Shown piece after piece: positions 1 through 64,000 of a stretch of DNA of 64,000 nucleotides. The position numbers and the translations under genes are program-made. Position 1 is the stretch's first letter; every line of letters begins with the position of its first letter. Source of the stretch: Micromonospora sp. RHAY321. Its GTDB lineage: Bacteria; Actinomycetota; Actinomycetes; Mycobacteriales; Micromonosporaceae. The stretch covers positions 62,001-126,000 of the forward strand of contig NZ_JAMHIW010000008.1 in the NCBI RefSeq assembly GCF_023896955.1, given 5' to 3'. The notes beneath the pieces were generated by a model. The model worked only from the letters and a program-made list of their open reading frames with translations, did no database searches and was not told where the DNA came from.

Positions 1-30
1 GCCGCCGCGAGCGGGGCGCACCGTGGGCGG

Positions 31-966
31 ATGGCGGAGCGGACGACGACCCGGATCGGCTGGACGGACCTGCCGGAGCGGGTCCGGGCCTCGGTGGAGG
101 GCATCATCGGCGACCGGGTGGTGCAGGCGGTCTCCCAGCCGGGCGGATACTCGCCGGGCACCGCGGATCGGGTGCGCACCGCGACCGGGCGGCGGGCGTT
201 CGTCAAGGCGGTCAGCCCCGCACAGAACCCGGACAGCCCGGTCATGCACCGCGCGGAGGCACGGACGGCCGCGGCGCTGCCGGCCTCGGCACCGACGCCG
301 CGCCTGCTCGGCTGTCACGACGATGGCGAGTGGGTCGCGCTGGTCTTCACCGATGTGGACGGTCGGCACCCGGCCACGCCGTGGCGCGCCGACGAGCTGT
401 CCCGCGTGCTGAGGGCCCTGGAGACGATGGCCGACGCGCTCACCCCGAGCCCGGTGGCGCACGTGCCGACCGCGGCAGAACGCCTGGCGTGGGACTTCGC
501 CGGCTGGCACCGGATCGCCGCCGACCCGCCGGACCGGCTGGACCCCTGGGCGCGTGCGCACCTGGACCAACTGTGCGCCGCCGCCGACCGGGGCATCGCC
601 GCGTTGACCGGTGACACGCTCTGCCACGTCGACGTACGGGCCGACAACCTGCTGCTCGACGCCGCCGGCACGGTCACCGTCGTCGACTGGCCGTGGGCCT
701 GCCGTGGCCCGGCCTGGCTGGACACCGCGCTGCTGCTGGTCAACGTCCGGCTGCACGGCGGGCACGACACCGAGGCACTGCTGCGCCGGCTGCCGCTCAC
801 CGCCGACGTCGACCCGGTCGCGCTCACCGGGATGTACGCCGGGATGGCCGGCTTCTTCGCCGACGGCGCCCGGCGTCCACCGCCGCTCGGCATCCCCACC
901 GTCCGCGCATTCCAGCAGGCCCAGGCCGACGCCCTGCTCCCGTGGCTGGCCCAGCGCCTCGCCTGA
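31..966 (+). CDS. APH-family phosphotransferase
   Basis: A 311-residue protein of the aminoglycoside phosphotransferase / choline-kinase-like fold. The catalytic loop reads LCHVDVRADNLLLD near residue 203, the HxDxxxxN signature of these kinases, and the metal-binding Asp follows in VVDWPWA. The N-terminal lobe has GGYSPGTADRV as the nucleotide-binding loop and an FVKAV strand with the likely ATP-binding Lys. The family transfers phosphate from ATP to an antibiotic or small-metabolite hydroxyl. The substrate cannot be read from sequence. The frame is open to the left window edge, so the ATG chosen may not be the true start. No resistance partner lies nearby, so a metabolic or self-protection role is equally possible. 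Confidence 0.85.
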   Translation: MAERTTTRIGWTDLPERVRASVEGIIGDRVVQAVSQPGGYSPGTADRVRTATGRRAFVKAVSPAQNPDSPVMHRAEARTAAALPASAPTPRLLGCHDDGEWVALVFTDVDGRHPATPWRADELSRVLRALETMADALTPSPVAHVPTAAERLAWDFAGWHRIAADPPDRLDPWARAHLDQLCAAADRGIAALTGDTLCHVDVRADNLLLDAAGTVTVVDWPWACRGPAWLDTALLLVNVRLHGGHDTEALLRRLPLTADVDPVALTGMYAGMAGFFADGARRPPPLGIPTVRAFQQAQADALLPWLAQRLA

Positions 967-995
967 CCGTCGTCCGGGTTGGCGTGCCGAGCTGC

Positions 996-1625
996 CTACG
1001 GTGCCGCTGGCGTGGATTCCAGCCGCTGCGCCAGCTGCGTCAGGTCGTCGAGGCGCAGATCGCCGTCGAGCCCCTTCAGCGCCGCGGTCATCGCGCCGGC
1101 CGCGCGCCCCGCCTCCAGCCCCACCTCGGCGTCCTCGACGACCAGGCACCGCGCCGGGGACACGCCGAGCAGCGCGGCGGCCCGCAGGTAGCCCTGCGGA
1201 TCCGGCTTGCCGGCGCTGACGTCGTCCACCGTGACCAGCACCGGCGCGGCGATGCCGGCGGCGCCGAGTCGGGCCTCGGCCAGCCGGGCGTCGGCGCTGG
1301 TCACCACCGCCCAGGGCAACCCCGACCGGGCCAGTGCCGCCAGCACCTGGTGGGCACCGGGGGTGGCCGTCACGTCGGACAGGTCGTCGTACTGCAACGC
1401 CAACTGCCGCGCCGCCGCCACGGCGACCGTGGCATCGTCGAGCGTGGGCAGCAGTCGGCGAATGGTCTGATCGGCGGGTCTGCCGTGCGCGATCGCCAGC
1501 GCGGCCGCCGGCGCCACGGCGTACTCGGCCGCCCACCGTCGCCAGGCCCGCTCGACGGCGGCGTCGGAATCCACCAGGGTGCCATCCATGTCGAACAGCA
1601 CCGCGTCGATCTCTGCCAGCTCCAC
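996..1625 (-). CDS. HAD-superfamily phosphatase (beta-phosphoglucomutase/phosphatase-like)
   Basis: About 209 residues with the HAD motifs in order: DMDGTLVDSD (motif I, nucleophile Asp and general acid Asp), VVTSA (motif II), the Lys in SAGKPDPQGY (motif III), and VVEDAEVGLEAG (motif IV). The helical cap inserted after motif I is the alpha cap of the phosphoglycolate / sugar-phosphate phosphatase subgroup. It probably dephosphorylates a small phosphorylated metabolite in the cytoplasm. Two in-frame GTG codons compete. The one at 1625 is preferred because a GGGGGG Shine-Dalgarno-like run lies about 7 nt upstream, whereas it almost touches the GTG at 1631. The gene is convergent with the kinase at 31-966. 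Confidence 0.85.
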   Translation of the reverse strand: MELAEIDAVLFDMDGTLVDSDAAVERAWRRWAAEYAVAPAAALAIAHGRPADQTIRRLLPTLDDATVAVAAARQLALQYDDLSDVTATPGAHQVLAALARSGLPWAVVTSADARLAEARLGAAGIAAPVLVTVDDVSAGKPDPQGYLRAAALLGVSPARCLVVEDAEVGLEAGRAAGAMTAALKGLDGDLRLDDLTQLAQRLESTPAAP

Positions 1626-1784
1626 GATCACGCCCCCCGAATACGCTCCGTCCCGAGGATAGATCCGGCCGCCGGGCAGGTGCCCGCCGCCGGGTGACCG
1701 ATGGCGGGAAACGGACCCGGCGGTGGGAGCGAGGGGTCCGATGGCCGCCAGACGCGCGATCGAACCGGCGACATGATCGTTTGC

Positions 1785-2534
1785 ATGATGACGACGACGA
1801 CACTTGACGGCAAGGTCGCCCTGGTCACCGGGGGCTCCCGGGGCATCGGGGCCGGTATCGCGCTGCGCCTGGCACAGGACGGTGCCGACGTGGCACTCAC
1901 CTACCGGCAGAACGCGGAGCAGGCCGCGACCGTGGCGAAACAGATCGAGGCGCTGGGCCGGAGGGCGTTGGTCCTCCAGGCCGACGGCGCCGACCCGGCC
2001 GCCGTACGCGACGCGGTCGACCGGGCCGCCGCCGAGCTGGGCCGGCTGGACATCCTCGTGAACAACGCGGCGGTTTTCCTGGTCGGTGCCGTGGACGATC
2101 TCGGCACGGCGGAGCTGGAGCAGACGATCGCGGTGAACGTCCGGGCGCCGTACGTCGCCGTGCAGGCGGCGTTGCGGCACCTGGGCGACGGCGGGCGGAT
2201 CATCAGCATCGGCAGCAACGTCGGTGAGCGGGCCGTCTTCCCCGGGCTGGCGCTCTACTCGATGAGCAAGACCGCCCTGGTCGGGCTGACCCGGGGCCTG
2301 GCCCGCGAGCTGGGACCCCGTGGCATCACCGCCAACCTGGTCAACCCCGGGCCCACCGACACCGACGCCAACCCGGCGGACGGGCCGAACGCGGCGGCCA
2401 TCAGCGGCTTCACCGCCGTCGGCCGCTACGCCCGCCCCGCCGACATCGCCGCCACCGTCGCCCACCTCGCCAGCCCGGAGGCCAGCTACGTGACCGGCGC
2501 GGTGGTCAACGTGGACGGCGGCTTCACCAGCTGA
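1785..2534 (+). CDS. SDR-family oxidoreductase
   Basis: A classical short-chain dehydrogenase/reductase of 249 residues. It has the cofactor loop TGGSRGIGAG near the N-terminus, the NNAA motif, and the YxxxK pair in LYSMSKTAL with the catalytic Ser in ISIGSN upstream. The Arg in the cofactor loop suggests NADP(H) preference. The C-terminus VTGAVVNVDGGF is typical of 3-oxoacyl-ACP reductase-like SDRs. The start is the ATG ATG pair at 1785/1788; longer readings begin with non-homologous sequence. It is divergent from the HAD gene, with a 159-bp gap between their starts. The substrate is unknown, and it is not part of the fab cluster at 27.6 kb. Confidence 0.88.
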   Translation: MMTTTTLDGKVALVTGGSRGIGAGIALRLAQDGADVALTYRQNAEQAATVAKQIEALGRRALVLQADGADPAAVRDAVDRAAAELGRLDILVNNAAVFLVGAVDDLGTAELEQTIAVNVRAPYVAVQAALRHLGDGGRIISIGSNVGERAVFPGLALYSMSKTALVGLTRGLARELGPRGITANLVNPGPTDTDANPADGPNAAAISGFTAVGRYARPADIAATVAHLASPEASYVTGAVVNVDGGFTS

Positions 2535-2541
2535 GACTGGG

Positions 2542-3090
2542 TCACCCCTCGCGGTCCAGCACGGGGCGTACCGCATCGACGAACGCGATCCGGCGGGTCG
2601 TCCGTACCTCGATGGCGGCGAGCCAGCGCTCCCGGTGCCGCTCACGCAGCGGCACCGTCGCGGCGCCCGGCTCGCCGCCGAGGCGGCGCTGGTCGGCGTA
2701 CTCGGCGGTCAGGCTGGCCAGCACCGACCGGGCCGCCGACGCGACCTCCGCCGGACCTTCCAACAACACCAGGTTGTACGCCTCGTCCACGGCGCGCATC
2801 GCCGCGTACGCCTCGTCGTAGCCGGGCGGTGACTCGTCCCCGCCGGCCTCGACCCACCGCCGGTCCAACCGTCGGTACGCCTGGTCGCAGGCACTCAGGA
2901 ACCCGACGTACGCCTCCCGCCGCAGCTCGTCCCGGCGCGTGGTCCGCCGCTCGGCGTTCTCCTGGCGGGCGACGGTGAGCTGGTGGGCCAGTTGCCGACG
3001 GGTGCTGAGTGCGCCGACCAGCCCGGTCAGGGCGGCGGCGGCCAACGTGGACAGAGAGGTGATCAGCGCGACGGCGACGGTGTCCTGCAC
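2542..3090 (-). CDS. Membrane-anchored protein of unknown function
   Basis: A 182-residue protein. An N-terminal hydrophobic segment (ALITSLSTLAAAALTGLVGAL, roughly residues 8-28) is followed by a long charged, Arg-rich region (QLAHQLTVARQENAERR and onward) likely to be helical or coiled-coil. It therefore looks like a signal-anchor protein with a cytoplasmic helical domain. The start is a GTG at 3090 with only a weak ribosome-binding site. I do not recognise a family. It is convergent with the SDR gene (8-bp gap), and its 5' side faces the proline-rich membrane protein at 3368. Confidence 0.6.
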   Translation of the reverse strand: MQDTVAVALITSLSTLAAAALTGLVGALSTRRQLAHQLTVARQENAERRTTRRDELRREAYVGFLSACDQAYRRLDRRWVEAGGDESPPGYDEAYAAMRAVDEAYNLVLLEGPAEVASAARSVLASLTAEYADQRRLGGEPGAATVPLRERHRERWLAAIEVRTTRRIAFVDAVRPVLDREG

Positions 3091-3367
3091 CCGCCCATCA
3101 TTCCGCGATCAGCTACACCGGCCCTCACCGGAGGTGCCGACCCGACTCGGACGCCTGTGCCGAAGGACCATGCGACGTTTCGGTCGTTCCGTGGGACAAG
3201 CAGGCCACCGCCGAGTTCGGAGGTGCCCTGCACGTCCTGCGAGAGACGGTGATCGGCAGCGGCTCGCAGGTGCGGTGAGGCCTCCGATCCCCAGGTCACG
3301 GGGCCACGTTCGAGGGGGCGGGCTTGGTACAGTCGCGCTTCCCCTTGATCGAATAAAGGACATCCCC

Positions 3368-4261
3368 ATGGCCGACAGCGGGCCTGAACCTGACGCGAAC
3401 CCGATTCCGGTCCCGGATCCGGCTGCCGCAGCGACACCCCAGGACACGCAGGACACCGAGACGGCTCCGGGTACACCTGCCGACCCCACGCCGGCCACCA
3501 CCACGTGGACTCCCCCGCCGGCGCCGCCCACCCAGCCCAGCCACACCGGCGTCATCGTCGCCGCGGTCGCGGGTGCTGTGGTGCTGGTGCTGGTGGCCTG
3601 CGTCGGGCTGGTCGGCGGCATCGTCGTGCTTCGCTCCGGATCGACCCCGGCGGCCAGCAGCCCGACGTCCCGGGCTCCCCTGTTCCCCACGACCGGCGCC
3701 AGTCCCACCGCGAGCGGTCAGCCCGACCAGAGCGAGGAGCCGGTGGCACAGGGGCCGCAGGCGAGCGCCTACCCGGCGGAGAAGATCGAGGACCTGAACC
3801 GGGTGTGCGACGAGGACATCTACTACCCGGAACTGCCGAAACGCGCCGGCAAGGCTCCGCACCCGGTCGTGCTGCTCCTCTCGGACACCCCGGGTCTCCG
3901 CTACAAGGACGACGGCTACTACTACGACCTGGGCCTGTCGGCCAAGGTCGAGCAGACGTGGGCGTCGGAGGACCCCAGGAAGGTGCAGATGGTCGCCTGC
4001 CTCGACCGGGTCAGCACCGGCGCGAAAATCCGCAACTGCAAGTTCGACGACCCCAAGCCGCAGACGCTGCCGCTGGTGCGAACCGGCTGGCGTCTTCGGG
4101 TGTACGAGGCGGCGACCGGCCGCAAGCTGCTGGACAAGGCCATGAACGGCGATGACCAGAAGTGCCCGTTCGTCGTCATGGTCGGTGCCGACAAGAAGAT
4201 CTACGCCGAGGTCAGCGACCGGGCGGCGATCGCGGCACTGCGCAACCTCGTCACCAAGTGA
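3368..4261 (+). CDS. Proline-rich single-pass membrane protein of unknown function
   Basis: A 297-residue protein. Residues 1-60 form a Pro/Ala/Thr-rich acidic cytoplasmic tail. One strongly hydrophobic helix follows (VIVAAVAGAVVLVLVACVGL, about residues 61-80), then a Ser/Thr/Pro linker and a C-terminal extracytoplasmic domain of about 160 residues with conserved-looking cysteines (RVCDEDIYY, VACLDR, RNCKFDD, QKCPFV). The four cysteines suggest two disulfides. The ATG at 3368 is preceded by AAAGGA and a TACAGT -10-like hexamer at 3328-3333. The layout resembles many actinobacterial surface proteins, but the C-terminal domain is not one I can name. The gene ends 48 bp before the left tRNA-derived repeat of the island. 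Confidence 0.7.
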   Translation: MADSGPEPDANPIPVPDPAAAATPQDTQDTETAPGTPADPTPATTTWTPPPAPPTQPSHTGVIVAAVAGAVVLVLVACVGLVGGIVVLRSGSTPAASSPTSRAPLFPTTGASPTASGQPDQSEEPVAQGPQASAYPAEKIEDLNRVCDEDIYYPELPKRAGKAPHPVVLLLSDTPGLRYKDDGYYYDLGLSAKVEQTWASEDPRKVQMVACLDRVSTGAKIRNCKFDDPKPQTLPLVRTGWRLRVYEAATGRKLLDKAMNGDDQKCPFVVMVGADKKIYAEVSDRAAIAALRNLVTK

Positions 4262-4308
4262 CCGGGCTGCCGCGCCCAGACTCGTCCAGACGGTCGTGCT
4301 GATGATGA

Positions 4309-4355
4309 GGTGGGCGCGGCAGGTTTCGAACCTGCGACCCCCCGCTTGTAAGGCG
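4309..4355 (-). repeat. Left attachment-site repeat: displaced 3' half of tRNA-Val
   Basis: These 47 bp are identical to 6961-7007. They correspond, on the minus strand, to the 3' half of the tRNA-Val(UAC) gene: the CC of the CCA end, the acceptor 3' strand, the T arm, the variable region and the 3' side of the anticodon arm including the anticodon. Sequence beyond 4355 diverges, so this copy cannot fold as a tRNA. It is a typical att scar left when a tyrosine-integrase element inserts into a tRNA 3' end. Confidence 0.85.
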
Positions 4356-4448
4356 CTTCCGGCAAGAGTCGCAGCGTCCGTTGACGTCCGCTGGGCCGGG
4401 GCCGGAGGCGAGACCCGTACAGCCATGGGCGGCCACGGCTGCCACCGT

Positions 4449-4470
4449 TGATGTCAGTGACTGATGTCAG
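4449..4470 (+). repeat. Left pair of TGATGTCAG repeats (candidate arm-type or Xis sites)
   Basis: TGATGTCAG occurs at 4449-4457 and 4462-4470, a 13-bp period, about 95 bp inside the left att repeat. A matching pair with the same 13-bp period lies near the right end. The role is inferred from symmetry; integrase arm sites or excisionase sites are the obvious candidates. Confidence 0.5.
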
Positions 4471-4546
4471 ACCGGCTTTGTTGCCGGCCGGGCATGTCCC
4501 ACAGTCCACCGCGACAGGCAGGCCGGGCGAGCACCACAATGGCGAC

Positions 4547-4879
4547 GTGCTGAGCTACGTCCGCTGGTACTGGCCGGAAGAGGATCGTTGGAACTACGAC
4601 GAACTCGACACGGATCGGTGGTCTCTGCGCCACGTCGAGCTGCGGGGGGACGGCGAGGTCCTGGCAGCGGCGTCTCTGGCGGAAGCGCTGGCCGCACGCG
4701 ACTCAGGAGGCGGGGGCGCTGTTGTGACGTACGAGAGGCGATTCGGCGTCGTACCTGAAGCTCCGTTCCCGCCGCCTGACGGTGACATCGAGCCGGTGCT
4801 GGAGACGCTGTCTGCCGGCGAGTTCGAGCAGCTGTGGCGGCACGCTCGCAACCAGCTGGAGCGAGCCGGAAGCAGCTGA
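4547..4879 (+). CDS. Small island protein, possibly DUF6881-like
   Basis: A 110-residue acidic cytoplasmic protein beginning LSYVRWYWPEEDRWNYDELD. Its pattern (Tyr-x-Arg/Lys, Trp, then an aspartate-rich turn, then RWSLRHVELRGDGEV) recalls the short DUF6881-type proteins often found in actinobacterial accessory regions. That is recollection of a pattern, not a search result. The GTG at 4547 is chosen because upstream codons in the same frame overlap the repeat pair and carry no conserved features. It has no clear ribosome-binding site. It lies inside the tRNA-bounded island, and a toxin-immunity or antitoxin role would be speculation. Confidence 0.5.
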   Translation: MLSYVRWYWPEEDRWNYDELDTDRWSLRHVELRGDGEVLAAASLAEALAARDSGGGGAVVTYERRFGVVPEAPFPPPDGDIEPVLETLSAGEFEQLWRHARNQLERAGSS

Positions 4880-5151
4880 CCTCTTCGGTGTGAACGCCGT
4901 CCGGGGCACCAGGCACTGTCATCCGATGCTGAACCGTGCCGTTGAGCGCGGCGATCTTGCTGCCTGCTGCGCCTCATTGCGCGCCGGTGTCGCTCGTCGC
5001 GCTGCCTACTCGCTGCCCGCACCAAAGATCAAGGCTGCTGTCGGTCGGTGTCGACCACTGCGGCAGACCTACTTGTCTCGTCGCCTGGGGTCTGCCCATG
5101 ACGGTCGGCGTCGACCGGCTTAGCTGTACGGATGGCTGTACAGTCCCGGGC
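4880..5151. other. Island spacer with promoter-like sequence
   Basis: No convincing gene lies here; reading frames across it lack family-like sequence. The right end carries two direct copies of GCTGTAC (5123-5129, 5135-5141). The second overlaps a TACAGT -10-like hexamer at 5139-5144, placed to start transcription at about the GTG at 5152. Confidence 0.4.
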
Positions 5152-5514
5152 GTGGGCATGGACGTGGATTTGCTTCTAGGAACGTCCAGGCCGGAGGCGC
5201 CGCCCTTGTTGGAGCGGATCGCACCTCAGGTCGCAGCGGTGCTCGGCGTCGAACTCGTCGAGAAGACCGGCAGTTGGCGGCATTTCTTCGGGCGAGGCGA
5301 GGACTTTGTGGTCTGGCTCGACGTCGATCCGGACACGAAGGAGCCGTTCCTCAGTCATCCCTTCGTGTTGGAGGTGTCGGCCGCTCGGGGGGCCGAGGTC
5401 GAGGTTGGCACGAGGCTGTTCCAGCAGCTTGCCGAGACCGGACGCTTCCGGGTGATGCTCCTTCTAGACCACGACTGCGTGCAGTCCACGCACTTCCCCT
5501 GCGAGGACTGGTGA
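5152..5514 (+). CDS. Small island protein of unknown function
   Basis: A 120-residue acidic protein that looks like a compact alpha/beta domain. An N-terminal amphipathic helix (PPLLERIAPQVAAVLG) is followed by SWRHFFGRGEDFVVWLDVD and a hydrophobic strand RFRVMLLLDHD near the C-terminus. It has no signal peptide or membrane segment. The GTG at 5152 sits 8 nt after a TACAGT -10-like hexamer, so leaderless translation is plausible; an ATG at 5158 is the alternative. The shape and size resemble immunity-type proteins, but I cannot assign a family. It lies within the lower-GC island. Confidence 0.55.
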   Translation: MGMDVDLLLGTSRPEAPPLLERIAPQVAAVLGVELVEKTGSWRHFFGRGEDFVVWLDVDPDTKEPFLSHPFVLEVSAARGAEVEVGTRLFQQLAETGRFRVMLLLDHDCVQSTHFPCEDW

Positions 5515-5984
5515 TCTGGCCGCTGGTAGAGCCGCGTGACCGGATCGGACCGTCGACCTGCGCATTACGAGTCGGCTGCTCGGCGCTGGTCCACCGCTGC
5601 GTCCTCGTGCCTCACACGCTGCCGTTGTCCGCGATCGTCCGCCCATGCTCGCCGGTTTGGCTGCTCGCCACCGATGGAGACCAACGCCGGGACATCAATT
5701 GCCACGTGAACGAGGATGCAGGTTGCGACGCCTCGCTTACAAGCTCTGTGCAGGCCGTCCGGGCGCATCCGTCCTCGTCCGTGACCTCGGCCCATCGTCC
5801 GTCGCTCGCCTTGGCTGGCCTCCGGCGGTTGGGCCCGTTGCTGTCGACAGCTTGTGTCCGGTGCGGCTGCTGCCACCGTGGCCGTTTGTGATGCTCTTCA
5901 CGAGCTTGGTTGACAGTGACTTACGCTTGACCGCCGGCGCCTAGGCGGGCAGGGCGCTGTGGGAGCGGCTGGGGGAGCAGACAG
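5515..5984. other. Gene-free island spacer
   Basis: These 470 bp have no reading frame with believable codon bias or domain content on either strand. T-rich stretches set the region apart from the chromosome. A GGGGGAG run at 5971-5977 is the ribosome-binding site of the next gene. I see nothing else definable, and this may be the remains of eroded genes. Confidence 0.4.
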
Positions 5985-6494
5985 GTGGACTTGCTGACAG
6001 CTGTGTTGGCACTTGCAACCCTTGCCAGCTTCGCGGCTGACGTCTTCGCCATCATTCAGGGCAAGCGGAAGCAGGGCGTCATCCTTCTTGTCGTCTTTGC
6101 TGCCCTGGTAGCCGTCCTTGCCTTGGAGGTTCGGCACACCGCCCAAGTAGAGGCCGAGAATCGGGCGCTTACCGACGCGCAGGCGCGAGCGCAGCGGCTA
6201 CTCGATACGTGGACCGGTTCGGACGGCGAATTTGACCCTGATTTCGTGTCCCAAGGAGAAGCCGAGGGGATAGCAGTAGCCGCCGCTGACCTCATGGAAG
6301 ACGTGCGTACGTGCCGGCAGCAAGCCTTCCAGGCTGCCCTTGACCGGGTGGCAGACGCGCGCAGGCGTGCAGCGTCTGTAAGTGGGACATCCGACCTGGA
6401 TGTCACCTTCAAGCGTTCCGACATTTGGCAGGAGACGGCTGTAGCGGCCGTCGAACAGGTGCGCGGCGTCGCAACCGTTCCTCCCGACTGCTAG
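5985..6494 (+). CDS. Two-helix membrane protein with charged C-terminal domain
   Basis: A 169-residue protein. Two N-terminal hydrophobic helices (about residues 2-25 and 31-48) are joined by a short basic loop QGKRKQG, which predicts an N-out/C-out hairpin. A helical region rich in Glu, Ala and Arg follows (QVEAENRALTDAQARAQRLL), likely coiled-coil, and the protein ends PPDC. The GTG start at 5985 is supported by GGGGGAG about 8 nt upstream. No family is recognised. Its position inside the island and its lower GC suggest transfer. A membrane effector or superinfection-exclusion role is conceivable but unproven. Confidence 0.6.
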   Translation: MDLLTAVLALATLASFAADVFAIIQGKRKQGVILLVVFAALVAVLALEVRHTAQVEAENRALTDAQARAQRLLDTWTGSDGEFDPDFVSQGEAEGIAVAAADLMEDVRTCRQQAFQAALDRVADARRRAASVSGTSDLDVTFKRSDIWQETAVAAVEQVRGVATVPPDC

Positions 6495-6879
6495 CTCGTG
6501 GCGCCGCTCGTTTACTCCCTGCCGTCGGGCAGCCTGCAAGAGGTAGACAGTTCTGTGTTGGCCGGCGGTGACTCGTCAATGACTCGCGAAAGAGCAAGGC
6601 AAAGCCCGTCAGGGACTCGAACCCTGAATCCCTCTCGTGCTGCGAGGATCGTGCCGAACCGGGCGGATCGGCCCGCTGACCTGGGCGAATTATTGCGCTG
6701 CCTTACAGCGGTTGACAGCCCTTGTCGGCGTCAGTTGTGCCCGTCTTGTGCCCGAGGATCTTGCCGAGGTGACTGGGACTGAGGCCAACCGACTACCGTC
6801 GACCCGTGCTCGATCCTGCAACTTTCTTCGACGAATCAGGCCCGCTGGGGGATCCTCTCACCGACGAGGTTCTGCGGGC
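6495..6879. other. Island spacer with tRNA-T-arm-like fragment
   Basis: No credible gene. At about 6607-6634 the minus strand reads as a T arm (five-base-pair stem CAGGG/CCCTG around TTCGAGT) followed by a short acceptor-like stretch. No D arm or anticodon arm lies where a tRNA would need one, so it is at most a tRNA fragment, possibly an old att scar. Confidence 0.4.
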
Positions 6880-6901
6880 TGATGTCAGCCGTGGATGTCA
6901 G
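6880..6901 (+). repeat. Right pair of GATGTCAG repeats
   Basis: GATGTCAG occurs at 6881-6888 and 6894-6901 with the same 13-bp period as the left pair, 59 bp inside the right att repeat. Matching spacing at both ends argues for a shared DNA-binding protein such as an integrase (arm sites) or excisionase. Confidence 0.5.
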
Positions 6902-6903
6902 GC

Positions 6904-6945
6904 ACCCGCCCGACCAGGCAAGGCGCTTGGGCTCGGGCGGGTTTT
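6904..6945 (+). terminator. Rho-independent-like terminator at island right end
   Basis: ACCCGCCCGA (6904-6913) pairs with TCGGGCGGGT (6933-6942), followed by TTT. The orientation would stop island transcription before it reads into the convergent tRNA-Val gene. Confidence 0.5.
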
Positions 6946-6959
6946 ACCTGGTCAGGTGG

Positions 6960-7034
6960 TGGTGGGCGCGGCAGGTTTCGAACCTGCGACCCCCCGCTTG
7001 TAAGGCGGGTGCTCTCCCACTGAGCTACGCGCCC
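6960..7034 (-). tRNA. tRNA-Val (anticodon UAC), CCA encoded
   Basis: The minus strand folds as a complete cloverleaf. The 5' acceptor GGGCGCG pairs with CGCGCCC, and the D arm is GCTCAGTGGGAGAGC. The anticodon stem CCCGC/GCGGG encloses loop CTTACAA with anticodon TAC, and the T arm is GCAGG-TTCGAAA-CCTGC. The discriminator A is followed by an encoded CCA at 6962-6960. Its 3' half (6961-7007) is duplicated at 4309-4355, so this gene is the integration site of the island. Confidence 0.95.
6961..7007 (-). repeat. Right attachment-site repeat within intact tRNA-Val
   Basis: This is the second copy of the 47-bp direct repeat, here part of the functional tRNA gene. Identity with the left copy stops just past the anticodon loop, as expected for a tyrosine-recombinase crossover in the anticodon or T-arm region. 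Confidence 0.85.
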
Positions 7035-7122
7035 GGAACGCCCGTACGGCGGGCCGGAGGCTGGCAAGCTTACCCTGCTCGCTGCCGACCCGGGCGCACG
7101 GCGTACCCGGTCAAGGTGATGG

Positions 7123-7587
7123 TCAGGCGGCCGCCTCGGCGATGGCCTTGCGCCAGCCCTGCTGGTCGCGGGCCTCGCCCGGGCCGTTCATCTCGGCGAA
7201 GCGGACCACGCCGGCCTTGTCGATGACGAAGGTGCCCCGGTTGGCGATGCCGGCCACGTCGTTGAAGACCCCGTACGCCTGGGCGACGCCGCCGTGCGGC
7301 CAGAAGTCGGCCAGCATCGGGAACTGGTAACCCTCGCGGTCGGCCCAGACCTTGTGGCTGTAGACCGAGTCGACGCTGACCGTCAACACCTGGACGTCGT
7401 CGTCCACGTACTCGTCGAGGTTGTCTTGCACCTCGCGCAGCTCGCCCTGGCACGTGCCGGTGAAGGCGAGCGGATAGAAGACCAGCAGCACGGTCCGCCT
7501 GCCCCGGAAGGCCGAGAGCCGGACCTCCTGATTGTTCTGGTCCTTCAGCACGAAGTCCGGCGCCTCGGCGCCAACCTCGATGGGCAT
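7123..7587 (-). CDS. ahpE: AhpE-type one-Cys peroxiredoxin
   Basis: A 154-residue peroxiredoxin that reduces hydroperoxides and peroxynitrite in the cytoplasm. The peroxidatic motif is PLAFTGTC (PxxxTxxC), and Cys is present only once, so it is a one-Cys enzyme needing an external thiol reductant. The signature SDFWPHG-like segment (here ADFWPHGGVAQAYGVFN) and NRGTFVIDKAG match mycobacterial AhpE closely. Length equals the family norm. The ATG at 7587 is preceded by a GAGGAG-like site. It lies between the tRNA-Val gene and the DUF3052 gene, apparently as a single-gene unit. Confidence 0.93.
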   Translation of the reverse strand: MPIEVGAEAPDFVLKDQNNQEVRLSAFRGRRTVLLVFYPLAFTGTCQGELREVQDNLDEYVDDDVQVLTVSVDSVYSHKVWADREGYQFPMLADFWPHGGVAQAYGVFNDVAGIANRGTFVIDKAGVVRFAEMNGPGEARDQQGWRKAIAEAAA

Positions 7588-7673
7588 GCGAACTCCTCGG
7601 GTCGAGTCGGGGACGGCGCGAGCCTGCCACCCGGCGGTGCGGACCGCCGGGCGCGAAGGGCAACGATTGAGGG

Positions 7674-8111
7674 CTACTTCTTGCCCTTGACCCCTCGGCG
7701 CAGCACCAGGCGGGCGCCGCTCCAGTCCCGGCCGGCGTTGATGGTCGAGGTCTGCTGGAGGCCGGCGGTGGGCGCGGACTCCGCGACCTCACTCGGCTCG
7801 ACGTGCCCCTCACGCCCCGCCTTCGGGGTGAGCAGCCACACGACCCCGTTGTCGGCCAACGGGCCGAGGGCGTCGACGAGAAGCTCGAAGAGGTCACCGT
7901 CGCCGTCGCGGTACCAGACGAGAACCGCGTCGACGACCTCGTCGGTGTCCTCGTCGACCAACTCTCCAGAGCGGTCGGTCAGGGCGTCGCGGAGATCCTG
8001 GTCGACGTCGTCGTCGTACCCCATCTCCATGACGACCATCCCCGGTTCGATTCCGAACCGGTCCGCCAGGCTGCGTACCCCGTCGGCGGCCTGACCAGCG
8101 GTCGCGCTCAC
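7674..8111 (-). CDS. DUF3052 family protein
   Basis: A 145-residue acidic cytoplasmic protein. It contains the conserved core RFGIEPGMVVMEMGYDDDVD, a central DLFELLVDALGPLADNGVVWLLTPK segment and a basic C-terminal tail RRGVKGKK, characteristic of the actinobacterial DUF3052 family of unknown function. The GTG at 8111 is chosen because GAGGAGG lies 9 nt upstream; the longer ATG reading would start before that site. In many actinobacteria this family sits beside AhpE and pyruvate-dehydrogenase genes, as here with ahpE downstream and aceE 6 kb away. Confidence 0.85.
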   Translation of the reverse strand: MSATAGQAADGVRSLADRFGIEPGMVVMEMGYDDDVDQDLRDALTDRSGELVDEDTDEVVDAVLVWYRDGDGDLFELLVDALGPLADNGVVWLLTPKAGREGHVEPSEVAESAPTAGLQQTSTINAGRDWSGARLVLRRGVKGKK

Positions 8112-8221
8112 TGTCGCGTGCCTCCTCATCTCGTCCCTGCTCGCGGCGTCGGCGACGCCGTCAGGCAAAGTCCACACAGTTGTGCCTCTGCGCGCAAGTG
8201 GCGCACCGGGTGGAACGGAAT

Positions 8222-10663
8222 TTACCGTGCCAGCAGCGTACGGGCACCGTCGGTAATGGCTTCCGCGGAGACCAGAACATGGCGTGCTGCCGGACCTAAT
8301 GGTACAAACGAGTCAACTCCCGCCACACGTCGCGCGGCGCCGACATATCCGGCGTCGACCAGCGCGGCGATCACTCCCTCGCCGACACCGCCCGACCGGC
8401 GGGTCTCGTCCACCACCAGCACACGGCCCGTCGCCGAGGACTCCCGGATGATGTCGGCGACCGGCAGCGGGGCCAGCCAGCGCAGATCCACCACCCGGGT
8501 GCCCACCCCCTCCTCGGCGAGGACGGCCGCGGCCCGCAGCGACATCCGCACGCCGTTACCGAAGGTGATGATGGTCAGGTCGTCGGCCGACCCGACCCGG
8601 TAGACCCGGGCCCGACCGATCGGCACGTGCCCCGCCACCCAGGCCCCCGGCTCCGGATAACCGGCCAGCCACTCCCCGTCGCCGTCGGCGTACAGGTCGC
8701 GGGTGTGGTAGAGCGCGATCGGCTCCAGGAACACGCAGACGCTGCCGTCCACGGCCGCGCTGGCCAGGCAGGTCCGCAGCATGGGCGCGGCGTCGTCCGG
8801 CCGCGCCGGCACCGCGACCACCAGGCCGGGCACATCGCGGAGTACGGCCACCGAGTTGTCGTTGTGGAAGTGCCCGCCGAACCCCTCCTGGTACGCCAGC
8901 CCGGCCACCCGCAGCACCATCGGGTTGCGGAACGCACCCTGGGAGAAGAACTGCATGGTGGCCGCCTCGCCGCGCAACTGGTCTTCGGCGTTGTGCAGGT
9001 ACGCCAGGTACTGGATCTCCGGCACCGGCAGCATCCCGGCCAGCCCGGCGCCCAGCCCCAACCCGAGCACCGAGGTCTCGTCGAGCAGGGTGTCGAAGAC
9101 GCGGGCCGCCCCGAAGCGGTCGCGCAGCCCCTTCGTCACCCCGTACACGCCGCCCTTGGCGGCCACGTCCTCGCCGAAGACGGCCATCTGCGGGTGGTCG
9201 AGCAACCCGTCGGCGAGCGCCGCGTTGATGCTCTGCGCCAGGGTCAACGGGCCGGCCAGCTCCGGCGGCTTGCCCCCGAACGCCTCCGCCCGGGCGCCCG
9301 CTCCCGGGCCGCTGGCCCGGGCCGCCGCGTCGGCCACCGCCCGCGCCACCCGCACCGGCCGGCGGGGCGCCAGCGCCGACACCACCTCGGCGGCGGAGCC
9401 CAGCTTCGGTTCGCCCAGCACCTCCTCGGCGAGGCGGCGTACCTGCCAGCCGGTCTCGTCGTACCGGGCCAGCAGTTCCTCGCCGGTGGCCAGGCCGGCG
9501 TCGGCGAGCAGCCGCGCGGTGGCGACAACCGGGTCCCGGTCCAGGTCCGCGGCGAGTTCCCCCGGGGTGCGGTACGCCAACTCCGCGTCGGCCCCGGCGT
9601 GCCCCATCAGCCGGACGGTGCGCAGGTGCAGCACGGCCGGACGGCGGTGCCTGCGCACCCATGCCGCGGCCTCCGCCGCCACCGCGTACGCCTGCACCGG
9701 GTCGCCCCCGTCGGCGGTGAAGTAGTGGATGCCCGGCCTGGACCGCAGCGTCGCCTCCACCCAGCCCTCCGGGGAGCGGACGCTGATGCCCAGCCCGTTG
9801 TCCTCGCAGACGAAGAGCACCGGGATGCGCAGCCCGGCGTGGTCGTACCAGCCGGCGGTGTTGAAGGCGGCGGTGGCGCTGGCGTGGTTGACCGAGGCGT
9901 CGCCGAACGAGCACACCACGATGGCGTCCGGCGGCCACGGGGCGTGGGTGGCACCGGCGCCGCTGCCGACCCGCACTCCGGAGGCGGTGCGCCGCCCGGC
10001 GCTGTCCATCCGGCGCAGCCGCTCCACGGCCAGTCCCATCCCGACCGCCCGGGGCAGGTGGGAGGCGATGGTGGAGGTGGTCGGCACGATGGCCAGGTCG
10101 GCACGACCGAACACCTTGTGCCGGCCACCGGCGATCGGCTCCTGACTGGAGGCGACCATCCCGCGCAGCACGTCCCGGGCCGCCTGCGCGTACGGCGCGA
10201 ACCCGCCAGTGGGCGGCGCGGAGCCGGCCGGCCCGGACTCGGCCGGTTCGGACTCGGCCGGTTCGGCGGGTGGTTCGGCGGGTGGTTCGTCGTCGGCGGG
10301 CGGTTCGAAGGACGTGGCGGCGGTCTGGGTGGCGCGCACGCAGTAGAAGGCTCCGGAGCGGTAGTGCAGCAGCGCCGGGTCGGTGGGCCGCAGCGCGGCG
10401 GCGACCGCCGCGTTGCCCTCGTGCCCGGCCGAGCCGATCGTGTAGAAGCCTTCCCCGAAACTGCGCAGCCAACGGCCCGCCAGGTCGAGCTGCCGGCTGG
10501 TCACCTGCGCGTCGAACATCTCCAGCAGTTGCGCGCCGGTCAGTGGGGCGTCGTCGGTGACCGGGTCGGCGGGGTCACGCCGTCGCTCGGCGGCGGGCAG
10601 CGCCGCCAGCGTCTCCCGGAAGCGGTCGTCGAGATCTTGCGGGGTGGTCACGTCGCACAGCAT
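8222..10663 (-). CDS. Fused E1 alpha/beta 2-oxoacid dehydrogenase (branched-chain type)
   Basis: An 813-residue thiamine-diphosphate enzyme in which E1 alpha (residues ~1-440) and E1 beta (~470-813) are fused. The family decarboxylates 2-oxoacids and passes the acyl group to a lipoylated E2. Alpha-half features are SAGHEGNAA, the ThDP-binding region [13 protein letters not shown] and [10 protein letters not shown]. Beta-half features are [15 protein letters not shown] and [12 protein letters not shown] Pro/Ala/Glu-rich insert (about residues 120-155) interrupts the alpha half and is encoded by repetitive GC-rich DNA. The usual GDG is GDA here. No E2 or E3 gene lies in the window, so substrate (branched-chain oxoacids most likely) and partner are inferred. 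It is followed divergently by the DUF3052 promoter region. Confidence 0.85.
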
Positions 10664-10714
10664 TACCGACGCAAGCCCTGGTCGCCCAGTGGGACACGGT
10701 GGGCGCGGGTGGAC

Positions 10715-11308
10715 CTACTCCGGCCCGCACGGCTCCGGACAGCCGCCGTCGGACACCTTCCAGACCAGGTCGCGCAGGGTGTCGAGCTCCTCGTCGGTCA
10801 GACCGGCCAGGAGTCGGGAGTCGGACATCACCTCGGTCACCCGGCCCCGCACACCGCGGCCCTTCCCGGTCACCACCAACGTCTTCTGCCGCCGGTCGGC
10901 CGGGTCGGTGCGACGTTCGACCAGGCCGGCCTGCTCCAGCTTGTCGACGAGCGCCGTCACGTTCGACCGGTCGCAGCCGAGCCGCTCGGCGAGGTCGCGG
11001 GCCGGCAGGGGACGGTCGGGGTCGAGCTCGTTCAGCGCGCGGGCCGCCGCCGGGGTGAGCCCCAGCTCGGCGAACGCGGAGTCCTGCCGGTGCCGTAGCG
11101 CGGCGGTCACGTGCGCCATCCGGCGCACCACGTCGGCGGCCAGGCCGGCACGGTCCGCCGGCACGCCCGCTCGGGAAACCGCCTCCTGCGCCACGGCCAC
11201 ATCGTACGCACGGCACCGGCCGGTCAGCTCGTCGATCGGTCCGGTCACGCCGGCACCCTGAACGACCACGGGTGCAACGGCGGCGCGGGGCGGATCGACC
11301 GCGGTCAT
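10715..11308 (-). CDS. MarR-family transcriptional regulator
   Basis: The core is a winged-helix MarR domain. [13 protein letters not shown] opens it, then the helix-turn-helix [31 protein letters not shown] and the wing [16 protein letters not shown]. It probably binds DNA as a dimer and responds to a small ligand. The longest frame gives 197 residues, but the first 30-36 look non-homologous and lack a ribosome-binding site, so the true start may be a GTG at about 11248 or 11200. It lies 51 bp upstream of the fused E1 gene on the same strand and may be cotranscribed with or regulate it. Confidence 0.85.
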
Positions 11309-11416
11309 CGGTGTTCGACTGCCGGCGACAGGGAGGGGCCCTGGCTGTCACCTGCCGGCCATCCGGGCTGGCGAGGCTCCCCACGTCACGAGAGATCGGA
11401 CTCTGGGGAGGATTTC

Positions 11417-13069
11417 GTGTCACTGTCCCGACGTACCATCCTGCTGTCCGGCGCCGCCCTCGGCGCCGCCGGTGCGGTCACCGGGCTGCCGGTGGCGGCC
11501 CGCGCTGCGGCGGCCCGTCGCCCGCTGGCCTACCCGTTCACCCTCGGTGTGGCCTCCGGCGACCCCGACCACGAGGGGTTCGTGCTGTGGACCCGCCTGG
11601 CCCCGCAGCCCCTCGCCGAGGACGGCCTCGGCGGCATGCCCGACCGCGACGTCCCGGTGCACTGGGAGTTGGCCGCCGACGAGCGCTTCCGGCACGTCGT
11701 GCGGCGCGGGGTCTCCGTCGCCCGCACCCGTTCGGCGCACAGCGTGCACGTGGAGCTGGCGGGCCTGCTGCCCGGGCGGGAGTACTTCTACCGGTTCCGC
11801 GCCGAGCGGCACCTCTCGCCCGTCGGGCGCACCCGCACCGCCCCGGCGCCCTGGACCATGCCGGCCGCCCTGGCGATGGGCTTCGCCTCCTGCTCCCAGT
11901 ACGAGCACGGCTACTTCACCGCCTACCGGCGGCTGGCCGAGACCGAGCCGGAGCTGATCCTGCACCTGGGTGACTACCAGTACGAGTACGCCCCGGACAC
12001 GTACAACGTCCCCGGCGGCAACCCGCGCGACCACGAGGGGCCGGAGACCCGGACGCTGGCCAACTACCGGCAGCGGCACGCCCAGTACAAGACCGACGCC
12101 GACCTTCAGGCGGCGCACGCGGTGGCGCCCTGGGCGGTGGTCTTCGACGACCACGAGGTGGAGAACAACTGGGCCGACGAGGTGCCCGAGGCGCCGGACC
12201 CGGAGTTCCCCGCCCGCCGGGCGGCGGCGTTCCAGGCGTACTACGAGAACATGCCGCTGCGGCGTACCTCGATCCCGCGTGGCATCGACATGCAGCTCTA
12301 CCGGCGGGTGCGCTGGGGGCGGCTGGCCACCTTCCACATGCTCGACACCCGCCAGTACCGCGACGACCAGGCCTGCGGCGACGGCTACCGGGACTGCGCG
12401 GCGGCGGCCGACCCGGCCCGCTCGATCACCGGGGCCGAGCAGGAGGCGTGGCTGCTGGACGGTTTCCGGCGCTCGGACGCCCGCTGGGACATCCTGGGCC
12501 AGCAGGTCTTCTTCGCCCAGCGGGACAACAACGCCGGCCCCCTCACCGTCACCAGCATGGACGCCTGGGACGGCTACGTCGCCTCCCGCGACCGGATCAC
12601 CCGTGGCTGGCTGGCCGCCGGGGTGCGCAACCCCGTGGTGCTCACCGGTGACGTGCACGCGCACTGGGCCAGCGACCTGAAGCTGGACTACGCGGACCCG
12701 ACCTCGCGCACCGTCGGCACCGAGCTGGTCTGCTCCTCGATCACCTCGACCGGCGACGGCGCGGACTCGGCGTCCGGCTCCCACCCGTGGTTCGGCTTCA
12801 ACCCGCACCTGCGCTTCCAGAACAACCTGCGGGGGTACGTGCGCACCACGATCACCCCGGGCCAGCTCTCCGCCGACTTCGACGTGCTGCCGTACGTCAG
12901 CCGGCCGGGCGCTCCGGCGTACACCCGGGCCTCGTTCGTGATCGAGGACCGCGTGCCCGGCCTGCACCAGACGGCGGACAACCCGCTCCCGTCGGCGGCG
13001 CGCACGGCCACCGACGCGGGGGCGGACGAGGGCCGACGCACGGTGGAGCGGGAGACCGTGCGCCCCTGA
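11417..13069 (+). CDS. phoD: PhoD-like alkaline phosphatase/phosphodiesterase, Tat-exported
   Basis: A 550-residue secreted metallophosphoesterase. The N-terminus SLSRRTILLSGAALGAAGAV is a twin-arginine signal ending near AARAAAARR. An N-terminal Ig-like PhoD domain (FTLGVASGDPDHEGFVLWTRL) precedes the catalytic domain with HLGDYQYEYA, FDDHEVENNW and VVLTGDVHAHWASDL, the Asp/His/Asn ligands of the Ca/Fe centre. PhoD enzymes release phosphate from phosphomono- and diesters such as teichoic acid outside the cell and are usually phosphate-starvation induced; no PhoP box was identified here. The GTG at 11417 follows a GGGGAGG site by 5-6 nt. The upstream in-frame extension is spurious. Confidence 0.93.
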   Translation: MSLSRRTILLSGAALGAAGAVTGLPVAARAAAARRPLAYPFTLGVASGDPDHEGFVLWTRLAPQPLAEDGLGGMPDRDVPVHWELAADERFRHVVRRGVSVARTRSAHSVHVELAGLLPGREYFYRFRAERHLSPVGRTRTAPAPWTMPAALAMGFASCSQYEHGYFTAYRRLAETEPELILHLGDYQYEYAPDTYNVPGGNPRDHEGPETRTLANYRQRHAQYKTDADLQAAHAVAPWAVVFDDHEVENNWADEVPEAPDPEFPARRAAAFQAYYENMPLRRTSIPRGIDMQLYRRVRWGRLATFHMLDTRQYRDDQACGDGYRDCAAAADPARSITGAEQEAWLLDGFRRSDARWDILGQQVFFAQRDNNAGPLTVTSMDAWDGYVASRDRITRGWLAAGVRNPVVLTGDVHAHWASDLKLDYADPTSRTVGTELVCSSITSTGDGADSASGSHPWFGFNPHLRFQNNLRGYVRTTITPGQLSADFDVLPYVSRPGAPAYTRASFVIEDRVPGLHQTADNPLPSAARTATDAGADEGRRTVERETVRP

Positions 13070-13199
13070 CCCCACGCCATGATCCGCGCAACGTCAGGGA
13101 CGGTGTCGCCTCGGCTCGCGGTGCCGCAGCGGGCTCCCGGAGGTTGCGCGGATCTCGCGGGAGGTGGGCAGGCGCGGCCCGGACGCCGGGCGGGGCGGG

Positions 13200-13604
13200 T
13201 CAGGCCGGGAGGAAGGAGAAGCGGACCTGGCGGGTGGGGTTGTCGCCGTTGGTGTCGATCAGGCAGACGGACTGCCAGGTGCCGAGGGCCAGGCGCCCGT
13301 CGAGCACCGGCAGCGTGGCGTACGGCGGGACGAACGCCGGCAGCACGTGGTCCCGGCCGTGGCCGGGCGAGCCGTGCCGGTGCCGCCAGCGGTCGTCGGT
13401 GGGCAGCAGCGCGTCGATCGCGGTGAGCAGGTCGTCGTCGGAGCCGGAACCGGTCTCGATGATCGCCAGGCCGGCGGTGGCGTGCGGCACGAACACGTGC
13501 AGCAGACCGTCGCCCTGACCGGACACGAACCGCTCGGCCTCGGCGGTGATGTCGTGGACGGTCGGCCGCGACCCGGTCCGGACGGTGATGACTTCACTGC
13601 GCAT
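13200..13604 (-). CDS. YjbQ/UPF0047 family protein
   Basis: A 134-residue cytoplasmic protein of the YjbQ family, some members of which carry the label secondary thiamine-phosphate synthase. The conserved core is present: HVFVPHATAGLAIIETG, then DHVLPAFVPPYATLPVLDG, then LGTWQSVCLIDTNG. His and Glu in the core line the putative active site. The ATG at 13604 is preferred; another lies three codons upstream at 13613 and neither has a strong ribosome-binding site. It is convergent with phoD. Physiological role in actinobacteria is not established. Confidence 0.88.
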   Translation of the reverse strand: MRSEVITVRTGSRPTVHDITAEAERFVSGQGDGLLHVFVPHATAGLAIIETGSGSDDDLLTAIDALLPTDDRWRHRHGSPGHGRDHVLPAFVPPYATLPVLDGRLALGTWQSVCLIDTNGDNPTRQVRFSFLPA

Positions 13605-13807
13605 ACGTCGCATTCTGCCGCAGCGCGGGTCAGGAGCTACCGCCACCGCCACCGGAGTCGAGGGCGGTTCGGACGGTCGTAGCGCTAAGTTACCGGCGGG
13701 TACCTGTGTTCAGCGTCGCGTCGAGGGGACCTAGACGTGACGACGGGTGCCACCAGGGGGCAGGATGGCGCTAGAGACCTATCCCACACACAACCGAGGG
13801 AACGCCT

Positions 13808-16546
13808 GTGGCTACGGAACGCAAGCGCCCGGTGATCAGCGACGGCCTACCGAGCCAGCTTCCGGACATCGACCCTGAAGAAACCAGCGAATGGGTCGAG
13901 TCGCTCGACGGTGTCATCGACGATCGCGGCGCCAAACGCGCTCGCTACGTCATGCTGCGCCTGCTGGAGCGGGCCCGCGAGCGCCAGGTCGGGGTTCCGC
14001 CCCTGACCACCACCGACTACATCAACACCATCACGCCCGAGCGGGAGCCGTGGTTCCCGGGCGACGAGCACGTCGAGCGGCGGATCCGGGCGTACGTCCG
14101 GTGGAACGCCGCCATGCTGGTGCACCGGGCGCAGCGCCCGGAGATCGGCGTCGGCGGGCACATCTCGACCTTCGCCAGCTCGGCGTCGCTCTACGAGGTG
14201 GGCTTCAACCACTTCTTCCGGGGCAAGAACCACCCGGGCGGCGGCGACCACATCTTCTACCAGGGTCACGCCTCCCCCGGCATGTACGCGCGGGCGTTCC
14301 TGGAGGGGCGTCTCAGCGAGCACCAGCTCGACGGGTTCCGTCAGGAGCTGTCGCACCCCGGTGGTGGGCTGCCCTCGTACCCGCACCCGCGGCTGATGCC
14401 GGACTTCTGGGAGTTCCCCACGGTCTCGATGGGCCTCGGTGGGCTCAACGCGATCTACCAGGCCCGGTTCAACCGGTACCTGCAGCACCGGGGCATCAAG
14501 GACACCTCCCAGCAGCACGTCTGGGCGTTCCTCGGTGACGGTGAGATGGACGAGCCGGAGACGCTGGGCGCGATCGGCGTGGCCGCCCGCGAGGAGCTCG
14601 ACAACCTCACCTTCGTGATCAACTGCAACCTCCAGCGGCTGGACGGCCCCGTCCGTGGCAACGGCAAGGTGATGCAGGAGCTGGAGTCGTTCTTCCGGGG
14701 TGCCGGCTGGAACGTGATCAAGGTGGTCTGGGGCCGCGAGTGGGACCCGCTGCTCGCCGCGGACACCGACGGCGCGCTGGTCAACCTCATGAACACCACG
14801 ACCGACGGTGACTACCAGACGTACAAGGCCGAGTCGGGCGCGTACGTGCGGGAGCACTTCTTCGGCCGCGACCCGCGGACCCGCAAGATGGTCGAGCCGC
14901 TCAGCGACGACGAGATCTGGAACCTCAAGCGGGGTGGGCACGACTACCGCAAGCTCTACGCGGCCTACAAGGCGGCCACCGAGCACACCGGTCAGCCGAC
15001 CGTCATCCTGGCGAAGACGATCAAGGGCTGGACGCTCGGCTCGCACTTCGAGGGCCGCAACGCGACCCACCAGATGAAGAAGCTGACGCTGGAGGATCTG
15101 AAGACCTTCCGCGACCGGCTCTACCTGGACATCCCGGACTCGGCGCTGGAGGAGAACCCCTACCTGCCGCCGTACTACAACCCGGGTGAGAAGTCCGAGG
15201 AGATCCAGTACCTGAAGGAGCGGCGCGAGCAGCTCGGCGGCTACCTGCCGTCCCGGCGGACCAGCACCAAGCGGCTGGCCATCCCCGGCCCGGAGCGGTT
15301 CGCCGACGTCAAGCGCGGCTCGGGCAAGCAGAAGGTGGCCACCACCATGGCCTTCGTCCGCCTGCTCAAGGACATCATGAAGGACAAGGAGTTCGGCAAG
15401 CGCTGGGTGCCGATCATCCCGGACGAGGCGCGCACCTTCGGCCTCGACTCGATCTTCCCGACCGCGAAGATCTACTCCCCGCACGGCCAGCGCTACACCT
15501 CGGTCGACCGGGAGCTGTTCCTGTCGTACAAGGAGTCGACCACCGGGCAGATCCTGCACGAGGGGATCAACGAGGCCGGCTCGGTCGCCTCGTTCACGGC
15601 CGCGGGCTCGGCGTACGCCACGCACGACGAGCCGATGATCCCGATGTACATCTTCTACTCGATGTTCGGGTTCCAGCGGACCGCCGACGGGCTCTGGGCG
15701 GCAGCCGACCAGATGGCCCGGGGCTTCCTGCTCGGCGCCACCGCTGGGCGGACCACGCTCAACGGTGAGGGCCTGCAGCACGAGGACGGCCACTCGCTGC
15801 TGATCGCCGCCACCAACCCGGCGGTGGTCGCGTACGACCCGGCGTTCTCCTTCGAGATCGCGCACATCATGGAGAACGGCCTGCACCGGATGTACGGGGA
15901 CGCGCAGGAGAACGTCTTCTACTACCTGACGGTCTACAACGAGCCGATCCTCCAGCCGGCCGAGCCGGCCGGGGTGGACGTGGAGGGCCTGCTCAAGGGC
16001 ATCTACCGCTACTCCCCGGCTCCGCAGGTCGACGGCCCGAAGGCCAACGTGCTCGCCTCGGGCACGGGCATGCAGTGGGCGCTCAAGGCCCAGCAGCTGC
16101 TCGCCCAGGACTGGGGGGTGGCCGCGGACGTCTGGTCGGTGACCTCCTGGACCGAGCTGCGCCGCGACGCGGTGCAGGCCGAGGAGTACAACCTGCTCAA
16201 CCCGGGCGCCGAGGCGAAGGTTCCGTACATCACGCAGAAGCTCGCCGACGCCGACGGGCCGAAGGTCGCGGTCAGCGACTGGATGCGCGCGGTACCGGAC
16301 CTGATCTCCCGCTGGGTGCCCGGCGACTACACGTCGCTCGGCACCGACGGCTTCGGCATGTCGGACACCCGGCACGCGCTGCGCCGGCACTTCCACGTCG
16401 ACGCCGAGTCGATCGTGGTCGCCACGCTGCGGCAGCTGGCCCGCAGCGGCGCGGTGGCCGCCACCGTGCCGGCCGAGGCCGCCAAGAAGTACGCGATCGA
16501 CGACGTGAACGCAGCCCCGGTCGGCGAGACCGGCGGCGACAGCTGA
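13808..16546 (+). CDS. aceE: Pyruvate dehydrogenase E1, homodimeric
   Basis: A 912-residue AceE that decarboxylates pyruvate and acetylates the lipoyl group of E2 in the pyruvate dehydrogenase complex. The ThDP/Mg motif is complete ([16 protein letters not shown] with downstream [10 protein letters not shown]). The N-terminus carries the [13 protein letters not shown] motif, and [14 protein letters not shown] and [11 protein letters not shown] of the catalytic region are intact. Length matches the family. The GTG at 13808 is preceded by GAGGGAAC. E2 and E3 genes are not adjacent, as is usual in actinobacteria. The gene stands alone, with a strong intrinsic terminator 18 bp after its stop. Confidence 0.96.
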
Positions 16547-16564
16547 TCCAGCACGATCCAGGAA

Positions 16565-16595
16565 GGGCCCGGCGCACCCGCGCCGGGCCCTTTTT
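16565..16595 (+). terminator. Intrinsic terminator of aceE
   Basis: A perfect 11-bp GC stem, GGGCCCGGCGC (16565-16575) with its complement at 16580-16590, a 4-nt loop and five T residues. This is the best canonical terminator in the window. Confidence 0.92.
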
Positions 16596-16661
16596 GGTGC
16601 ACCCGCACCCTCGCCCCGCACTCCCCAGCGACCGGGCGGACGGCGGGTGAGACGGGGCGGC

Positions 16662-16701
16662 GGCGGTCCGGGGTCCCTGGCGGGGACCCGGGGCCACCGC
16701 C
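16662..16701 (-). terminator. GC-rich hairpin after the SRPBCC gene
   Basis: An imperfect GC-rich inverted repeat centred on GGTCCC...GGGACC lies between the convergent aceE and SRPBCC genes. It lacks a T tract, so it is only a possible terminator for the minus-strand gene. Confidence 0.3.
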
Positions 16702-16728
16702 GGGGCGGGTGACGCCGGGGATCGGCGG

Positions 16729-17178
16729 TCAGCCGACGGCGGCCAGGTCGGTCAGCCGGGCGAGCGAGTCCTCGAGGTCGGCGCCGACCCGACGCAGCCC
16801 GAGGCGCAGCAGGGCCGCCTTGACCGGGCCGGCCGGCCAGCGGACGACGATGAGCCGCACGATGGTCCCGCCCTCCTCCTCCTCGTCGGGAGTGAGCTGG
16901 ACGTAGATCTCGGTGCGCGCCTCCGCGCGAGCACCGGCGCCCTTGGCCCGTTCCCGCCAGCCGATCAAGGTCGGCTCCTGGTAGGCGATCACCTCGGCCT
17001 CATGCGCCGAACCGCGCCCCGCCTGGACCAACTGCCGCCGCCCGAAGCCCTCTCCCGAGAGCACTTCGGCCGCGCGGACCCCCGCCAGCCAGGCCGGCAA
17101 CTGCTCGGCCCGCTGTACGACGTCCCAGACCACTTCCACCGGCGCCGCCACGTGCGCACTGCGTTCCACGAGGATCAT
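16729..17178 (-). CDS. SRPBCC-family protein (polyketide cyclase/START-like)
   Basis: A 149-residue protein with the SRPBCC hydrophobic-pocket fold. It opens with ERSAHVAAPVEVVWDVVQRAEQLPAWLAGV, the signature N-terminal strand-helix of this superfamily, and ends with a long amphipathic C-terminal helix (LLRLGLRRVGADLEDSLARLTDL). Such proteins bind lipids or small hydrophobic ligands; the ligand here is unknown. The ATG at 17178 is chosen for the GGAGG site about 10 nt upstream. It is divergent from the beta-glucosidase gene, sharing a 188-bp intergenic region. Confidence 0.8.
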   Translation of the reverse strand: MILVERSAHVAAPVEVVWDVVQRAEQLPAWLAGVRAAEVLSGEGFGRRQLVQAGRGSAHEAEVIAYQEPTLIGWRERAKGAGARAEARTEIYVQLTPDEEEEGGTIVRLIVVRWPAGPVKAALLRLGLRRVGADLEDSLARLTDLAAVG

Positions 17179-17366
17179 TTCCGTCTTTCCTCCAGTGAGG
17201 ACATCCCACGATATCGGCACTCTATGCGCAAAATCGGACGTACCTGGACGGGTTCGGAAAAAGACACGCCGATCAACCATTGCGCATCCCGCCATCCCGG
17301 CCTATGGCGCATTCATCCGGAGCGACCTAGAGTCCCGAGCACGTTTCACGTTGACCGGGAGGGCGC

Positions 17367-18716
17367 ATGTCGACCGCACCGATGCCCGAGTTCCCCACCG
17401 GCTTCCGCTGGGGCGTCTCCACGTCGGCCCACCAGATCGAGGGGGCCACCACAGCGGACGGACGCGGGCCGTCCATCTGGGACACCTTTGCGGGCTCCCC
17501 CGGGCGGATCAGCGACGGCAGCACCGGCGCGGTCGCCTGCGACCACTACCACCGGCACCGCGAGGACGTCGCGCTGCTGGCCGGGCTGGGCGTCTCGGCA
17601 TACCGGTTCTCCATCGCCTGGCCCCGGGTGCGGCCCACCGGCGCCGGTCCGGTCAACGCCGCCGGCCTGGACTTCTACGACCGGCTGGTGGACGACCTGC
17701 TGGCCGCCGGCATCGACCCGGTGGCCACGCTCTACCACTGGGACCTGCCCCAACCCCTCGAAGACGCCGGTGGCTGGCTGCACCGCGACACCGCCGCCCG
17801 GTTCGCCGAGTACGCGGACCTGACCGCCGCCCGGCTCGGTGACCGGGTCCGGCTCTGGATCACCCTGAACGAGCCGTTCATCCACATGAGCCTCGGCTAC
17901 GGCATGGGTGTGCACGCCCCCGGCCGGATGCTGCTCTTCGACGCCTTCCCGGTCGCCCACCACCAGTTGCTCGGCCACGGGCTCGCGGTCGCCGCGCTGC
18001 GAGCCCGCACCGCCAGCCCGGTGGCGATCGCCAACAACTACTCCCCCGTGCGGGTGCTCGGTGACCGCGACGCGGACCGGGCCGCCGGGGAGGCGTACCA
18101 GGCACTGCACAACCGGCTCTTCACCGACCCGCTGCTCGGCCGCGGCTACCCCGACCTGCCCGGGTTCGACGCCAGCGTGGTCCACCCCGGCGACCTCGAC
18201 ACGATCGCCGCACCGATCGACGTGCTCGGGGTCAACTACTACAACCCGACCGGCGTACGCGCCGCCGCGGAGGGCTCACCGCTGCCGTTCGAGCTGGTGG
18301 GGTTGGAGGGCTACCCGCGTACCGCCTTCGACTGGCCGGTGGCCCCCGACGGGCTGCACGACCTGCTCGGCTGGCTGCGCGACACGTACGGCGACGCACT
18401 GCCACCCATCGAGATCACCGAGAGCGGCTGCGCGTACGACGACAGGCCCGACCCGGACGGGCAGGTGCCGGACCCGGACCGGATCGCGTACCTCGACGGG
18501 CACCTGCGGGCGGTGCGGGCCGCCATCGACGACGGGGTGGACGTGCGCGGGTACTTCGTCTGGTCGCTGCTGGACAACTGGGAGTGGGCCGAGGGGTTCA
18601 CCAAACGGTTCGGTCTCGTGCACGTCGACTACGCCACCCGGACCCGTACGCCGAAGTCCTCGTACACCTGGCTGCGGGACGTGATCGCGGCCAGCCGGCC
18701 GGGGTCGGTGCGGTGA
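17367..18716 (+). CDS. GH1 beta-glucosidase
   Basis: A 449-residue family 1 glycoside hydrolase hydrolysing beta-glucosides such as cellobiose, with retention. The N-terminus FPTGFRWGVSTSAHQIEG is diagnostic. The acid/base Glu169 sits in TLNEPF, the nucleophile Glu352 in ITESG, and the glycone-binding WSLLDNWEWAEGF and KRFGLVHVDY segments are present. It has no signal peptide, so it acts on imported disaccharides. Its stop overlaps the GTG start of the MFS gene (GTGA), implying translational coupling of uptake and cleavage. No LacI-type operator was found directly upstream. Confidence 0.95.
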   Translation: MSTAPMPEFPTGFRWGVSTSAHQIEGATTADGRGPSIWDTFAGSPGRISDGSTGAVACDHYHRHREDVALLAGLGVSAYRFSIAWPRVRPTGAGPVNAAGLDFYDRLVDDLLAAGIDPVATLYHWDLPQPLEDAGGWLHRDTAARFAEYADLTAARLGDRVRLWITLNEPFIHMSLGYGMGVHAPGRMLLFDAFPVAHHQLLGHGLAVAALRARTASPVAIANNYSPVRVLGDRDADRAAGEAYQALHNRLFTDPLLGRGYPDLPGFDASVVHPGDLDTIAAPIDVLGVNYYNPTGVRAAAEGSPLPFELVGLEGYPRTAFDWPVAPDGLHDLLGWLRDTYGDALPPIEITESGCAYDDRPDPDGQVPDPDRIAYLDGHLRAVRAAIDDGVDVRGYFVWSLLDNWEWAEGFTKRFGLVHVDYATRTRTPKSSYTWLRDVIAASRPGSVR

Positions 18717-19990
18717 CCACCCTCGACCCGACCCCGGCGTCGCTGCCGGCCGCGCTCGCCGAGCCGACCGTGCCGGTACGGCGCAGCTGGATCGGGTTGA
18801 TCTTCGCGGCCAACCTCGGGGTCTGGATGGCGTTCTTCACGCCGATCCAGGTGCTGCTACCGCAGCAGATCGAGCAGATCGCGCCGGGCGACAAGGAGAC
18901 CATGCTGGCCGTGGTCACCGGCCTGGGCGCGCTGGCCGCGGTGCTGGCCAACCCGCTCGCGGGCGCGCTGTCCGACCGGACCTGCCTGCGGGTCGCCGGC
19001 CGGGAGTTCGGCCGCCGGCACGTCTGGACCGCCGGTGGGGCGCTGCTCGGCGCGGCGGCGCTGGTGCTGCTGGCCCAGCAGCGGACCATCCTCGGGGTCG
19101 CCCTCGGTTGGGTCGCCGCCCAGGTCTGCTTCAACGCGATGCTGGCCAGCCTCACCGCGGCCATCCCGGACCGGGTGCCGGTGGTGCAGCGCGGCGGGGT
19201 CTCCGGCTGGGTGGGCATCCCGCAGGCGCTCGGGCTGGTGCTCGGCGCGGTGCTGGTCACCGCCCTGGTCACCGGCAACGCCGCCGGCTACCTGGCCATC
19301 GCGGTGGCCATCCTGCTGCTGTCGCTGCCGTTCGCGCTGCTCACCCCCGACGATCCGCTGCCCCGCGCGCACCGCCCGGCGCTGCGGGCGCGGGCGCTGC
19401 TGGCCTCGATGTGGATCAGCCCCCGCCAGCACCCGGACTTCGCCTGGGCCTGGATCACCCGCTTCCTGGTCCAGCTCGGCAACGCGCTGGGCACCCTCTA
19501 CCTGCTGTACTTCCTCACCGACGGGGTGCGCCACCCCGACCCCGAGGGTGGCCTGCTCGTGCTGATCCTGCTCTACACGCTCGGCATGATGCTGACCGCG
19601 GTGGTCGCCGGCCGGCTGTCGGACCGCTCCGGGCGGCGCAAGGTCTACGTGATCGTGTCCGGGCTGATCATGGCCGTGGCGGCGCTGCTGCTCGCGGTCG
19701 CCCCGGTCTGGCCGATGGCGATCGTCGCCGCGCTGCTGCTCGGCGCCGGCTACGGCGTCTACCTCTCGGTCGACGCCGCGCTGATCACCCAGGTACTGCC
19801 CCGGGCCACCGACCGGGCCAAGGACCTCGGCGTGATCAACATCGCCAACTCGGCGCCGCAGGTACTCGGCCCGGCGCTCTCCGCCCCGCTCGTGGTCCAC
19901 CTGGGCGGCTACCCGACGCTCTACGCGGTCACCGCCGTGGTCACCCTGGTCGGCAGCGCCCTGGTCCTCAAGATCCGCTCAGTCCCCTGA
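18713..19990 (+). CDS. MFS transporter, probable sugar importer
   Basis: A 425-residue major facilitator with about 12 hydrophobic helices. The two halves each carry the loop-2 motif: NPLAGALSDRTC in the first and GRLSDRSGRRKVYV in the second. The GTG start overlaps the stop of the GH1 beta-glucosidase by 4 bp, so it most likely moves a beta-glucoside or its product. Substrate assignment rests on that context alone. It could also export. The last gene of the pair ends 65 bp before gltX. Confidence 0.85.
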   Translation: MTTLDPTPASLPAALAEPTVPVRRSWIGLIFAANLGVWMAFFTPIQVLLPQQIEQIAPGDKETMLAVVTGLGALAAVLANPLAGALSDRTCLRVAGREFGRRHVWTAGGALLGAAALVLLAQQRTILGVALGWVAAQVCFNAMLASLTAAIPDRVPVVQRGGVSGWVGIPQALGLVLGAVLVTALVTGNAAGYLAIAVAILLLSLPFALLTPDDPLPRAHRPALRARALLASMWISPRQHPDFAWAWITRFLVQLGNALGTLYLLYFLTDGVRHPDPEGGLLVLILLYTLGMMLTAVVAGRLSDRSGRRKVYVIVSGLIMAVAALLLAVAPVWPMAIVAALLLGAGYGVYLSVDAALITQVLPRATDRAKDLGVINIANSAPQVLGPALSAPLVVHLGGYPTLYAVTAVVTLVGSALVLKIRSVP

Positions 19991-20055
19991 GTCGGGGCCG
20001 GGGCCGCAGGGGGTCCTGAGGGAAAGCGGTCGACGGTCGCCGTAGGCTGGGGGAC

Positions 20056-21465
20056 GTGACGGTACGTGTGCGCTTCGCCCCCTCCCCGACCGGTATGTTC
20101 CACGTCGGCGGCGCCCGCTCGGCGCTGCAGAACTGGATCTACGCCAAGCAGCAGGGCGGGGTGTTCGTGCTGCGTATCGAGGACACCGACGCGGCCCGGA
20201 ACAAGCCCGAATGGACCGAGGGCATCCTCTCCGCGCTGGACTGGATCGGCATCTCCCGGGGCAGCTACGAGGGCCCGTACTTCCAGTCGCAGAACGCCGG
20301 CGAGCACCGCGCCGCCGCCGCCCGGCTCTACGAGTCCGGCCGTGCGTACTACTGCGACTGCACCCGTGAGGACGTGCAGGCCCGCACCGGCTCGCAGTAC
20401 CAGGGCTACGACGGCTACCACCGCGACCTCGGCCTCGGCCCCGGTGAGGGGCGGGCGCTGCGCTTCCGTACGCCCGACGAGGGCGCGACCGTGGTGGTCG
20501 ACCTGATCCGCGGCGAGCCCACCTTCGAGAACCGGCTGATCGAGGACTTCGTCATCGCCCGCGGCGACGGTTCGCCGGTCTTCCTGCTGGCCAACGTCGT
20601 CGACGACATGACCATGGGGATCACCCACGTGATCCGGGCCGAGGAGCACCTGCCCAACACCCCCAAGCAGCAGCTGCTCTGGGACGCCCTCGGGGTCAAG
20701 CCGCCGGTCTGGGCGCACGTGCCGGTGGTGGTCAACGAGAAGCGGCAGAAGCTCTCCAAGCGCCGCGACAAGGTCGCGCTGGAGGCGTACCGGGAGGAGG
20801 GCTACCTCGCCGGTGCGATGCGCAACTACCTGATGCTGCTCGGTTGGGCGCCGTCGGGCGATCGGGAGATCGTCCCGTGGTCGGTGATCGAGGACGAGTT
20901 CCGGCTGGAGGAGGTCAATCCCTCCCCGGCGTTCTTCGACGAGAAGAAGCTGCGCGCGTTCAACGGCGAGTACATCCGTGCGCTGCCGGTGGCCGAGTTC
21001 GTCGACGCCTGCCAGCCGTGGTTGACCGGCACCGGGACGATCGCGCCGCCGCCGTGGCAGCCGGAGGAGTTCGACGCCGAGGCGTTCGCCGCCGTGGCGC
21101 CGTTGGCCCAGACCCGGATCACGGTGCTCAGCGAGATCGTGCCGAACGTCGACTTCCTCTTCCTGGCCTCGCCGCTGATCGACGAGGCCGCCTGGGCCAA
21201 GACCATGAAGGACGGCTCCGCCGACCTGCTGGACTCCGCCGTCGCGGCGTTCGACGCGTTGGAGTCCTGGGACGCCGAGTCGCTGAAGTCGACGCTGGAG
21301 GCGGTCGGCGCCGAGCGCGGCCTCAAGCTCGGCAAGACGCAGGCGCCGGTCCGGGTCGCCGTCACCGGCCGCACCGTGGGCCTGCCCCTGTTCGAGTCGC
21401 TGGAGGTGCTCGGCCGCGAGCGCACCCTGAGCCGGATGCGCGCAGCCCGGGTCCGCCTGGTCTGA
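20056..21465 (+). CDS. gltX: Glutamyl-tRNA synthetase
   Basis: A 469-residue class I aminoacyl-tRNA synthetase that charges tRNA-Glu. The HIGH-type motif is in [16 protein letters not shown], the KMSKS-type motif is KLSKRRDKV, and the catalytic domain includes [11 protein letters not shown]. The C-terminal anticodon-binding helical domain ends [11 protein letters not shown]. Length fits the non-discriminating actinobacterial type. The GTG at 20056 lies only 7 nt after a TAGGCT -10-like hexamer (20043-20048), so the transcript may be leaderless. A Gln-tRNA amidotransferase would be needed if it also charges tRNA-Gln; none is in the window. Confidence 0.96.
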
Positions 21466-21543
21466 CCGCCGCGCGCGACGCCGCCTCGCGGTCGGCCGTC
21501 GGCCCTTCGGTCGGTGGTCGGCCGCGGTGACGCGTGCGGCGGC

Positions 21544-22191
21544 TCAGCGCCGCGTCGTGCGACGCCGCAGCAGCAGGCTCGCCGTCACGGCGGCGACCAG
21601 CACCACGCCGCCGAGCGCCCAGAGCCACCACCGGCCACCGGAGTCGGCCTGCTCCTGGCCGAGCGGCACGGCCGGCGTCGGGCTCGCTTCCGTGGCCGTC
21701 GCCGTCGTGGCACCGGCCGAGGGAACGGCGGCCGACGGCGAGTTCGCCGGCGCCCCGGACGCCGGGCCGGCGCTGGGCGACGGCGGGGCGGACGGGTCGG
21801 CGGCCGTGCCGGTGGTGAGGGTGAACCGCACCTCGCCCCTCACCGGATGCCCGTCGGCCGAGGCGAGCTCGTAACCGACGATGTAGAGGCCAGCGGCACC
21901 GGGCCGGAACGGCACCCGCACCCGGCTGCCGTCGAAGACCGGCGGCCCGCCGGCGACCACATTGTCCGGTCCGGCTACTGTGATCTTCGTCGTAGCCGGG
22001 GCCGGTCTGGCCAGGAAACGAAGCTCGATCCGGGTGGGCGCGCTGGCCACCCGGGCGCCGTCGCGCGGATCGCTGCCGGTCAGCGAATTGTGCGCGGCGG
22101 CCGGCGTCGCCGGGATCAACAACGACACACCGAACGCCACGCCGAGCACCACTGGCACGACCCGCGTCAAACGTGTAACCCTGCCCCCCAT
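21544..22191 (-). CDS. CopC-domain copper-binding membrane protein
   Basis: A 215-residue protein. A signal peptide ends at ATPAAAHNSL, leaving the N-terminal His typical of CopC as first mature residue. The CopC beta-sandwich follows (SDPRDGARVASAPTRIELRF, then GYELASADGHPVRGEVRFTL with a further His). A Ser/Pro/Ala/Thr linker comes next, then one C-terminal membrane helix (WWLWALGGVVLVAAVTASLLL) and a basic tail. It likely binds Cu(II) on the outer face of the membrane. No CopD partner is adjacent. It is divergent from the secreted protein at 22406, and the shared 214-bp region would hold both promoters. Confidence 0.85.
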   Translation of the reverse strand: MGGRVTRLTRVVPVVLGVAFGVSLLIPATPAAAHNSLTGSDPRDGARVASAPTRIELRFLARPAPATTKITVAGPDNVVAGGPPVFDGSRVRVPFRPGAAGLYIVGYELASADGHPVRGEVRFTLTTGTAADPSAPPSPSAGPASGAPANSPSAAVPSAGATTATATEASPTPAVPLGQEQADSGGRWWLWALGGVVLVAAVTASLLLRRRTTRR

Positions 22192-22405
22192 GAACCCCTC
22201 CGTAAGGGTACGATCCGCCCGCTGATCAAACAGCTCCTCATTAGTCGAGCAGAGATCGCAGATAGTTCCAAATACTGTTCCACAAGCTGTAATTCATCGA
22301 CGTTCTGCGACTCTGTGAGAGTGGCCCCGACCCTGCGGTCGGTTCCGCACCGACCGATCCGGACGTCACGGCGAAGCCATCCATCGAACGGGGCGAGGAG
22401 GCGGG

Positions 22406-23056
22406 ATGGTCCGACAGGTGAGGCGGTGGGTCGCCGTGCTGGCCGGCACGCTGGCGGCGGCGCTTCTGTCGCTCGGCACCGCCGGTGCGGCCAAGGCGGC
22501 ACCGAAGCCCGCGCCAGCCGCGGTGGACATCACCGGCGTGGGGCTGTCAGAGCCGCTGCGGTTGCGCTCGGACACGCAGCCCACGCACGTGGTCGCGGTC
22601 ATCGACCAGGTCAACTTCCTCGGCCGTACCGGCCAGCCGAACGGTCCGAAGGCGGCCAACCTCGGTCCGAAGTACACGGTCGTGGTGCTCGTCGGCGAGA
22701 CGCCGAAGCAGACGTACGACCTCTACCCCAAGGCGGTCGGCGGCCCGCGCATCTACCGGCCGGCGAAGCAGCCGGACGGGCGCAAGACCAGTGCCGGCTG
22801 GTTCCTCGGCCGGCTCAGCATGTCCGAGACGCTGCGTACCGCCGGGGTGCCGCTGGAGCGGCAGTTCGACACGGTCAGCGGCGGCGTCGGCGGCGGCGAG
22901 CGGGTGCTCCCGGAGGACACTCTCGACCCGGCCAAGGATCTCGACGAGGCGCTCGGCGAGTTGCAGCACCTGCTGCTGCTCAACGTCGCGGTGATGCTGA
23001 CGATCACCGTCGGCCTCGCCGGAATCGCCCTGCTGATCCGCCGCCGGACCCGCTGA
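22406..23056 (+). CDS. Secreted, C-terminally membrane-anchored protein of unknown function
   Basis: A 216-residue protein. An N-terminal signal peptide (VRRWVAVLAGTLAAALLSLG, cleavage near KAAPKPAP) precedes a globular domain of about 130 residues. A C-terminal helix follows (LLLLNVAVMLTITVGLAGIALLI) with the stop-transfer tail RRRTR. It is therefore type I, facing out. A GGCGGCGTCGGCGGCGGCG stretch encodes a Gly-rich linker. No family is recognised. Its divergent pairing with a CopC-domain protein suggests, but does not show, an envelope metal or stress role. The ATG at 22406 follows a GAGGAGGCGGG site. Confidence 0.65.
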   Translation: MVRQVRRWVAVLAGTLAAALLSLGTAGAAKAAPKPAPAAVDITGVGLSEPLRLRSDTQPTHVVAVIDQVNFLGRTGQPNGPKAANLGPKYTVVVLVGETPKQTYDLYPKAVGGPRIYRPAKQPDGRKTSAGWFLGRLSMSETLRTAGVPLERQFDTVSGGVGGGERVLPEDTLDPAKDLDEALGELQHLLLLNVAVMLTITVGLAGIALLIRRRTR

Positions 23057-23529
23057 CCGAGTCAACCGTCGCCGGGCGACCCCGCGCTCAGCACCAGCGG
23101 CGCGGTGGGCGCTCGCGGCGGGTGGCCCGCTGACGAGGACGCACCGGGCCGTGCTGGTGGGCACCGGCCCACCCCGGCAGATCACTGCGACAGCCCGCGG
23201 CGACGTCGGGCTCCGGCTCACCCGGCACCGTCGGCTCGGCAGCCCGCTGGCGAGGCACCACCGCCTCGTCGTCGGCCCGCTCCGCCGGACGGCCCGTGAC
23301 CGGCTCCGCCGGGTGCGACGGCACACCGCCGACCGGCCGACGGTGCTTGGCAGCCGCCTGCGGGTCGTGCCCCGGCCGACAGGGCTCGCCCTGGGCGCAG
23401 CCGTGCTCGGCCTCGCCGTGCGCCATCCCCGGTCTCCTCACGCTCGCACTCAGCCGCCGGTGCTCCCCCCCGACGTGCCCTGTCACCGTACTGGCCGGGA
23501 CCGACGGGTCTCGCAGGCGTACCCCGGGG
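23057..23529. other. Gene-free or decayed region
   Basis: These 473 bp have open frames on both strands, but all are low-complexity (Arg/Pro/Ala) translations without domain content. I accept none of them. The right boundary adjoins an odd in-frame extension beyond the pyrE stop (see findings), so the region may hold a degraded gene. Confidence 0.4.
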
Positions 23530-23619
23530 TCAGCGCACCATCGAGTGCCCGAAGGCCACCGAGATGCCCAGGTAGGCGGCGGCGAGACCATGGGTGACGC
23601 CGGCTCTGCCCCGGAGGGG

Positions 23620-24161
23620 TCAGCGGGTGCGGTGGGCCTCCAGGTCGGAGCGGGTGAACAGCGCGCGCAGAGCCACGCCGTGCTCGGCCAGCGCCGCGGC
23701 GCCGCCCTCGGCGCGGTCGATCACGCAGAGCGCGTGATCCACCCGGGCGCCCAGCTCGCGCAACTGCCCGGTGGAGATGACCACCTGCCCGCCGGAGGTG
23801 ACCACGCCTCGACCACCAGCACCCGACGGTCGGCCACCTCCGCCCCCTCGGCCAGCCGGGCGGTCCCGTACGGCTTGGCGGTCTTGCGGACGAAGGCGCA
23901 GGGCAGCCCGGTGTGCCGGCCGAGTGCGGTCACCACCGGGATCCCACCCATCTCCAGTCCGGCCAGCACCTCGGTGCCGGCCGGGACCAGGGGCGCCAGG
24001 TGGGCGGCCACCCGGTCCAGCAGGTGGGGATCGGCCTCGAACCGGTACTTGTCGAAGTACTCGTCGGCGGTCCGGCCCGAGCGGAGCACGAACTGTCCGG
24101 TCAGCCGGCAGGTGGCGTCGATGTCGCGGGCGAGCGTGGCCGTGGTCTCTGCGGAGGTCAT
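23620..24161 (-). pseudogene. pyrE: Orotate phosphoribosyltransferase, single-base frameshift
   Basis: Two overlapping minus-strand frames together spell a complete PyrE of about 180 residues. One encodes MTSAETTATLARDIDATC through VADRRVLVVE, including EYFDKYRFEADP and FVRKTAKPYG. The other resumes with VVTSGGQVVISTGQLRELG and ends RSDLEAHRTR. The join falls inside the PRPP-binding loop VVEDVVTSGG: the DNA reads GAG GCG TGG where GAG GAC GTG is expected, so one base is missing near 23806. PyrE converts orotate plus PRPP to OMP in pyrimidine synthesis. Because the rest of both halves is intact, a sequencing error or very recent mutation is likelier than old decay. Confidence 0.85.
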
Positions 24162-24280
24162 GATGATCATTCTGGCCGGATCGACGTGCGGTCGGCGTAC
24201 CCCTTTCGGCGCACGCCGGGTGCGGCGGGGTCCTCCCCCGGTCGGAGTCCGACCGTCTGCGGCTGTGGTGGGATCGAAGC

Positions 24281-25474
24281 ATGCGACCGTGGCTGGGCTC
24301 CGGCACCCTCCGCCGGGATCTCGCACTGGCCGGCGCGTCGCTGGCCGGCGGTCTGGTGCTGTGGACCCTCGGTTGGCAACCGCAGATCCGTCCGCACCCC
24401 GACGTGCCGCCCGCGCTGTTCCTGCCACCGCTGCTGGCGATGTGCGTGGCCGTGGGCCTGCGACGGGTAGCCCCACGCACCAGCCTGGCCGTCGGCACCG
24501 GGGCGGTGGTCGTGGACATCGCGCTCGGCGGCTCGCTGGGGACGATCCTGATCTACACCCAGGTGCTCTACGACGCCTGCGTGTACGGCCCGCCACGGCT
24601 GTGGCGGTGGCTGCTGCGGGTGACCATCGGGCTGAGCCTGGTCGGCGCGGTCGTCGGCGTGCTCCTCTCCGACCAGTGGAGCGGGGTCGCCGTCGGGGTG
24701 CTGGTGGTGCTGGTCGGCCTGCTGCCGGTGCTGACCGGGATCAGCGTGCGGCAGTACCGCGACCAGGCCGCCGCCGAGCGTGCCCGGGCCGAGCAGACCG
24801 CCCGACTGGTCGAGCTGGACCGCCGGCAGGCGGTCAGCGCCGAGCGTGCCCGGATGGCGCGGGAGCTGCACGACCTGGTCGCCAACCACCTCAGCGCGGT
24901 GGCCATCCACGCCACCGCCGCGCTGTCGGTGCCGGGCCTGGAGCGCGGACAGGTCGAGTCGGCGTTGCGGGTCATCCGGGAGAGCAGCGTGCAGGGCCTG
25001 GCGGAGATGCGGCAGATGATCGGGTTGCTGCGCGAGCCGGGCAGCGGCGGGGCTCCGGCGGTCGACGGCGGAGCGCTGCCGGAGGCGGTCACCGCGCGGC
25101 TGTCCGAGGCGGACCGGCTGGTCGAACGGATCCGGGCGGCCGGCCTCGCGGTGCGGGTGCACACCGATGGCACGCCGGGCCCGCTGCCGGTGGGCGTGGA
25201 TCTCGCGGCGTACCGGATCGTGCAGGAGTCGCTGACCAACGCGCTCAAGCACGGCACGGGCGAGGCGGAGCTGACGATCGCGTACCGGCCTGCGGAGGTG
25301 GTGGTGACGGTGGAGAACCCGGTACGCCGGAGCGGCGCCGGGCTGCCCGGCGCCGGGGCGGGGTTGATCGGGATGCGGGAGCGCGCCACGCTGCTGGCGG
25401 GCCGGTTCAGCGCCGGACCGCACGACGGCCGCTGGCAGGTCCGGGCCACGCTACCCACGCGGGTGGACGGATGA
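24281..25474 (+). CDS. NarL-type sensor histidine kinase
   Basis: A 397-residue membrane kinase. Several hydrophobic N-terminal helices (about residues 10-160) lead into the HisKA_3 dimerisation motif ARMARELHDLVANHLSAVAIHA with the phospho-accepting His. The HATPase domain follows (VQESLTNALKHG as the N box and GAGLIGMRERATLLAG as the G box). No extracytoplasmic sensor domain is present, so the signal is probably sensed within the membrane. Its stop overlaps the ATG of the response regulator (ATGA), so the pair is translationally coupled. It is divergent from pyrE. Confidence 0.93.
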   Translation: MRPWLGSGTLRRDLALAGASLAGGLVLWTLGWQPQIRPHPDVPPALFLPPLLAMCVAVGLRRVAPRTSLAVGTGAVVVDIALGGSLGTILIYTQVLYDACVYGPPRLWRWLLRVTIGLSLVGAVVGVLLSDQWSGVAVGVLVVLVGLLPVLTGISVRQYRDQAAAERARAEQTARLVELDRRQAVSAERARMARELHDLVANHLSAVAIHATAALSVPGLERGQVESALRVIRESSVQGLAEMRQMIGLLREPGSGGAPAVDGGALPEAVTARLSEADRLVERIRAAGLAVRVHTDGTPGPLPVGVDLAAYRIVQESLTNALKHGTGEAELTIAYRPAEVVVTVENPVRRSGAGLPGAGAGLIGMRERATLLAGRFSAGPHDGRWQVRATLPTRVDG

Positions 25475-26175
25475 CCGCGCCGTCGCGCGACCCGGGCGGG
25501 GCCGGGGAGCAGCCGGTACGGGTGGTGCTGGCCGACGACCAACCGGCGGTACGGGCTGGGCTGACACTGATCCTGGCCGCCGCGGCGGAGATCGAGGTGG
25601 TCGGCGAGGCGGGCGACGGTGAGGAGGCGCTGCGACTGTGCCGGGAGCTGCGCCCCGACGTGGCGGTGCTCGACATCCGGATGCCGCGCCGGGACGGGAT
25701 CTCCGCGACCCGGGCGATCGTCGCCGAGGGGCTCGCCGACGTGCTGGTGCTCACCACCTTCGACCTGGACGAGTACGTCTTCGGCGCGCTGCGCGCCGGC
25801 GCGGCCGGTTTCCTGCTCAAGGACACCGACGCCGCCGGTCTGGTCGCCGCGGTGCGGACGGTGGCGCGCGGGGACGGGTTCATCGCCCCGGCGGTGACCC
25901 GTCGGTTGATCGCGGCCTTCGCGGCCACCGCGCCGGGAGCGTCGGCGGCCATCCGGGCCGCCGTGGGCACGCTGACCCCGCGTGAACGCGACGTGCTGGC
26001 CTGCCTCGGCCTGGGCCTGTCCAACCAGCAGATCGCCGACCGGCTGGCGATGGCGGAGAGCACCACCAAGACGCACGTGAGCCGGATCCTGGCGAAGTTG
26101 GACCTGCGCAGCCGGGTGCAGGCCGCCATCCTCGCCCAGGAGCTGGGCCTGCCCGCCCCCGCCCCGCCGTCCTGA
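25471..26175 (+). CDS. NarL/LuxR-type response regulator
   Basis: A 234-residue response regulator. The receiver domain begins VRVVLADDQPAVRAGL, the phospho-acceptor Asp is in VAVLDIRMPRRDG, and the switch Thr and Lys are in VLTTFD and FLLKDTD. A C-terminal LuxR HTH (LTPRERDVLACLGLGLSNQQIADRLAMAESTTKTHVSRIL) binds DNA. Its partner is the overlapping kinase at 24281. Targets are unknown; such systems often control neighbouring transporters, but none is adjacent. An internal insert TAPGASAAIRAAVG separates receiver and HTH. Confidence 0.94.
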   Translation: MTAPSRDPGGAGEQPVRVVLADDQPAVRAGLTLILAAAAEIEVVGEAGDGEEALRLCRELRPDVAVLDIRMPRRDGISATRAIVAEGLADVLVLTTFDLDEYVFGALRAGAAGFLLKDTDAAGLVAAVRTVARGDGFIAPAVTRRLIAAFAATAPGASAAIRAAVGTLTPRERDVLACLGLGLSNQQIADRLAMAESTTKTHVSRILAKLDLRSRVQAAILAQELGLPAPAPPS

Positions 26176-26231
26176 GCCTGGACCGGCGGCCCGGCGTGAA
26201 GATCCAGGTCAGGACGTGCCAGGCTGGTGGT

Positions 26232-27500
26232 GTGGGGAGCACGCCGGGCGGTGGGGAGCTGACGGCCACGCTGCGCCGGATCGAGCGGGCGGCGGGGGCG
26301 CTGGCCACTGCCAGCGTCGCCCGGATGGACGAGACACTGCCCTGGTTCCGCGCCATGCCGGCCGACCAGCGCTCCTGGGTGATGCTGGTGGCCCAGGCCG
26401 GCGCCCAGTCGCTGGTGCAGTGGCTGCGCGACGGCGGAGGCACCGCGGACAGCACGCAGGAGGTCTCCGACGAGGTCTTCGCCGCCGCCCCCCAGGCGCT
26501 GGCCCGGTCGATCACCCTGCAGCAGACCGTCGCGCTGATCAAGGTGACCATCGACGTGGTCGAGGAGCAGGTGTCGCACCTGGCCGCCGAGGGCGAGGAG
26601 CAGCAACTGCGCGAGGCGGTGCTGCGCTTCTCCCGGGAGATCGCGTTCGCCGCCGCCCGGGTCTACGCGCGCGCGGCCGAGTCACGCGGCGCGTGGGACG
26701 CCCGGTTGCAGGCGCTGCTGGTCGACGCGCTGCTGCGCGGTGACTCGCCGGACGTACTGGCCAGTCGGGCCGCCGCGCTGGGCTGGGCGGACGCGCCGCC
26801 GGTCGCGGTGGCGGTGGGTCGCTCCCCCGGCGGTGAGGTCTCCGCCGTGCTGCACGTTGTCTACCGGCAGGCCCGCCGGATCGGCGTGGAGGTGATCGGC
26901 GGGGTGCACGGCGACCGGCTGGTGATCGTGCTGGGCGGCGCCGCGGACCCGCTGGCCGCCACCGCCAAGCTGCTGAGCGCGTTCGGCGACGGCCCGGTCG
27001 TGGTCGGTCCCGCCGTACCCAGTCTGGACGAGGCCACGGAGTCGGCGCGGGCCGCGCTGTCCGGCTTCCGGGCGGCGCCGGCGTGGCCGACCGCTCCCCG
27101 GCCGGTGCCGGCCGGGGAGCTGTTGCCGGAGCGTGCCCTCGCCGGCGACGCGGAGGCCCGCCGCCGGTTGCGGCACGACGTGTACGCGACGCTGGTGCGC
27201 GCCGGTGGCGAGCTGCTGGAGACCCTGGACGCGTTCCTGGCCGCGGGCGGTACGTTGGAGAGCGCCGCCCGGGCGTTGTTCGTGCACCCGAACACGGTGC
27301 GGTACCGGTTGCGCCGGATCGCCGAGGTGACCAGCTTCTCGCCGCTGTCTCCGCGGGACGCGTTCGCCCTCCAGGTGGCGTTGACCGTCGGCCGGCTGGA
27401 TCCGGTGGTCCCGGTGACCCCGCCCGTCCCGAGCCAGACAATGACCCCGGCCGCCCGGAAAACGGCTCAAACCGGTGATGATCCCCGCCGATCTTTGTAG
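26232..27500 (+). CDS. fasR: PucR-family regulator of fatty-acid synthesis (FasR-like)
   Basis: A 422-residue regulator with a PucR-type C-terminal helix-turn-helix (TLESAARALFVHPNTVRYRLRRIAEVT, about residues 340-370) and a GGDEF-like degenerate middle region. In Streptomyces the equivalent gene directly precedes fabD-fabH-acpP-fabF and its product activates that operon; gene order here is the same. The GTG at 26232 is preferred; a GTG at 26196 would add 12 unconserved residues. The 78-bp gap to fabD contains a -10/-35 pair overlapped by an inverted repeat, the likely site of action. A malonyl-CoA or acyl ligand is a reasonable but unproven effector. Confidence 0.85.
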   Translation: MGSTPGGGELTATLRRIERAAGALATASVARMDETLPWFRAMPADQRSWVMLVAQAGAQSLVQWLRDGGGTADSTQEVSDEVFAAAPQALARSITLQQTVALIKVTIDVVEEQVSHLAAEGEEQQLREAVLRFSREIAFAAARVYARAAESRGAWDARLQALLVDALLRGDSPDVLASRAAALGWADAPPVAVAVGRSPGGEVSAVLHVVYRQARRIGVEVIGGVHGDRLVIVLGGAADPLAATAKLLSAFGDGPVVVGPAVPSLDEATESARAALSGFRAAPAWPTAPRPVPAGELLPERALAGDAEARRRLRHDVYATLVRAGGELLETLDAFLAAGGTLESAARALFVHPNTVRYRLRRIAEVTSFSPLSPRDAFALQVALTVGRLDPVVPVTPPVPSQTMTPAARKTAQTGDDPRRSL

Positions 27501-27523
27501 GAACCCTCCAAAGGTCCTAGTGT
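27495..27523 (+). promoter_or_regulatory. Promoter of the fabD-fabH-acpP-fabF operon
   Basis: TTGTAG (-35, 27495-27500), a 17-bp spacer and TAGTGT (-10, 27518-27523) lie 55 bp before the fabD GTG. Spacing and hexamers fit a sigma-70-type housekeeping promoter. Confidence 0.65.
27498..27519. promoter_or_regulatory. Inverted repeat overlapping the fab promoter (FasR operator candidate)
   Basis: TAGGAACC (27498-27505) faces GGTCCTA (27513-27519), a near-perfect inverted repeat that covers the spacer and the start of the -10. The regulator gene immediately upstream makes FasR the natural candidate to bind it. Confidence 0.5.
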
Positions 27524-27578
27524 GGTTTGGTCGGGGCCGGCACAGCGCTACCCACGCGTATCCGGGAGAGTCATAGGC

Positions 27579-28748
27579 GTGCTCGCCGTACTTAGTCCCG
27601 GCCAGGGTTCGCAGAAACCCGGCTTCCTGACCCCCTGGCTCGACCTGACCGGCACCGAGGCGCGACTGCGCTGGTGGTCGGCGCTGGCCGGGGTCGACCT
27701 GCTGCACCTCGGCACCGCCGCCGACGCCGACGAGATCAAGGACACGGCACGCACCCAGCCGCTGCTGGTCGCCGCGGCGCTGCTCGCCGCCGAGCACCTT
27801 CCGCTGCACGACGTGACGCTCACCGCCGGGCACAGCGTCGGCGAGCTGGGCGCCGCCGCGCTGGCCGGGGTCCTGCCGGCCGAGGCCGCGATCACCCTCG
27901 CCGGCGTGCGGGGCCGGGAGATGGCCGCCGCGTGCGCCCTCGAACCGACCGGGATGGCGGCCGTGCTCGGCGGCGACCCGGACGAGGTGCTCGCCGCGAT
28001 CGCCGCGCACGGGCTGCACCCGGCCAACCGCAACGGCGCCGGGCAGATCGTCGCCGCCGGCGCGCTGGACGGGCTGGACAAGCTCGCCGCCGAGCCGCCC
28101 GCGAAGACCCGGATCATCCGGCTCCAGGTGGCCGGCGCGTTCCACACCCCGTACATGGCGCCGGCCGAGACCGCGCTGGCCGCCGTCGCCGCCGGCATCG
28201 TTCCGGCCGACCCGACCCGGATCCTGCTGTCGAACCTCGACGGCACCGCGGTCGACCACGGCCGGGAGATGGTGCAGCGCCTGGTCCGCCAGGTCACCGC
28301 GCCGGTGCGCTGGGACCTGTGCATGCGCACGCTGGCCGACCTCGGCGTGACCGGCGTGATCGAGCTGCCCCCGGCCGGCACGCTCGCCGGGCTCGTCAAG
28401 CGCGAGCTCAAGGGCGACAACGCCCCGGAGATCGTCACCCTGAACACCCCGGACGACCTGCCGGCCGCGCGGGACCTGATCGCCCGGCACGGCATGGCGC
28501 CCAGCCACAAGCCGACCGTGCGGTTCGGCGTGGTGGTGGCGCCGTCCGCCGGCACCTTCGCCCCCGCCGACGGGCTGACCGAGGGCGGGCCGATCCGCCT
28601 CGGCCAGGTCATCGGGCACGTCGGCACCCGCCAGGGGCCGGTCGAGGTGGCCGCGCACCAGGGCGGGGTTCTCACCGAATGGCTCGCCCACCACGACGAC
28701 CCGGTCGCGCCGGGCCAACCGCTCGCCCGCATCGGAGGACTTTCATGA
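27579..28748 (+). CDS. fabD: Malonyl-CoA:ACP acyltransferase with C-terminal lipoyl-like domain
   Basis: A 389-residue FabD that loads malonyl from CoA onto ACP. It has LSPGQGSQ at the N-terminus, the nucleophile Ser in GHSVGELGAA, and the catalytic His in GAFHTPYM. FabD proteins are normally 300-320 residues. Here about 75 further residues (from roughly residue 312) read like a biotinyl/lipoyl domain: GGPIRLGQVIGHVG, then EVAAHQGGVLTEWLAHHDDPVAPGQPLARI. The position where the modified lysine of such domains lies has RQGPVEV, with no Lys. The start is the GTG at 27579. Its stop overlaps the fabH ATG. Confidence 0.92.
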   Translation: MLAVLSPGQGSQKPGFLTPWLDLTGTEARLRWWSALAGVDLLHLGTAADADEIKDTARTQPLLVAAALLAAEHLPLHDVTLTAGHSVGELGAAALAGVLPAEAAITLAGVRGREMAAACALEPTGMAAVLGGDPDEVLAAIAAHGLHPANRNGAGQIVAAGALDGLDKLAAEPPAKTRIIRLQVAGAFHTPYMAPAETALAAVAAGIVPADPTRILLSNLDGTAVDHGREMVQRLVRQVTAPVRWDLCMRTLADLGVTGVIELPPAGTLAGLVKRELKGDNAPEIVTLNTPDDLPAARDLIARHGMAPSHKPTVRFGVVVAPSAGTFAPADGLTEGGPIRLGQVIGHVGTRQGPVEVAAHQGGVLTEWLAHHDDPVAPGQPLARIGGLS

Positions 28749-29689
28749 CTGGCAGTCGCATCGTCTCGATGGGGCACTACCAGCCCTCGCGGGTGGTGAC
28801 CAACGACGACATCGCCCAGCTCGTCGACACCAACGACGAGTGGATCCGGGACCGGGTGGGCATCGTCAGCCGGCGGATCGCCGACAGTGAGACGGTGGCC
28901 GACATGGCCGCCGCCGCCGCCGGCAAGGCACTGGCCAACTCCGGCCTGACCGCCGCCGACATCGACCTGGTCGTGGTCGCCACCTGCACGTCGGTCGACC
29001 GCAGCCCCAACGTGGCCTGCCGGGTCGCCGCCAAGCTGGGCATCACCGCGCCGGGCGCGTACGACGTCAACACCGCCTGCTCGGGCTTCGGCTACGCGCT
29101 GGGCACCGTCGACCACGCCATCCGGGCCGGGGCGTCGCGCAACGCGATCGTCATCGGCGCCGAGAAGCTCTCCGACTTCACCGACTGGACCGACCGCTCC
29201 ACCTGCATCATCTTCGGCGACGGCGCCGGCGCGGCGGTGGTCACCGCGACCGCCGACGACGAGCCCGCCGGGATCGGCCCGGTGATCTGGGGTTCCGTGC
29301 CGGAGAAGAGCGACGCCGTCCGCATCGAGGGCTGGCGCCCGTACATCCAGCAGGAGGGCCAGGCGGTGTTCCGCTGGGCCACCACCGCGCTGGCGCCGCT
29401 GGCCCTGCAGGCGTGCGAGCGCGCCGGGGTCGACCCGTCGGAGCTGGCCGCGTTCGTGCCGCACCAGGCCAACGGCCGCATCATCGACGGCATCGCCAAG
29501 CGACTCAACATCCCCGACGCGATCATCGCGAAGGACATCGTCGAGTCCGGCAACACCTCCGCGGCGAGCGTGCCGCTGGCCCTGTCCAAGCTGGTCGAGC
29601 GCCGGGAGGTGCCCTCGGGCGCGCCGGTGCTGCTGTTCGGCTTCGGCGGTGGCCTGACCTACGCCGGTCAGGTCGTCCGCTGCCCCTGA
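28745..29689 (+). CDS. fabH: 3-oxoacyl-ACP synthase III
   Basis: A 314-residue KAS III that condenses an acyl-CoA starter with malonyl-ACP, setting straight- or branched-chain fatty-acid starters. The catalytic triad is complete: Cys in VNTACSGFG, His in VPHQANGRI, and Asn in ESGNTSAAS. The N-terminus DTNDEWIRDRVGIVSRR is diagnostic. The ATG overlaps the fabD stop (ATGA), and fabH is followed after 85 bp by acpP. Actinobacterial FabH usually accepts isobutyryl- and methylbutyryl-CoA, which would fit a branched-chain membrane, though this cannot be shown from sequence. Confidence 0.96.
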   Translation: MTGSRIVSMGHYQPSRVVTNDDIAQLVDTNDEWIRDRVGIVSRRIADSETVADMAAAAAGKALANSGLTAADIDLVVVATCTSVDRSPNVACRVAAKLGITAPGAYDVNTACSGFGYALGTVDHAIRAGASRNAIVIGAEKLSDFTDWTDRSTCIIFGDGAGAAVVTATADDEPAGIGPVIWGSVPEKSDAVRIEGWRPYIQQEGQAVFRWATTALAPLALQACERAGVDPSELAAFVPHQANGRIIDGIAKRLNIPDAIIAKDIVESGNTSAASVPLALSKLVERREVPSGAPVLLFGFGGGLTYAGQVVRCP

Positions 29690-29774
29690 AACCCCCTCTA
29701 GCGCGTACGCGCCGAGGAGTGGCGGCCGGCGACGCCGGTCGCCGGAGAACCCCCGATGAAAGGAACCAACCGCA

Positions 29775-30014
29775 ATGACCCGTGACGAGATCACCACCGG
29801 CCTCGCCGAGATCCTCGAAGAGGTTGCCGGGGTGAACCCGGACGACGTGGCCGAGGGGAAGTCCTTCACCGACGACCTCGATGTCGACTCGCTCTCCATG
29901 GTGGAGGTCGTGGTGGCCGCCGAGGAGAAGTTCGGCGTCAAGATCCCGGACAACGAGGTGCAGAACCTCAAGACCGTCGGCGACGCTGTCACCTACATCG
30001 CGGCGCAGTCCTGA
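29775..30014 (+). CDS. acpP: Acyl carrier protein
   Basis: A 79-residue acidic ACP. The phosphopantetheine attachment Ser39 lies in the canonical DLDVDSLSMVE motif, followed by helix III and the C-terminal DAVTYIAAQS. It carries growing acyl chains between FabD, FabH and FabF. An AAAGGAACC site precedes the ATG, suggesting high expression. The stop is 3 nt before fabF. Confidence 0.96.
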   Translation: MTRDEITTGLAEILEEVAGVNPDDVAEGKSFTDDLDVDSLSMVEVVVAAEEKFGVKIPDNEVQNLKTVGDAVTYIAAQS

Positions 30015-30016
30015 TC

Positions 30017-31243
30017 ATGAGTCGTCCCGACGTCGTCGTCACCGGGCTCGGCGCGACGACCCCGCTCGGCGGGGACGTCGCGTCGACCTGGGACGCAATG
30101 CTCGCCGGCCGCTCCGGGGTGAGTGCCCTCACCCAGGAGTGGGCCGCGCAACTGCCCGTCCGGATCGCCGCCCAACTGGCCGTGGACCCGTCGGAGGTGC
30201 TGGACCGGGTCCGGCTGCGCCGGCTGGACCGCTCCGAGGCGATCGCGATCATCGCCGCCCAGCAGGCCTGGGCGGACGCCGGCCTGGCCGACTCCGGTCT
30301 CGACGCGGAGCGGCTGGCCGTCAGCGTCGGCTCCGGCATCGGCGGCGCCACCACCCTGCTCGCCCAGGACGACATCCTGGAGGCGTCCGGGCCGCGGCGG
30401 GTCTCCCCGCACACGATCCCGATGCTGATGCCGAACGGTCCGGCCGCGTGGGTCGGGTTGGAGCTGGGCGCCAAGGCCGGCGTGCACACGGTGGCCAGCG
30501 CCTGCGCCACCGGCGCCGAGGCCATCGCGCTCGGCCTGGACATCATCCGCGCCGGCCGGGCCGACGTGGTGGTGGCCGGGGGCACCGAGGCGGTCATCCA
30601 CCCGCTGCCCATCGCCGGGTTCAGCTCGATGCGGGCCATGTCGACCCGCAACGACGACCCCGAGCGGGCCTCCCGCCCGTGGGACAGGGGCCGCGACGGC
30701 TTCGTCCTCGGCGAGGGCGCCGGCATCGTGGTGCTGGAGCGGGCCGAGCACGCCGCCGCCCGGGGCGCCCGGGTGTACGCGCGCCTCGCCGGTGCGGGAA
30801 TCACCTCCGACGCGTACGACATCGTGCAGCCGCACGCCGAGGGCGAGGGCGCCATCCGGGCCATCGCCAAGGCGATCGCGGACGCGGACGTCGCCAAGCG
30901 CGACATCGTGCACGTCAACGCGCACGCCACCTCGACCCCGGTCGGCGACATGCTGGAGATCGGCGCGCTGCACAAGGCGCTCGGCGATCACCCGGTGCTC
31001 GCCGCCACCAAGTCGATGACCGGTCACCTGCTCGGTGCGGCCGGCGCGCTGGAGTCGATCGCCACGATCCTCGCCATCCGCGACGGCGTCGTTCCTCCGA
31101 CGATCAACCTCGACGACCCGGAGGACGGCCTCACCCTGGAGGTTGCCGCCCACAAGGCTCGCCACATGGAGATCCCGGCCGCGTTGAACAACGCGTTCGG
31201 CTTCGGCGGCCACAACGTGGCGCTCGTCTTCACCCGGGCCTAG
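30017..31243 (+). CDS. fabF: 3-oxoacyl-ACP synthase II
   Basis: A 408-residue KAS II elongating acyl-ACP with malonyl-ACP. The nucleophile Cys is in ASACATGAEA, and the two catalytic His residues are in NAHATSTPVGD and KSMTGHLLGAAG. The C-terminal NNAFGFGGHNVALVF is typical. The ATG lies 3 nt after the acpP stop, so it is translationally coupled and is the last gene of the fab operon. The separate reductase, dehydratase and enoyl reductase genes are elsewhere, as in Streptomyces. Confidence 0.96.
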   Translation: MSRPDVVVTGLGATTPLGGDVASTWDAMLAGRSGVSALTQEWAAQLPVRIAAQLAVDPSEVLDRVRLRRLDRSEAIAIIAAQQAWADAGLADSGLDAERLAVSVGSGIGGATTLLAQDDILEASGPRRVSPHTIPMLMPNGPAAWVGLELGAKAGVHTVASACATGAEAIALGLDIIRAGRADVVVAGGTEAVIHPLPIAGFSSMRAMSTRNDDPERASRPWDRGRDGFVLGEGAGIVVLERAEHAAARGARVYARLAGAGITSDAYDIVQPHAEGEGAIRAIAKAIADADVAKRDIVHVNAHATSTPVGDMLEIGALHKALGDHPVLAATKSMTGHLLGAAGALESIATILAIRDGVVPPTINLDDPEDGLTLEVAAHKARHMEIPAALNNAFGFGGHNVALVFTRA

Positions 31244-31373
31244 ACCCACAGCCGCGCGTCTGGCCGGGTGCCACGGATCTCCGTGGTGCCCGGTCCGACG
31301 GCGACCGACATCGTCCGACTCCCGGCTCCCGCCGAGACCCGGCGCGATGGTCGCCGACGGCTACCATGCGGTC

Positions 31374-33245
31374 GTGCCCGACGAGAGCGCGGACGGCGTC
31401 GATCTGGATTCCGGTCGGCGGTTCGTGGTCTGCGGGGACAACGCCCTGGCCCGCCGGCTGGTCAACGAACTGGTCGACCGGTACGGCGTGACGGTGACCG
31501 TGGTGCTGCCATCGTTGACCGACAACCACGCTCCGGACATCGCCGAGTTCGCCGCCGAGGCGGTCGCGGCGGGTCCGCGCCCCGAGGTGGTGGTGGCCCG
31601 CCGGCTGACCAGCGACGTGCTGCACCGGGTGGGGGTACGCGGGGCGGCGGCGGTCGCGCTGGTGAGCGCGGACGACGTGGCCAACGTGGACGCCGCGTTG
31701 ATCGTCCGGGAGTTCGACCCGGACGTGCGGATCGTCGTCCGGCTGTTCAACCCGGTGCTCGGCGAGGGCGTGGCCACCATGCTCGGCGACTGCGCGGTGC
31801 TGTCCGGGTCGGAGATCGCCGCGCCGGCGTTCGTGGCCGCGACGCTGGGCGATGACACGCCGACCTACCTGCGGTTGCCCGACGACGAGCTGCTGAGGAT
31901 CGCCAGTCGCGCCACCCTCGACCCGGCCACCACGGACGTCGTCTGCGCGCTGGCCGACACGAGCGGCCCCGAGCCGGTCACCCTCCCGGCGGACGAGGAC
32001 GCCGCCGACCTGGTGCTGGTGCGGGCGTACGGCCGCCGACGGTCGGCGCCCACCCCACCGCGCCGCCGGCTGCTGAGGACGGCCCGGTTGGTGCTCGGCC
32101 GACGACTGCGCTGGGCGCTGGGCGCGACCGCCGGGCTGTTCGCGGTCTGCAGCGTGCTGCTCGGCCAGGCCCGGAACCTGGATCCGGTGGAGGCCGGCTA
32201 CCTGACGCTTCTCACCGCCCTGGGCAGCGCGGACGCGGACCCGACCGGGTCACCGGTGGAGAAGGTCACGGCCCTGCTGCTGGTGGTCACCGGCGTGGCG
32301 CTGGTCCCCACGGTGACCGCGCTGGTGGTCGACTCGGTGGTGCGGGCCCGGCTGGCGGTCGCGGCCGGTCGGCTCACCGACCCGCTCGACGACCACGTGA
32401 TCGTGGTCGGGCTGGGCAACATCGGCACCCGGGTGGTGCAGGAGTTGCACTCGTTCGGCCTGACAGTGGTGGCGGTGGACCGGGCGGCCACGGCCCGTGG
32501 CGTGGCGGTGGCCCGGGAGCTGGGCCTGCCGGTCCTGATCGGCGATGCGACCAGCCCGGAGACGTTGCGGGCCGCGTCCGTGTCGACCTGCCGGGCGCTG
32601 GTGGTGCTCTGCGCCGACGACGTCACCAACCTGGAGACCGCGCTGCTCGGGCGCTCGCTGCACCGAGCGGCGTCGGGTGGCACGGCGGCGCCGCTGAGGG
32701 TGGTGTTGCGGCTGTTCGACGAGGGGTTCGCGCAGCGGGTGCAGCGCGCCTTCGGGATCAACCACTCACGCAGCGTCTCGTACCTGGCCGCGCCGGCGTT
32801 CGCGGCGGCCATGATGGGCCGCGAGGTGATCGACACGATCTCGGTGGGGCGGCGGGTCCTGCTGGTCGCCGAGCTGCCGGTCGGTGCCGGCTCGGAGGTG
32901 GAGGGCAGCACCTGTCCGCAGATCAGCCGTCCGCGTGAGGCCCGGGTGATCGCGATGCGCACCGGCCGGGTGGGGCAGACGATCTGGTCCCTGCCGCAGC
33001 GGCGGCCGCTGGTGCGCACCGATCGGCTGCTGGTCGTCGCCACCCGGGCCGGGCTGGCGGCGCTGCTGGCACGGACGGCGCCGAGCAGCGACCCGCCGCC
33101 GATGTCGGCCGGCACGGTCGGTGGGACGCCGTTGCGGTTGCTCATCCCACCGGCGGCGCGCCAGCCGGGCACGGACGCCGCGCCGCCAGGCCCGGCCACC
33201 AGCGGCGACGCCGCCGACCGGCCGGCGGCCGGGGACGGTCGGTGA
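31374..33245 (+). CDS. Double RCK/TrkA-domain membrane protein, ion-channel-like
   Basis: A 623-residue protein with two NAD-binding RCK (TrkA_N) domains flanking a membrane module. The first Rossmann fold is degenerate (FVVCGDNALARRLVNEL). About residues 225-330 hold two hydrophobic helices (LRWALGATAGLFAVCSVLLG and LLLVVTGVALVPTVTALVV) with a re-entrant-like LTLLTALGSADADP between. The second RCK domain has HVIVVGLGNIGTRVVQEL and DATSPETL. The layout is that of a K+ channel, but the selectivity-filter TxGYG is absent. The GTG at 31374 lies 6 nt after a TACCAT -10-like hexamer, suggesting a leaderless start; an ATG at 31347 is the alternative. Confidence 0.75.
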   Translation: MPDESADGVDLDSGRRFVVCGDNALARRLVNELVDRYGVTVTVVLPSLTDNHAPDIAEFAAEAVAAGPRPEVVVARRLTSDVLHRVGVRGAAAVALVSADDVANVDAALIVREFDPDVRIVVRLFNPVLGEGVATMLGDCAVLSGSEIAAPAFVAATLGDDTPTYLRLPDDELLRIASRATLDPATTDVVCALADTSGPEPVTLPADEDAADLVLVRAYGRRRSAPTPPRRRLLRTARLVLGRRLRWALGATAGLFAVCSVLLGQARNLDPVEAGYLTLLTALGSADADPTGSPVEKVTALLLVVTGVALVPTVTALVVDSVVRARLAVAAGRLTDPLDDHVIVVGLGNIGTRVVQELHSFGLTVVAVDRAATARGVAVARELGLPVLIGDATSPETLRAASVSTCRALVVLCADDVTNLETALLGRSLHRAASGGTAAPLRVVLRLFDEGFAQRVQRAFGINHSRSVSYLAAPAFAAAMMGREVIDTISVGRRVLLVAELPVGAGSEVEGSTCPQISRPREARVIAMRTGRVGQTIWSLPQRRPLVRTDRLLVVATRAGLAALLARTAPSSDPPPMSAGTVGGTPLRLLIPPAARQPGTDAAPPGPATSGDAADRPAAGDGR

Positions 33246-33265
33246 CCCGGGCGGGCGGTGCTCGG

Positions 33266-35008
33266 TCAGGTGGCGCAGGTGGTGGCGGGCAGGCCCGGCA
33301 CGGCCACCGGGGACCGTCCGCCCGGACGCGCCTTGCCGGCCAGCACGGCGGCCAGCGCGGTCATCGACGCCCGGCTGGAGGAGTACGTCGCCAGCAGCGT
33401 CGGTGACGTCGCCTTGGCCAGGACGTACGGGGTGTCCAGGGCGACGGTGACCGCCGCGCCGGCACGCAGGTCGTTGGTGCCGTCGCCGTAGCCGACCAGG
33501 TGCACGACGGTGCCGCCGCTGGGCTTGACCGGCACGCCGGCCGCGGTCAGCGCGGTGGTGAGCGCCGCCCGGGTGCTGTCCCGGCCACCGGAGGAGGTGA
33601 CGGTGACAGGCCCTCGCACGGCGCCACCGCAGGCGCCGCGCAGCACGGTGACGGCACCGGCGGCCAGCGCCTCCGCCGCCGCGCGGTGCGCCGGGGCGTT
33701 GAGCGTGGACATCTGCGCGGGCGGAAGCGCCGCCAGCCGGAACTTCATGGTCAGCACCCGGGTGACCGCCTCGACGAGCCGGGCGCGGGGCAGTGACCCG
33801 CCGCGCAGCGCGGCGAGCAGCCCGTCGTACGCCTGGCCGACGTTCGGGGTCATGAGGATCAGGTCGTTTCCGGCGTTCAGCGCCCGGACGGCGGCCTCAC
33901 CGGGCGCCCAGCGCTTCGCCGGCGGCATGTTCATGCCGTCGGTGATCACCACACCCTTGAAGCCGAGCTGACCGCGCAGCACGTCGGTGAGCAGCTTGTG
34001 CGAGAAGGTCGCCGGGGTGCCCGGGTCGATGGCCCGCGCGTCCAGGTGGCCGGACATCACGGCCATCGCCCCGGCGTCGATCCCGGCCGTGAACGGCGGC
34101 CACGCCCCACTCTGCAGCGCCGCCGCCGACTGGCTGAGGACCGGCAGGTCCTGGTGCGAGTCGTCGGCGCTGTGGCCGTGCCCGGGGAAGTGCTTCAGGG
34201 TGGCCGCGACGCCCGCGGCCTGCAGGCCACGGACGGCGCCGCCGACCTGGGCGGCGGCCTGCTTCGGGTCCGCGCCGTACGACCGGGAGCCGATCACCGT
34301 GCTGCGGGTGGCCAGCACGTCGGCCACCGGGGCGAAGTCCACGTTGATCCCCATCGCGGCCAGCTCGGTGCCGGCGGCCCGCCAGGCGGCCTCGGTCAGC
34401 TCGGGTTTCCCGGCCGCCCCGGCCGCGAGGGCGCTGGGCAGCAGGGTGACCCCGTCGGTGACCCGGGTCACCACCCCGTACTCCTGGTCGGTGCCGATCA
34501 GGAAGGGCGCCGGGCCGGCGGCGAGCTTGCCGGCGGCGCCGCGCAGCCCGCCGGTCAGCTCGTGGACCTGCTTCGGGTTGTCGACGTTGGTGGTCTCCTG
34601 GTTGCCCTTGGTGGGGTCGTCGGCGCTGAACCCGACCAGGATCAGCCCGCCCAGCCGGTACTTGGCGATCATCTGGGCCGGGGTGTCGACGCCGGCCAAC
34701 GCCTGGTTGCCGGCGGCGGAGCCGGGTGAGACCTTCGTCGCCGAGTCGCCGTAGGCGTACGGCATCAGCACCTGGCCGACCAGATCCTCGTCGGACAGCG
34801 TGGCGACCAGCGCGGTGGCGCGTGCGGCCGGGTCAGCCGGGTCGGCGCTCGGTGTCGTGGCGGGAGCACCCGGGCCGGCGGACGTGCCGGACGGGCCGGG
34901 TGTCGGGGCAGGGCGTTCCGGGCCGCCCGAGCAGCCGGAGACGAGCAGGGCGGTCAGGGCGGCGACGGCGACGCTGGCGCGGCGCGGGCGAATCGACACG
35001 CCGCCCAT
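33266..35008 (-). CDS. nagZ: GH3 beta-N-acetylhexosaminidase lipoprotein (NagZ-like)
   Basis: A 580-residue family 3 glycosidase. The N-terminus is a lipoprotein signal with lipobox LLVSGCSG, then a Pro/Ser/Thr linker. The GH3 barrel has KHFPGHGHSADDSHQDLP, the NagZ-type segment bearing the His/Asp acid-base pair, and the nucleophile Asp in GVVITDGMNM. It probably trims N-acetylglucosamine from cell-wall fragments outside the membrane, whereas Gram-negative NagZ is cytoplasmic. An additional C-terminal region of about 170 residues extends beyond single-domain NagZ. It is convergent with the RCK protein. Confidence 0.9.
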   Translation of the reverse strand: MGGVSIRPRRASVAVAALTALLVSGCSGGPERPAPTPGPSGTSAGPGAPATTPSADPADPAARATALVATLSDEDLVGQVLMPYAYGDSATKVSPGSAAGNQALAGVDTPAQMIAKYRLGGLILVGFSADDPTKGNQETTNVDNPKQVHELTGGLRGAAGKLAAGPAPFLIGTDQEYGVVTRVTDGVTLLPSALAAGAAGKPELTEAAWRAAGTELAAMGINVDFAPVADVLATRSTVIGSRSYGADPKQAAAQVGGAVRGLQAAGVAATLKHFPGHGHSADDSHQDLPVLSQSAAALQSGAWPPFTAGIDAGAMAVMSGHLDARAIDPGTPATFSHKLLTDVLRGQLGFKGVVITDGMNMPPAKRWAPGEAAVRALNAGNDLILMTPNVGQAYDGLLAALRGGSLPRARLVEAVTRVLTMKFRLAALPPAQMSTLNAPAHRAAAEALAAGAVTVLRGACGGAVRGPVTVTSSGGRDSTRAALTTALTAAGVPVKPSGGTVVHLVGYGDGTNDLRAGAAVTVALDTPYVLAKATSPTLLATYSSSRASMTALAAVLAGKARPGGRSPVAVPGLPATTCAT

Positions 35009-35113
35009 CCCACCAGTTCACCCTTATCGGGGCAACTTGACCTTACCGGCCGGCCGGCCCGCGCCAGTGCGCCGACGACGTGCGGGCAGGTGGGCGGGTC
35101 GGAGCTGCCCGGG

Positions 35114-35605
35114 TCACCCGACCCGGGTGAGCAAGGTCACCGGAGCGCCGTCGCCGGCGTACCGGTAGGGCTCCAGGTCAGCGTCCCACGCGGTGCCGAG
35201 GGCCTTGTCGAGGGCGTGCGCCAGCGCCTCCGGCGCCCGGCTGCCGGCCATCAGCGCCCGCAGCCGGTCCTCGCCGAGCTGGATGTCACCGGCCGCACCG
35301 ACGGTGGCCCGGAACAGGCCGCGTGCCGGCACGTACATGAAACGCTCGCCGTCGGCGCCCGGACTCGGTTCCTCGGTCACCTCGAAACGGATCATGGGCC
35401 ACTGCCGGAGGGCAGCAGCCAGCTCGGCGCCCGTCCCCGGACGACCGGTCCACCCGCACTCGGCCCGGCGTGCGCCGGGGTCGACGGGCTGAGCCGTCCA
35501 CTGCAGGTTGACCGGCGCGGCTAGGACGCGCGCGATCGCCCACTCGACGTGCGAGCACACGGCGAGCGGGGTCGAGTGGACGTATACGACGCCACGCGTT
35601 GGCAC
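35114..35605 (-). CDS. DUF3145 family protein
   Basis: A 163-residue cytoplasmic protein beginning TRGVVYVHSTPLAVCSHVEWA and including the LAALRQWPMIRFEVTEEPS core typical of the actinobacterial DUF3145 family. Function is unknown. In Streptomyces this gene follows fabF directly. Here two genes intervene, but it remains within 4 kb of the fab cluster. The GTG at 35605 has a GGGAGGT site a few bases upstream. Confidence 0.87.
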   Translation of the reverse strand: MPTRGVVYVHSTPLAVCSHVEWAIARVLAAPVNLQWTAQPVDPGARRAECGWTGRPGTGAELAAALRQWPMIRFEVTEEPSPGADGERFMYVPARGLFRATVGAAGDIQLGEDRLRALMAGSRAPEALAHALDKALGTAWDADLEPYRYAGDGAPVTLLTRVG

Positions 35606-35911
35606 GGTGACCTCCCGGAGAGCGAGGTGCGTCTTCCCCTACGACCTCGTCAACCAGGTGGTTCCTGCAACACATGATGACTTGTGTGACGGATGGTGCG
35701 CCAGGGAATCGGAAAAAACGCTGGCCGGAATAGCCGGACGGGTGGTCTCCGTTGCCTCTCAGGACACCGCGACGACCAGCCTGATGTCGTGGTCATGTAC
35801 AGTTCCATCGGCGGCTTCTGCCGCGTTACATCTTCGTGGGCCGACCCAGTGTCGCCCGCACACAGCCCCCGGACGTCCAGTCCTCCCGTACGTCTTGCAA
35901 GGAGTACCTCC
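35606..35911. other. Intergenic region between divergent genes
   Basis: These 306 bp hold the 5' regions of the DUF3145 gene (minus) and the small gene at 35912 (plus). A run of six A residues occurs at 35706-35711. I see no convincing operator or small ORF. Confidence 0.4.
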
Positions 35912-36241
35912 GTGGCGAGCAACACCTCTAAGACCGCGCGCGCGTCCGTCCGGGCCGGCCAGGCTGGCCAGGGTGGCGCCCTCAGCGTGCTGGGCGAGTT
36001 CAAGTACCTCATCCCGCTCAACAACGGCAAGCACGCCTACGTGCGGAACCTGACCAACGGCAAGACCGTGCACCTGCGCACCGACTCCGAGGCCTTCCTC
36101 GAGGAGATCCGTGTGCTGGCCGCCGCCGGCCACGCCGCCAAGATCCGGGCGGAGATCAACAACCTGGCCGCGACCCACCCCGGTGACGGCTGGGAGGCGA
36201 CCGAGAAGCGCCTGGTCGCCGCCGGCGTCTTCGAGGGCTGA
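35912..36241 (+). CDS. Small basic protein of unknown function
   Basis: A 109-residue protein. The first 25 residues are Ser/Lys/Arg-rich. A small domain follows ([47 protein letters not shown]), and the C-terminus is helical. No signal peptide or membrane helix. The GTG at 35912 is set by AAGGAG (35899-35904) 7 nt upstream. It is followed 23 bp later by a strong terminator hairpin, so it is probably monocistronic. I cannot name the family. Confidence 0.65.
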
Positions 36242-36264
36242 GCCCTCCCCCACCGCAGCATCTG

Positions 36265-36298
36265 AAACCGCCCGTCGGGTCTTCCCGGCGGGCGGTTT
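36265..36298 (+). terminator. Bidirectional-type terminator hairpin
   Basis: AAACCGCCCGTCGGG pairs with CCCGGCGGGCGGTTT (one mismatch) around a TCTT loop. The flanking A and T runs make it usable from both strands, fitting the convergent gene and carbonic anhydrase. Confidence 0.8.
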
Positions 36299-36329
36299 CG
36301 CGTTGCGGCGGCGGCCGGAGCGCCCGGGT

Positions 36330-36986
36330 TCAGGCCGGTTCCAGCAGGGTGACCTCTCCCGTGGCCAGGTCGTAGAGGCCGCCGACCACGGCGACCAGGC
36401 CGGCGGCGACCGGCCCGGCCAGCAGATCGTCGTCCCGCAGGGTGCGCACCGTGCGCCGGACGTGCCGGCGGATCGCCAGCGGATGCACCGCCGGGTCGTC
36501 CAGCCCCGCCTCGATCACGGCCGGGGCGATCTCGTCGACCAGGTACGCCAGCGAGCCGCCGGGACGCTCCCCACCGCGCAGGGCATCCACGGCGGCCCCC
36601 ACCGCGCCACACCGTTCGTGGCCGAGCACCATCACCAGCGGTACGCCGAGCTGGCCGACCACGTACTCGATGGAGCCGCACACCGCGCGGTCGAGCACGT
36701 GCCCGCCGGTGCGGATCACGCAGATCGCGCCGAACGTCTGGTCGAAGATCGCCTCCAGCGGCACGCGCGAGTCGATGCAGCCGAGCACCACGGCGTACGG
36801 CTGCTGGTCGCCGGACGCGGCGGCCGCGGCCGTCACGTCGTGCCCGTGCACGGGCTGGCCGCTGACGAAGCGTCGATTGCCGGCGAGCAGGTCGGCCAGC
36901 GCGGCACGGGGCGTACCACCGGCCTGCCGCCCCTGCGCCGAAGGTCCGCCCGCCTGCGGGCCGAGCGCTGCCCCCGACGACCCCAT
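36330..36986 (-). CDS. Beta-carbonic anhydrase
   Basis: A 218-residue enzyme interconverting CO2 and bicarbonate. Zinc ligands are visible: Cys with the Asp/Arg dyad in LGCIDSRVP, then His and Cys in LGHERCGAV. The central IRTGGHVLD and [12 protein letters not shown] segments belong to the family. The first 30 residues (Gly/Ala/Gln-rich) are poorly conserved and a later start is possible. It is convergent with the small gene at 35912 and divergent from the hydrolase at 37135. Confidence 0.93.
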
Positions 36987-37134
36987 GCCGTCCAGCTTGG
37001 CCCGCCGTCGCCGGCCACGGGCGGGGTCGGGAATGTTCGCGCGGACGTGATTGGCGTGGTGTCATGGCGGGTAGCCCGTGTTACCGCCGGGTATCCCGGT
37101 GCTGGTGGTACGGGGCGGCCCTCGGGAGGTGGCG

Positions 37135-38079
37135 ATGCCGGAGCGGTTCGAGGTCGGGATGGCCGACGGCGTCCGGCTGCACGTCGAGGTGGCAGGGCCC
37201 GCGGATGCCCAGGTCACCGCCGTCCTGCTGCACGGCTGGACGCTGGACGGGCGCAGCTGGCACCGCCAGGTGGACGCGCTCACCGGGCCGACCGGCGACG
37301 GGGTGCGGGTGGTCACCTACGACGCGCGCGGGCACGGACGGTCCAGCTGCATGGCGCTGCCCACGGCCACGCTGGCCCAGCTCGGCGACGACCTGGCCGC
37401 GGTGATCGACGCGGTGGCGCCGACCGGGCGGGTCGTCCTGGTCGGGCACTCCATGGGCGGCATGACGATCATGGAGTACGCGCACCGCCACGCCGCCCAC
37501 TTCGCGGCCCGCACCGCCGGGCTGGTCTTCGTCTCGACCACCGCCGAGGGGCACACGCACACCGTCTACGGGCTGTCGCCGCGGATCGCCCGGCTGATCA
37601 GGCTGGCCGAGACCACCGGCGCCGGCGTCCTGGCCCGCTGCGGCTCGTGGCGACCGCCCCGGGCGCTGCTGCGCGCGCTGCAACCGAGCATCCGGTGGAT
37701 GCTCTTCGGCGACCGCTGCGAACCGGCCGACATCCGGCTGGTGACCTCGGCGGTGGCCCGCGCCTCGCTGCGCTCGATCGGCGGGTTCCGCGCGTCGATC
37801 GGCACCCAGCACCGGCTGGACACCCTCGCCGCGCTGGCGCACCTGCCGGCCGCCGCCCTGGTCGGCGACCGGGACCGGCTGACGCCCCCGCCCTGCGCCG
37901 AGTCGATCGCCGCGGCCCTGCCGGCCACCGAGTTGACCGTCTGCCCGGGCGCCGGGCACATGCTGATGATGGAACGCCCGGACGAGGTGAACGCCGCGCT
38001 GACCGGTGTCCTGGGCCGGGTGCTCGCCGATCCGTCGCCGGACGCGGCGGGTGCGAGCGCCGTCGGAGCGGGTGCCTGA
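37135..38079 (+). CDS. Alpha/beta hydrolase
   Basis: A 314-residue alpha/beta-fold hydrolase. The oxyanion-hole HGWTLDGRSW, the nucleophile elbow GHSMGGM, the acid in VGDRDRLTPP and the catalytic His in GAGHMLMMERP are all in place. It belongs to the broad esterase/haloperoxidase-like group and the substrate is not predictable. The ATG at 37135 is supported by GGGAGGT 4-5 nt upstream; longer readings add unrelated residues. It is followed after 107 bp by the HelD-like gene. Confidence 0.87.
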   Translation: MPERFEVGMADGVRLHVEVAGPADAQVTAVLLHGWTLDGRSWHRQVDALTGPTGDGVRVVTYDARGHGRSSCMALPTATLAQLGDDLAAVIDAVAPTGRVVLVGHSMGGMTIMEYAHRHAAHFAARTAGLVFVSTTAEGHTHTVYGLSPRIARLIRLAETTGAGVLARCGSWRPPRALLRALQPSIRWMLFGDRCEPADIRLVTSAVARASLRSIGGFRASIGTQHRLDTLAALAHLPAAALVGDRDRLTPPPCAESIAAALPATELTVCPGAGHMLMMERPDEVNAALTGVLGRVLADPSPDAAGASAVGAGA

Positions 38080-38186
38080 CCACGTTCCCGCACCTCGGGC
38101 GCGGGGCGCCCGGTCGGGGGCCGTACCCTTCTGCGGTTGGCCCGCGCGGTTCGCGCCGCTTGCCGGCGACATCGAAGGAGCGTGCG

Positions 38187-40304
38187 TTGACCGACCAGAC
38201 CGCCCTGGAGCAGGAGATCGCCGTCGAGCAACGGCACCTCGACCGGGTGTACGCCCGACTGGCCGAACTGCGGCGCTCGGCGGTTCGCGCCGAGCGGGAC
38301 GGCTACCGGATGGCCCGGGTGGGCACGTTCGGCGCGCTGGTCGAACGCGACGCGATGGTCTTCCACGCCGCACAGCGGCGGCACACCCTCGACGCCGAGC
38401 ACGAGGGGCTGGTCTTCGGCCGGCTGGACCTGCGGGACCGGCAGGTGCTGCACGTCGGGCGGCTCGGCATCCGCGACGAGGACGCCACCACCCTGGTCGT
38501 CGACTGGCGGGCGCCGGCGGCCGCCGCCTTCTACCAGGCCACGCCCGCCCAGCCGCTGGGCGTGGTGCGCCGTCGCACCATCCAGTCCCGCAACGAGCGC
38601 GTCACCCGCATCGAGGACGACCTGCTGGACCCGACCGCCGCCCCGGAGGGCATGACGGTGGTGGGCGACGGCGCGCTGCTGGCGACCCTGTCGCGGGCAA
38701 CCGGCCGGGGCATGCGCGACATCGTGGCGACCATCCAGCGGGAGCAGGACGAGGCGATCCGTTCGCCCGGCTCCGGTGTGACGATCGTGGCCGGCGGCCC
38801 GGGCACCGGCAAGACCGCCGTGGCCCTGCACCGGGCCGCGTACCTGCTCTACTCCGACCGCAGCCGGTACGCCGGCGGCGGCATCCTGGTGGTCGGCCCG
38901 TCCTCTGTCTTCGTCGAGTACATCGCCTCGGTGCTGCCCTCGCTCGGTGAGGACACCGCGACCCTGCACTCGCTGGGCACCCTCTTCCCGGGGATGACCG
39001 CCACCCGCACCGACCCGCCCGAGGTGGCGTCGGTGAAGGGCTCGCTGCGGATGCGCCGGGTGCTGGAGCGGGCGGTCCGGGACGCGGTGCCGGGCGGTCC
39101 GGGCGAGTTGCGGCTGCTCTACCGGGGCGTGCTGCTGCGGCTGGACCGGGCCGAGCTGGACCGGATCCGGGACCGCGCGCTGCACCGGGGCGCCCGGCGC
39201 AACGAGGCACGCCGGGCCGGTTTCGACGGCGTCTTCGCCGCGCTCTGGGCCCAGGCCCGGCGGCTGAGCGTCGGTCGGCTGCCGGAGCAGCCGGCGTTCG
39301 AGGCGGAGATCGCCGAGCGGCCGGAGTTCCGGGAGTTCCTGAAGGCGTGGTGGCCGCGGCTGCACCCCCGGCACGTGCTCGACTGGCTGGCCCAGCCGGA
39401 TCGGCTGCGCCGGTACGCCGGCGGGATCCTCTCCAGCGCGGAGGTCCGGCTGCTCAGCGCGGCGTACCAGAGCCTGGACACCGACGGGCTGACCATCGCC
39501 GACGTGGCGCTGCTGGACGAGCTGGACGCGCTGCTCGGCAAGCCGGCCCAGCCGGCCCGGGCGCGGCGCGACCCGTTCCAGCTGGCGGGCGGGGTCCGCG
39601 AGTTGAGCACCTTCGCCGAGCGGCAGCGGGCCGCCCGGGAGTCGGCCCGGGAGCGTCCGGCGGACTACCGGGACTACGCGCACGTGGTGGTGGACGAGGC
39701 GCAGGACGTCTCGCCGATGCAGTGGCGCATGGTCGGCCGGCGCGGCCGCTTGGCGTCCTGGACGGTGGTGGGCGATCCGGCGCAGACCGCGTGGACCGGC
39801 GACCCGCAGGAGCTGGACCGGGCTCGGGACCAGGCGCTGGGCCGGCGCAAGCGGCACGATTTCACCCTGACCACCAACTACCGCAACTCGGCGGAGATCT
39901 TCGCGGTGGCGGCGGCGGAGATCCGCCGGCTCTACCCGGATCTGACGCTGCCGAGCGCCGTCCGCTCGACCGGGGTCGACCCGGTCGAGCTGGTGGTGCC
40001 CCCGACCGCGCTGGAGACGGCGGTCGTGGAGGCGGCCACCGGCCTGCTGGCCGAGGTCGAGGGCACGGTCGGGGTGATCACGCCGGTCCCCCGCCGCGAC
40101 GAGGTCGCCGGCTGGCTCGGCGCGCTCGGCGCGCCGCGGCTGCAGGTGGTGACCAGCCTGGAGGCGAAGGGCATGGAGTACGACGGGGTGGTGCTGGTCG
40201 CCCCGAGCGAGATCCGGGCGGATCCGGGTGCCGGCGTACGGACGCTCTACGTGGCGCTCTCCCGGGCCACCCAGCGGCTCACCACCATCGACCCGACCGG
40301 CTGA
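38187..40304 (+). CDS. HelD-like RNA polymerase-recycling ATPase (UvrD/Rep superfamily)
   Basis: A 705-residue superfamily 1 ATPase. The N-terminal coiled-coil (LEQEIAVEQRHLDRVYARLAELRR), the Walker A GGPGTGKTAVALHRAAYLL and the Walker B VVDEAQDVSPMQWRM are present. Motifs GDPAQTAW and LTTNYRNSAEI follow, and the C-terminus has SLEAKGMEYDGVVLV and LYVALSRATQ. HelD proteins insert into RNA polymerase channels and free stalled complexes, and some actinobacterial ones protect against rifamycins. The TTG at 38187 is chosen because GAAGGAG lies 6 nt upstream and no ATG or GTG is in frame there. No rifamycin-associated element was seen upstream. Confidence 0.87.
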   Translation: MTDQTALEQEIAVEQRHLDRVYARLAELRRSAVRAERDGYRMARVGTFGALVERDAMVFHAAQRRHTLDAEHEGLVFGRLDLRDRQVLHVGRLGIRDEDATTLVVDWRAPAAAAFYQATPAQPLGVVRRRTIQSRNERVTRIEDDLLDPTAAPEGMTVVGDGALLATLSRATGRGMRDIVATIQREQDEAIRSPGSGVTIVAGGPGTGKTAVALHRAAYLLYSDRSRYAGGGILVVGPSSVFVEYIASVLPSLGEDTATLHSLGTLFPGMTATRTDPPEVASVKGSLRMRRVLERAVRDAVPGGPGELRLLYRGVLLRLDRAELDRIRDRALHRGARRNEARRAGFDGVFAALWAQARRLSVGRLPEQPAFEAEIAERPEFREFLKAWWPRLHPRHVLDWLAQPDRLRRYAGGILSSAEVRLLSAAYQSLDTDGLTIADVALLDELDALLGKPAQPARARRDPFQLAGGVRELSTFAERQRAARESARERPADYRDYAHVVVDEAQDVSPMQWRMVGRRGRLASWTVVGDPAQTAWTGDPQELDRARDQALGRRKRHDFTLTTNYRNSAEIFAVAAAEIRRLYPDLTLPSAVRSTGVDPVELVVPPTALETAVVEAATGLLAEVEGTVGVITPVPRRDEVAGWLGALGAPRLQVVTSLEAKGMEYDGVVLVAPSEIRADPGAGVRTLYVALSRATQRLTTIDPTG

Positions 40305-40346
40305 CCTGCGGCGGTGAGCCGCGCCGGGGGGTCGCCGGCCCTACAC

Positions 40347-40375
40347 TTGCATACATAGCGATGTGAGCATACATT
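40347..40375 (+). promoter_or_regulatory. Promoter with paired GCATACAT repeats upstream of the CDF gene
   Basis: TTGCAT (40347-40352), 17 bp and TACATT (40370-40375) form a good -35/-10 pair. GCATACAT occurs at 40349-40356 and 40367-40374, an 18-bp period, with the palindrome ACAT-AGCG-ATGT (40353-40364) between. A metal-responsive repressor site is plausible for a metal exporter. Confidence 0.5.
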
Positions 40376-40410
40376 TGACCAGGTCCCGGCGGACGGCGGA
40401 GGGTGGTTTC

Positions 40411-41328
40411 GTGGGCGCAGGTCATGACCACCACCATGGGTCGGTCGCCAATGCCGCGCACCAGCACCGGGGCCGACTCTGGACGGCGTTCGGGCTCCTC
40501 GCCACCCTGATGGTGGTCGAGGCGGTGGCCGCCTTCCACACCGGCTCGCTGGCCCTGCTCTCCGACGCCGGGCACATGTTCACCGACGTGCTCGGCATCG
40601 CCATGGCGCTCGCCGCCATCACCGCCACCCGGCGGGCCACCGGCGACCCGCAGCGCACGTTCGGGCTCTACCGGCTCGAGGTGCTCGCCGCGCTCGCCAA
40701 CGCCGTCCTGCTCTCCGGCGTGGCGGTCTACGTCGTGATCGAGGCCATCGGCCGGTTCGGCGACCCGCACGAGGTGCTGGCCGGCCCGATGCTCGTGGTC
40801 GCCACGCTCGGCCTGCTCGCCAACCTGGCGGCGTTCGCCCTGCTCCGCGCGGGCGCCCGGGAGAGCATCAACCTGCAGGGCGCCTACCTGGAGGTGCTCG
40901 GCGACCTGCTCGGCTCGCTCGGCGTGATCGGCGCGGCGCTGCTCATCCAGGTCACCGACTGGTGGTGGGCCGACCCTCTGGTCGCGGTCGCCATCGGCGT
41001 GTTCATCCTGCCGCGCACCTGGCGGCTGGGGCGGGCCGCGGTCCGCATCCTGGTGCAGGCCGCGCCCGAACACCTCCAGGTGACCGCCGTGCACGACCGG
41101 CTGGCCGCCGTGCCCGGCGTGGTCGAGGTGCACGACCTGCACGTCTGGACGCTCACCTCCGGCATGGAGGTGGCCTCCGCACACCTGACCATGGCCCCCG
41201 GCGCGGACGTCGGCGCGGTGCTCACGGCGGCGCGTACCGCCCTGCACGAGGACTTCCGGATCGAGCACGCGACGTTGCAGACCGAGCCCGGCGCCGCTCC
41301 CGGGGCCTGCGGTTCGGTCAGTTGGTAA
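40411..41328 (+). CDS. Cation diffusion facilitator, probable Zn/Co exporter
   Basis: A 305-residue CDF transporter exporting divalent metal in exchange for protons. A His-rich N-terminus (GHDHHHG) precedes six membrane helices. The metal site of helix II reads LLSDAGHMFTDV, that of helix V includes YLEVLGDLLGSLGV, and the cytoplasmic domain has VVEVHDLHVWTLTSG. The GTG at 40411 is preferred for its GGAGGG site; an upstream GTG at 40363 overlaps the promoter. The short leader and repeat-bearing promoter suggest metal-dependent control. Confidence 0.92.
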   Translation: MGAGHDHHHGSVANAAHQHRGRLWTAFGLLATLMVVEAVAAFHTGSLALLSDAGHMFTDVLGIAMALAAITATRRATGDPQRTFGLYRLEVLAALANAVLLSGVAVYVVIEAIGRFGDPHEVLAGPMLVVATLGLLANLAAFALLRAGARESINLQGAYLEVLGDLLGSLGVIGAALLIQVTDWWWADPLVAVAIGVFILPRTWRLGRAAVRILVQAAPEHLQVTAVHDRLAAVPGVVEVHDLHVWTLTSGMEVASAHLTMAPGADVGAVLTAARTALHEDFRIEHATLQTEPGAAPGACGSVSW

Positions 41329-41469
41329 TGCCTTTAGGCAGTTTTTCTCATTTTAGTCCGAATTACTGGTGACGACGCACGCACCGTCCGTCACATCGGC
41401 TGCACAGGTCCCACAGGCACCGGTAGGCTCGGTCCCGGCCTCCACCCGGCGGCGCCCTAACGGCGCCGG

Positions 41470-41599
41470 TGGCGGTCGCCGCCTAATCGCCCGAGCGGGC
41501 GAACCGGGGAACCATGTTCCTGGGGTGCATCCGCGTCAGCGGTAGGGATCTTCCGTCCCGAACCCGTCAGCTAACCCGGTCGGCGGCTGACGGAAGGAC
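41470..41599 (+). ncRNA. c-di-AMP riboswitch (ydaO/yuaA type)
   Basis: The leader of the following gene carries the conserved ydaO/yuaA elements in order: CGCCGCCTAATC, GCGGGCGAACCGGGGA, TGGGGTGCATCCG, AGGGATCTTCCGTCCCGAACCC, GTCAGCTAACCCGGT and a closing GCTGACGGAAGGA that also holds the ribosome-binding site. In actinobacteria this riboswitch senses cyclic di-AMP and controls wall-remodelling enzymes. Boundaries are approximate. Confidence 0.9.
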
Positions 41600-41606
41600 A
41601 TGCGTA

Positions 41607-42674
41607 GTGGCACCAGCACGACCACCCGCCGCCCGACTGGCGGCCCTGATCGTCGCGATGCTCGCTCTCGGCGTCGCACTGCCGGCCGGCGCTGCCTCGG
41701 CCGCTCCCCCGACCAACCTGCGGGCGGCCGCGGCCCCCGACGGCGACGAGGAAGGCGGCACCCCGGCACTCCGGGCGCAACTCGAGGCGGCCAGCAAGGG
41801 CTACCTGGACGCGAAGCGGGCCCTGGACACCTCCGTACAGCGCCAGCAGCAGCTCACCACCCAACTCAAGGCCACCGAGACCGAGCTGACCCAACGCAGC
41901 GGCAAGGTCGGCGAGATCGCCGGGGTGGCCTACCGCACCGGCCGGCTCGGCACGGTGTCGGCGCTGCTCAACAGCAACACCCCGGAAGGCTTCATGGACC
42001 GGGCCGCCGCGCTCGACGCGGTCGCCGCCAACGAGGACCGGGTGCTGCGCGACCTGCTCGCCACCAAGGACCAGGCCAACCGCACCCGGATCGCGCTCGA
42101 CGGCGAGATCCGCGAACAGCGCAAGCAGGTCACCGTGATGGCCAAGCGCAAGGAGCAGGCCGAACGGGCCCTGACGGTGGCGACCACCAAGCCCCGGACA
42201 ACCGCCGACGGCGGCGGCTCCAACCGGGGCACCTCGGCCGCGAACGCCCAGGCGGCGCCGCGCAACTCCGACGGCTCCTGGCCATCGGAGTCGTGCAGCG
42301 TGAACGACCCCACCCCGGCCACCGGCTGCATCACCCCGCGCACCCTGCACGCGCTCAACCAGGCCAAGGCCGCCGGCTTCACCCGGTACGTCTCCTGCCA
42401 CCGCTCCGGCGGCTCCGGCGAACACCCCAAGGGCCGGGCCTGCGACTTCGCGGCACAGAAGAGCGGCTTCGGCGGGGACGCCACCGGCGGCGACAAGACG
42501 TACGGCAACAACCTGGCCGCGTACTTCATCCGCAACGCCGACCGGCTCGCCGTGCTGTACGTGATCTGGTACCGGCAGATCTGGCTGCCCAGCAGCGGGT
42601 GGAAGTCGTACAGCGGAGCGGGTGGCGACCCGTCCAGCGACCACACCAACCACGTGCACCTGTCGGTGTACTGA
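41607..42674 (+). CDS. Secreted coiled-coil protein with M15-like C-terminal domain (cell-wall remodelling)
   Basis: A 355-residue exported protein. A signal peptide (LAALIVAMLALGVALPAGAASA) precedes a coiled-coil of about 130 residues (LEAASKGYLDAKRALDTS and onward), a low-complexity linker and a C-terminal domain of about 110 residues. That domain has GEHPKGRACDFAA and HTNHVHLSVY, giving a His/Asp/His set like the zinc site of D,D-carboxypeptidases, and Cys pairs likely to form disulfides. The layout matches the ARB_07466-like/NlpC-type hydrolases of the actinobacterial wall. The GTG at 41607 follows AAGGA by 8 nt. Control by the upstream c-di-AMP riboswitch supports a wall role. Confidence 0.82.
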   Translation: MAPARPPAARLAALIVAMLALGVALPAGAASAAPPTNLRAAAAPDGDEEGGTPALRAQLEAASKGYLDAKRALDTSVQRQQQLTTQLKATETELTQRSGKVGEIAGVAYRTGRLGTVSALLNSNTPEGFMDRAAALDAVAANEDRVLRDLLATKDQANRTRIALDGEIREQRKQVTVMAKRKEQAERALTVATTKPRTTADGGGSNRGTSAANAQAAPRNSDGSWPSESCSVNDPTPATGCITPRTLHALNQAKAAGFTRYVSCHRSGGSGEHPKGRACDFAAQKSGFGGDATGGDKTYGNNLAAYFIRNADRLAVLYVIWYRQIWLPSSGWKSYSGAGGDPSSDHTNHVHLSVY

Positions 42675-42679
42675 CCCGA

Positions 42680-42717
42680 CCCGTCCGGTGCCCCCTGACA
42701 CGGGGGCACCGGACGGG
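42680..42717 (+). terminator. Perfect 16-bp hairpin after the riboswitch gene
   Basis: CCCGTCCGGTGCCCCC (42680-42695) pairs perfectly with 42702-42717 around a TGACAC loop, 5 bp after the stop codon. It has no T tract, as is common for actinobacterial terminators. Confidence 0.75.
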
Positions 42718-42793
42718 GTACGTCAGCGGGCGTACCCCGGATGTCGCCGACGGTCGGACGACCACGGCCGGACCAGGCGGCAGCATCGCTCGT

Positions 42794-43312
42794 ATGCGTC
42801 GACTCCCGCCACCCGCCCGCAAGGCGCTGCTCACCCTGCACCTGGTCACGTCGCTCGGCTGGCTCGGCGCCGACCTGGTGCTGCTCACCCTCGGCGTCGC
42901 GGCGCTGCGTGGCGCCGACCCGGCCGTCGTCTACCCGGTCGCCGCGCTGATCGGCACCGTGCTGTTCGCGCCGCTGAGCGTGCTGGTCTGGCTGGTCGGC
43001 GTGGCCAGCGCGCTGCTCACCCCGTGGGGCCTGCTGCGCTACCGCTGGGTGCTGACCAAGCTCGTCATCACCACGGTGATGGTCGGACTGGTGCTGTTCC
43101 TGCTCACCCCGAACCTGCGCCACGCCGGTGCCTTGGGCGTCGCCCTGCCCGCCCGGGACCGCGCCGACCTGGTGATCGCACCGGCGGTGTCCACCAGCCT
43201 GATGGTCATCGCGACGGTGCTCTCGACGTACAAGCCGTGGGGGCGACGACCGGCCGCCCGGCCCACCGTCGCCGGCCCGGCCAGCCATGATCGCGCTGCA
43301 ACCAGGATGTAG
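42794..43312 (+). CDS. Four-helix membrane protein of unknown function
   Basis: A 172-residue integral membrane protein with about four helices (LLTLHLVTSLGWLGADLVLL, VAALIGTVLFAPLSVLVWLV, LVITTVMVGLVLFLL and a shorter fourth near VIAPAVSTSLMVIATVLS) and a basic C-terminus. A His in helix 1 (TLHLVTSLGWLG) recalls DUF2269-like proteins, but I would not name it so firmly. The stop codon lies inside the left arm of an inverted repeat (43305-43344). It is convergent with the SRPBCC gene. Confidence 0.7.
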   Translation: MRRLPPPARKALLTLHLVTSLGWLGADLVLLTLGVAALRGADPAVVYPVAALIGTVLFAPLSVLVWLVGVASALLTPWGLLRYRWVLTKLVITTVMVGLVLFLLTPNLRHAGALGVALPARDRADLVIAPAVSTSLMVIATVLSTYKPWGRRPAARPTVAGPASHDRAATRM

Positions 43313-43344
43313 TGGCCTCGGAGCCGCAGCAGGCCACTACATCC
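43305..43344. repeat. 14-bp palindromic hairpin between convergent genes
   Basis: GGATGTAGTGGCCT (43305-43318) and its exact complement (43331-43344) surround a 12-nt loop; beyond one mismatch the arms extend 2 bp further. It can act as a bidirectional terminator. It is A/T-richer than its surroundings and resembles a mobile REP-type palindrome. Confidence 0.65.
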
Positions 43345-43388
43345 AGGGCGCGACCTTGGAGGGGCGCGGCGCGGACGCGCGAAGTTGG

Positions 43389-43856
43389 TCAGGTGGGGGG
43401 TGGGGGGACGTCGGGACGGTCCAGGACCGCGCCGAGTCGGGTGGCCAGGGCCAGGTGGGCCGCGCGGGCCTGGCGGAACGCGTACCGGAACAGCGGGGCG
43501 GGCGCGGTCAGGGTGATCTCGACATCGATGCGGACCAGGCCGTCCGGCTCGGCGCGCAGCCGGGTGTGGTTGCGCACGGTGGTGGCCGGCCACTGGCGGG
43601 CCACCATGACGATCTCGTCTTCCTCGCTGATCAGCACGTCCGCCTGGTAGGTGGTCCGGAAGCGCAACGGCCCCGCCGCCAGCCGGTCGCTGATCGCGTA
43701 GCTGGCCTGGGCGCCGGGCCGGGGAGGCAGCATGCGGACCCGGATGATCAGTGGGTGCAGCTCGCCCTGCCGGGTCAGGTCACTGAGCAGCGCCGCCGCG
43801 TCGGCGGTCGAGCAACGGGCCTGAACGGTGTAGCTGAAGGTATCGCTCCTGAGCAC
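43389..43856 (-). CDS. SRPBCC-family protein
   Basis: A 155-residue START/Bet v1-like domain. It opens DTFSYTVQARCSTADAAALLSDLTRQGELHPLI, has a beta-sheet core (YAISDRLAAGPLRFRTTYQADV), and ends with a long helix FRYAFRQARAAHLALATRL. The ligand is unknown. The GTG at 43856 is set by a GGGAGA site upstream; the longer frame begins with unrelated sequence. It is divergent from the PfkB kinase gene. Confidence 0.75.
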   Translation of the reverse strand: MLRSDTFSYTVQARCSTADAAALLSDLTRQGELHPLIIRVRMLPPRPGAQASYAISDRLAAGPLRFRTTYQADVLISEEDEIVMVARQWPATTVRNHTRLRAEPDGLVRIDVEITLTAPAPLFRYAFRQARAAHLALATRLGAVLDRPDVPPPPT

Positions 43857-44028
43857 ACCGTCTCCCGCCGTCGATGGTCGCCCGATCGTCCCGTACGCCG
43901 GTCGGGCTGGCAACGCCCGGACGGACACGCACTGTTGTCCCGCCCTTCGCACACCGTTCGCACTACGGTCGGCTAATGGGAAATCACCGGCTGTGACGAA
44001 GGGGTGGATCTATGAAGGGCTACGACCG

Positions 44029-45006
44029 GTGAGCGGGCATGTGATGGTCTTCGCGCCCACGCCGCAGCTGACGGTGACCGTCGACCAGCCGAGCGACCAG
44101 CCCGAGCTGCACCTGCACCCGGGTGGGCAGGGCGTCTGGCAGGCCCGCATGGTGCTGTCGCTCGGGGTCGACGTGGTGCTCTGCGCCGCGCTCGGCGGCG
44201 AGATCGGCCAGGTGCTGGAGCCGCTGCTGGTCAGCGAGGGCGTGGAGCTCAAGGTGGTGGTCCGCGACTCGGGCAGCGGCGGGTACGTGCACGACCGTCG
44301 GGACGGGTCCCGGCAGGAGATCGTCGACGTGCCCGGGCAGCCCCTGAGCCGGCACGAGCTCGACGAGCTGTACAACCTGGCTCTCGGCGAGGGCCTGCGG
44401 GCGTCGGTGAGCGTTCTCAGTGGACCCAACGAGCCGTGGCTCGTCCCGGCCGACCTGTACCGGCGCTTCGCCGCCGACCTCGGCGCGAACGGCGGCCGGG
44501 TGGTGGTGGATCTCTCCGGTGACCACCTCGGCGCGGTGCTGGACAGCGGGGTGTTCTTCCTGAAGGTGAGCCACGAGGAGCTGATCCGCGACGGCCGCGC
44601 CCGCAGCGAGGACACCGCGGAGCTGAGCCGGGTGATGTACGACCTGCACGCATCCGGCGCCGAGACGGTGGTGGTGAGCCGGGCGGACCAGCCGGCGCTG
44701 GCGCTCATCGACGGGGAACTGTTCGAGGTGGAGATGCCCCGGTTGGAGGCCGCCGACCCGCGCGGCGCGGGCGACTCGATGACCGCCGGGGTGGCCGCGG
44801 TGGTGGCCGGCGGTGGAGACATCCGGACCGCCATCCGGACCGGCGCCGCCGCCGGGGCGCTGAACGTGACCCGGCACGGCCTGGGCACCGGGCGGTTGGA
44901 CTCGATCACCGGCCTGGTGGAGCGGGTGCGGCTGGTGCCGGCGGACAGCCGTCAGCAGGAGCGGACCACGCCCGACGAGCTGGCCGATCGGGCGGTCGAA
45001 CGATGA
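44029..45006 (+). CDS. PfkB-family sugar kinase (1-phosphofructokinase-like)
   Basis: A 325-residue ribokinase-fold kinase that phosphorylates a sugar or sugar phosphate from ATP. The N-terminal HPGGQGVWQARMVLSLG matches the family's glycine-rich signature, and the C-terminal signature ADPRGAGDSMTAGVAA contains the catalytic Asp. The layout is close to FruK/PfkB. The GTG at 44029 is chosen because AAGGG lies 9 nt upstream. Its stop overlaps the surE ATG, so kinase and phosphatase are made together, an unusual pairing that may reflect nucleoside or sugar-phosphate turnover. Confidence 0.87.
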   Translation: MSGHVMVFAPTPQLTVTVDQPSDQPELHLHPGGQGVWQARMVLSLGVDVVLCAALGGEIGQVLEPLLVSEGVELKVVVRDSGSGGYVHDRRDGSRQEIVDVPGQPLSRHELDELYNLALGEGLRASVSVLSGPNEPWLVPADLYRRFAADLGANGGRVVVDLSGDHLGAVLDSGVFFLKVSHEELIRDGRARSEDTAELSRVMYDLHASGAETVVVSRADQPALALIDGELFEVEMPRLEAADPRGAGDSMTAGVAAVVAGGGDIRTAIRTGAAAGALNVTRHGLGTGRLDSITGLVERVRLVPADSRQQERTTPDELADRAVER

Positions 45007-45830
45007 CGCTGCGGGTGCTGGTCACCAACGACGACGGGATCGCCGCACCGGGCATTCAGGCGTTGGCCTGGGCGGCGGCGCAGCGGGGCCTGGACGTGGT
45101 GGTCGCCGCGCCGCTGGAGGAGGCGAGCGGCACGAGCGCCGCCATGAGCGGCATGGAGCAGGACGGCCGGGTGGTGGTGCACGACCATCCGCTGCCGGAT
45201 CTGGCGGGTGTGCCCGCGTACGGGGTCGGAGGCTCCCCCGGCTTCATCACGCTGATCGCGCTGCACGGCGCGTTCGGCCCGCCGCCGTCGGTGGTGCTCT
45301 CCGGCATCAACCGGGGCGCCAACGCCGGCCGTGCGGTGCTGCACTCCGGCACGGTGGGCGCGGCGTTCACCGCCGCCACGAACGGCTGCCGGGCGATGGC
45401 GGTCTCACTCGACGTGCTCACCGCCCGCGAGGCGACGGCCGCCAGCGGTGGTGCCGCGGTGGACGCCGCCGCCCGGGTACGCGACGCCGACCGGCACTGG
45501 AGCACCGCCGCGCGGGTCGCGTTGGACCTGCTCCCCCGGCTGACCGCCGCGCCGCTGGAGAGCGTGCTCAACGTCAACGCGCCGGATCTGCCGCACGGGC
45601 GGCTACGCGGGGTGCGCCACGGCACGTTGGCCAGCTTCGGTCAGGTGCAGATGACGGTGGCCGAGGCCGGGCACGGTTTCGTCCGCACGTCGCTGGAGGA
45701 GCCGGGGCAGGCCGCGCAGCCCGGCACGGACGTGGCGCTGCTGGCCGCCGGGTACGCGTCCGTGACGGCCATCCGGGCGGTCACCGAGGTGACCGACGTC
45801 GACCTGACCGGCCTGGAGGAGCAGCCCTGA
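45003..45830 (+). CDS. surE: 5'/3'-nucleotidase SurE
   Basis: A 275-residue SurE acid phosphatase that dephosphorylates nucleoside monophosphates. The metal site starts with VLVTNDDGIAAPGI, then SGTSAAMSG, VLSGINRGANAGRAVLHSGTVGAAF and NVNAPDLPHG, all conserved. The ATG overlaps the upstream kinase stop by 4 bp (ATGA). It is slightly longer than the E. coli protein, with an insert around the AARVRDADRHWSTAA segment. It is convergent with the STAS gene. Confidence 0.93.
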   Translation: MTLRVLVTNDDGIAAPGIQALAWAAAQRGLDVVVAAPLEEASGTSAAMSGMEQDGRVVVHDHPLPDLAGVPAYGVGGSPGFITLIALHGAFGPPPSVVLSGINRGANAGRAVLHSGTVGAAFTAATNGCRAMAVSLDVLTAREATAASGGAAVDAAARVRDADRHWSTAARVALDLLPRLTAAPLESVLNVNAPDLPHGRLRGVRHGTLASFGQVQMTVAEAGHGFVRTSLEEPGQAAQPGTDVALLAAGYASVTAIRAVTEVTDVDLTGLEEQP

Positions 45831-45848
45831 CGGGATCGCCCACGGCGC

Positions 45849-46211
45849 TCAGGCGCCGGGGAGCACCTCGGGGGTGGCGGTGCCGGCGAAGTAGGGCTCC
45901 GGGGCGCCGAAGAGGCCGAGCAGCCCGGTGACCCAGAGCTGCCGGTGGACGAACCGGCTGGGCTGGGTGACCACCAGCTTGACGCCACTGACCTCGGCGG
46001 TCTGGAAGCCGGCGACCATGGCGCTGATGCCGACGGAGTCGATGAAGGTGACCAGCCTCATGTTCAGCTCGATGCGGAGAGGCCGGCCCTTGGCCAGCAC
46101 CTCGGCGATCGCTTCGCGCACCTCGTACGCGGTATCGACGTCGATCTCACCGCGCGGGGCGATCTCCACGACACCACCGGACAGAACCGACTTCACGATC
46201 GACAGGCTCAC
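45849..46211 (-). CDS. STAS-domain anti-sigma factor antagonist
   Basis: A 120-residue single STAS domain. The regulatory Ser is in VTFIDSVGISAMV, preceded by VVEIAPRGEIDVDTAYEVREAI. Such proteins bind an anti-sigma kinase and are switched by phosphorylation at that Ser. No kinase or sigma-factor gene is adjacent. The GTG at 46211 is preceded by GGAGGTGC. It may belong to a stress or sporulation-type partner-switching system elsewhere in the genome. Confidence 0.9.
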   Translation of the reverse strand: MSLSIVKSVLSGGVVEIAPRGEIDVDTAYEVREAIAEVLAKGRPLRIELNMRLVTFIDSVGISAMVAGFQTAEVSGVKLVVTQPSRFVHRQLWVTGLLGLFGAPEPYFAGTATPEVLPGA

Positions 46212-46574
46212 GCGAGCACCTCCACCCGCCCGTCCCCCGGGCGCCTCATCAGTACGCGGGCCGCGACCGAGAGTATTCCTCCGACGGCCTCGGTCGCCAC
46301 CCCTCGGGATGAGCAATTCGCGGATTCGGGCACATCACGTCACCCATCTCCGCAATTTCCGTTATTTGATCACTCGACGATCGGTCGGAGCCGACGCGCC
46401 GCCGGACCAGGGTAGCGGTCCCGACCGGACACACCCGACAACCGGTCGGCCGACCGCGTCGCGCCCGCGTGGCACCGGCGTGTCGCACCCGTCCACCGCC
46501 GCGGATGCCATCCCGCGGTTGCCGGCGCCGCCTAGCATCGATCCCGACACCCACCGCGACGGAGAGGATCATCG
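46212..46574. other. Intergenic region between divergent genes
   Basis: These 363 bp are gene-free. The stretch 46310-46385 is markedly A/T-richer than its surroundings and probably holds the promoter of the STAS gene. AGGATCATCG just before 46575 includes the ribosome-binding site of the small lipoprotein. Confidence 0.45.
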
Positions 46575-46715
46575 ATGATCAAGAGACTGGCTGGGCTGGC
46601 CGGTGTCGGCGTCCTGCTCGCCCTCGTACTGGCCTGCGGTTTCGGTGGCGGAGGCGATGACGACGACGATGACGACGACTTCGCCCGGGGCGTCGCGGCG
46701 GTGGTGCTGCACTGA
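46575..46715 (+). CDS. Small Asp-rich lipoprotein
   Basis: A 46-residue ORF with a complete lipoprotein signal (IKRLAGLAGVGVLLALVLAC, lipobox LVLAC) followed by FGGGG, eight consecutive Asp and a short hydrophobic tail FARGVAAVVLH. The GGAGAGG site 6-8 nt upstream supports translation. The mature peptide would be only about 26 residues on the outer membrane face. The acidic run could bind cations. No homologue is recognised. Confidence 0.6.
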   Translation: MIKRLAGLAGVGVLLALVLACGFGGGGDDDDDDDDFARGVAAVVLH

Positions 46716-46848
46716 GGTGCCCGCCGAGCCGTGCCGGCCGGGTTTGCGTCCGGCCGGCACGGGGCACTGCCGGATGAGCCGTGACGCGTAGGCCGGACGC
46801 CGAAGTCCGAAGTGGCCGGCGGCTTCGGCACCCGAGGAGGTAACCACG

Positions 46849-47256
46849 ATGTTCGGAAGCAACCTGCTGGACCGCCGCAGCAAGCCGGAGCGGATCGCGG
46901 ATCAGGCGTGGGAGCACCTGGTCTCCGCGGTCAGTTCCGCGGGAGACAGCGTGCTGGGCACCGCCCGCTCGGCCCGTCGCAGCAGCAGTGACCTGGCCGA
47001 CGGGGCGGGCGACCTGGTGGGCTCCGCCGCCGACGAGGCGCGGCGCCGTGCCTCGCTGGCCTTCGACGCGCTCGCCGGCCGCCAGCCGGCTCCGCCGTGG
47101 ACGCTGCTGATCGGCGCCGCCCTGGTGGGCGCCGCGGTCGGCTGGGCCGTCGGCTCCGCCGCCCGGGCCGCCGGCAGCCGGGACGACCGCGCGGTGGACG
47201 ACGTCGAGTTCGTCGACGTCGACCGCCCCAACAGCCCCGTCGGCCTGGACGGCTGA
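46849..47256 (+). CDS. Small membrane protein of unknown function
   Basis: A 135-residue protein. Its N-terminal 90 residues are helical, Ser/Ala/Arg-rich and hydrophilic (QAWEHLVSAVSSAGDSVLGTARSARRSSSD), then comes one membrane helix (TLLIGAALVGAAVGWAVGSAA) and an acidic tail VDDVEFVDVD. It resembles YtxH-like or stress-type membrane anchors. The ATG at 46849 follows AGGAGGT. It lies downstream of the Asp-rich lipoprotein with a 133-bp gap and upstream of the BON protein, so these may be a stress or surface group. Confidence 0.7.
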   Translation: MFGSNLLDRRSKPERIADQAWEHLVSAVSSAGDSVLGTARSARRSSSDLADGAGDLVGSAADEARRRASLAFDALAGRQPAPPWTLLIGAALVGAAVGWAVGSAARAAGSRDDRAVDDVEFVDVDRPNSPVGLDG

Positions 47257-47272
47257 CCCACCCGTACCCCGT

Positions 47273-47305
47273 GGGCTTCGCTCGACCGCCGGTCGAGCGG
47301 AGCCC
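47273..47305 (+). terminator. GC-rich hairpin terminator
   Basis: GGGCTTCGCTCGACCG (47273-47288) pairs with CGGTCGAGCGGAGCCC (47290-47305) with one wobble. ATCTTCGTT follows. It ends the 46849 transcript. Confidence 0.65.
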
Positions 47306-47752
47306 ATCTTCGTTCCCGAGCCGGGGCCGGCCCGCCGGGGTGCCGGACCCCTCAGGCAGCCCCGGCGGACCGGCGTTTCGAGGCGGTCCGGGCGTCGCCG
47401 ACCGCGTCCGGATTGCCCCGTGTAGGTGACGGTGGGCCGGTGGCGCGCCGACCGGCGGTGGCGTCGCCGCCCGGGGGACGGGCACGACGCCGGAGGGGCA
47501 TGAGGTGCCCCGCTCCCGCCTCCGACACGACGGCTCCCGCGATCGGGAACACCGATACCGTAACCGATTCCCGGTCACTTTGGAAGCGCTCCCACCATCG
47601 ACGCGCGTGCCCGTCCGCCGGTGAGCGCACCCGCACCCTCACCCGCTCCGGGCGAGGCCGACTCACCCTCCCCGACGGCAGGCTCGACCGACGGCGGACC
47701 TCGGGCCGCGGCCGTGACCTGGTCCGCCACCCACGCACCGGAGGAGGGACAG
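47306..47752. other. Gene-free region with a LacI-type operator-like palindrome
   Basis: This 447-bp stretch has no accepted gene; the open frames are Arg/Pro-rich and implausible. At 47581-47594 TGGAAGCGCTCCCA differs at one base from the 14-bp CebR operator of streptomycetes. GGAGGAGGGA at 47741-47750 is the ribosome-binding site of the next gene. Confidence 0.5.
47581..47594. promoter_or_regulatory. CebR-like operator sequence
   Basis: TGGAAGCGCTCCCA matches the known palindromic CebR box at 13 of 14 positions. No cellulase or cellobiose transporter gene follows, so its function here is unclear. Confidence 0.35.
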
Positions 47753-48439
47753 ATGGCCATCGCGACGATCAGCCGCTCCGACCAGGACATCCAGTCCGCC
47801 GTACTCGACGAGCTGACCTGGGAGCCACGGGTGCAGCCGCACGAGATCGGCGTGACCGTCGCCGAGGGCGTCGTCACGCTGACCGGGCGGGTGGACAGTT
47901 ACGCGAAGAAGTGGGCCGCCGAGCGGGCCGCACACCGCGTCGCCCGGGTGCGGGCGGTCGCCAACGACCTGGCCGTGCGGCTGCCCGGCGGCGCCGAGCG
48001 CGCCGACCCCGACCTGGCCGCCGCAGCCGGCCACGCGCTGGAATGGGACGCGTTCGTGCCCATCGAGAAACTTCAGGTCACCGTCTCGGCCGGCTGGGTG
48101 ACGCTGCACGGCGAGGTCGAGTGGGAGTACCAGCGGCGGGCCGCCGAGCGGGCGGTCTGCCGGCTGACCGGCGTACGCGGCGTGAGCAACGGCATCAGCG
48201 TCCGCCCGGCCGCCCCGCCCGACGGCCACGACCTGGCCGAACGGATCGTCGACGCGCTCGCCCGGGCCGGCGCCACCGAGGTCGAGCGGATCAGCGTCCG
48301 GGTGCACGGGGACACGGCGGTGCTCGCCGGGCTGGTGCACTCGATGCCCGAGCGGGCCGAGGTGGAGCAGGTTGTCTGGTCCGCCCCGGGCATCCGGGAG
48401 GTGCAGAACCACATCGCGGTCGCCCCGGTGCTGAGCTGA
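47753..48439 (+). CDS. Triple BON-domain protein
   Basis: A 228-residue protein built from three BON domains. Each has the pattern of a helix followed by V-x-V-x-x-G-x-V-x-L-x-G: IGVTVAEGVVTLTGRVDSY, LQVTVSAGWVTLHGEVEWE and ISVRVHGDTAVLAGLVHS. BON domains bind phospholipid or are found on envelope stress proteins. No signal peptide is seen, so this copy is probably cytoplasmic or peripheral. The ATG at 47753 follows a GGAGGAGGGA site. It precedes the peroxiredoxin gene by 67 bp. Confidence 0.9.
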   Translation: MAIATISRSDQDIQSAVLDELTWEPRVQPHEIGVTVAEGVVTLTGRVDSYAKKWAAERAAHRVARVRAVANDLAVRLPGGAERADPDLAAAAGHALEWDAFVPIEKLQVTVSAGWVTLHGEVEWEYQRRAAERAVCRLTGVRGVSNGISVRPAAPPDGHDLAERIVDALARAGATEVERISVRVHGDTAVLAGLVHSMPERAEVEQVVWSAPGIREVQNHIAVAPVLS

Positions 48440-48506
48440 GCGTGAGCGCGGAACCACCCGGGGCGGGTGAGCCCACCTCACCCACCCCGGTAGCAGGCTG
48501 GGAGGC

Positions 48507-49004
48507 ATGAGTGATCCGAACGGGCTGATCCAACCAGGGCGCTCCGCGCCCGGCTTCACCCTGGCGGGCACACCGGACGGGCGCCAGATCGGGCCCCAGC
48601 AGTTCCGCGGGCGGCCGGTGGTGCTCGCCTTCTATCCCGCCGACTGGAGCCCGGTCTGCGGCGACCAGATGTCGCTCTACCAGGCAGCGGCACCCATGTT
48701 CGACCAGTACCAGGCCGTGCTGCTCGGGCTGTCGGTGGACAGCATCTGGTCGCACCGGGCGTTCGCCGAGAGCCGGGGAATCGAGTTCCCGCTGCTGGCC
48801 GACTTCGAGCCCAAGGGCGAGGTGGCCCGCCGGTACGGCGCGTACACCCCGCAGGGCGAGGCGGCGCGGGCGCTGGTGGTGCTCGACCCGGCCGGGACGG
48901 TGGCCTGGAGCTACCTGTCGCCCCCCGAGGTCAACCCGGGCGCGGACGGCATCATCGAAGCGCTGGACCGGCTCACCGCCGATCGGCGGGTGATGGCCGG
49001 ATGA
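48507..49004 (+). CDS. One-Cys peroxiredoxin (AhpC/TSA family)
   Basis: A 165-residue peroxiredoxin reducing hydroperoxides. The peroxidatic motif is PADWSPVC (PxxxSxxC), and this is the only Cys in the protein, so an external reductant is needed. SVDSIWSHRAFAESRGIEFPLLADFEP matches BCP/AhpE-like enzymes. The stop overlaps the start of the DsbA-like gene (ATGA), pointing to that protein as its reducing partner. It is distinct from the ahpE at 7123. Confidence 0.9.
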   Translation: MSDPNGLIQPGRSAPGFTLAGTPDGRQIGPQQFRGRPVVLAFYPADWSPVCGDQMSLYQAAAPMFDQYQAVLLGLSVDSIWSHRAFAESRGIEFPLLADFEPKGEVARRYGAYTPQGEAARALVVLDPAGTVAWSYLSPPEVNPGADGIIEALDRLTADRRVMAG

Positions 49005-49549
49005 CCACGCCACTGCAGGTCACCGCCCGACTCCGGGACCCGGTGACCGACCAGGACCATGTCCGGGGGCCGGCCGACGCGGCGGTGACCATCGTCGAGT
49101 ACGGCGACTTCCAGTGCCAGTTCTGCGGTGCCGCGTACCCCAACCTGCACGAGGTGCTGCGGCAGCGGGCCGACACGGTGCGGATGGTGTACCGCTACTT
49201 CCCGATCGCCAACGTGCACCCGTACGCCGAACGCGCCGCCGAGACCGCCGAGGCCGCCGCGGCCCGGGGCAGGTTCTGGGAGATGCACGACTGGCTCTAC
49301 GAGCACCAGGACCAGCTGGACCCGGTGCACCTCTCGCTCGGCGTCGAGCAACTCGGGCTGCCGCCGGACGAGGTGAACGCGGAGGTGGACAACCGGGTGC
49401 ACGCCGACCGGGTACGCCGCGACTTCGTCGGCGGGATCCGGAGCGGGGTGAACGGCACCCCCACCCTCTTCGTCAACGGCGTCCGGCACGAGGGCGGGTA
49501 CGACCTGCCCGACCTGCTGGCCGCCGTGGACGCCGCCGCCAACGCCTGA
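49001..49549 (+). CDS. DsbA-like thioredoxin-fold oxidoreductase
   Basis: A 182-residue thioredoxin-fold protein with a helical insertion. The active site is EYGDFQCQFCGAAYP (CQFC), and the cis-Pro loop is SGVNGTPTLFVNG. It lacks any signal peptide, so unlike classical DsbA it is cytoplasmic. The ATG overlaps the stop of the one-Cys peroxiredoxin. Together they likely form a peroxidase/reductase couple, with mycothiol as a possible further electron donor. Confidence 0.9.
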   Translation: MTTPLQVTARLRDPVTDQDHVRGPADAAVTIVEYGDFQCQFCGAAYPNLHEVLRQRADTVRMVYRYFPIANVHPYAERAAETAEAAAARGRFWEMHDWLYEHQDQLDPVHLSLGVEQLGLPPDEVNAEVDNRVHADRVRRDFVGGIRSGVNGTPTLFVNGVRHEGGYDLPDLLAAVDAAANA

Positions 49550-49577
49550 CCACCGAGGCACGGTCGGTTACGGCCGC

Positions 49578-52394
49578 TCAGATCAGCCGCAGCTCGCGCG
49601 CCCGCCGGACGGCCTCACGCCGGCGGGTCGCGTCGAGCTTGCGGTAGATGTTGCGGACGTGGGTCTTCACGGTGTTGACCGAGAGCGACAGTTCGCTGGC
49701 GATCTCCACGTTGGACAGGATGCTCTGCAGGTAGCGCAGGATGGTCAACTCGCGCTCGGTGAGCGGCTCGTCGAGCGTGCCCCCCGGCTCGGCCGGCGGC
49801 CTGACGCTCGTCTGCTCGGCACCCCGGACCAGATCGCTGACCAGCGAGAAGTGTGCGGTGCCGGCGTCCAGGTGCGCGGCCAGCAGGTCCCGCACCGGCG
49901 GTTCCGAACGGGTGAAGACCCGGCGGGCGCCCTGCGGGCCGGCCAGGTCGAGCACCTGCTCCAGGATCCGCCCGGCCCGACGACCGTCCCCGCCGCGCTC
50001 GGCCAGCACCGCGTCCAGCAGGCCGGCGTCCAGGCGTACCGGCAGGGGCCAGGCGGCGGCCGGCGGCCCCTGCCAGTCGGGCAGCGCCCTCCCGGCCGCG
50101 CCGGCGTCCCCGGCGCGCAGCTCGACCCGGGCCAGCGCCACCGCGAGCGCCGGGGACGCCGTGTCCTCGGTGGCGCCGGCCAGCAGTTCGCGGGCCGTGT
50201 CCACGTCGCCCCGCTCGGCACGGAGGTCCGCCTCGGCGGCCCGCAGCAGGCCGGCCAACTCGGCGGCGGCAGGCCGGTCGGTCAACGACTCCCGGGCGCG
50301 GACGAGCAGCCGCTGCCCGGCGGCCGGATCACCGGTGTCGTGGTGCAGGTGGGCCCGACACAGCGCGGCCACCGCCGCCGCCACCGGCTCGCCGGGCCAC
50401 CCCGCCGACCCGTCGTCACCCGACTCCGCCACGGCGGAACTCGCGGAGCCCGCCGAGCCTGCGGAGCCGGTCACCGGCACCGCCAGGGCGAGGTTGGCGG
50501 CAGCCTCCTCGGGTTGGTCACGATGCAGTGCCACCAGGGCCAACGCCAGGTAGGCGTAGGCACAGTCGAGGCGGCACGACCAGCCCCGGGAGGCCGCCAC
50601 ACCCAGGGCGTCGCGGGCCGCCTGCTCGGCCGCGCGAAGCTCTCCCCGGACGGCGAGCAGCAACGCGGAGCGGCTGGCAGCGACCAGCTCCGTACGCGGC
50701 CGGCCGGCCTCCCGGGCCGCCGCCCGCGCCCGGACGAACCGCGCGTCGGGCAGCGCGCCGGCGGCCAGCTCGACCAGGCCCAGCGCGGTGCCCGTGAAGG
50801 CCCGCAGGTCCGCGTCCTCGGCGGCGCTGCTCCCGCCGACGGCCTGCGTGGGGTTCGGCACACCGGTCGGCGTCGCCCCGGCCGGACGGCTCCGCAGCAG
50901 ACGAGCGGCGGCGGCCCGCACCTCGGCCGGATCGCCGGCGAGGCGGGCCACGGTCAGCTCCAGCGCGGTGGCCAACCGCAGGAACCGGTCCCGACGCGGC
51001 ACCGGCAGGCCGCCCGCGTACCCGGCGGCGGCGCGCAGGTGAGCGGTGGCGCCCGGCAGGTCACCGGCGTACGCCCGCTCGGCGGCGCAGGCCAACGCCA
51101 CCTCCGGGTCGGCGCGGACCACCTCCGGAGGCGGCGACGCCGGCGTCGGTCCGCTCACCGGCTCCGGGTCGTACCTGGTCAGCTCCGGCCAGTGCGCGAC
51201 GAACAGGTCACCGGCCCGGTCCCACCGGCCGGCGGCCAACGCGTGCCGCAACCCGTCGGCCGGGCGGCCGTCGCCGGCGTACCAGTCGGCCGCCCGCGCG
51301 TGCAGCTCACGCAACTCCTCGACGGGCAGCCGGGCCAGCTCGGCGCGGAGCAGGTCGGCCAGCAGGGGGTCGCAGCGGTACCAGGGCGGGCGGGTGTCCT
51401 CCCGGTGCAGCAGACCGCCGGCCCCCGCCAGGTCGGCCAACGACCGGCCGGCGTCGGCACGGCCGGTCAACGCCTCGGCCAGGTCGGCGCAGACGGTCTC
51501 GGCGAGAGCGGTACGGCGCAGCAGATCCCGGTCGGCGGGGTCGACCGACGCGAGCACCTCCTCGTGCAGGTAACCGGCGATCTCCGGGTGGTCACCGCCG
51601 AACTGCCCCACCCAGCGCTCCGGGTCGGGGTGCCCCCGCAGGGCCAGCGCGGCGATGCGCAGCGCGGCCGGCCAACCTCCGGTGCGCTCGCGCAACCGTC
51701 GTACGGCGGCAGCCGGCAGCGGCGCGCCGTGCGCGATGAGCAGGTCGGCCACCTCGTCGTCGGTGAAGGCCAGCTCGTCGGGGCCGATCTCGGTCAGCTC
51801 TCCGGCGAGGCGCAGCCGGTGCAGGGGCAGCGGCAGGCCGGCCCGGGCACCGACCACCAGGTGCAACCGCTGACCGGCGTGCCGGAGCAGGAACTCCAGC
51901 CCGGTCAGCGCCGCCGGGTCGCCGACCCGGTGCAGGTCGTCCAGGACCAGCAGCACCGACCGGTCGGCGGCGGCGAGCGCGGCGGCGAGTATCTCCAGCT
52001 GGTCGGGGCGGGGTGCCCGGTCGGGAACCGGCGCGGCCGGGCCGTCGTCCGCCGGCCCGGTGGCCGAGCGCAGGGCCGCCGCCAGGTACGCCCAGAGCCG
52101 GTCGCCGTCGTCACCGGCCTCCACCGACACCCACGCGGGTCCGGGTCCCGCCTCGGGCGTGTCAGCGGCCAGCCGCACCCAGGAGGCCAGCAGGGTGGTC
52201 TTGCCCCAGCCGGCGGGGGCGGCGACCAGGGTGACCGGTCCCGCGCTGCCCTCGTCGAGCCTGCGCAGCAGTCGGGGCCGCGCCACCACCGGCTCGGGCG
52301 GCGCCGCCGGGCTCAGCCGGGACGCCAGCAACGGCGGGTCCGCCGGTCGCCCCTGTGCCGTGCCGACGCGCACGCGATCCTGCTGTTCCGGCAC
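49578..52394 (-). CDS. Large ATP-binding LuxR-family regulator (MalT/LAL-type)
   Basis: A 938-residue STAND-type regulator. The N-terminal NTPase has the P-loop APAGWGKTTLLASW (about residue 60) and Walker B VLLVLDDLHRVGD. A winged-helix/helical bundle and a long TPR-like repeat region (about residues 400-840, Ala/Leu/Arg-rich) follow. The C-terminal HTH reads LTERELTILRYLQSILSNVEIASELSLSVNTVKTHVRNIYRKL. These proteins oligomerise on ligand binding and activate transcription. Ligand and targets are unknown. It is convergent with the peroxiredoxin pair and starts at a GTG. Confidence 0.9.
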   Translation of the reverse strand: MPEQQDRVRVGTAQGRPADPPLLASRLSPAAPPEPVVARPRLLRRLDEGSAGPVTLVAAPAGWGKTTLLASWVRLAADTPEAGPGPAWVSVEAGDDGDRLWAYLAAALRSATGPADDGPAAPVPDRAPRPDQLEILAAALAAADRSVLLVLDDLHRVGDPAALTGLEFLLRHAGQRLHLVVGARAGLPLPLHRLRLAGELTEIGPDELAFTDDEVADLLIAHGAPLPAAAVRRLRERTGGWPAALRIAALALRGHPDPERWVGQFGGDHPEIAGYLHEEVLASVDPADRDLLRRTALAETVCADLAEALTGRADAGRSLADLAGAGGLLHREDTRPPWYRCDPLLADLLRAELARLPVEELRELHARAADWYAGDGRPADGLRHALAAGRWDRAGDLFVAHWPELTRYDPEPVSGPTPASPPPEVVRADPEVALACAAERAYAGDLPGATAHLRAAAGYAGGLPVPRRDRFLRLATALELTVARLAGDPAEVRAAAARLLRSRPAGATPTGVPNPTQAVGGSSAAEDADLRAFTGTALGLVELAAGALPDARFVRARAAAREAGRPRTELVAASRSALLLAVRGELRAAEQAARDALGVAASRGWSCRLDCAYAYLALALVALHRDQPEEAAANLALAVPVTGSAGSAGSASSAVAESGDDGSAGWPGEPVAAAVAALCRAHLHHDTGDPAAGQRLLVRARESLTDRPAAAELAGLLRAAEADLRAERGDVDTARELLAGATEDTASPALAVALARVELRAGDAGAAGRALPDWQGPPAAAWPLPVRLDAGLLDAVLAERGGDGRRAGRILEQVLDLAGPQGARRVFTRSEPPVRDLLAAHLDAGTAHFSLVSDLVRGAEQTSVRPPAEPGGTLDEPLTERELTILRYLQSILSNVEIASELSLSVNTVKTHVRNIYRKLDATRRREAVRRARELRLI

Positions 52395-52540
52395 CCGGCT
52401 CCACCCCCGTCGACGCGTTCCACCCCCCGGTCGGCGAGCGGTTACCCGGCCCGGACGTGTTCACCCCTTCCGGGCGAGCCCGCTTCACCCGGTCCGGGCC
52501 GAGGGTCGAGGGACGTGGACCGGGAGGACGGGTGGGGCTG

Positions 52541-52975
52541 ATGGGACGGCTGACGCGGGCGCGATCCGCCCTCGGCGGCACGGCGCTGGCCGGGGCGGCG
52601 CGCCTGCTCCGGTGGCGTGGCCGGACCGGCGCGGGCGGTGACCCCGCCGCGCCGGCCCGGTGGGAGGTGGTGACGGTGGGCCGGCCGCCGGAGCAGGTGC
52701 TGCCCGGCGGCCGGTGGCCCGAGCCGCTGCGCCGCCTGGACGGCGCGGTCGAGGTGCGGATGCGGCCGGCGCCGGGCGACCGGGGCACCGAGCTGGCGGC
52801 CCGTCCGCTGGCCGGCGCCACCCCGACCGTCGGGCTGGCCGCGCATCTGGTCGGCGACGACCCGGGGCTGCTGGTCCGCCGCACGCTGCGCCAGGTGAAG
52901 CAGCGCATCGAGACCGGCGAGGTGCTGCGCCCCGACCGGTCCCCACTGGACGTTCCCCGCGCCGGCTGGTGGTGA
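52541..52975 (+). CDS. Small conserved protein, possibly SRPBCC-like
   Basis: A 144-residue protein. A basic, Leu/Ala-rich N-terminus (RLTRARSALGGTALAGAARLL) leads into a beta-rich core (VEVRMRPAPGDRGTELAARP) and a C-terminal VRRTLRQVKQRIETGEVLRPD helix. The PAPGDRGTE and IETGEV patterns occur in small actinobacterial proteins of the SRPBCC type, often beside dehydrogenases. The ATG at 52541 is preferred over upstream GTGs because of the GGGAGGACGGG site. It lies 58 bp before the saccharopine-dehydrogenase-like gene. Confidence 0.65.
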   Translation: MGRLTRARSALGGTALAGAARLLRWRGRTGAGGDPAAPARWEVVTVGRPPEQVLPGGRWPEPLRRLDGAVEVRMRPAPGDRGTELAARPLAGATPTVGLAAHLVGDDPGLLVRRTLRQVKQRIETGEVLRPDRSPLDVPRAGWW

Positions 52976-53033
52976 CGACGGATTCCCGCGCTCATGATCT
53001 ACCGGTGGCGGCGGTGGGTGGCAGACTCTGGGG

Positions 53034-54266
53034 ATGGCTGGGGAGCGGACGTATGACGTGGTGCTGTTCGGAGCCACCGGGTTCACCGGAGGGCTGACCG
53101 CCGAATACCTGGCCCGGCACGCGCCGTCCGGGCTGCGCTGGGCGCTGGCCGGGCGCAACCCGGATCGCCTGGCCGCGGTACGGGACCGACTCACCGCGAT
53201 CGACGCGACCCTGGCCGGGTTGCCGCTGCTCACCGCCGACGTGACCGACGCCGACTCGCTGAGCGCGGTGGCCGAGAGCGCCCGGGTGGTGGCGAGCACC
53301 GTCGGCCCGTACATCCACCACGGGGAGCCGCTGGTCGCCGCCTGCGCCCGCGCCGGCACCGACTACCTGGACATCACGGGTGAGCCGGAGTTCGTCGACC
53401 TGATGTACGTCCGCCACCACGCCGAGGCGACCCGCACCGGAGCGCGGCTGGTGCACGCCTGCGGGTTCGACTCCGTCCCTCACGACCTGGGCGTCTGGTT
53501 CACCGTCAGGCAGTTGCCCGCCGACGTCCCGATCACCGTGGACGGCTACGTGCGCGCCGGCGGCCGGTTCTCCGGCGGCACGTACCACTCCGCGCTGACC
53601 GCGTTCTCCCGCACGGGGCAGGCCAGCCGGGCGGCCCGGGACCGCCGGGCGCTCGAGCCGCGCCCCACCGACCGACGGGTCCGGGCGGTGCCCGGCCGGC
53701 TGTCCCGCTCGGCGGAGCTGCGCATCTGGACCGTGCCGCTGCCCACCATCGACCCCCAGGTGGTCCGCCGTTCGGCGGCGGCCCGCCCGGAGTACGGCCC
53801 GGACTTCCGCTACCGGCACTTCGCCGCCGTGAAGCGGCTGCCGACCGTGCTGGCCGGCGCGGCGGGGCTCGGCGTACTGGTCGGGTTGGTGAAGGTGCCG
53901 CCCACCCGGCGCTGGCTGCTCGGCCGGCTCGCCTCCGGGCAGGGGCCCACCGCGCAGCAGCGGGCGGCGTCCTGGTTCCGGGTCCGGTTCGTCGGCACCG
54001 GCGGCGGGCGACGGGTGGTCACCGAGGTCGCCGGCGGCGATCCGGGCTACGACGAGACGGCGAAGATGCTCGCCGAGTCGGCGCTCTGCCTGGCACTGGA
54101 CGAGCTGCCGACGACCGCCGGCCAGCTCACCCCGGTCGCCGCGATGGGTGACGCGCTGCTCGACCGGCTCGTCCGGGCCGGGCTCACCTTCCGCGTGCTG
54201 AAGCAGGAGGCCACGACCCCGGGGCCGGAGGCGCCGTCGACGCCGGGGGCCGAGGCGGCGACTTGA
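53034..54266 (+). CDS. Saccharopine-dehydrogenase-like NAD(P)-binding reductase
   Basis: A 410-residue Rossmann-fold enzyme. VVLFGATGFTGGLTAEYLA is the dinucleotide-binding loop, then LRWALAGRNPDRLAAVRDRL. GEPEFVDLMYVRHH and HACGFDSVPHDLG belong to the family that includes the mycobacterial trans-acting enoyl reductase of polyketide lipids. The substrate is unknown; a lipid or polyketide double bond is a fair guess. Two hydrophobic stretches (VLAGAAGLGVLVGLV) could contact membrane. The ATG at 53034 follows CTCTGGGG. Confidence 0.82.
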   Translation: MAGERTYDVVLFGATGFTGGLTAEYLARHAPSGLRWALAGRNPDRLAAVRDRLTAIDATLAGLPLLTADVTDADSLSAVAESARVVASTVGPYIHHGEPLVAACARAGTDYLDITGEPEFVDLMYVRHHAEATRTGARLVHACGFDSVPHDLGVWFTVRQLPADVPITVDGYVRAGGRFSGGTYHSALTAFSRTGQASRAARDRRALEPRPTDRRVRAVPGRLSRSAELRIWTVPLPTIDPQVVRRSAAARPEYGPDFRYRHFAAVKRLPTVLAGAAGLGVLVGLVKVPPTRRWLLGRLASGQGPTAQQRAASWFRVRFVGTGGGRRVVTEVAGGDPGYDETAKMLAESALCLALDELPTTAGQLTPVAAMGDALLDRLVRAGLTFRVLKQEATTPGPEAPSTPGAEAAT

Positions 54267-54291
54267 CCCTCGACCGGGTCGAGGGGGCAGG

Positions 54292-55392
54292 ATGCCCGGC
54301 GTGGAGAGCGACCTGCACAGCATCGGTGAGCTGGCCCGGGCCAGCGGCCTGACCGTCAGCGCGCTGCGCTTCTACGACTCCGCCGGGGTGCTGGAGCCGG
54401 CCCTGGTCGACCCGGTGACGGGCTACCGCTGGTACACCGACGAGCAGATCGCCCCGGCCCGGCTGGTGGCCGGGCTGCGCCGGGTCGGCATGCCGGTGCC
54501 GGAGATCGCCACGGCGGTACGCGCCGAGCCGGCAGCGGTGCACCGGCTGCTCGACGCGCACCTGCGCCGACTGTCGGACGGGCTCGCCGACGCCCGCCGG
54601 GAGATCACCCGGCTCCGCGCACTGGTCGACCCGGCGCCGCCGGCGACCACCACGCTGCTGCTCTCCCCCGCCGAGCTGGCCACCGCCCTCGACGCGGTGC
54701 GCTTCGCCGTCGGCGCCGATCCGGAACTGCCGGTGCTCTCCGCCGTGCTCTTCGACGTCGAGCTGGACGGCGTCCGGCTGGTCGCCACCGACCGGCACCG
54801 GCTCGCGCTGGCCCGGGCCGGTGCCAGCGTCGACGGGCCGCCGGTGCGGGTGCTCGTCGGGGTGGACCTGGTCGACCGGCTCCGCGCGCTGCTCGACGTC
54901 GCCGACGCCCGGCCGGTGCGGCTGACCGTGTCCGGCGCGGACCTGCGGGTCGCGGTGGCCGCCCGGACGCTGACCGGCACCGCCCTGCCGCACGACTTCC
55001 CCGACTACCGCAGGCTGCTGCGGGAAACCGTCGGTGAGCGTCCGGCCGCGTACCGGATCCCGGTGGACACCGCGGCGCTGCGCGCCGCGCTGACCGACCC
55101 GGCGGCCCCCACGGTCGCCCGTGAGTTCGGTGGCGAGTCGCTGGCGGTCACCGTGCTCGGCCTCGACGAGCGAGGTCACCTGCGACTGCTCCCCGCCGCC
55201 GGTCTCGCGCCGGACGGCCACGACCCGAGCGGGCTGCGGGTCGGTGTGAACGGTGGCTACCTGCTGGACGCGCTGGACGCGGCCGGCGGATCGCAACTCG
55301 TGCTGGAGCTGGACGGGCCGATCGCACCGCTGGCCGTCCGCCGCCCCGACGACGCGGACACCTTCTCCGTGCTGATGCCGGTCCGGCTCTGA
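54292..55392 (+). CDS. MerR-type regulator fused to DNA polymerase III beta-clamp domains
   Basis: A 366-residue fusion. Residues 1-75 are a MerR winged helix (HSIGELARASGLTVSALRFYDSAGVL, then GYRWYTDEQI), followed by a short coiled-coil. From about residue 115 the sequence is a sliding clamp lacking domain I: AVLFDVELDGVRLVATDRHRLALA and HDFPDYRRLL of clamp domain II, and VNGGYLLDALDAAGGSQLVLELDGP with the C-terminal MPVRL of domain III. MerR proteins normally carry a small-ligand pocket there. The clamp's DNA-protein binding cleft would be retained, so it may sense clamp-binding peptides or clamp-targeting drugs. The ATG at 54292 or a nearby GTG could start it. Confidence 0.85.
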   Translation: MPGVESDLHSIGELARASGLTVSALRFYDSAGVLEPALVDPVTGYRWYTDEQIAPARLVAGLRRVGMPVPEIATAVRAEPAAVHRLLDAHLRRLSDGLADARREITRLRALVDPAPPATTTLLLSPAELATALDAVRFAVGADPELPVLSAVLFDVELDGVRLVATDRHRLALARAGASVDGPPVRVLVGVDLVDRLRALLDVADARPVRLTVSGADLRVAVAARTLTGTALPHDFPDYRRLLRETVGERPAAYRIPVDTAALRAALTDPAAPTVAREFGGESLAVTVLGLDERGHLRLLPAAGLAPDGHDPSGLRVGVNGGYLLDALDAAGGSQLVLELDGPIAPLAVRRPDDADTFSVLMPVRL

Positions 55393-55505
55393 GCCCTCCG
55401 GCGCACACGCGACGGTGGGCTCGCGCTCCCCGTCCCGGCGGGGCGGGGGCGCGACGGTAGCATCTGGTGGTCCACTCGACCCCGGACGGAGGCGTACGGA
55501 GCAGC

Positions 55506-56792
55506 ATGCTCGACATGGAGTTGATCCGGAAGGATCGCGAGGCGGTGGCGACCGCGCTGGCGAAGCGACTGGATCCCGCCGAGGTCGATCGGGCCCTGGA
55601 CGAGATTCAGCGGCTCGACCAGGAGCGGCGCGCCCTGATCACGGAGATCGACGCGGAGCGGCAGCGCCGCAAGGCGGAGGCCCGGGCGTACGCGCAGGCG
55701 AAGCGCGCCGGCACCGCGCCGCAGGTCACCGCGCCGGAGGCCGAGCGTAAGCAGCTCGCGGAGCTGGAGTCTCAGCTGGACGAGGTGCAGGCCCGGCTGC
55801 GCGACGCGATGAGTGAGCTGCCCAACCTGCCCAGCGACGACGTGGTGGCCGGCGGCAAGGAAGCCAACCGGGTGGTGAAGACCTTCGGCGAGCCACCGGT
55901 GATCGAGAAGGTCCGCGACCACGTGGAGCTGAGCCGCGCGTTGGGCCTGGTCGACTACGAGCGCGGGGTCAAGCTCGGCGGGTCCGGTTTCTGGATCTAC
56001 ACCGGGGTCGGCGCCCGGCTGGAGTGGGCGCTGCTCAACTACTTCGTCGACCAGCACATCAAGGCCGGTTACGAGTTCCTGCTCCCGCCGCACTTGCTGC
56101 TGGATTCGGCCGGCTTCGCCGCCGGGCAGTTCCCCAAGTTCTACGACGACGTCTACCACCTGGACTCGGCGTCCGCCCCGCGTGGCCAGTTCCTGCTGCC
56201 CACGTCGGAGACGGCGATCCTCGGCGCGTACCAGGACGAGATCCTGGAGACCCCGAAGCTGCCGCTGAAGGCGTTCGCGTACACCCCGTGCTACCGGCGG
56301 GAGTCGGCCGGCTCGCACTCGGACGAGCGCGGCACGGTGCGGGGGCACCAGTTCAACAAGGTGGAGATCTTCCAGTTCACCCTGCCGGAGCAGGCCGACG
56401 CGGCGCTGGAGGAGATGCTCGCCCACGCCGAGAGCCTGGTCGAGGGGCTGGGTCTGCACTACCAGCGCACGCTGCTCTCGGCCGGTGACGCCAGCGCCTC
56501 GATGAAGAAGACCCTCGACATCGAGGTGTGGATGCCGAGCACCGGTAAGTACAAGGAGGTGTCGTCGGTCTCCTGGGCCGGCGACTACCAGGCTCGTCGG
56601 GCGGCCATCCGTTACCGCGAGCCGGGCGGCAAGCAGACGCGCTTCGTGCACACCCTCAACGGGTCGGCGCTGGCCACCAGCCGGCTCTTCCCGGCCATCC
56701 TGGAGCAGTACCAGCAGGCCGACGGCAGCGTCCTGATCCCCAAGGTCCTCCAGGACCGCCTGGGCACCGACCGCCTGACCCCGCTGCGCTAG
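55506..56792 (+). CDS. serS: Seryl-tRNA synthetase
   Basis: A 428-residue class II synthetase charging tRNA-Ser. An N-terminal coiled-coil (about residues 30-110) grips the tRNA arm. Class II motifs are present: LLPTSETAILGAY, the motif 2 loop CYRRESAGSHSDERGTVRGHQFNKVE, and motif 3 FVHTLNGSALATSRLFPAI. The ATG at 55506 is preferred; an upstream GTG at 55467 overlaps a TAGCAT -10-like site (55458-55463). It lies 113 bp after the MerR-clamp gene. A hairpin follows at 56822. Confidence 0.96.
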   Translation: MLDMELIRKDREAVATALAKRLDPAEVDRALDEIQRLDQERRALITEIDAERQRRKAEARAYAQAKRAGTAPQVTAPEAERKQLAELESQLDEVQARLRDAMSELPNLPSDDVVAGGKEANRVVKTFGEPPVIEKVRDHVELSRALGLVDYERGVKLGGSGFWIYTGVGARLEWALLNYFVDQHIKAGYEFLLPPHLLLDSAGFAAGQFPKFYDDVYHLDSASAPRGQFLLPTSETAILGAYQDEILETPKLPLKAFAYTPCYRRESAGSHSDERGTVRGHQFNKVEIFQFTLPEQADAALEEMLAHAESLVEGLGLHYQRTLLSAGDASASMKKTLDIEVWMPSTGKYKEVSSVSWAGDYQARRAAIRYREPGGKQTRFVHTLNGSALATSRLFPAILEQYQQADGSVLIPKVLQDRLGTDRLTPLR

Positions 56793-56821
56793 CTGGAAAA
56801 CAACGCTCCCCGCACCTGGTC

Positions 56822-56865
56822 GACGGCGGCGGGACTGATGCCTGCGCACCAGTCCCGCCGCCGTC
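56822..56865 (+). terminator. 15-bp hairpin downstream of serS
   Basis: GACGGCGGCGGGACT (56822-56836) pairs exactly with 56851-56865 around a 14-nt loop, between serS and the convergent gene at 56945. It lacks a T tract. Confidence 0.65.
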
Positions 56866-56944
56866 CACTCGGCCACGATTGTGACACCGTGGTCAATCCC
56901 GACGCTGAGCTGTTCCGGCTCCCGCGCGGACGTGCGGTGCCGGT

Positions 56945-59900
56945 TCAGGCACCGAACACCTCCGCGTGGGTCAGGCGGGCGTCACCGGGCTGCCAGTCGG
57001 CGACCGCGATCGCCACGTACCGCCCGGAGGACCTCGTCGAGATGGTGGTCTCGGGTCGCGGCTTCGGGACCGAGGCGACCGCTACGTAGCCGAGCCCGTC
57101 GGCAGAGGTGGCTACGGTGATCGGCCGCCGCCGACCGGGAGTCCAGGTCAGGCGGACCGATGCCAGACCCTGGAGCGATCCGAGGTCGATCACCAATCGG
57201 CCGGTCGGGCCGGGTTGCCAGGCGGTAACCGGGTCGCCGTCGACGGCGGCCGACGGGTCGGTCATGCCAGCCGGGAGCGGTGAGGTCGGGTAGGTCGTCC
57301 GAGACCGGGCCAGGTCGCTGGTTGGCGTCACCATCCCACCCGCGAACGCGACGTCCCGGCTGCGTCCAGCGGGTACCGTCACCCGCCGTCGGGCACCGCC
57401 GGCCATGGACTCCAGCTGCACCATCACGATGTGCTCGGCGGGTGCGGTGATTCGGAGGTGGTGCGAGTCGGTGACGTCGAACCGGGTACCGGCGGGAATC
57501 GACTTCGCCGGTCGTACCGCGGTCGCGGTGAACCGCGGCGGCTCGACGCGTGCGGTGGCGGCGGCAAGGTCGACCTGGTAGCTGGTGGTCCCGGATCCGG
57601 TGACCTGGCTTCCGTGGTAAAGCCGCAGCGTGGCGTGCTGCGACAGGGTGACGGCCGCCGTCGTGATGTCCTCGTCGGACAGGTTGAACAGGCTCAGGTA
57701 TCCGTCCGCGTCACTCACCCGCAACGCCTCCGGACCGCCATTGGGCAGGGTTCGAGACGCCGCGGCGGCCAGGGCCGACCTGCTCGCGCCCGTGTACCCC
57801 TCGATGATCAGCCGAGTGCTGCCGGTGGCCGGTCCGCTGGACAGGGTGACGGTGGTGGCGGTCACGGTGATCGGATTCTGGCCGTTGTGGACTACCAGAC
57901 CCGCTCGTCCGTCGACGTCCAGCCAGGAGCCGGCGATAGTCGGGCTGTCCGGCACGACCGCCGCGTCGCTCCAGTTGATGCCGTCCAGAGAGGTCTGGAT
58001 GACGTATCGGGTGCCGTACGCGGCCTCCCAGTCCAGGCGTACGCCGCTGATGTCGATGGACTCGCCGAGGTCGACGGCGAGCCAACTGTCCGCGCGGCCG
58101 CGTTCCTCCCGGGCGACCGCCCAGCGGGTGCCGGAGTTGCCGTCGGTCGCGTTCGGTGCGGGGTAGGCGGGGTCGGCGGACGAGGCCGTGGTGGGCCGAC
58201 CGGTGGCGAGGTCGATCCCGCTGGCGCCGAGCACGGCGAAGGCGAACAGCGAGTAGCCGTACTGGTTGACGGGGGATCGGCCGAGCATCCGCACGTACCT
58301 GGCTGGACGAGGCGCAAAGCTGATCTGGTCGGTTCCGCCGTCGCCGAGGCCCTGTTGTCCAGCCAGGGTGACGGACCCCTGTTCGCCGGTGAAGGTGCGG
58401 GTGCCGGTGAGCCCGGGTACACCGGGCATGTCCAGGTTGAACAGGGTGAGCGCGCCCTCGTCGGCACCGATGCCGGTGGTGGCGTACACGACCGTACCGG
58501 TGGGCAGCGTGACGTATCCCGCGGTGCCGCCGGCGACGCGTAGAACGGTGGCCGTGGCGTCGAGACCGTCCCGGGCCATGGTGTACGCAGCGGAGGTGCG
58601 GCCCAGGACCGGCGCCGACTGCCTCGGCAGCAGCGAGGCGGCCCGGGTGTCGAACAACCAATTATCGTGGGCGGGGGCCCACAGGAACGAGACGTACCCG
58701 GTCTTGCTGACCGCCGCGGCGAAGGCGGTCGGGGTTTGCTGGGCGGTCAGCCCGGCCTGCTCCCCGAAGTCCCGGGTGCCCGCCGCCGCCGCGAAGAACG
58801 TGGTGCTGGCGACCGGCTCGACCACGCCACCGTTGGCTGCCCGCCAGGAATGGAAGAGATAACTGATGGCGAGTTCGGCCCGGGCCTCGGGCTCGTACTT
58901 CGGCTCGCCGCTGAACTTGGTGAGCCGATACTCGGGCGGGTAGTTCAGGTAGGGCATGAGCCGGTCGGCGAGGTCCGCCTCGGCCCGGGCGGCGTGCCGG
59001 TCGCCTTGGACCTGCGCGAGGAAGGCGAGTGGCAGGACATCACGGCCGTACAGGTGGTAGCGGTCCGCGACCATCGGCATGAAGGGTTCGCCAGCATCGC
59101 TGGCCAGCAGCCGCATGGTCCGCCACAGCTGGGCGGCGCTGGGCTGCCGGGTGAGTGCCTCGGGGAGCGGTTGGCCGGCGGTCAGGAAGTGCGCAGCGGT
59201 ACGACCCGCAGTGCGCCACAGTTCTTCCTGGTAGTGCGGGCCGAAGGAGCCGTGATTCTCGACGAGGAACGTGTCGTGGATGTTGTGGGCGGTGTTCCAG
59301 TCCGCGACCGCCCGCCCGTCGACGACGGCGGCGTTGGCGCGGTCGGCTGCGGGTAGTCCGGTCGCGTTGAGCGTCCACGTCAGGAACCGCTCGCGCCACG
59401 CCGCGGCTGCGGGGTCGTCCGTCGCCCAGGCCAGGCCGGGCGCGATCGCCTGGGCGTAAACCCCCATCTCCTCGAGCTTGGTGTCGCCGATCCAGCCACC
59501 GGTGAGGCCGTTCGGCGTCCAACTGCCACTCAGCGGGTCGTTACGGGTGCCGAGGGAATGGGCGTACGCGGCCTGCCCGCGGGCGATGCGGTCAACGTTG
59601 TTGCGGGTCACCTCGTCCAGTTCGGACCACAGCAGTCGGGCGGCCAGGACGAAGTACAGCTCGAAGGTGCTGTCCCAGAAGAGCTGTCGGCCCCACTCGG
59701 TGCCGCCGGCGAGCCGGTTGGTGGCCGCAAATCGGCGGATGGTGGCGACGGTACGGGCGTGGAGCGTGTCCCGGTCGACGCCCGCGGCCGCCGGGTCGTA
59801 CCCGGGCGAGATGAGCAGGACCGCGTTACCGAGGACGACCGCGAACCTGAAGTCCGCGAGGCGGTATGCGTTGATCGCCGGATCCCATTGCTCCTCGGCC

Positions 59901-60091
59901 CATCGGGTGTGGGCGAGCAGCAGCGCGTGGTAGGTGTTGGCAACCGGGCCGGTGGCCGCGGCGTATGACGTGGTGGCGGCTGGCGCGGCTTGGGCGGTGG
60001 CGGTGGGTCGGGCGATGGCGAGTCCAGCGCCGACGGCGCTGCCAAGGATGAGGAGCCGCCGCCTGCTCAACTCGAATTCGGATATACGCAT
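56945..60091 (-). CDS. Tat-exported polysaccharide-active protein with discoidin (F5/8 C) domains
   Basis: A 1048-residue secreted protein. The N-terminus FELSRRRLLILGSAVGAGLA is a twin-arginine signal. Residues ~60-450 form a helix-rich, toroid-like domain (FWDSTFELYFVLAARLLWSEL, WNTAHNIHDTFLVENHGSFGPHYQ) of the kind seen in polysaccharide lyases and six-hairpin glycosidases. Beta-sandwich regions follow, with two discoidin/F5-8C domains (SWLAVDLGESIDISGVRLDWE near residue 690 and RLVIDLGSLQGLASVRLTW near the C-terminus). The ATG at 60091 has AAGGA 7 nt upstream, and a longer start is less likely. The exact enzyme class is uncertain. It is preceded by LacI-like palindromes. Confidence 0.8.
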   Translation of the reverse strand: MRISEFELSRRRLLILGSAVGAGLAIARPTATAQAAPAATTSYAAATGPVANTYHALLLAHTRWAEEQWDPAINAYRLADFRFAVVLGNAVLLISPGYDPAAAGVDRDTLHARTVATIRRFAATNRLAGGTEWGRQLFWDSTFELYFVLAARLLWSELDEVTRNNVDRIARGQAAYAHSLGTRNDPLSGSWTPNGLTGGWIGDTKLEEMGVYAQAIAPGLAWATDDPAAAAWRERFLTWTLNATGLPAADRANAAVVDGRAVADWNTAHNIHDTFLVENHGSFGPHYQEELWRTAGRTAAHFLTAGQPLPEALTRQPSAAQLWRTMRLLASDAGEPFMPMVADRYHLYGRDVLPLAFLAQVQGDRHAARAEADLADRLMPYLNYPPEYRLTKFSGEPKYEPEARAELAISYLFHSWRAANGGVVEPVASTTFFAAAAGTRDFGEQAGLTAQQTPTAFAAAVSKTGYVSFLWAPAHDNWLFDTRAASLLPRQSAPVLGRTSAAYTMARDGLDATATVLRVAGGTAGYVTLPTGTVVYATTGIGADEGALTLFNLDMPGVPGLTGTRTFTGEQGSVTLAGQQGLGDGGTDQISFAPRPARYVRMLGRSPVNQYGYSLFAFAVLGASGIDLATGRPTTASSADPAYPAPNATDGNSGTRWAVAREERGRADSWLAVDLGESIDISGVRLDWEAAYGTRYVIQTSLDGINWSDAAVVPDSPTIAGSWLDVDGRAGLVVHNGQNPITVTATTVTLSSGPATGSTRLIIEGYTGASRSALAAAASRTLPNGGPEALRVSDADGYLSLFNLSDEDITTAAVTLSQHATLRLYHGSQVTGSGTTSYQVDLAAATARVEPPRFTATAVRPAKSIPAGTRFDVTDSHHLRITAPAEHIVMVQLESMAGGARRRVTVPAGRSRDVAFAGGMVTPTSDLARSRTTYPTSPLPAGMTDPSAAVDGDPVTAWQPGPTGRLVIDLGSLQGLASVRLTWTPGRRRPITVATSADGLGYVAVASVPKPRPETTISTRSSGRYVAIAVADWQPGDARLTHAEVFGA

Positions 60092-60106
60092 GGTGGTCCT
60101 TCGGTG

Positions 60107-60120
60107 TGACAACGTTGTCA
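60107..60120. promoter_or_regulatory. Palindromic operator candidate TGACAACGTTGTCA
   Basis: A perfect 14-bp palindrome with a central CG, the shape of a LacI-family operator, lies 16 bp before the start of the discoidin-domain gene. A second related palindrome lies 36 bp further upstream. Confidence 0.6.
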
Positions 60121-60155
60121 GACAGACTCTGACGATCGTTTCCGGATGTCAAGAC

Positions 60156-60166
60156 CAACGTCGTTG
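60156..60166. promoter_or_regulatory. Second palindrome CAACGTCGTTG
   Basis: CAACG and CGTTG around a single T. It shares the CAACG half-site with the palindrome at 60107, so the two may bind one repressor cooperatively. The centres are about 48 bp apart. Confidence 0.45.
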
Positions 60167-60228
60167 CCTCAGGGCTTCGGCCGGCGGGGGTTCCGGTACC
60201 GCAAGACACCCCCGCCCTTCCGGCCGTC

Positions 60229-60283
60229 GATCATGAAGTTATTGCCCGTCGCCTCGGCGTGTCGTGGCAATAACTTCATGATC
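60229..60283. repeat. 18-bp inverted repeat overlapping the ccdA 3' end
   Basis: GATCATGAAGTTATTGCC (60229-60246) and its exact complement (60266-60283) flank a 19-nt loop. One mismatch beyond, the arms extend by 3 bp. It is A/T-rich against a GC-rich background and looks like an inserted REP-type palindrome. It contains the ccdA stop codon and could act as a terminator. Confidence 0.75.
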
Positions 60284-61138
60284 AACGAGGCTGGGTGGGG
60301 TGCGGAGGCGGTGGGTGCGGGCCTGGGTCAGGGCTGCCAGGATCAGCAGGGCCGCCAGGGCGGCTACGAGCAGTGCCGGGCCGATGGCGTCCAGGGCGTT
60401 GGACAGGGTTCGTTGTAACTGGGACGCCGCTCGGATGACCGGGTCGTGGAGGGCGTCGCGGCGGCCGGCGGCGAGCCGTAGCTCGTACCAGCCGTACCAG
60501 GCGACGTAGCCGCCGGCGGCCAACAGCACCAGGCCACTGAGGCGGGGCACCAGCGCACCGGCGACGCGCAGCCGGGCCACCAGGCCGTCGCGCAGCAGCG
60601 CCACCCCGAGGGCGGCGACCGCGACCACCAGCCCCATCCCGAGGGCGTACGCGCCGAACAGCGCCAGCCCCTGACCGGTCGAGCCGGCCTGGAGGCTGGT
60701 CACCACGATGGCCAGGAACGGCGCGATGGCGCAGCCGAGCGAGGCCAGCGAGTACGCCGCGCCGAACAGCGCCATCGACGGCCAGGACCGGGTCAGCCGG
60801 GGCGCCCGGGCGGACCAGCCGGGGGCGGGCAGCCGCCGACCGGCGAGCAACCAGCAGCCGGCCAGCACCAGCAGCACGCCGAGCGCCACGGTCAGCCACG
60901 GCAGCCGGGGCCGCAGCCAGCCGGCCAGCGGCGCGAGCGCCAGGCCGAACGCGCCGAACACCAGCACGTACCCCAGGGTCAACCCGGCCGCCGCGGTGAG
61001 CGCGCGGCCGACCGCGCCGCGGGTGTCCGACTTCCCGGCGACCAACAGCGAGAGGTACGCGGGCAGCAACGCGAAGCCGCACGGGTTGACCGCGCCGAGC
61101 ATGCCGGCGGTCAGCGCGAGCAGCAGTGCGGCGGTCAC
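60239..61138 (-). CDS. ccdA: CcdA-type cytochrome c biogenesis/thiol transporter
   Basis: A 299-residue membrane protein with six or more helices that carries reducing power from cytoplasmic thioredoxin to extracytoplasmic thiols. The two redox Cys are in AVNPCGFALLPAYLS and SLGCAIAPFLAI, as in CcdA/DsbD. The GTG at 61138 overlaps the stop of the TlpA-like gene. The last 14 or so residues (VDHEVIATTRRGDGQ) come from an inverted-repeat element, not from CcdA. Its partner is the adjacent lipoprotein thioredoxin. Confidence 0.92.
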   Translation of the reverse strand: MTAALLLALTAGMLGAVNPCGFALLPAYLSLLVAGKSDTRGAVGRALTAAAGLTLGYVLVFGAFGLALAPLAGWLRPRLPWLTVALGVLLVLAGCWLLAGRRLPAPGWSARAPRLTRSWPSMALFGAAYSLASLGCAIAPFLAIVVTSLQAGSTGQGLALFGAYALGMGLVVAVAALGVALLRDGLVARLRVAGALVPRLSGLVLLAAGGYVAWYGWYELRLAAGRRDALHDPVIRAASQLQRTLSNALDAIGPALLVAALAALLILAALTQARTHRLRTPPSLVDHEVIATTRRGDGQ

Positions 61139-61752
61139 GCCCCGGCCAGTGCGGCGACCTTGGCGGTGAGCGCCTCACCGTCCAGGAAGCCGTGGTGGAC
61201 GACCGCGCCGTTCCGGTCGATGATCACGAAGATGCTCTGCTCGGTCACCTTGAACCGCTTCCAGAGCGCACCCTTGCTGTCCTCGATCTGTGGCGTCGCG
61301 CCGAGGTCGAACTCGGTGACGAACTCCTTCATGGCCTTCCGCTCGCCCAGCCCGGCGACGCCGACGATCGGCACGGTGTCCCGGTACCGGGGTTCGATCT
61401 CGGCCACCGTCCATGCCTGACTGGCGCAGGTGGCGCACCACGGCGCCCAGAACCACAGCACCACCGGTTTGCCGGCGAGCTGTGCCGCGTCGAACGCGGC
61501 CCCGCCGAGGGTGGTCCCGGTGAAGCGCAGCACGTCCGGGATCTGCGTTGGGGCGGCGGGTGGTCCGCCGGTCGCCGCGCCGGTCGGGGTGGGCGGGGCG
61601 CCGGTCGAGGCCGGGGCCGATCCGGCGGCGGCGGGCCCACCCGGCGCGGTGCCGGTACAGGCGGCAATGCCGAACAGGGCCACCACCAGCGCTGCGGCGG
61701 TGGCGGCACGGCGTAGCTGCCCGACCCCTGTCCACGCCATGCTGATCCGCAT
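61135..61752 (-). CDS. TlpA-like thioredoxin-fold lipoprotein
   Basis: A 205-residue exported redoxin. The lipobox is in LFGIAACTG, then a Pro/Ala/Gly linker and a thioredoxin fold with active site WFWAPWCATCASQ. The cis-Pro region is near TPQIEDSKG. It would be reduced by the adjacent CcdA and act on extracytoplasmic disulfides, for example apocytochrome c. The ATG at 61752 follows GGAGG; an internal ATG at 61740 is an alternative. Its stop overlaps the ccdA GTG. Confidence 0.9.
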   Translation of the reverse strand: MRISMAWTGVGQLRRAATAAALVVALFGIAACTGTAPGGPAAAGSAPASTGAPPTPTGAATGGPPAAPTQIPDVLRFTGTTLGGAAFDAAQLAGKPVVLWFWAPWCATCASQAWTVAEIEPRYRDTVPIVGVAGLGERKAMKEFVTEFDLGATPQIEDSKGALWKRFKVTEQSIFVIIDRNGAVVHHGFLDGEALTAKVAALAGA

Positions 61753-61817
61753 CCGCTCCTCCGTTCCGGTCCGGAAGGGACCCTTCCTAGCCGTGAGGCG
61801 TTGACAGGTGCCCTTCC

Positions 61818-63281
61818 CTACTCGGCCTTGGCGAGTCGGAGAGCCAACTCCGGGCAGACCTTGACCGCCTTCAGCGCGCCCTCCCGCAGCCAGGTCGGCA
61901 CCGGGGTGGGCGGGAACGCGGGGTATCCGTTGCCGTCGAGTCGGATGAAGTCCGGCACGACGTGCGCGCACAGCCCGTGCCCGTCGCAGCGCGACCAGTC
62001 CAGGGTGAGCTTCTGCGGGTTCGCGTCGGGTGCGCCCGGCAGCCCCATCACGCCCTTGACCCGGCGGCCGCAGCCGTCGCCGGTGGTGTGCAGCCGCAGA
62101 TCGTCGGCGAAGACCTCGATGGCGGAGAGGGCGAACCGGGCGGTGCCGTCGGGGTGGCTGCACGCGCCCCGGCCCTTCACCTCGCCGGCGGCGGCCCGCA
62201 CCACGTCCGCCGGCTGGCTCCCGGCCACCGCCAGGTCCACCGCGCGGGCCAGGTCCGGCAGGCCCATCTTGCACGGTCCGCACTGGCCGGCGGACTCCCC
62301 GGCCAGGTAGCGCACCACCTGGGCGGCCTCACCAAGCGGGCAGGTGTCGGTGCCGAGCGGGACGATGATGCCGGCGCCGAGAGTGCCGCCGACCGCGGCC
62401 AGGCCCTTGCGGGAGACCTCCGCGCGGTCCGCCGCCTCCGGGGTGATCCACTTGCCGTGGTAGCCGCCCATCAGGATGCCCTGAACGTCTGGCACCTCGC
62501 ACAGGTCGAGGACGTCGCGCAGCGGCATACCGGCGGTGCACTCCACCACGGCCGGTCGGCCCGCCGCACCCGTCACGGTGAGCAGCACGGTGCCCGGCTC
62601 GTCGTCGGTGCCGAGCGCCGCGTACTCGTACGGGCCGAGTCGGGCACCGACGGCGAGCTGGGCGTACGTCTCGGCGTTGGAGAGCAGGGTGGGCAGGCCG
62701 CCGACCCCGGAGTCGCTGGAGCGCTTCTTGGTGCCGGGTGGGATGTGCGGCAGCCCGTTGATCCCGTTGACCAGGGCGCCGCCCTCGCCGGAGATGAACC
62801 GGTGCGGCACGGTGACGATGGTGGCCGGCACCGGCATCCGCCGTTCCGCCAGCGCCTCCATCAGCGAGTCCCGGCCCACCCCGTCGTCGGCCACGCCGAT
62901 GACGATCTCCTCGGCGTCCAGCGCGTACGCGGCCAGCGCCGCACCGTCCAGGATCAGGTGCGGGGCGCGGGTCAGCAGCACCTTGTCCTTCCAGCTGGCC
63001 GGCTCCCCCTCGGTGGCGTTGACCACCACCACGGCGGCGAGGTCCTGCCGCTCGCAGGACTCCAGCACCGCGCGCAGCTTGCGGGCGAACGGGAAGCCCG
63101 CCCCGCCCTTGCCCTTGAGCTGCATGCCCTCGGCGAGCCGGAGGAGCTGCGCCGGCTCCATCGGGCCGATCGGCCCGTGCACCTCCTCGTGCGCCGCCAG
63201 GTCCAGCCGGCCGAACTCCGCGAAACCGGCGGTGAGCCGGGGCTCGCCCACGCAGGCGACCGGGGGCACCGTCGTACGCAT
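61818..63281 (-). CDS. NuoF-like flavoprotein with C-terminal ferredoxin
   Basis: A 487-residue protein. The NuoF-type FMN/NADH-binding region has LKGKGGAGFPFARK and NATEGEPASWKDK, followed by an SLBB-like segment and the Fe-S site ESAGQCGPCKMG with a further Cys in RGACSHPDGT. The C-terminal 70 residues form a small ferredoxin (CDGHGLCAHVVPDF...KVCPELA) with three Cys, suggesting a 3Fe-4S or incomplete 4Fe-4S cluster. It probably passes electrons from NAD(P)H to the membrane partner encoded upstream. The ATG at 63281 has a GAGG site 7 nt upstream. It overlaps the stop of the upstream gene. Confidence 0.87.
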   Translation of the reverse strand: MRTTVPPVACVGEPRLTAGFAEFGRLDLAAHEEVHGPIGPMEPAQLLRLAEGMQLKGKGGAGFPFARKLRAVLESCERQDLAAVVVVNATEGEPASWKDKVLLTRAPHLILDGAALAAYALDAEEIVIGVADDGVGRDSLMEALAERRMPVPATIVTVPHRFISGEGGALVNGINGLPHIPPGTKKRSSDSGVGGLPTLLSNAETYAQLAVGARLGPYEYAALGTDDEPGTVLLTVTGAAGRPAVVECTAGMPLRDVLDLCEVPDVQGILMGGYHGKWITPEAADRAEVSRKGLAAVGGTLGAGIIVPLGTDTCPLGEAAQVVRYLAGESAGQCGPCKMGLPDLARAVDLAVAGSQPADVVRAAAGEVKGRGACSHPDGTARFALSAIEVFADDLRLHTTGDGCGRRVKGVMGLPGAPDANPQKLTLDWSRCDGHGLCAHVVPDFIRLDGNGYPAFPPTPVPTWLREGALKAVKVCPELALRLAKAE

Positions 63282-64000
63282 CACTTCGCCTCACCCCGCA
63301 GCCCGGCCCAGTACGCGCCGTCCACCGCGTCCGCGCTGGCCTTGCGCCGCTTGGCGGACCGGCTCTCGCCGGCGGCCCGCCGTGCCCGCCGCGACGCCAG
63401 GTCGACCAGGGTGGGGGTGTCGTCGACGGGCGGCGGCACCTCCTCCGGTACGTACCGGGTCGGCGGGCGCCAGTAGTCCGGCTCCTCCGGCAGGTCGTCC
63501 TCGGCGCTGTGCCGGCCGCTGCCACTGCGCGGCGCCGCCGAGATCGGACCGGCCGAGATCGGACCGGCCGAGATCGGACCAGCCGAGATCGGACCAGCCG
63601 AGATCGGTTCGGCGGAGACCGGCCCTGCCGAGATCGGCGCGGTGGCCTGCCACCGGCGCGGGCTGTCCCACGGCTCCTCGGGCTCGTCGAGCATCCGCTG
63701 CGGCGAGGCCGAGTACCTGGTGCCGTCGTCCTCCACCGACCGGGAGCGGCGGCTCGAGCGCCGGGCGACCGGCTCCAACTCCTCCTCGTCGCGCCGACGG
63801 GTGACCGTCTCCTCCGCGCTCCGGCGACCCGACCGGCGGGTCGACGACTCCCGCTCGTCGCGCCGGCCACGCGTGGCCCGTTCGGTGTCCCGCCGGGCCG
63901 CCGGCTCCTCGTCGCGTCGGCGTCGGGTGGGCCGCACCGGCTCGGCGAGCGAGCCCGGCTCGGGCACCACCGGGACGGTGAACCGCTCGGGGTCGCGCCG
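63281..64000 (-). CDS. C-terminal part of a low-complexity, charged protein (truncated by window edge)
   Basis: The reading frame is open to the right window edge and ends at 63281. What is visible is an Arg/Glu-rich, disordered cytoplasmic tail with a run of ISAGP pentapeptides encoded by a 15-bp tandem repeat, and the ending RKASADAVDGAYWAGLRGEAK. The stop overlaps the start of the NuoF-like gene. Related clusters have a ferric-reductase-like or cytochrome b membrane protein here, which would make this its C-terminal extension, but the membrane part is outside the window. Confidence 0.6.
   Translation of the reverse strand, partial: RRDPERFTVPVVPEPGSLAEPVRPTRRRRDEEPAARRDTERATRGRRDERESSTRRSGRRSAEETVTRRRDEEELEPVARRSSRRSRSVEDDGTRYSASPQRMLDEPEEPWDSPRRWQATAPISAGPVSAEPISAGPISAGPISAGPISAGPISAAPRSGSGRHSAEDDLPEEPDYWRPPTRYVPEEVPPPVDDTPTLVDLASRRARRAAGESRSAKRRKASADAVDGAYWAGLRGEAK
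63541..63645 (-). repeat. 15-bp tandem repeat encoding ISAGP units
   Basis: AGATCGGACCGGCCG repeats almost exactly four times (63541-63600), followed by three diverged copies. On the coding (minus) strand it gives ISAGP pentapeptides. Slippage during replication would change copy number in frame. Confidence 0.85.

Follow-up and report, generated by a model that had tools for sequence, protein, structure and literature searches.

Regulators of the MerR family that sense drugs bind diverse ligands. Their promoters typically have a spacer of 19-20 bp (PMC9909328), and the available excerpts of the literature on one of them, TipA, describe two start codons in tipA that yield the two products TipAL and TipAS (PMC7762955). 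The sliding clamp DnaN is itself the target of antibiotics: resistance to griselimycin is described as arising through amplification of dnaN together with the ori region (excerpts of PMC5694481 and PMC8765428), and the producers of griselimycin and mycoplanecin are described as carrying a DnaN gene for self-resistance (excerpts of PMC10817943). The latter source assigns to Met362 of the clamp the role of a gate between subsites during mycoplanecin binding and to Arg365 that of a hydrogen-bond partner. The locus presented here joins elements of both settings in one protein.

The window, by which we mean the whole analysed stretch of 64,000 nucleotides from Micromonospora sp. RHAY321, contains an ORF at 54292-55392 (+) that encodes 366 aa when counted from ATG 54292. 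A preliminary description had read it as an N-terminal MerR winged helix followed, from residue ~115, by the sliding clamp without its domain I. A Pfam search placed MerR_1 (PF13411) at residues 10-78 (E 9.4e-13) and the central domain of the clamp at residues 125-238 (E 4.1e-12), both above the cut-off, and the C-terminal clamp domain at residues 315-365 with 22.3 bits, below the 27-bit cut-off. In a profile search, positions 125-367 of TIGR00663 aligned with residues 120-366 while positions 1-124, corresponding to domain I, had no match in the protein; the score of 63.5 bits was below the DnaN equivalog cut-off of 137.65. An AlphaFold2 model built on an alignment of 20 family members (mean pLDDT 83.3, pTM 0.65) gave a winged helix-turn-helix (wHTH), then a long predicted helix (80-112) as in MerR-family members, then a clamp fold; a model lacking a clamp fold there, named beforehand as the outcome that would count against the fusion, was not what we obtained. 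Searches with residues 118-366 (Foldseek, VIA-align) returned sliding clamps as fold matches (best chain: Z 25.1, rmsd 2.3 over 226 residues), among them structures solved with griselimycin, mycoplanecin A, peptides and Gp168. The protein ends in SVLMPVRL, the C-terminal cleft motif of clamp domain III. The protein is a genuine fusion, in which clamp domains II and III follow a MerR winged helix and a dimer helix; with domain I absent it is not a three-domain clamp. The initial reading was thus borne out for the fusion and for the missing domain I. The genome has a single fusion gene and encodes an ordinary DnaN elsewhere. The features are collected in Table 1.

Table 1. Features of the MerR-clamp locus (positions in the window; residues numbered from ATG 54292)
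Feature	Position	Strand	Details and evidence
MerR-type promoter	54263..54293	+	-35 TTGACC 54263-54268, 19-bp spacer, -10 CAGGAT 54288-54293; sequence, orthologues
Operator, perfect 19-bp inverted repeat CCCTCGACC-G-GGTCGAGGG	54267..54285	.	sequence; similar repeats before orthologues
MerR-clamp gene, likely leaderless from GTG 54301, 363 aa	54301..55392	+	-10-to-start distance, orthologues
MerR winged helix-turn-helix	54319..54525	+	residues 10-78; Pfam MerR_1
Dimerisation helix	54529..54627	+	residues 80-112; predicted structure
Clamp domain II	54643..55005	+	~residues 118-238; Pfam PF02767, fold search
Clamp domain III	55006..55389	+	~residues 239-366; PF02768 below cut-off, TIGR00663, fold search, cleft conservation

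The DNA at 54266-54292 had been singled out as the place to look for a MerR operator, and the promoter does span this stretch, starting at 54263. It was recovered with 0 mismatches in searches of the organism's own genome and of 31 genomes, and the reversed control of the 31-genome search gave 0 matches. As in the MerR family, a dyad operator lies inside a promoter with a 19-bp spacer and is conserved in orthologues; since the operator precedes the gene across the family, the promoter is predicted to be autoregulated, as in the TipA class. The stop codon of the upstream gene overlaps the -35 box. GTG 54301 lies 7 nt past the -10 box, and the distance from the -10 box to the start codon is 6-8 nt in orthologues and in many target genes. 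Because ATG 54292, the start assumed at first, overlaps the -10 box, and because many of the orthologues, which retain the promoter, have GTG only, the gene probably starts leaderless at GTG 54301.

The gene is flanked by a saccharopine dehydrogenase-like gene and serS (names read from translations). These two look like bystanders rather than targets: they are conserved neighbours in Micromonospora and were not found within 1.5-6 kb flanks of the gene in the other lineages examined. Elsewhere in the window, the translation of a 938-aa ORF at 49578-52394 (-) resembles a large LuxR-type regulator that has an ATPase at its N-terminus.

Matches to the protein occurred in 58 of 61 genomes of a Micromonospora sample and in 68 of 150 genomes of a family-level sample (E 1e-25). 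At the class level, with at most five candidates scored per genome, at least 30 of 394 genomes had a match spanning both halves. Several relatives are named just 'MerR family transcriptional regulator' in plasmid records. We aligned 58 full-length homologues, leaving out partial, frameshifted, N-containing and oddly long genes as well as unrelated MerR genes (for example L024, L025, L030, L048, L058, L061, L062 and L070). Clade 1 comprises 45 members with 40-100% identity to the window protein, among them Micromonospora, Actinoplanes and Streptomyces-genus loci; clade 2 comprises 13 more divergent members (29-36%). One clade-2 gene on plasmid pADI95-16b (L094), followed by a TPR-like partner, lies ~2.5 kb downstream of dnaE and a gene with Y-family polymerase domains (1-3481 of that locus). 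In two Streptomyces-genus loci (L185 and L190) the MerR-clamp gene looks frameshifted and the promoter is retained, and therefore the system seems to be sometimes lost. Carriage by phages was considered and rejected, as none of the 10 matching phage records covered 80% of the query and their matches lay in the MerR part.

The preliminary description also held that the cleft between domains II and III is retained. Using a mutant E. coli clamp entry (6fvm) as the reference, we compared 22 positions, which we take to form the cleft of E. coli DnaN, with all remaining aligned positions. Identity to E. coli DnaN was 62% in the cleft versus 19% elsewhere for clade 1 (n=45) and 47% versus 13% for clade 2 (n=13), and none of 2000 random position sets, evaluated on every third member, reached the observed cleft identity in either clade. 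Position 346 of 6fvm is presumably engineered; with this position excluded and all members used, the values were 60% versus 19% and 44% versus 13%, respectively, and 0 of 10000 random sets reached them. Allowing similar residues weakened the signal of clade 2 (58% versus 29%; 2 of 2000 random sets), and with the host DnaN as reference cleft identity across all 58 members was 57%, against 22% at other positions. Met362 and Pro363 are invariant (58/58), and Arg365 is present in 41 of the 45 clade-1 members. The clamp-binding-motif cleft is thus predicted, from residue conservation, to be present. The early reading was borne out here too, and conservation in the cleft is much higher than in the remainder of the domain. 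Loss of cleft residues across homologues, the second outcome named beforehand as counting against that reading, was not seen in clade 1 but was seen in part in clade 2, which retains the TDRxR, FP and MP parts and has lost Tyr323, mostly Arg246 and often Arg365. Because of these losses the ligand of clade 2 may differ. At E. coli position 174, 57 of 58 members have Arg, and since the host DnaN has the same residue (TDRYR), the half clamp looks descended from an actinobacterial clamp. We also considered the loss of tyrosines 153/154, which presumably contact DNA in the E. coli clamp, as proof of lost sliding on DNA, and rejected it since this Pro-containing segment is also found in the host DnaN.

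Many relatives could produce the clamp half on its own. Defining an internal start as an in-frame ATG behind GGAG, GAGG or AGGA at Shine-Dalgarno distance, we found it at one alignment position in 23 of 45 clade-1 genes, compared with at most 3 genes at any other position. The position corresponds to query residue 118, where the clamp half begins. With GTG allowed, the count rose to 29 of 45 (next-best position: 10), and 30 of 45 genes had an internal ATG or GTG start within residues 110-123. In a second set, which overlaps the first in some genomes and is not fully independent, an internal ATG was present in 17 and an ATG or GTG in 22 of the 28 genes read (29 loci, of which L167 had no readable start; the 28 include the broken genes of L185 and L190), and all 13 unbroken Streptomyces-genus genes had the internal start. 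It is absent from the window gene and its subclade, and clade 2 has it in one of 13 genes.

The genome of the window organism was searched with a 21-base operator, allowing up to 3 mismatches, which gave 24 matches compared with 7 in the reversed control. Two operators were perfect, that of the regulator gene itself and that ahead of a gene for a TPR-like protein of 168 aa, and an operator with 1 mismatch precedes an MFS transporter gene; these three genes are the organism's clear predicted targets. A pattern of promoter plus start codon had matches in 25 of 31 genomes (reversed control: 0). The six genomes without a match were four of the same family that lack a strong homologue and two that bear the gene (G045 and G008). 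Among 61 Micromonospora genomes, matches with up to 2 mismatches were obtained in 59 and none in the reversed control, and all 58 gene-bearing genomes had a site. The three genomes without a detected gene were G641 and G665, which had neither a site at this threshold nor a site at oriC, and G673, an assembly of 590 contigs, which had sites and a 4-mismatch copy at oriC.

When matches were classed on the basis of their location and of what the following gene was homologous to, 148 of the 150 operator matches listed (54 Micromonospora genomes) fell before six target classes: the regulator itself (54, one of them the opposite-strand reading of the same palindrome), MFS transporter B (31), the dnaA-dnaN region (26), a TPR-like gene (17), a YunG gene (12, including L285 on a weak match with E 3e-8 over 31 residues) and MFS transporter G (8); two matches (L259/L312 and L271) were left unclassified. 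Both MFS families and the YunG family pass the Pfam cut-offs; the TPR matches do not, hence the label 'TPR-like'. In 61 Streptomyces genomes, searched with a pattern fitted to that genus's own-gene promoter, 15 had one site each, all at the gene's own promoter (control: 1 match).

The neighbourhood of the regulator in other lineages points to the same partners. A TPR-like gene lies directly downstream of it in 14 of 15 clade-2-type loci (all except L074; the match in L069 is short) and also in three plasmid loci, and one such adjacent protein is 49% identical to the TPR-like protein of the window genome, whose gene is far from the regulator yet carries its operator. Of 18 clade-1 loci of other lineages, two carry a homologue of mfsG immediately after the regulator (L059, 50% identity; L061, 45%) and one has a transporter-B-like MFS gene just upstream of it (L043, 35%). 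The same kinds of partner are thus tied to the regulator through a shared operator in one lineage and through neighbouring position in others, and three targets are supported independently. The MFS proteins may be drug exporters; for the TPR-like and YunG genes a part in resistance to clamp drugs is not obvious. A second TPR-like subtype, nearer to the plasmid proteins of L092 and L093, also carries the operator in some Micromonospora genomes (L253, L254, L260 and L268), and the YunG-family protein, a recurrent operator target, is read together with a NUDIX domain in L175.

Second DnaN-like genes, 41-77% identical to the DnaN of the window organism, were noticed in six actinomycete genomes (G502:C1:8288276, G603:C2:30900, G636:C1:708685, G657:C18:118622, G658:C1:2030268 and G582:C63:12519) and are possible self-resistance copies against clamp drugs. 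As targets of the regulator these six copies were rejected: no operator was found in the ~1.2 kb upstream of them, the best matches having 7-9 mismatches.

In the dnaA-dnaN region, 59 of 66 Micromonospora genomes have the element on the same strand with up to 5 mismatches, 688-714 bp upstream of the dnaN start, and the next-best same-strand match per region has 6-9 mismatches. The operator is perfect in eight Micromonospora genomes, for instance at L127. At the corresponding locus of the window organism (L075) the order is the end of dnaA, a terminator-like hairpin (756-783; 1 found versus a shuffle mean of 0.5), the promoter (811-841) and DnaA-box-like repeats. A gene beginning directly behind this promoter was considered and set aside: the short ORFs at that place differ in length between genomes (60, 84, 95 and 146 aa). 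No recognisable oriC site was present in 5 of 63 gene-bearing Micromonospora genomes (G015, G636, G639, G650 and G662), and 14 genomes from other genera yielded no copy of the element (best: 7-9 mismatches). The window organism has this operator with 3 mismatches and a poor right arm; in it and its close relatives, whose DnaN is ~97-98% identical to its own, the right arm is degenerate, mostly with 3-5 mismatches in all, and control of dnaN in these organisms is therefore doubtful.

We lean, with modest confidence, towards an autoregulated sensor of the TipA type that also acts as a decoy for compounds occupying the clamp cleft, coupled to efflux and sometimes to dnaN. From the sequences we infer a course of events as follows. 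Without ligand, a regulator dimer would occupy the poorly used promoter with its 19-bp spacer. A cleft-occupying compound, such as a cyclic depsipeptide of the griselimycin/mycoplanecin type or a similar clamp inhibitor, would bind domains II/III, the DNA distortion usual for MerR proteins would switch the promoter on, and more regulator would be made. In many relatives the internal start would additionally supply clamp halves on their own, which would bind up the compound and so protect the genuine clamp. In Micromonospora the operator would also bring in two MFS transporters, taken here as exporters, together with the TPR-like and YunG genes. In most Micromonospora genomes examined, the operator behind dnaA, from which transcription would run through oriC to dnaN, could add an arm of target overproduction. 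The domain with the cleft, the autoregulation, the likely decoy, the transporters and the dnaN-facing promoter all fit a function in coping with cleft-occupying compounds.

The retained cleft is also the docking site of clamp-binding motifs, and the regulator might instead sense endogenous clamp-binding proteins or peptides (polymerases, the mutasome, a phage clamp inhibitor), report the state of replication or repair, and adjust dnaN and other genes. Such a function would fit the operator that borders oriC and points to dnaN in 59 of 66 Micromonospora genomes, and also the location of one clade-2 plasmid homologue near dnaE and a Y-family polymerase gene. However, the regulon includes two MFS families, one of them encoded immediately after the regulator in two genomes from a different family, Streptomyces shows the gene's own promoter only, and the site facing dnaN has decayed in the window organism and its near relatives. 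We regard this explanation as unlikely; of the two roles put forward in the preliminary description, the regulon and the internal start lead us to favour the sensing of clamp-targeting compounds over that of replication or repair state.

If the clamp half had been turned into an all-purpose scaffold for binding drugs, its ligand would be unrelated to clamps and the cleft conserved for structural reasons. Transporters in the regulon would suit any toxic compound, clade 2 has lost several cleft side chains, and a wide ligand range is in keeping with what is generally known of MerR drug sensors. Yet in each of the two clades the cleft is conserved ~3 times better than the other positions of the domain, the gate Met is retained, as is Arg365 in clade 1, and the dnaN-facing operator is left unexplained, so that we consider such a scaffold improbable. 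A regulator of replication initiation or clamp level at oriC, with all remaining targets secondary, would account for an operator placed after the terminator-like hairpin at the dnaA end and leading through DnaA-box-like repeats to dnaN, but it is very improbable given that the site was not found in 14 other-genus genomes although the regulator is far more widely spread, and that five gene-bearing Micromonospora genomes lack the site.

Returning to a sensor of cleft-occupying compounds, a broader proposal can be put forward tentatively, and we place it somewhat short of an even chance: actinomycetes may possess a dedicated and widespread defence against natural products that attack the clamp, in which a regulator made of half the target senses the compound and releases decoys, and to which Micromonospora adds exporters and the clamp gene at the edge of oriC. 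If this were true, the wide spread of the system would mean that antibiotics directed at the clamp are frequent in soil and no mere oddities. The regulator could then serve as a biosensor for them, and a reporter driven by its promoter would offer a convenient way to screen for new clamp inhibitors. The target of a drug would here have become the sensor for it, equipped with a decoy arm like that of TipA, and the regulon would take in transporters as well as, in relatives, the gene for the target next to the replication origin. Two questions become testable through the MerR-clamp regulator: by what means other than amplifying dnaN bacteria withstand clamp inhibitors, and how common clamp-targeting natural products are.

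Compared with known systems, the protein comes closest in layout to TipA, for which excerpts of PMC7762955 describe a MerR wHTH, a coiled coil, a C-terminal ligand domain and an autoregulated promoter. Many MerR-clamp relatives share with tipA an internal start from which the ligand domain would be made by itself. As part of the explanation we lean towards, we think it slightly favoured that the regulator works in the manner of TipA. It is not a member of the TipA class, because its C-terminal domain differs, consisting of clamp domains II/III and not of TipAS (PF07739, which is absent among the six Pfam matches to the protein at E up to 10), and because the window gene lacks a second start. 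The wider predicted regulon of the Micromonospora members is a further difference. With DnaN the protein shares domains II/III with their protein-docking cleft and a fold match of Z ~25; unlike DnaN, it lacks domain I, scores below the cut-off, is fused to a DNA-binding regulator and occurs in a genome that has its own DnaN.

GriR and MypR of the griselimycin and mycoplanecin producers are likewise clamp homologues that could take up the antibiotic, and the excerpts of PMC10817943 present them as DnaN-encoding genes of biosynthetic clusters. The MerR-clamp protein, in contrast, is half a clamp within a regulator and not a complete second DnaN of a producer cluster, and its gene in the window is flanked by the dehydrogenase-like gene and serS. 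MerR multidrug regulators of the BmrR type resemble it in their drug-sensing architecture (PDB matches to the wHTH) and in having transporter targets. Their C-terminal ligand domain, as exemplified by that of BmrR, presumably differs from clamp domains II/III, whereas the ligand domain of the MerR-clamp protein derives from a drug target. Among the matches listed from the open-licence PMC literature, mostly titles and the beginnings of abstracts, there was no report of a MerR-clamp fusion. MerR drug sensors as a kind are already known; what appears to be new here is a predicted autoregulated one that would use the drug target itself as its ligand domain.
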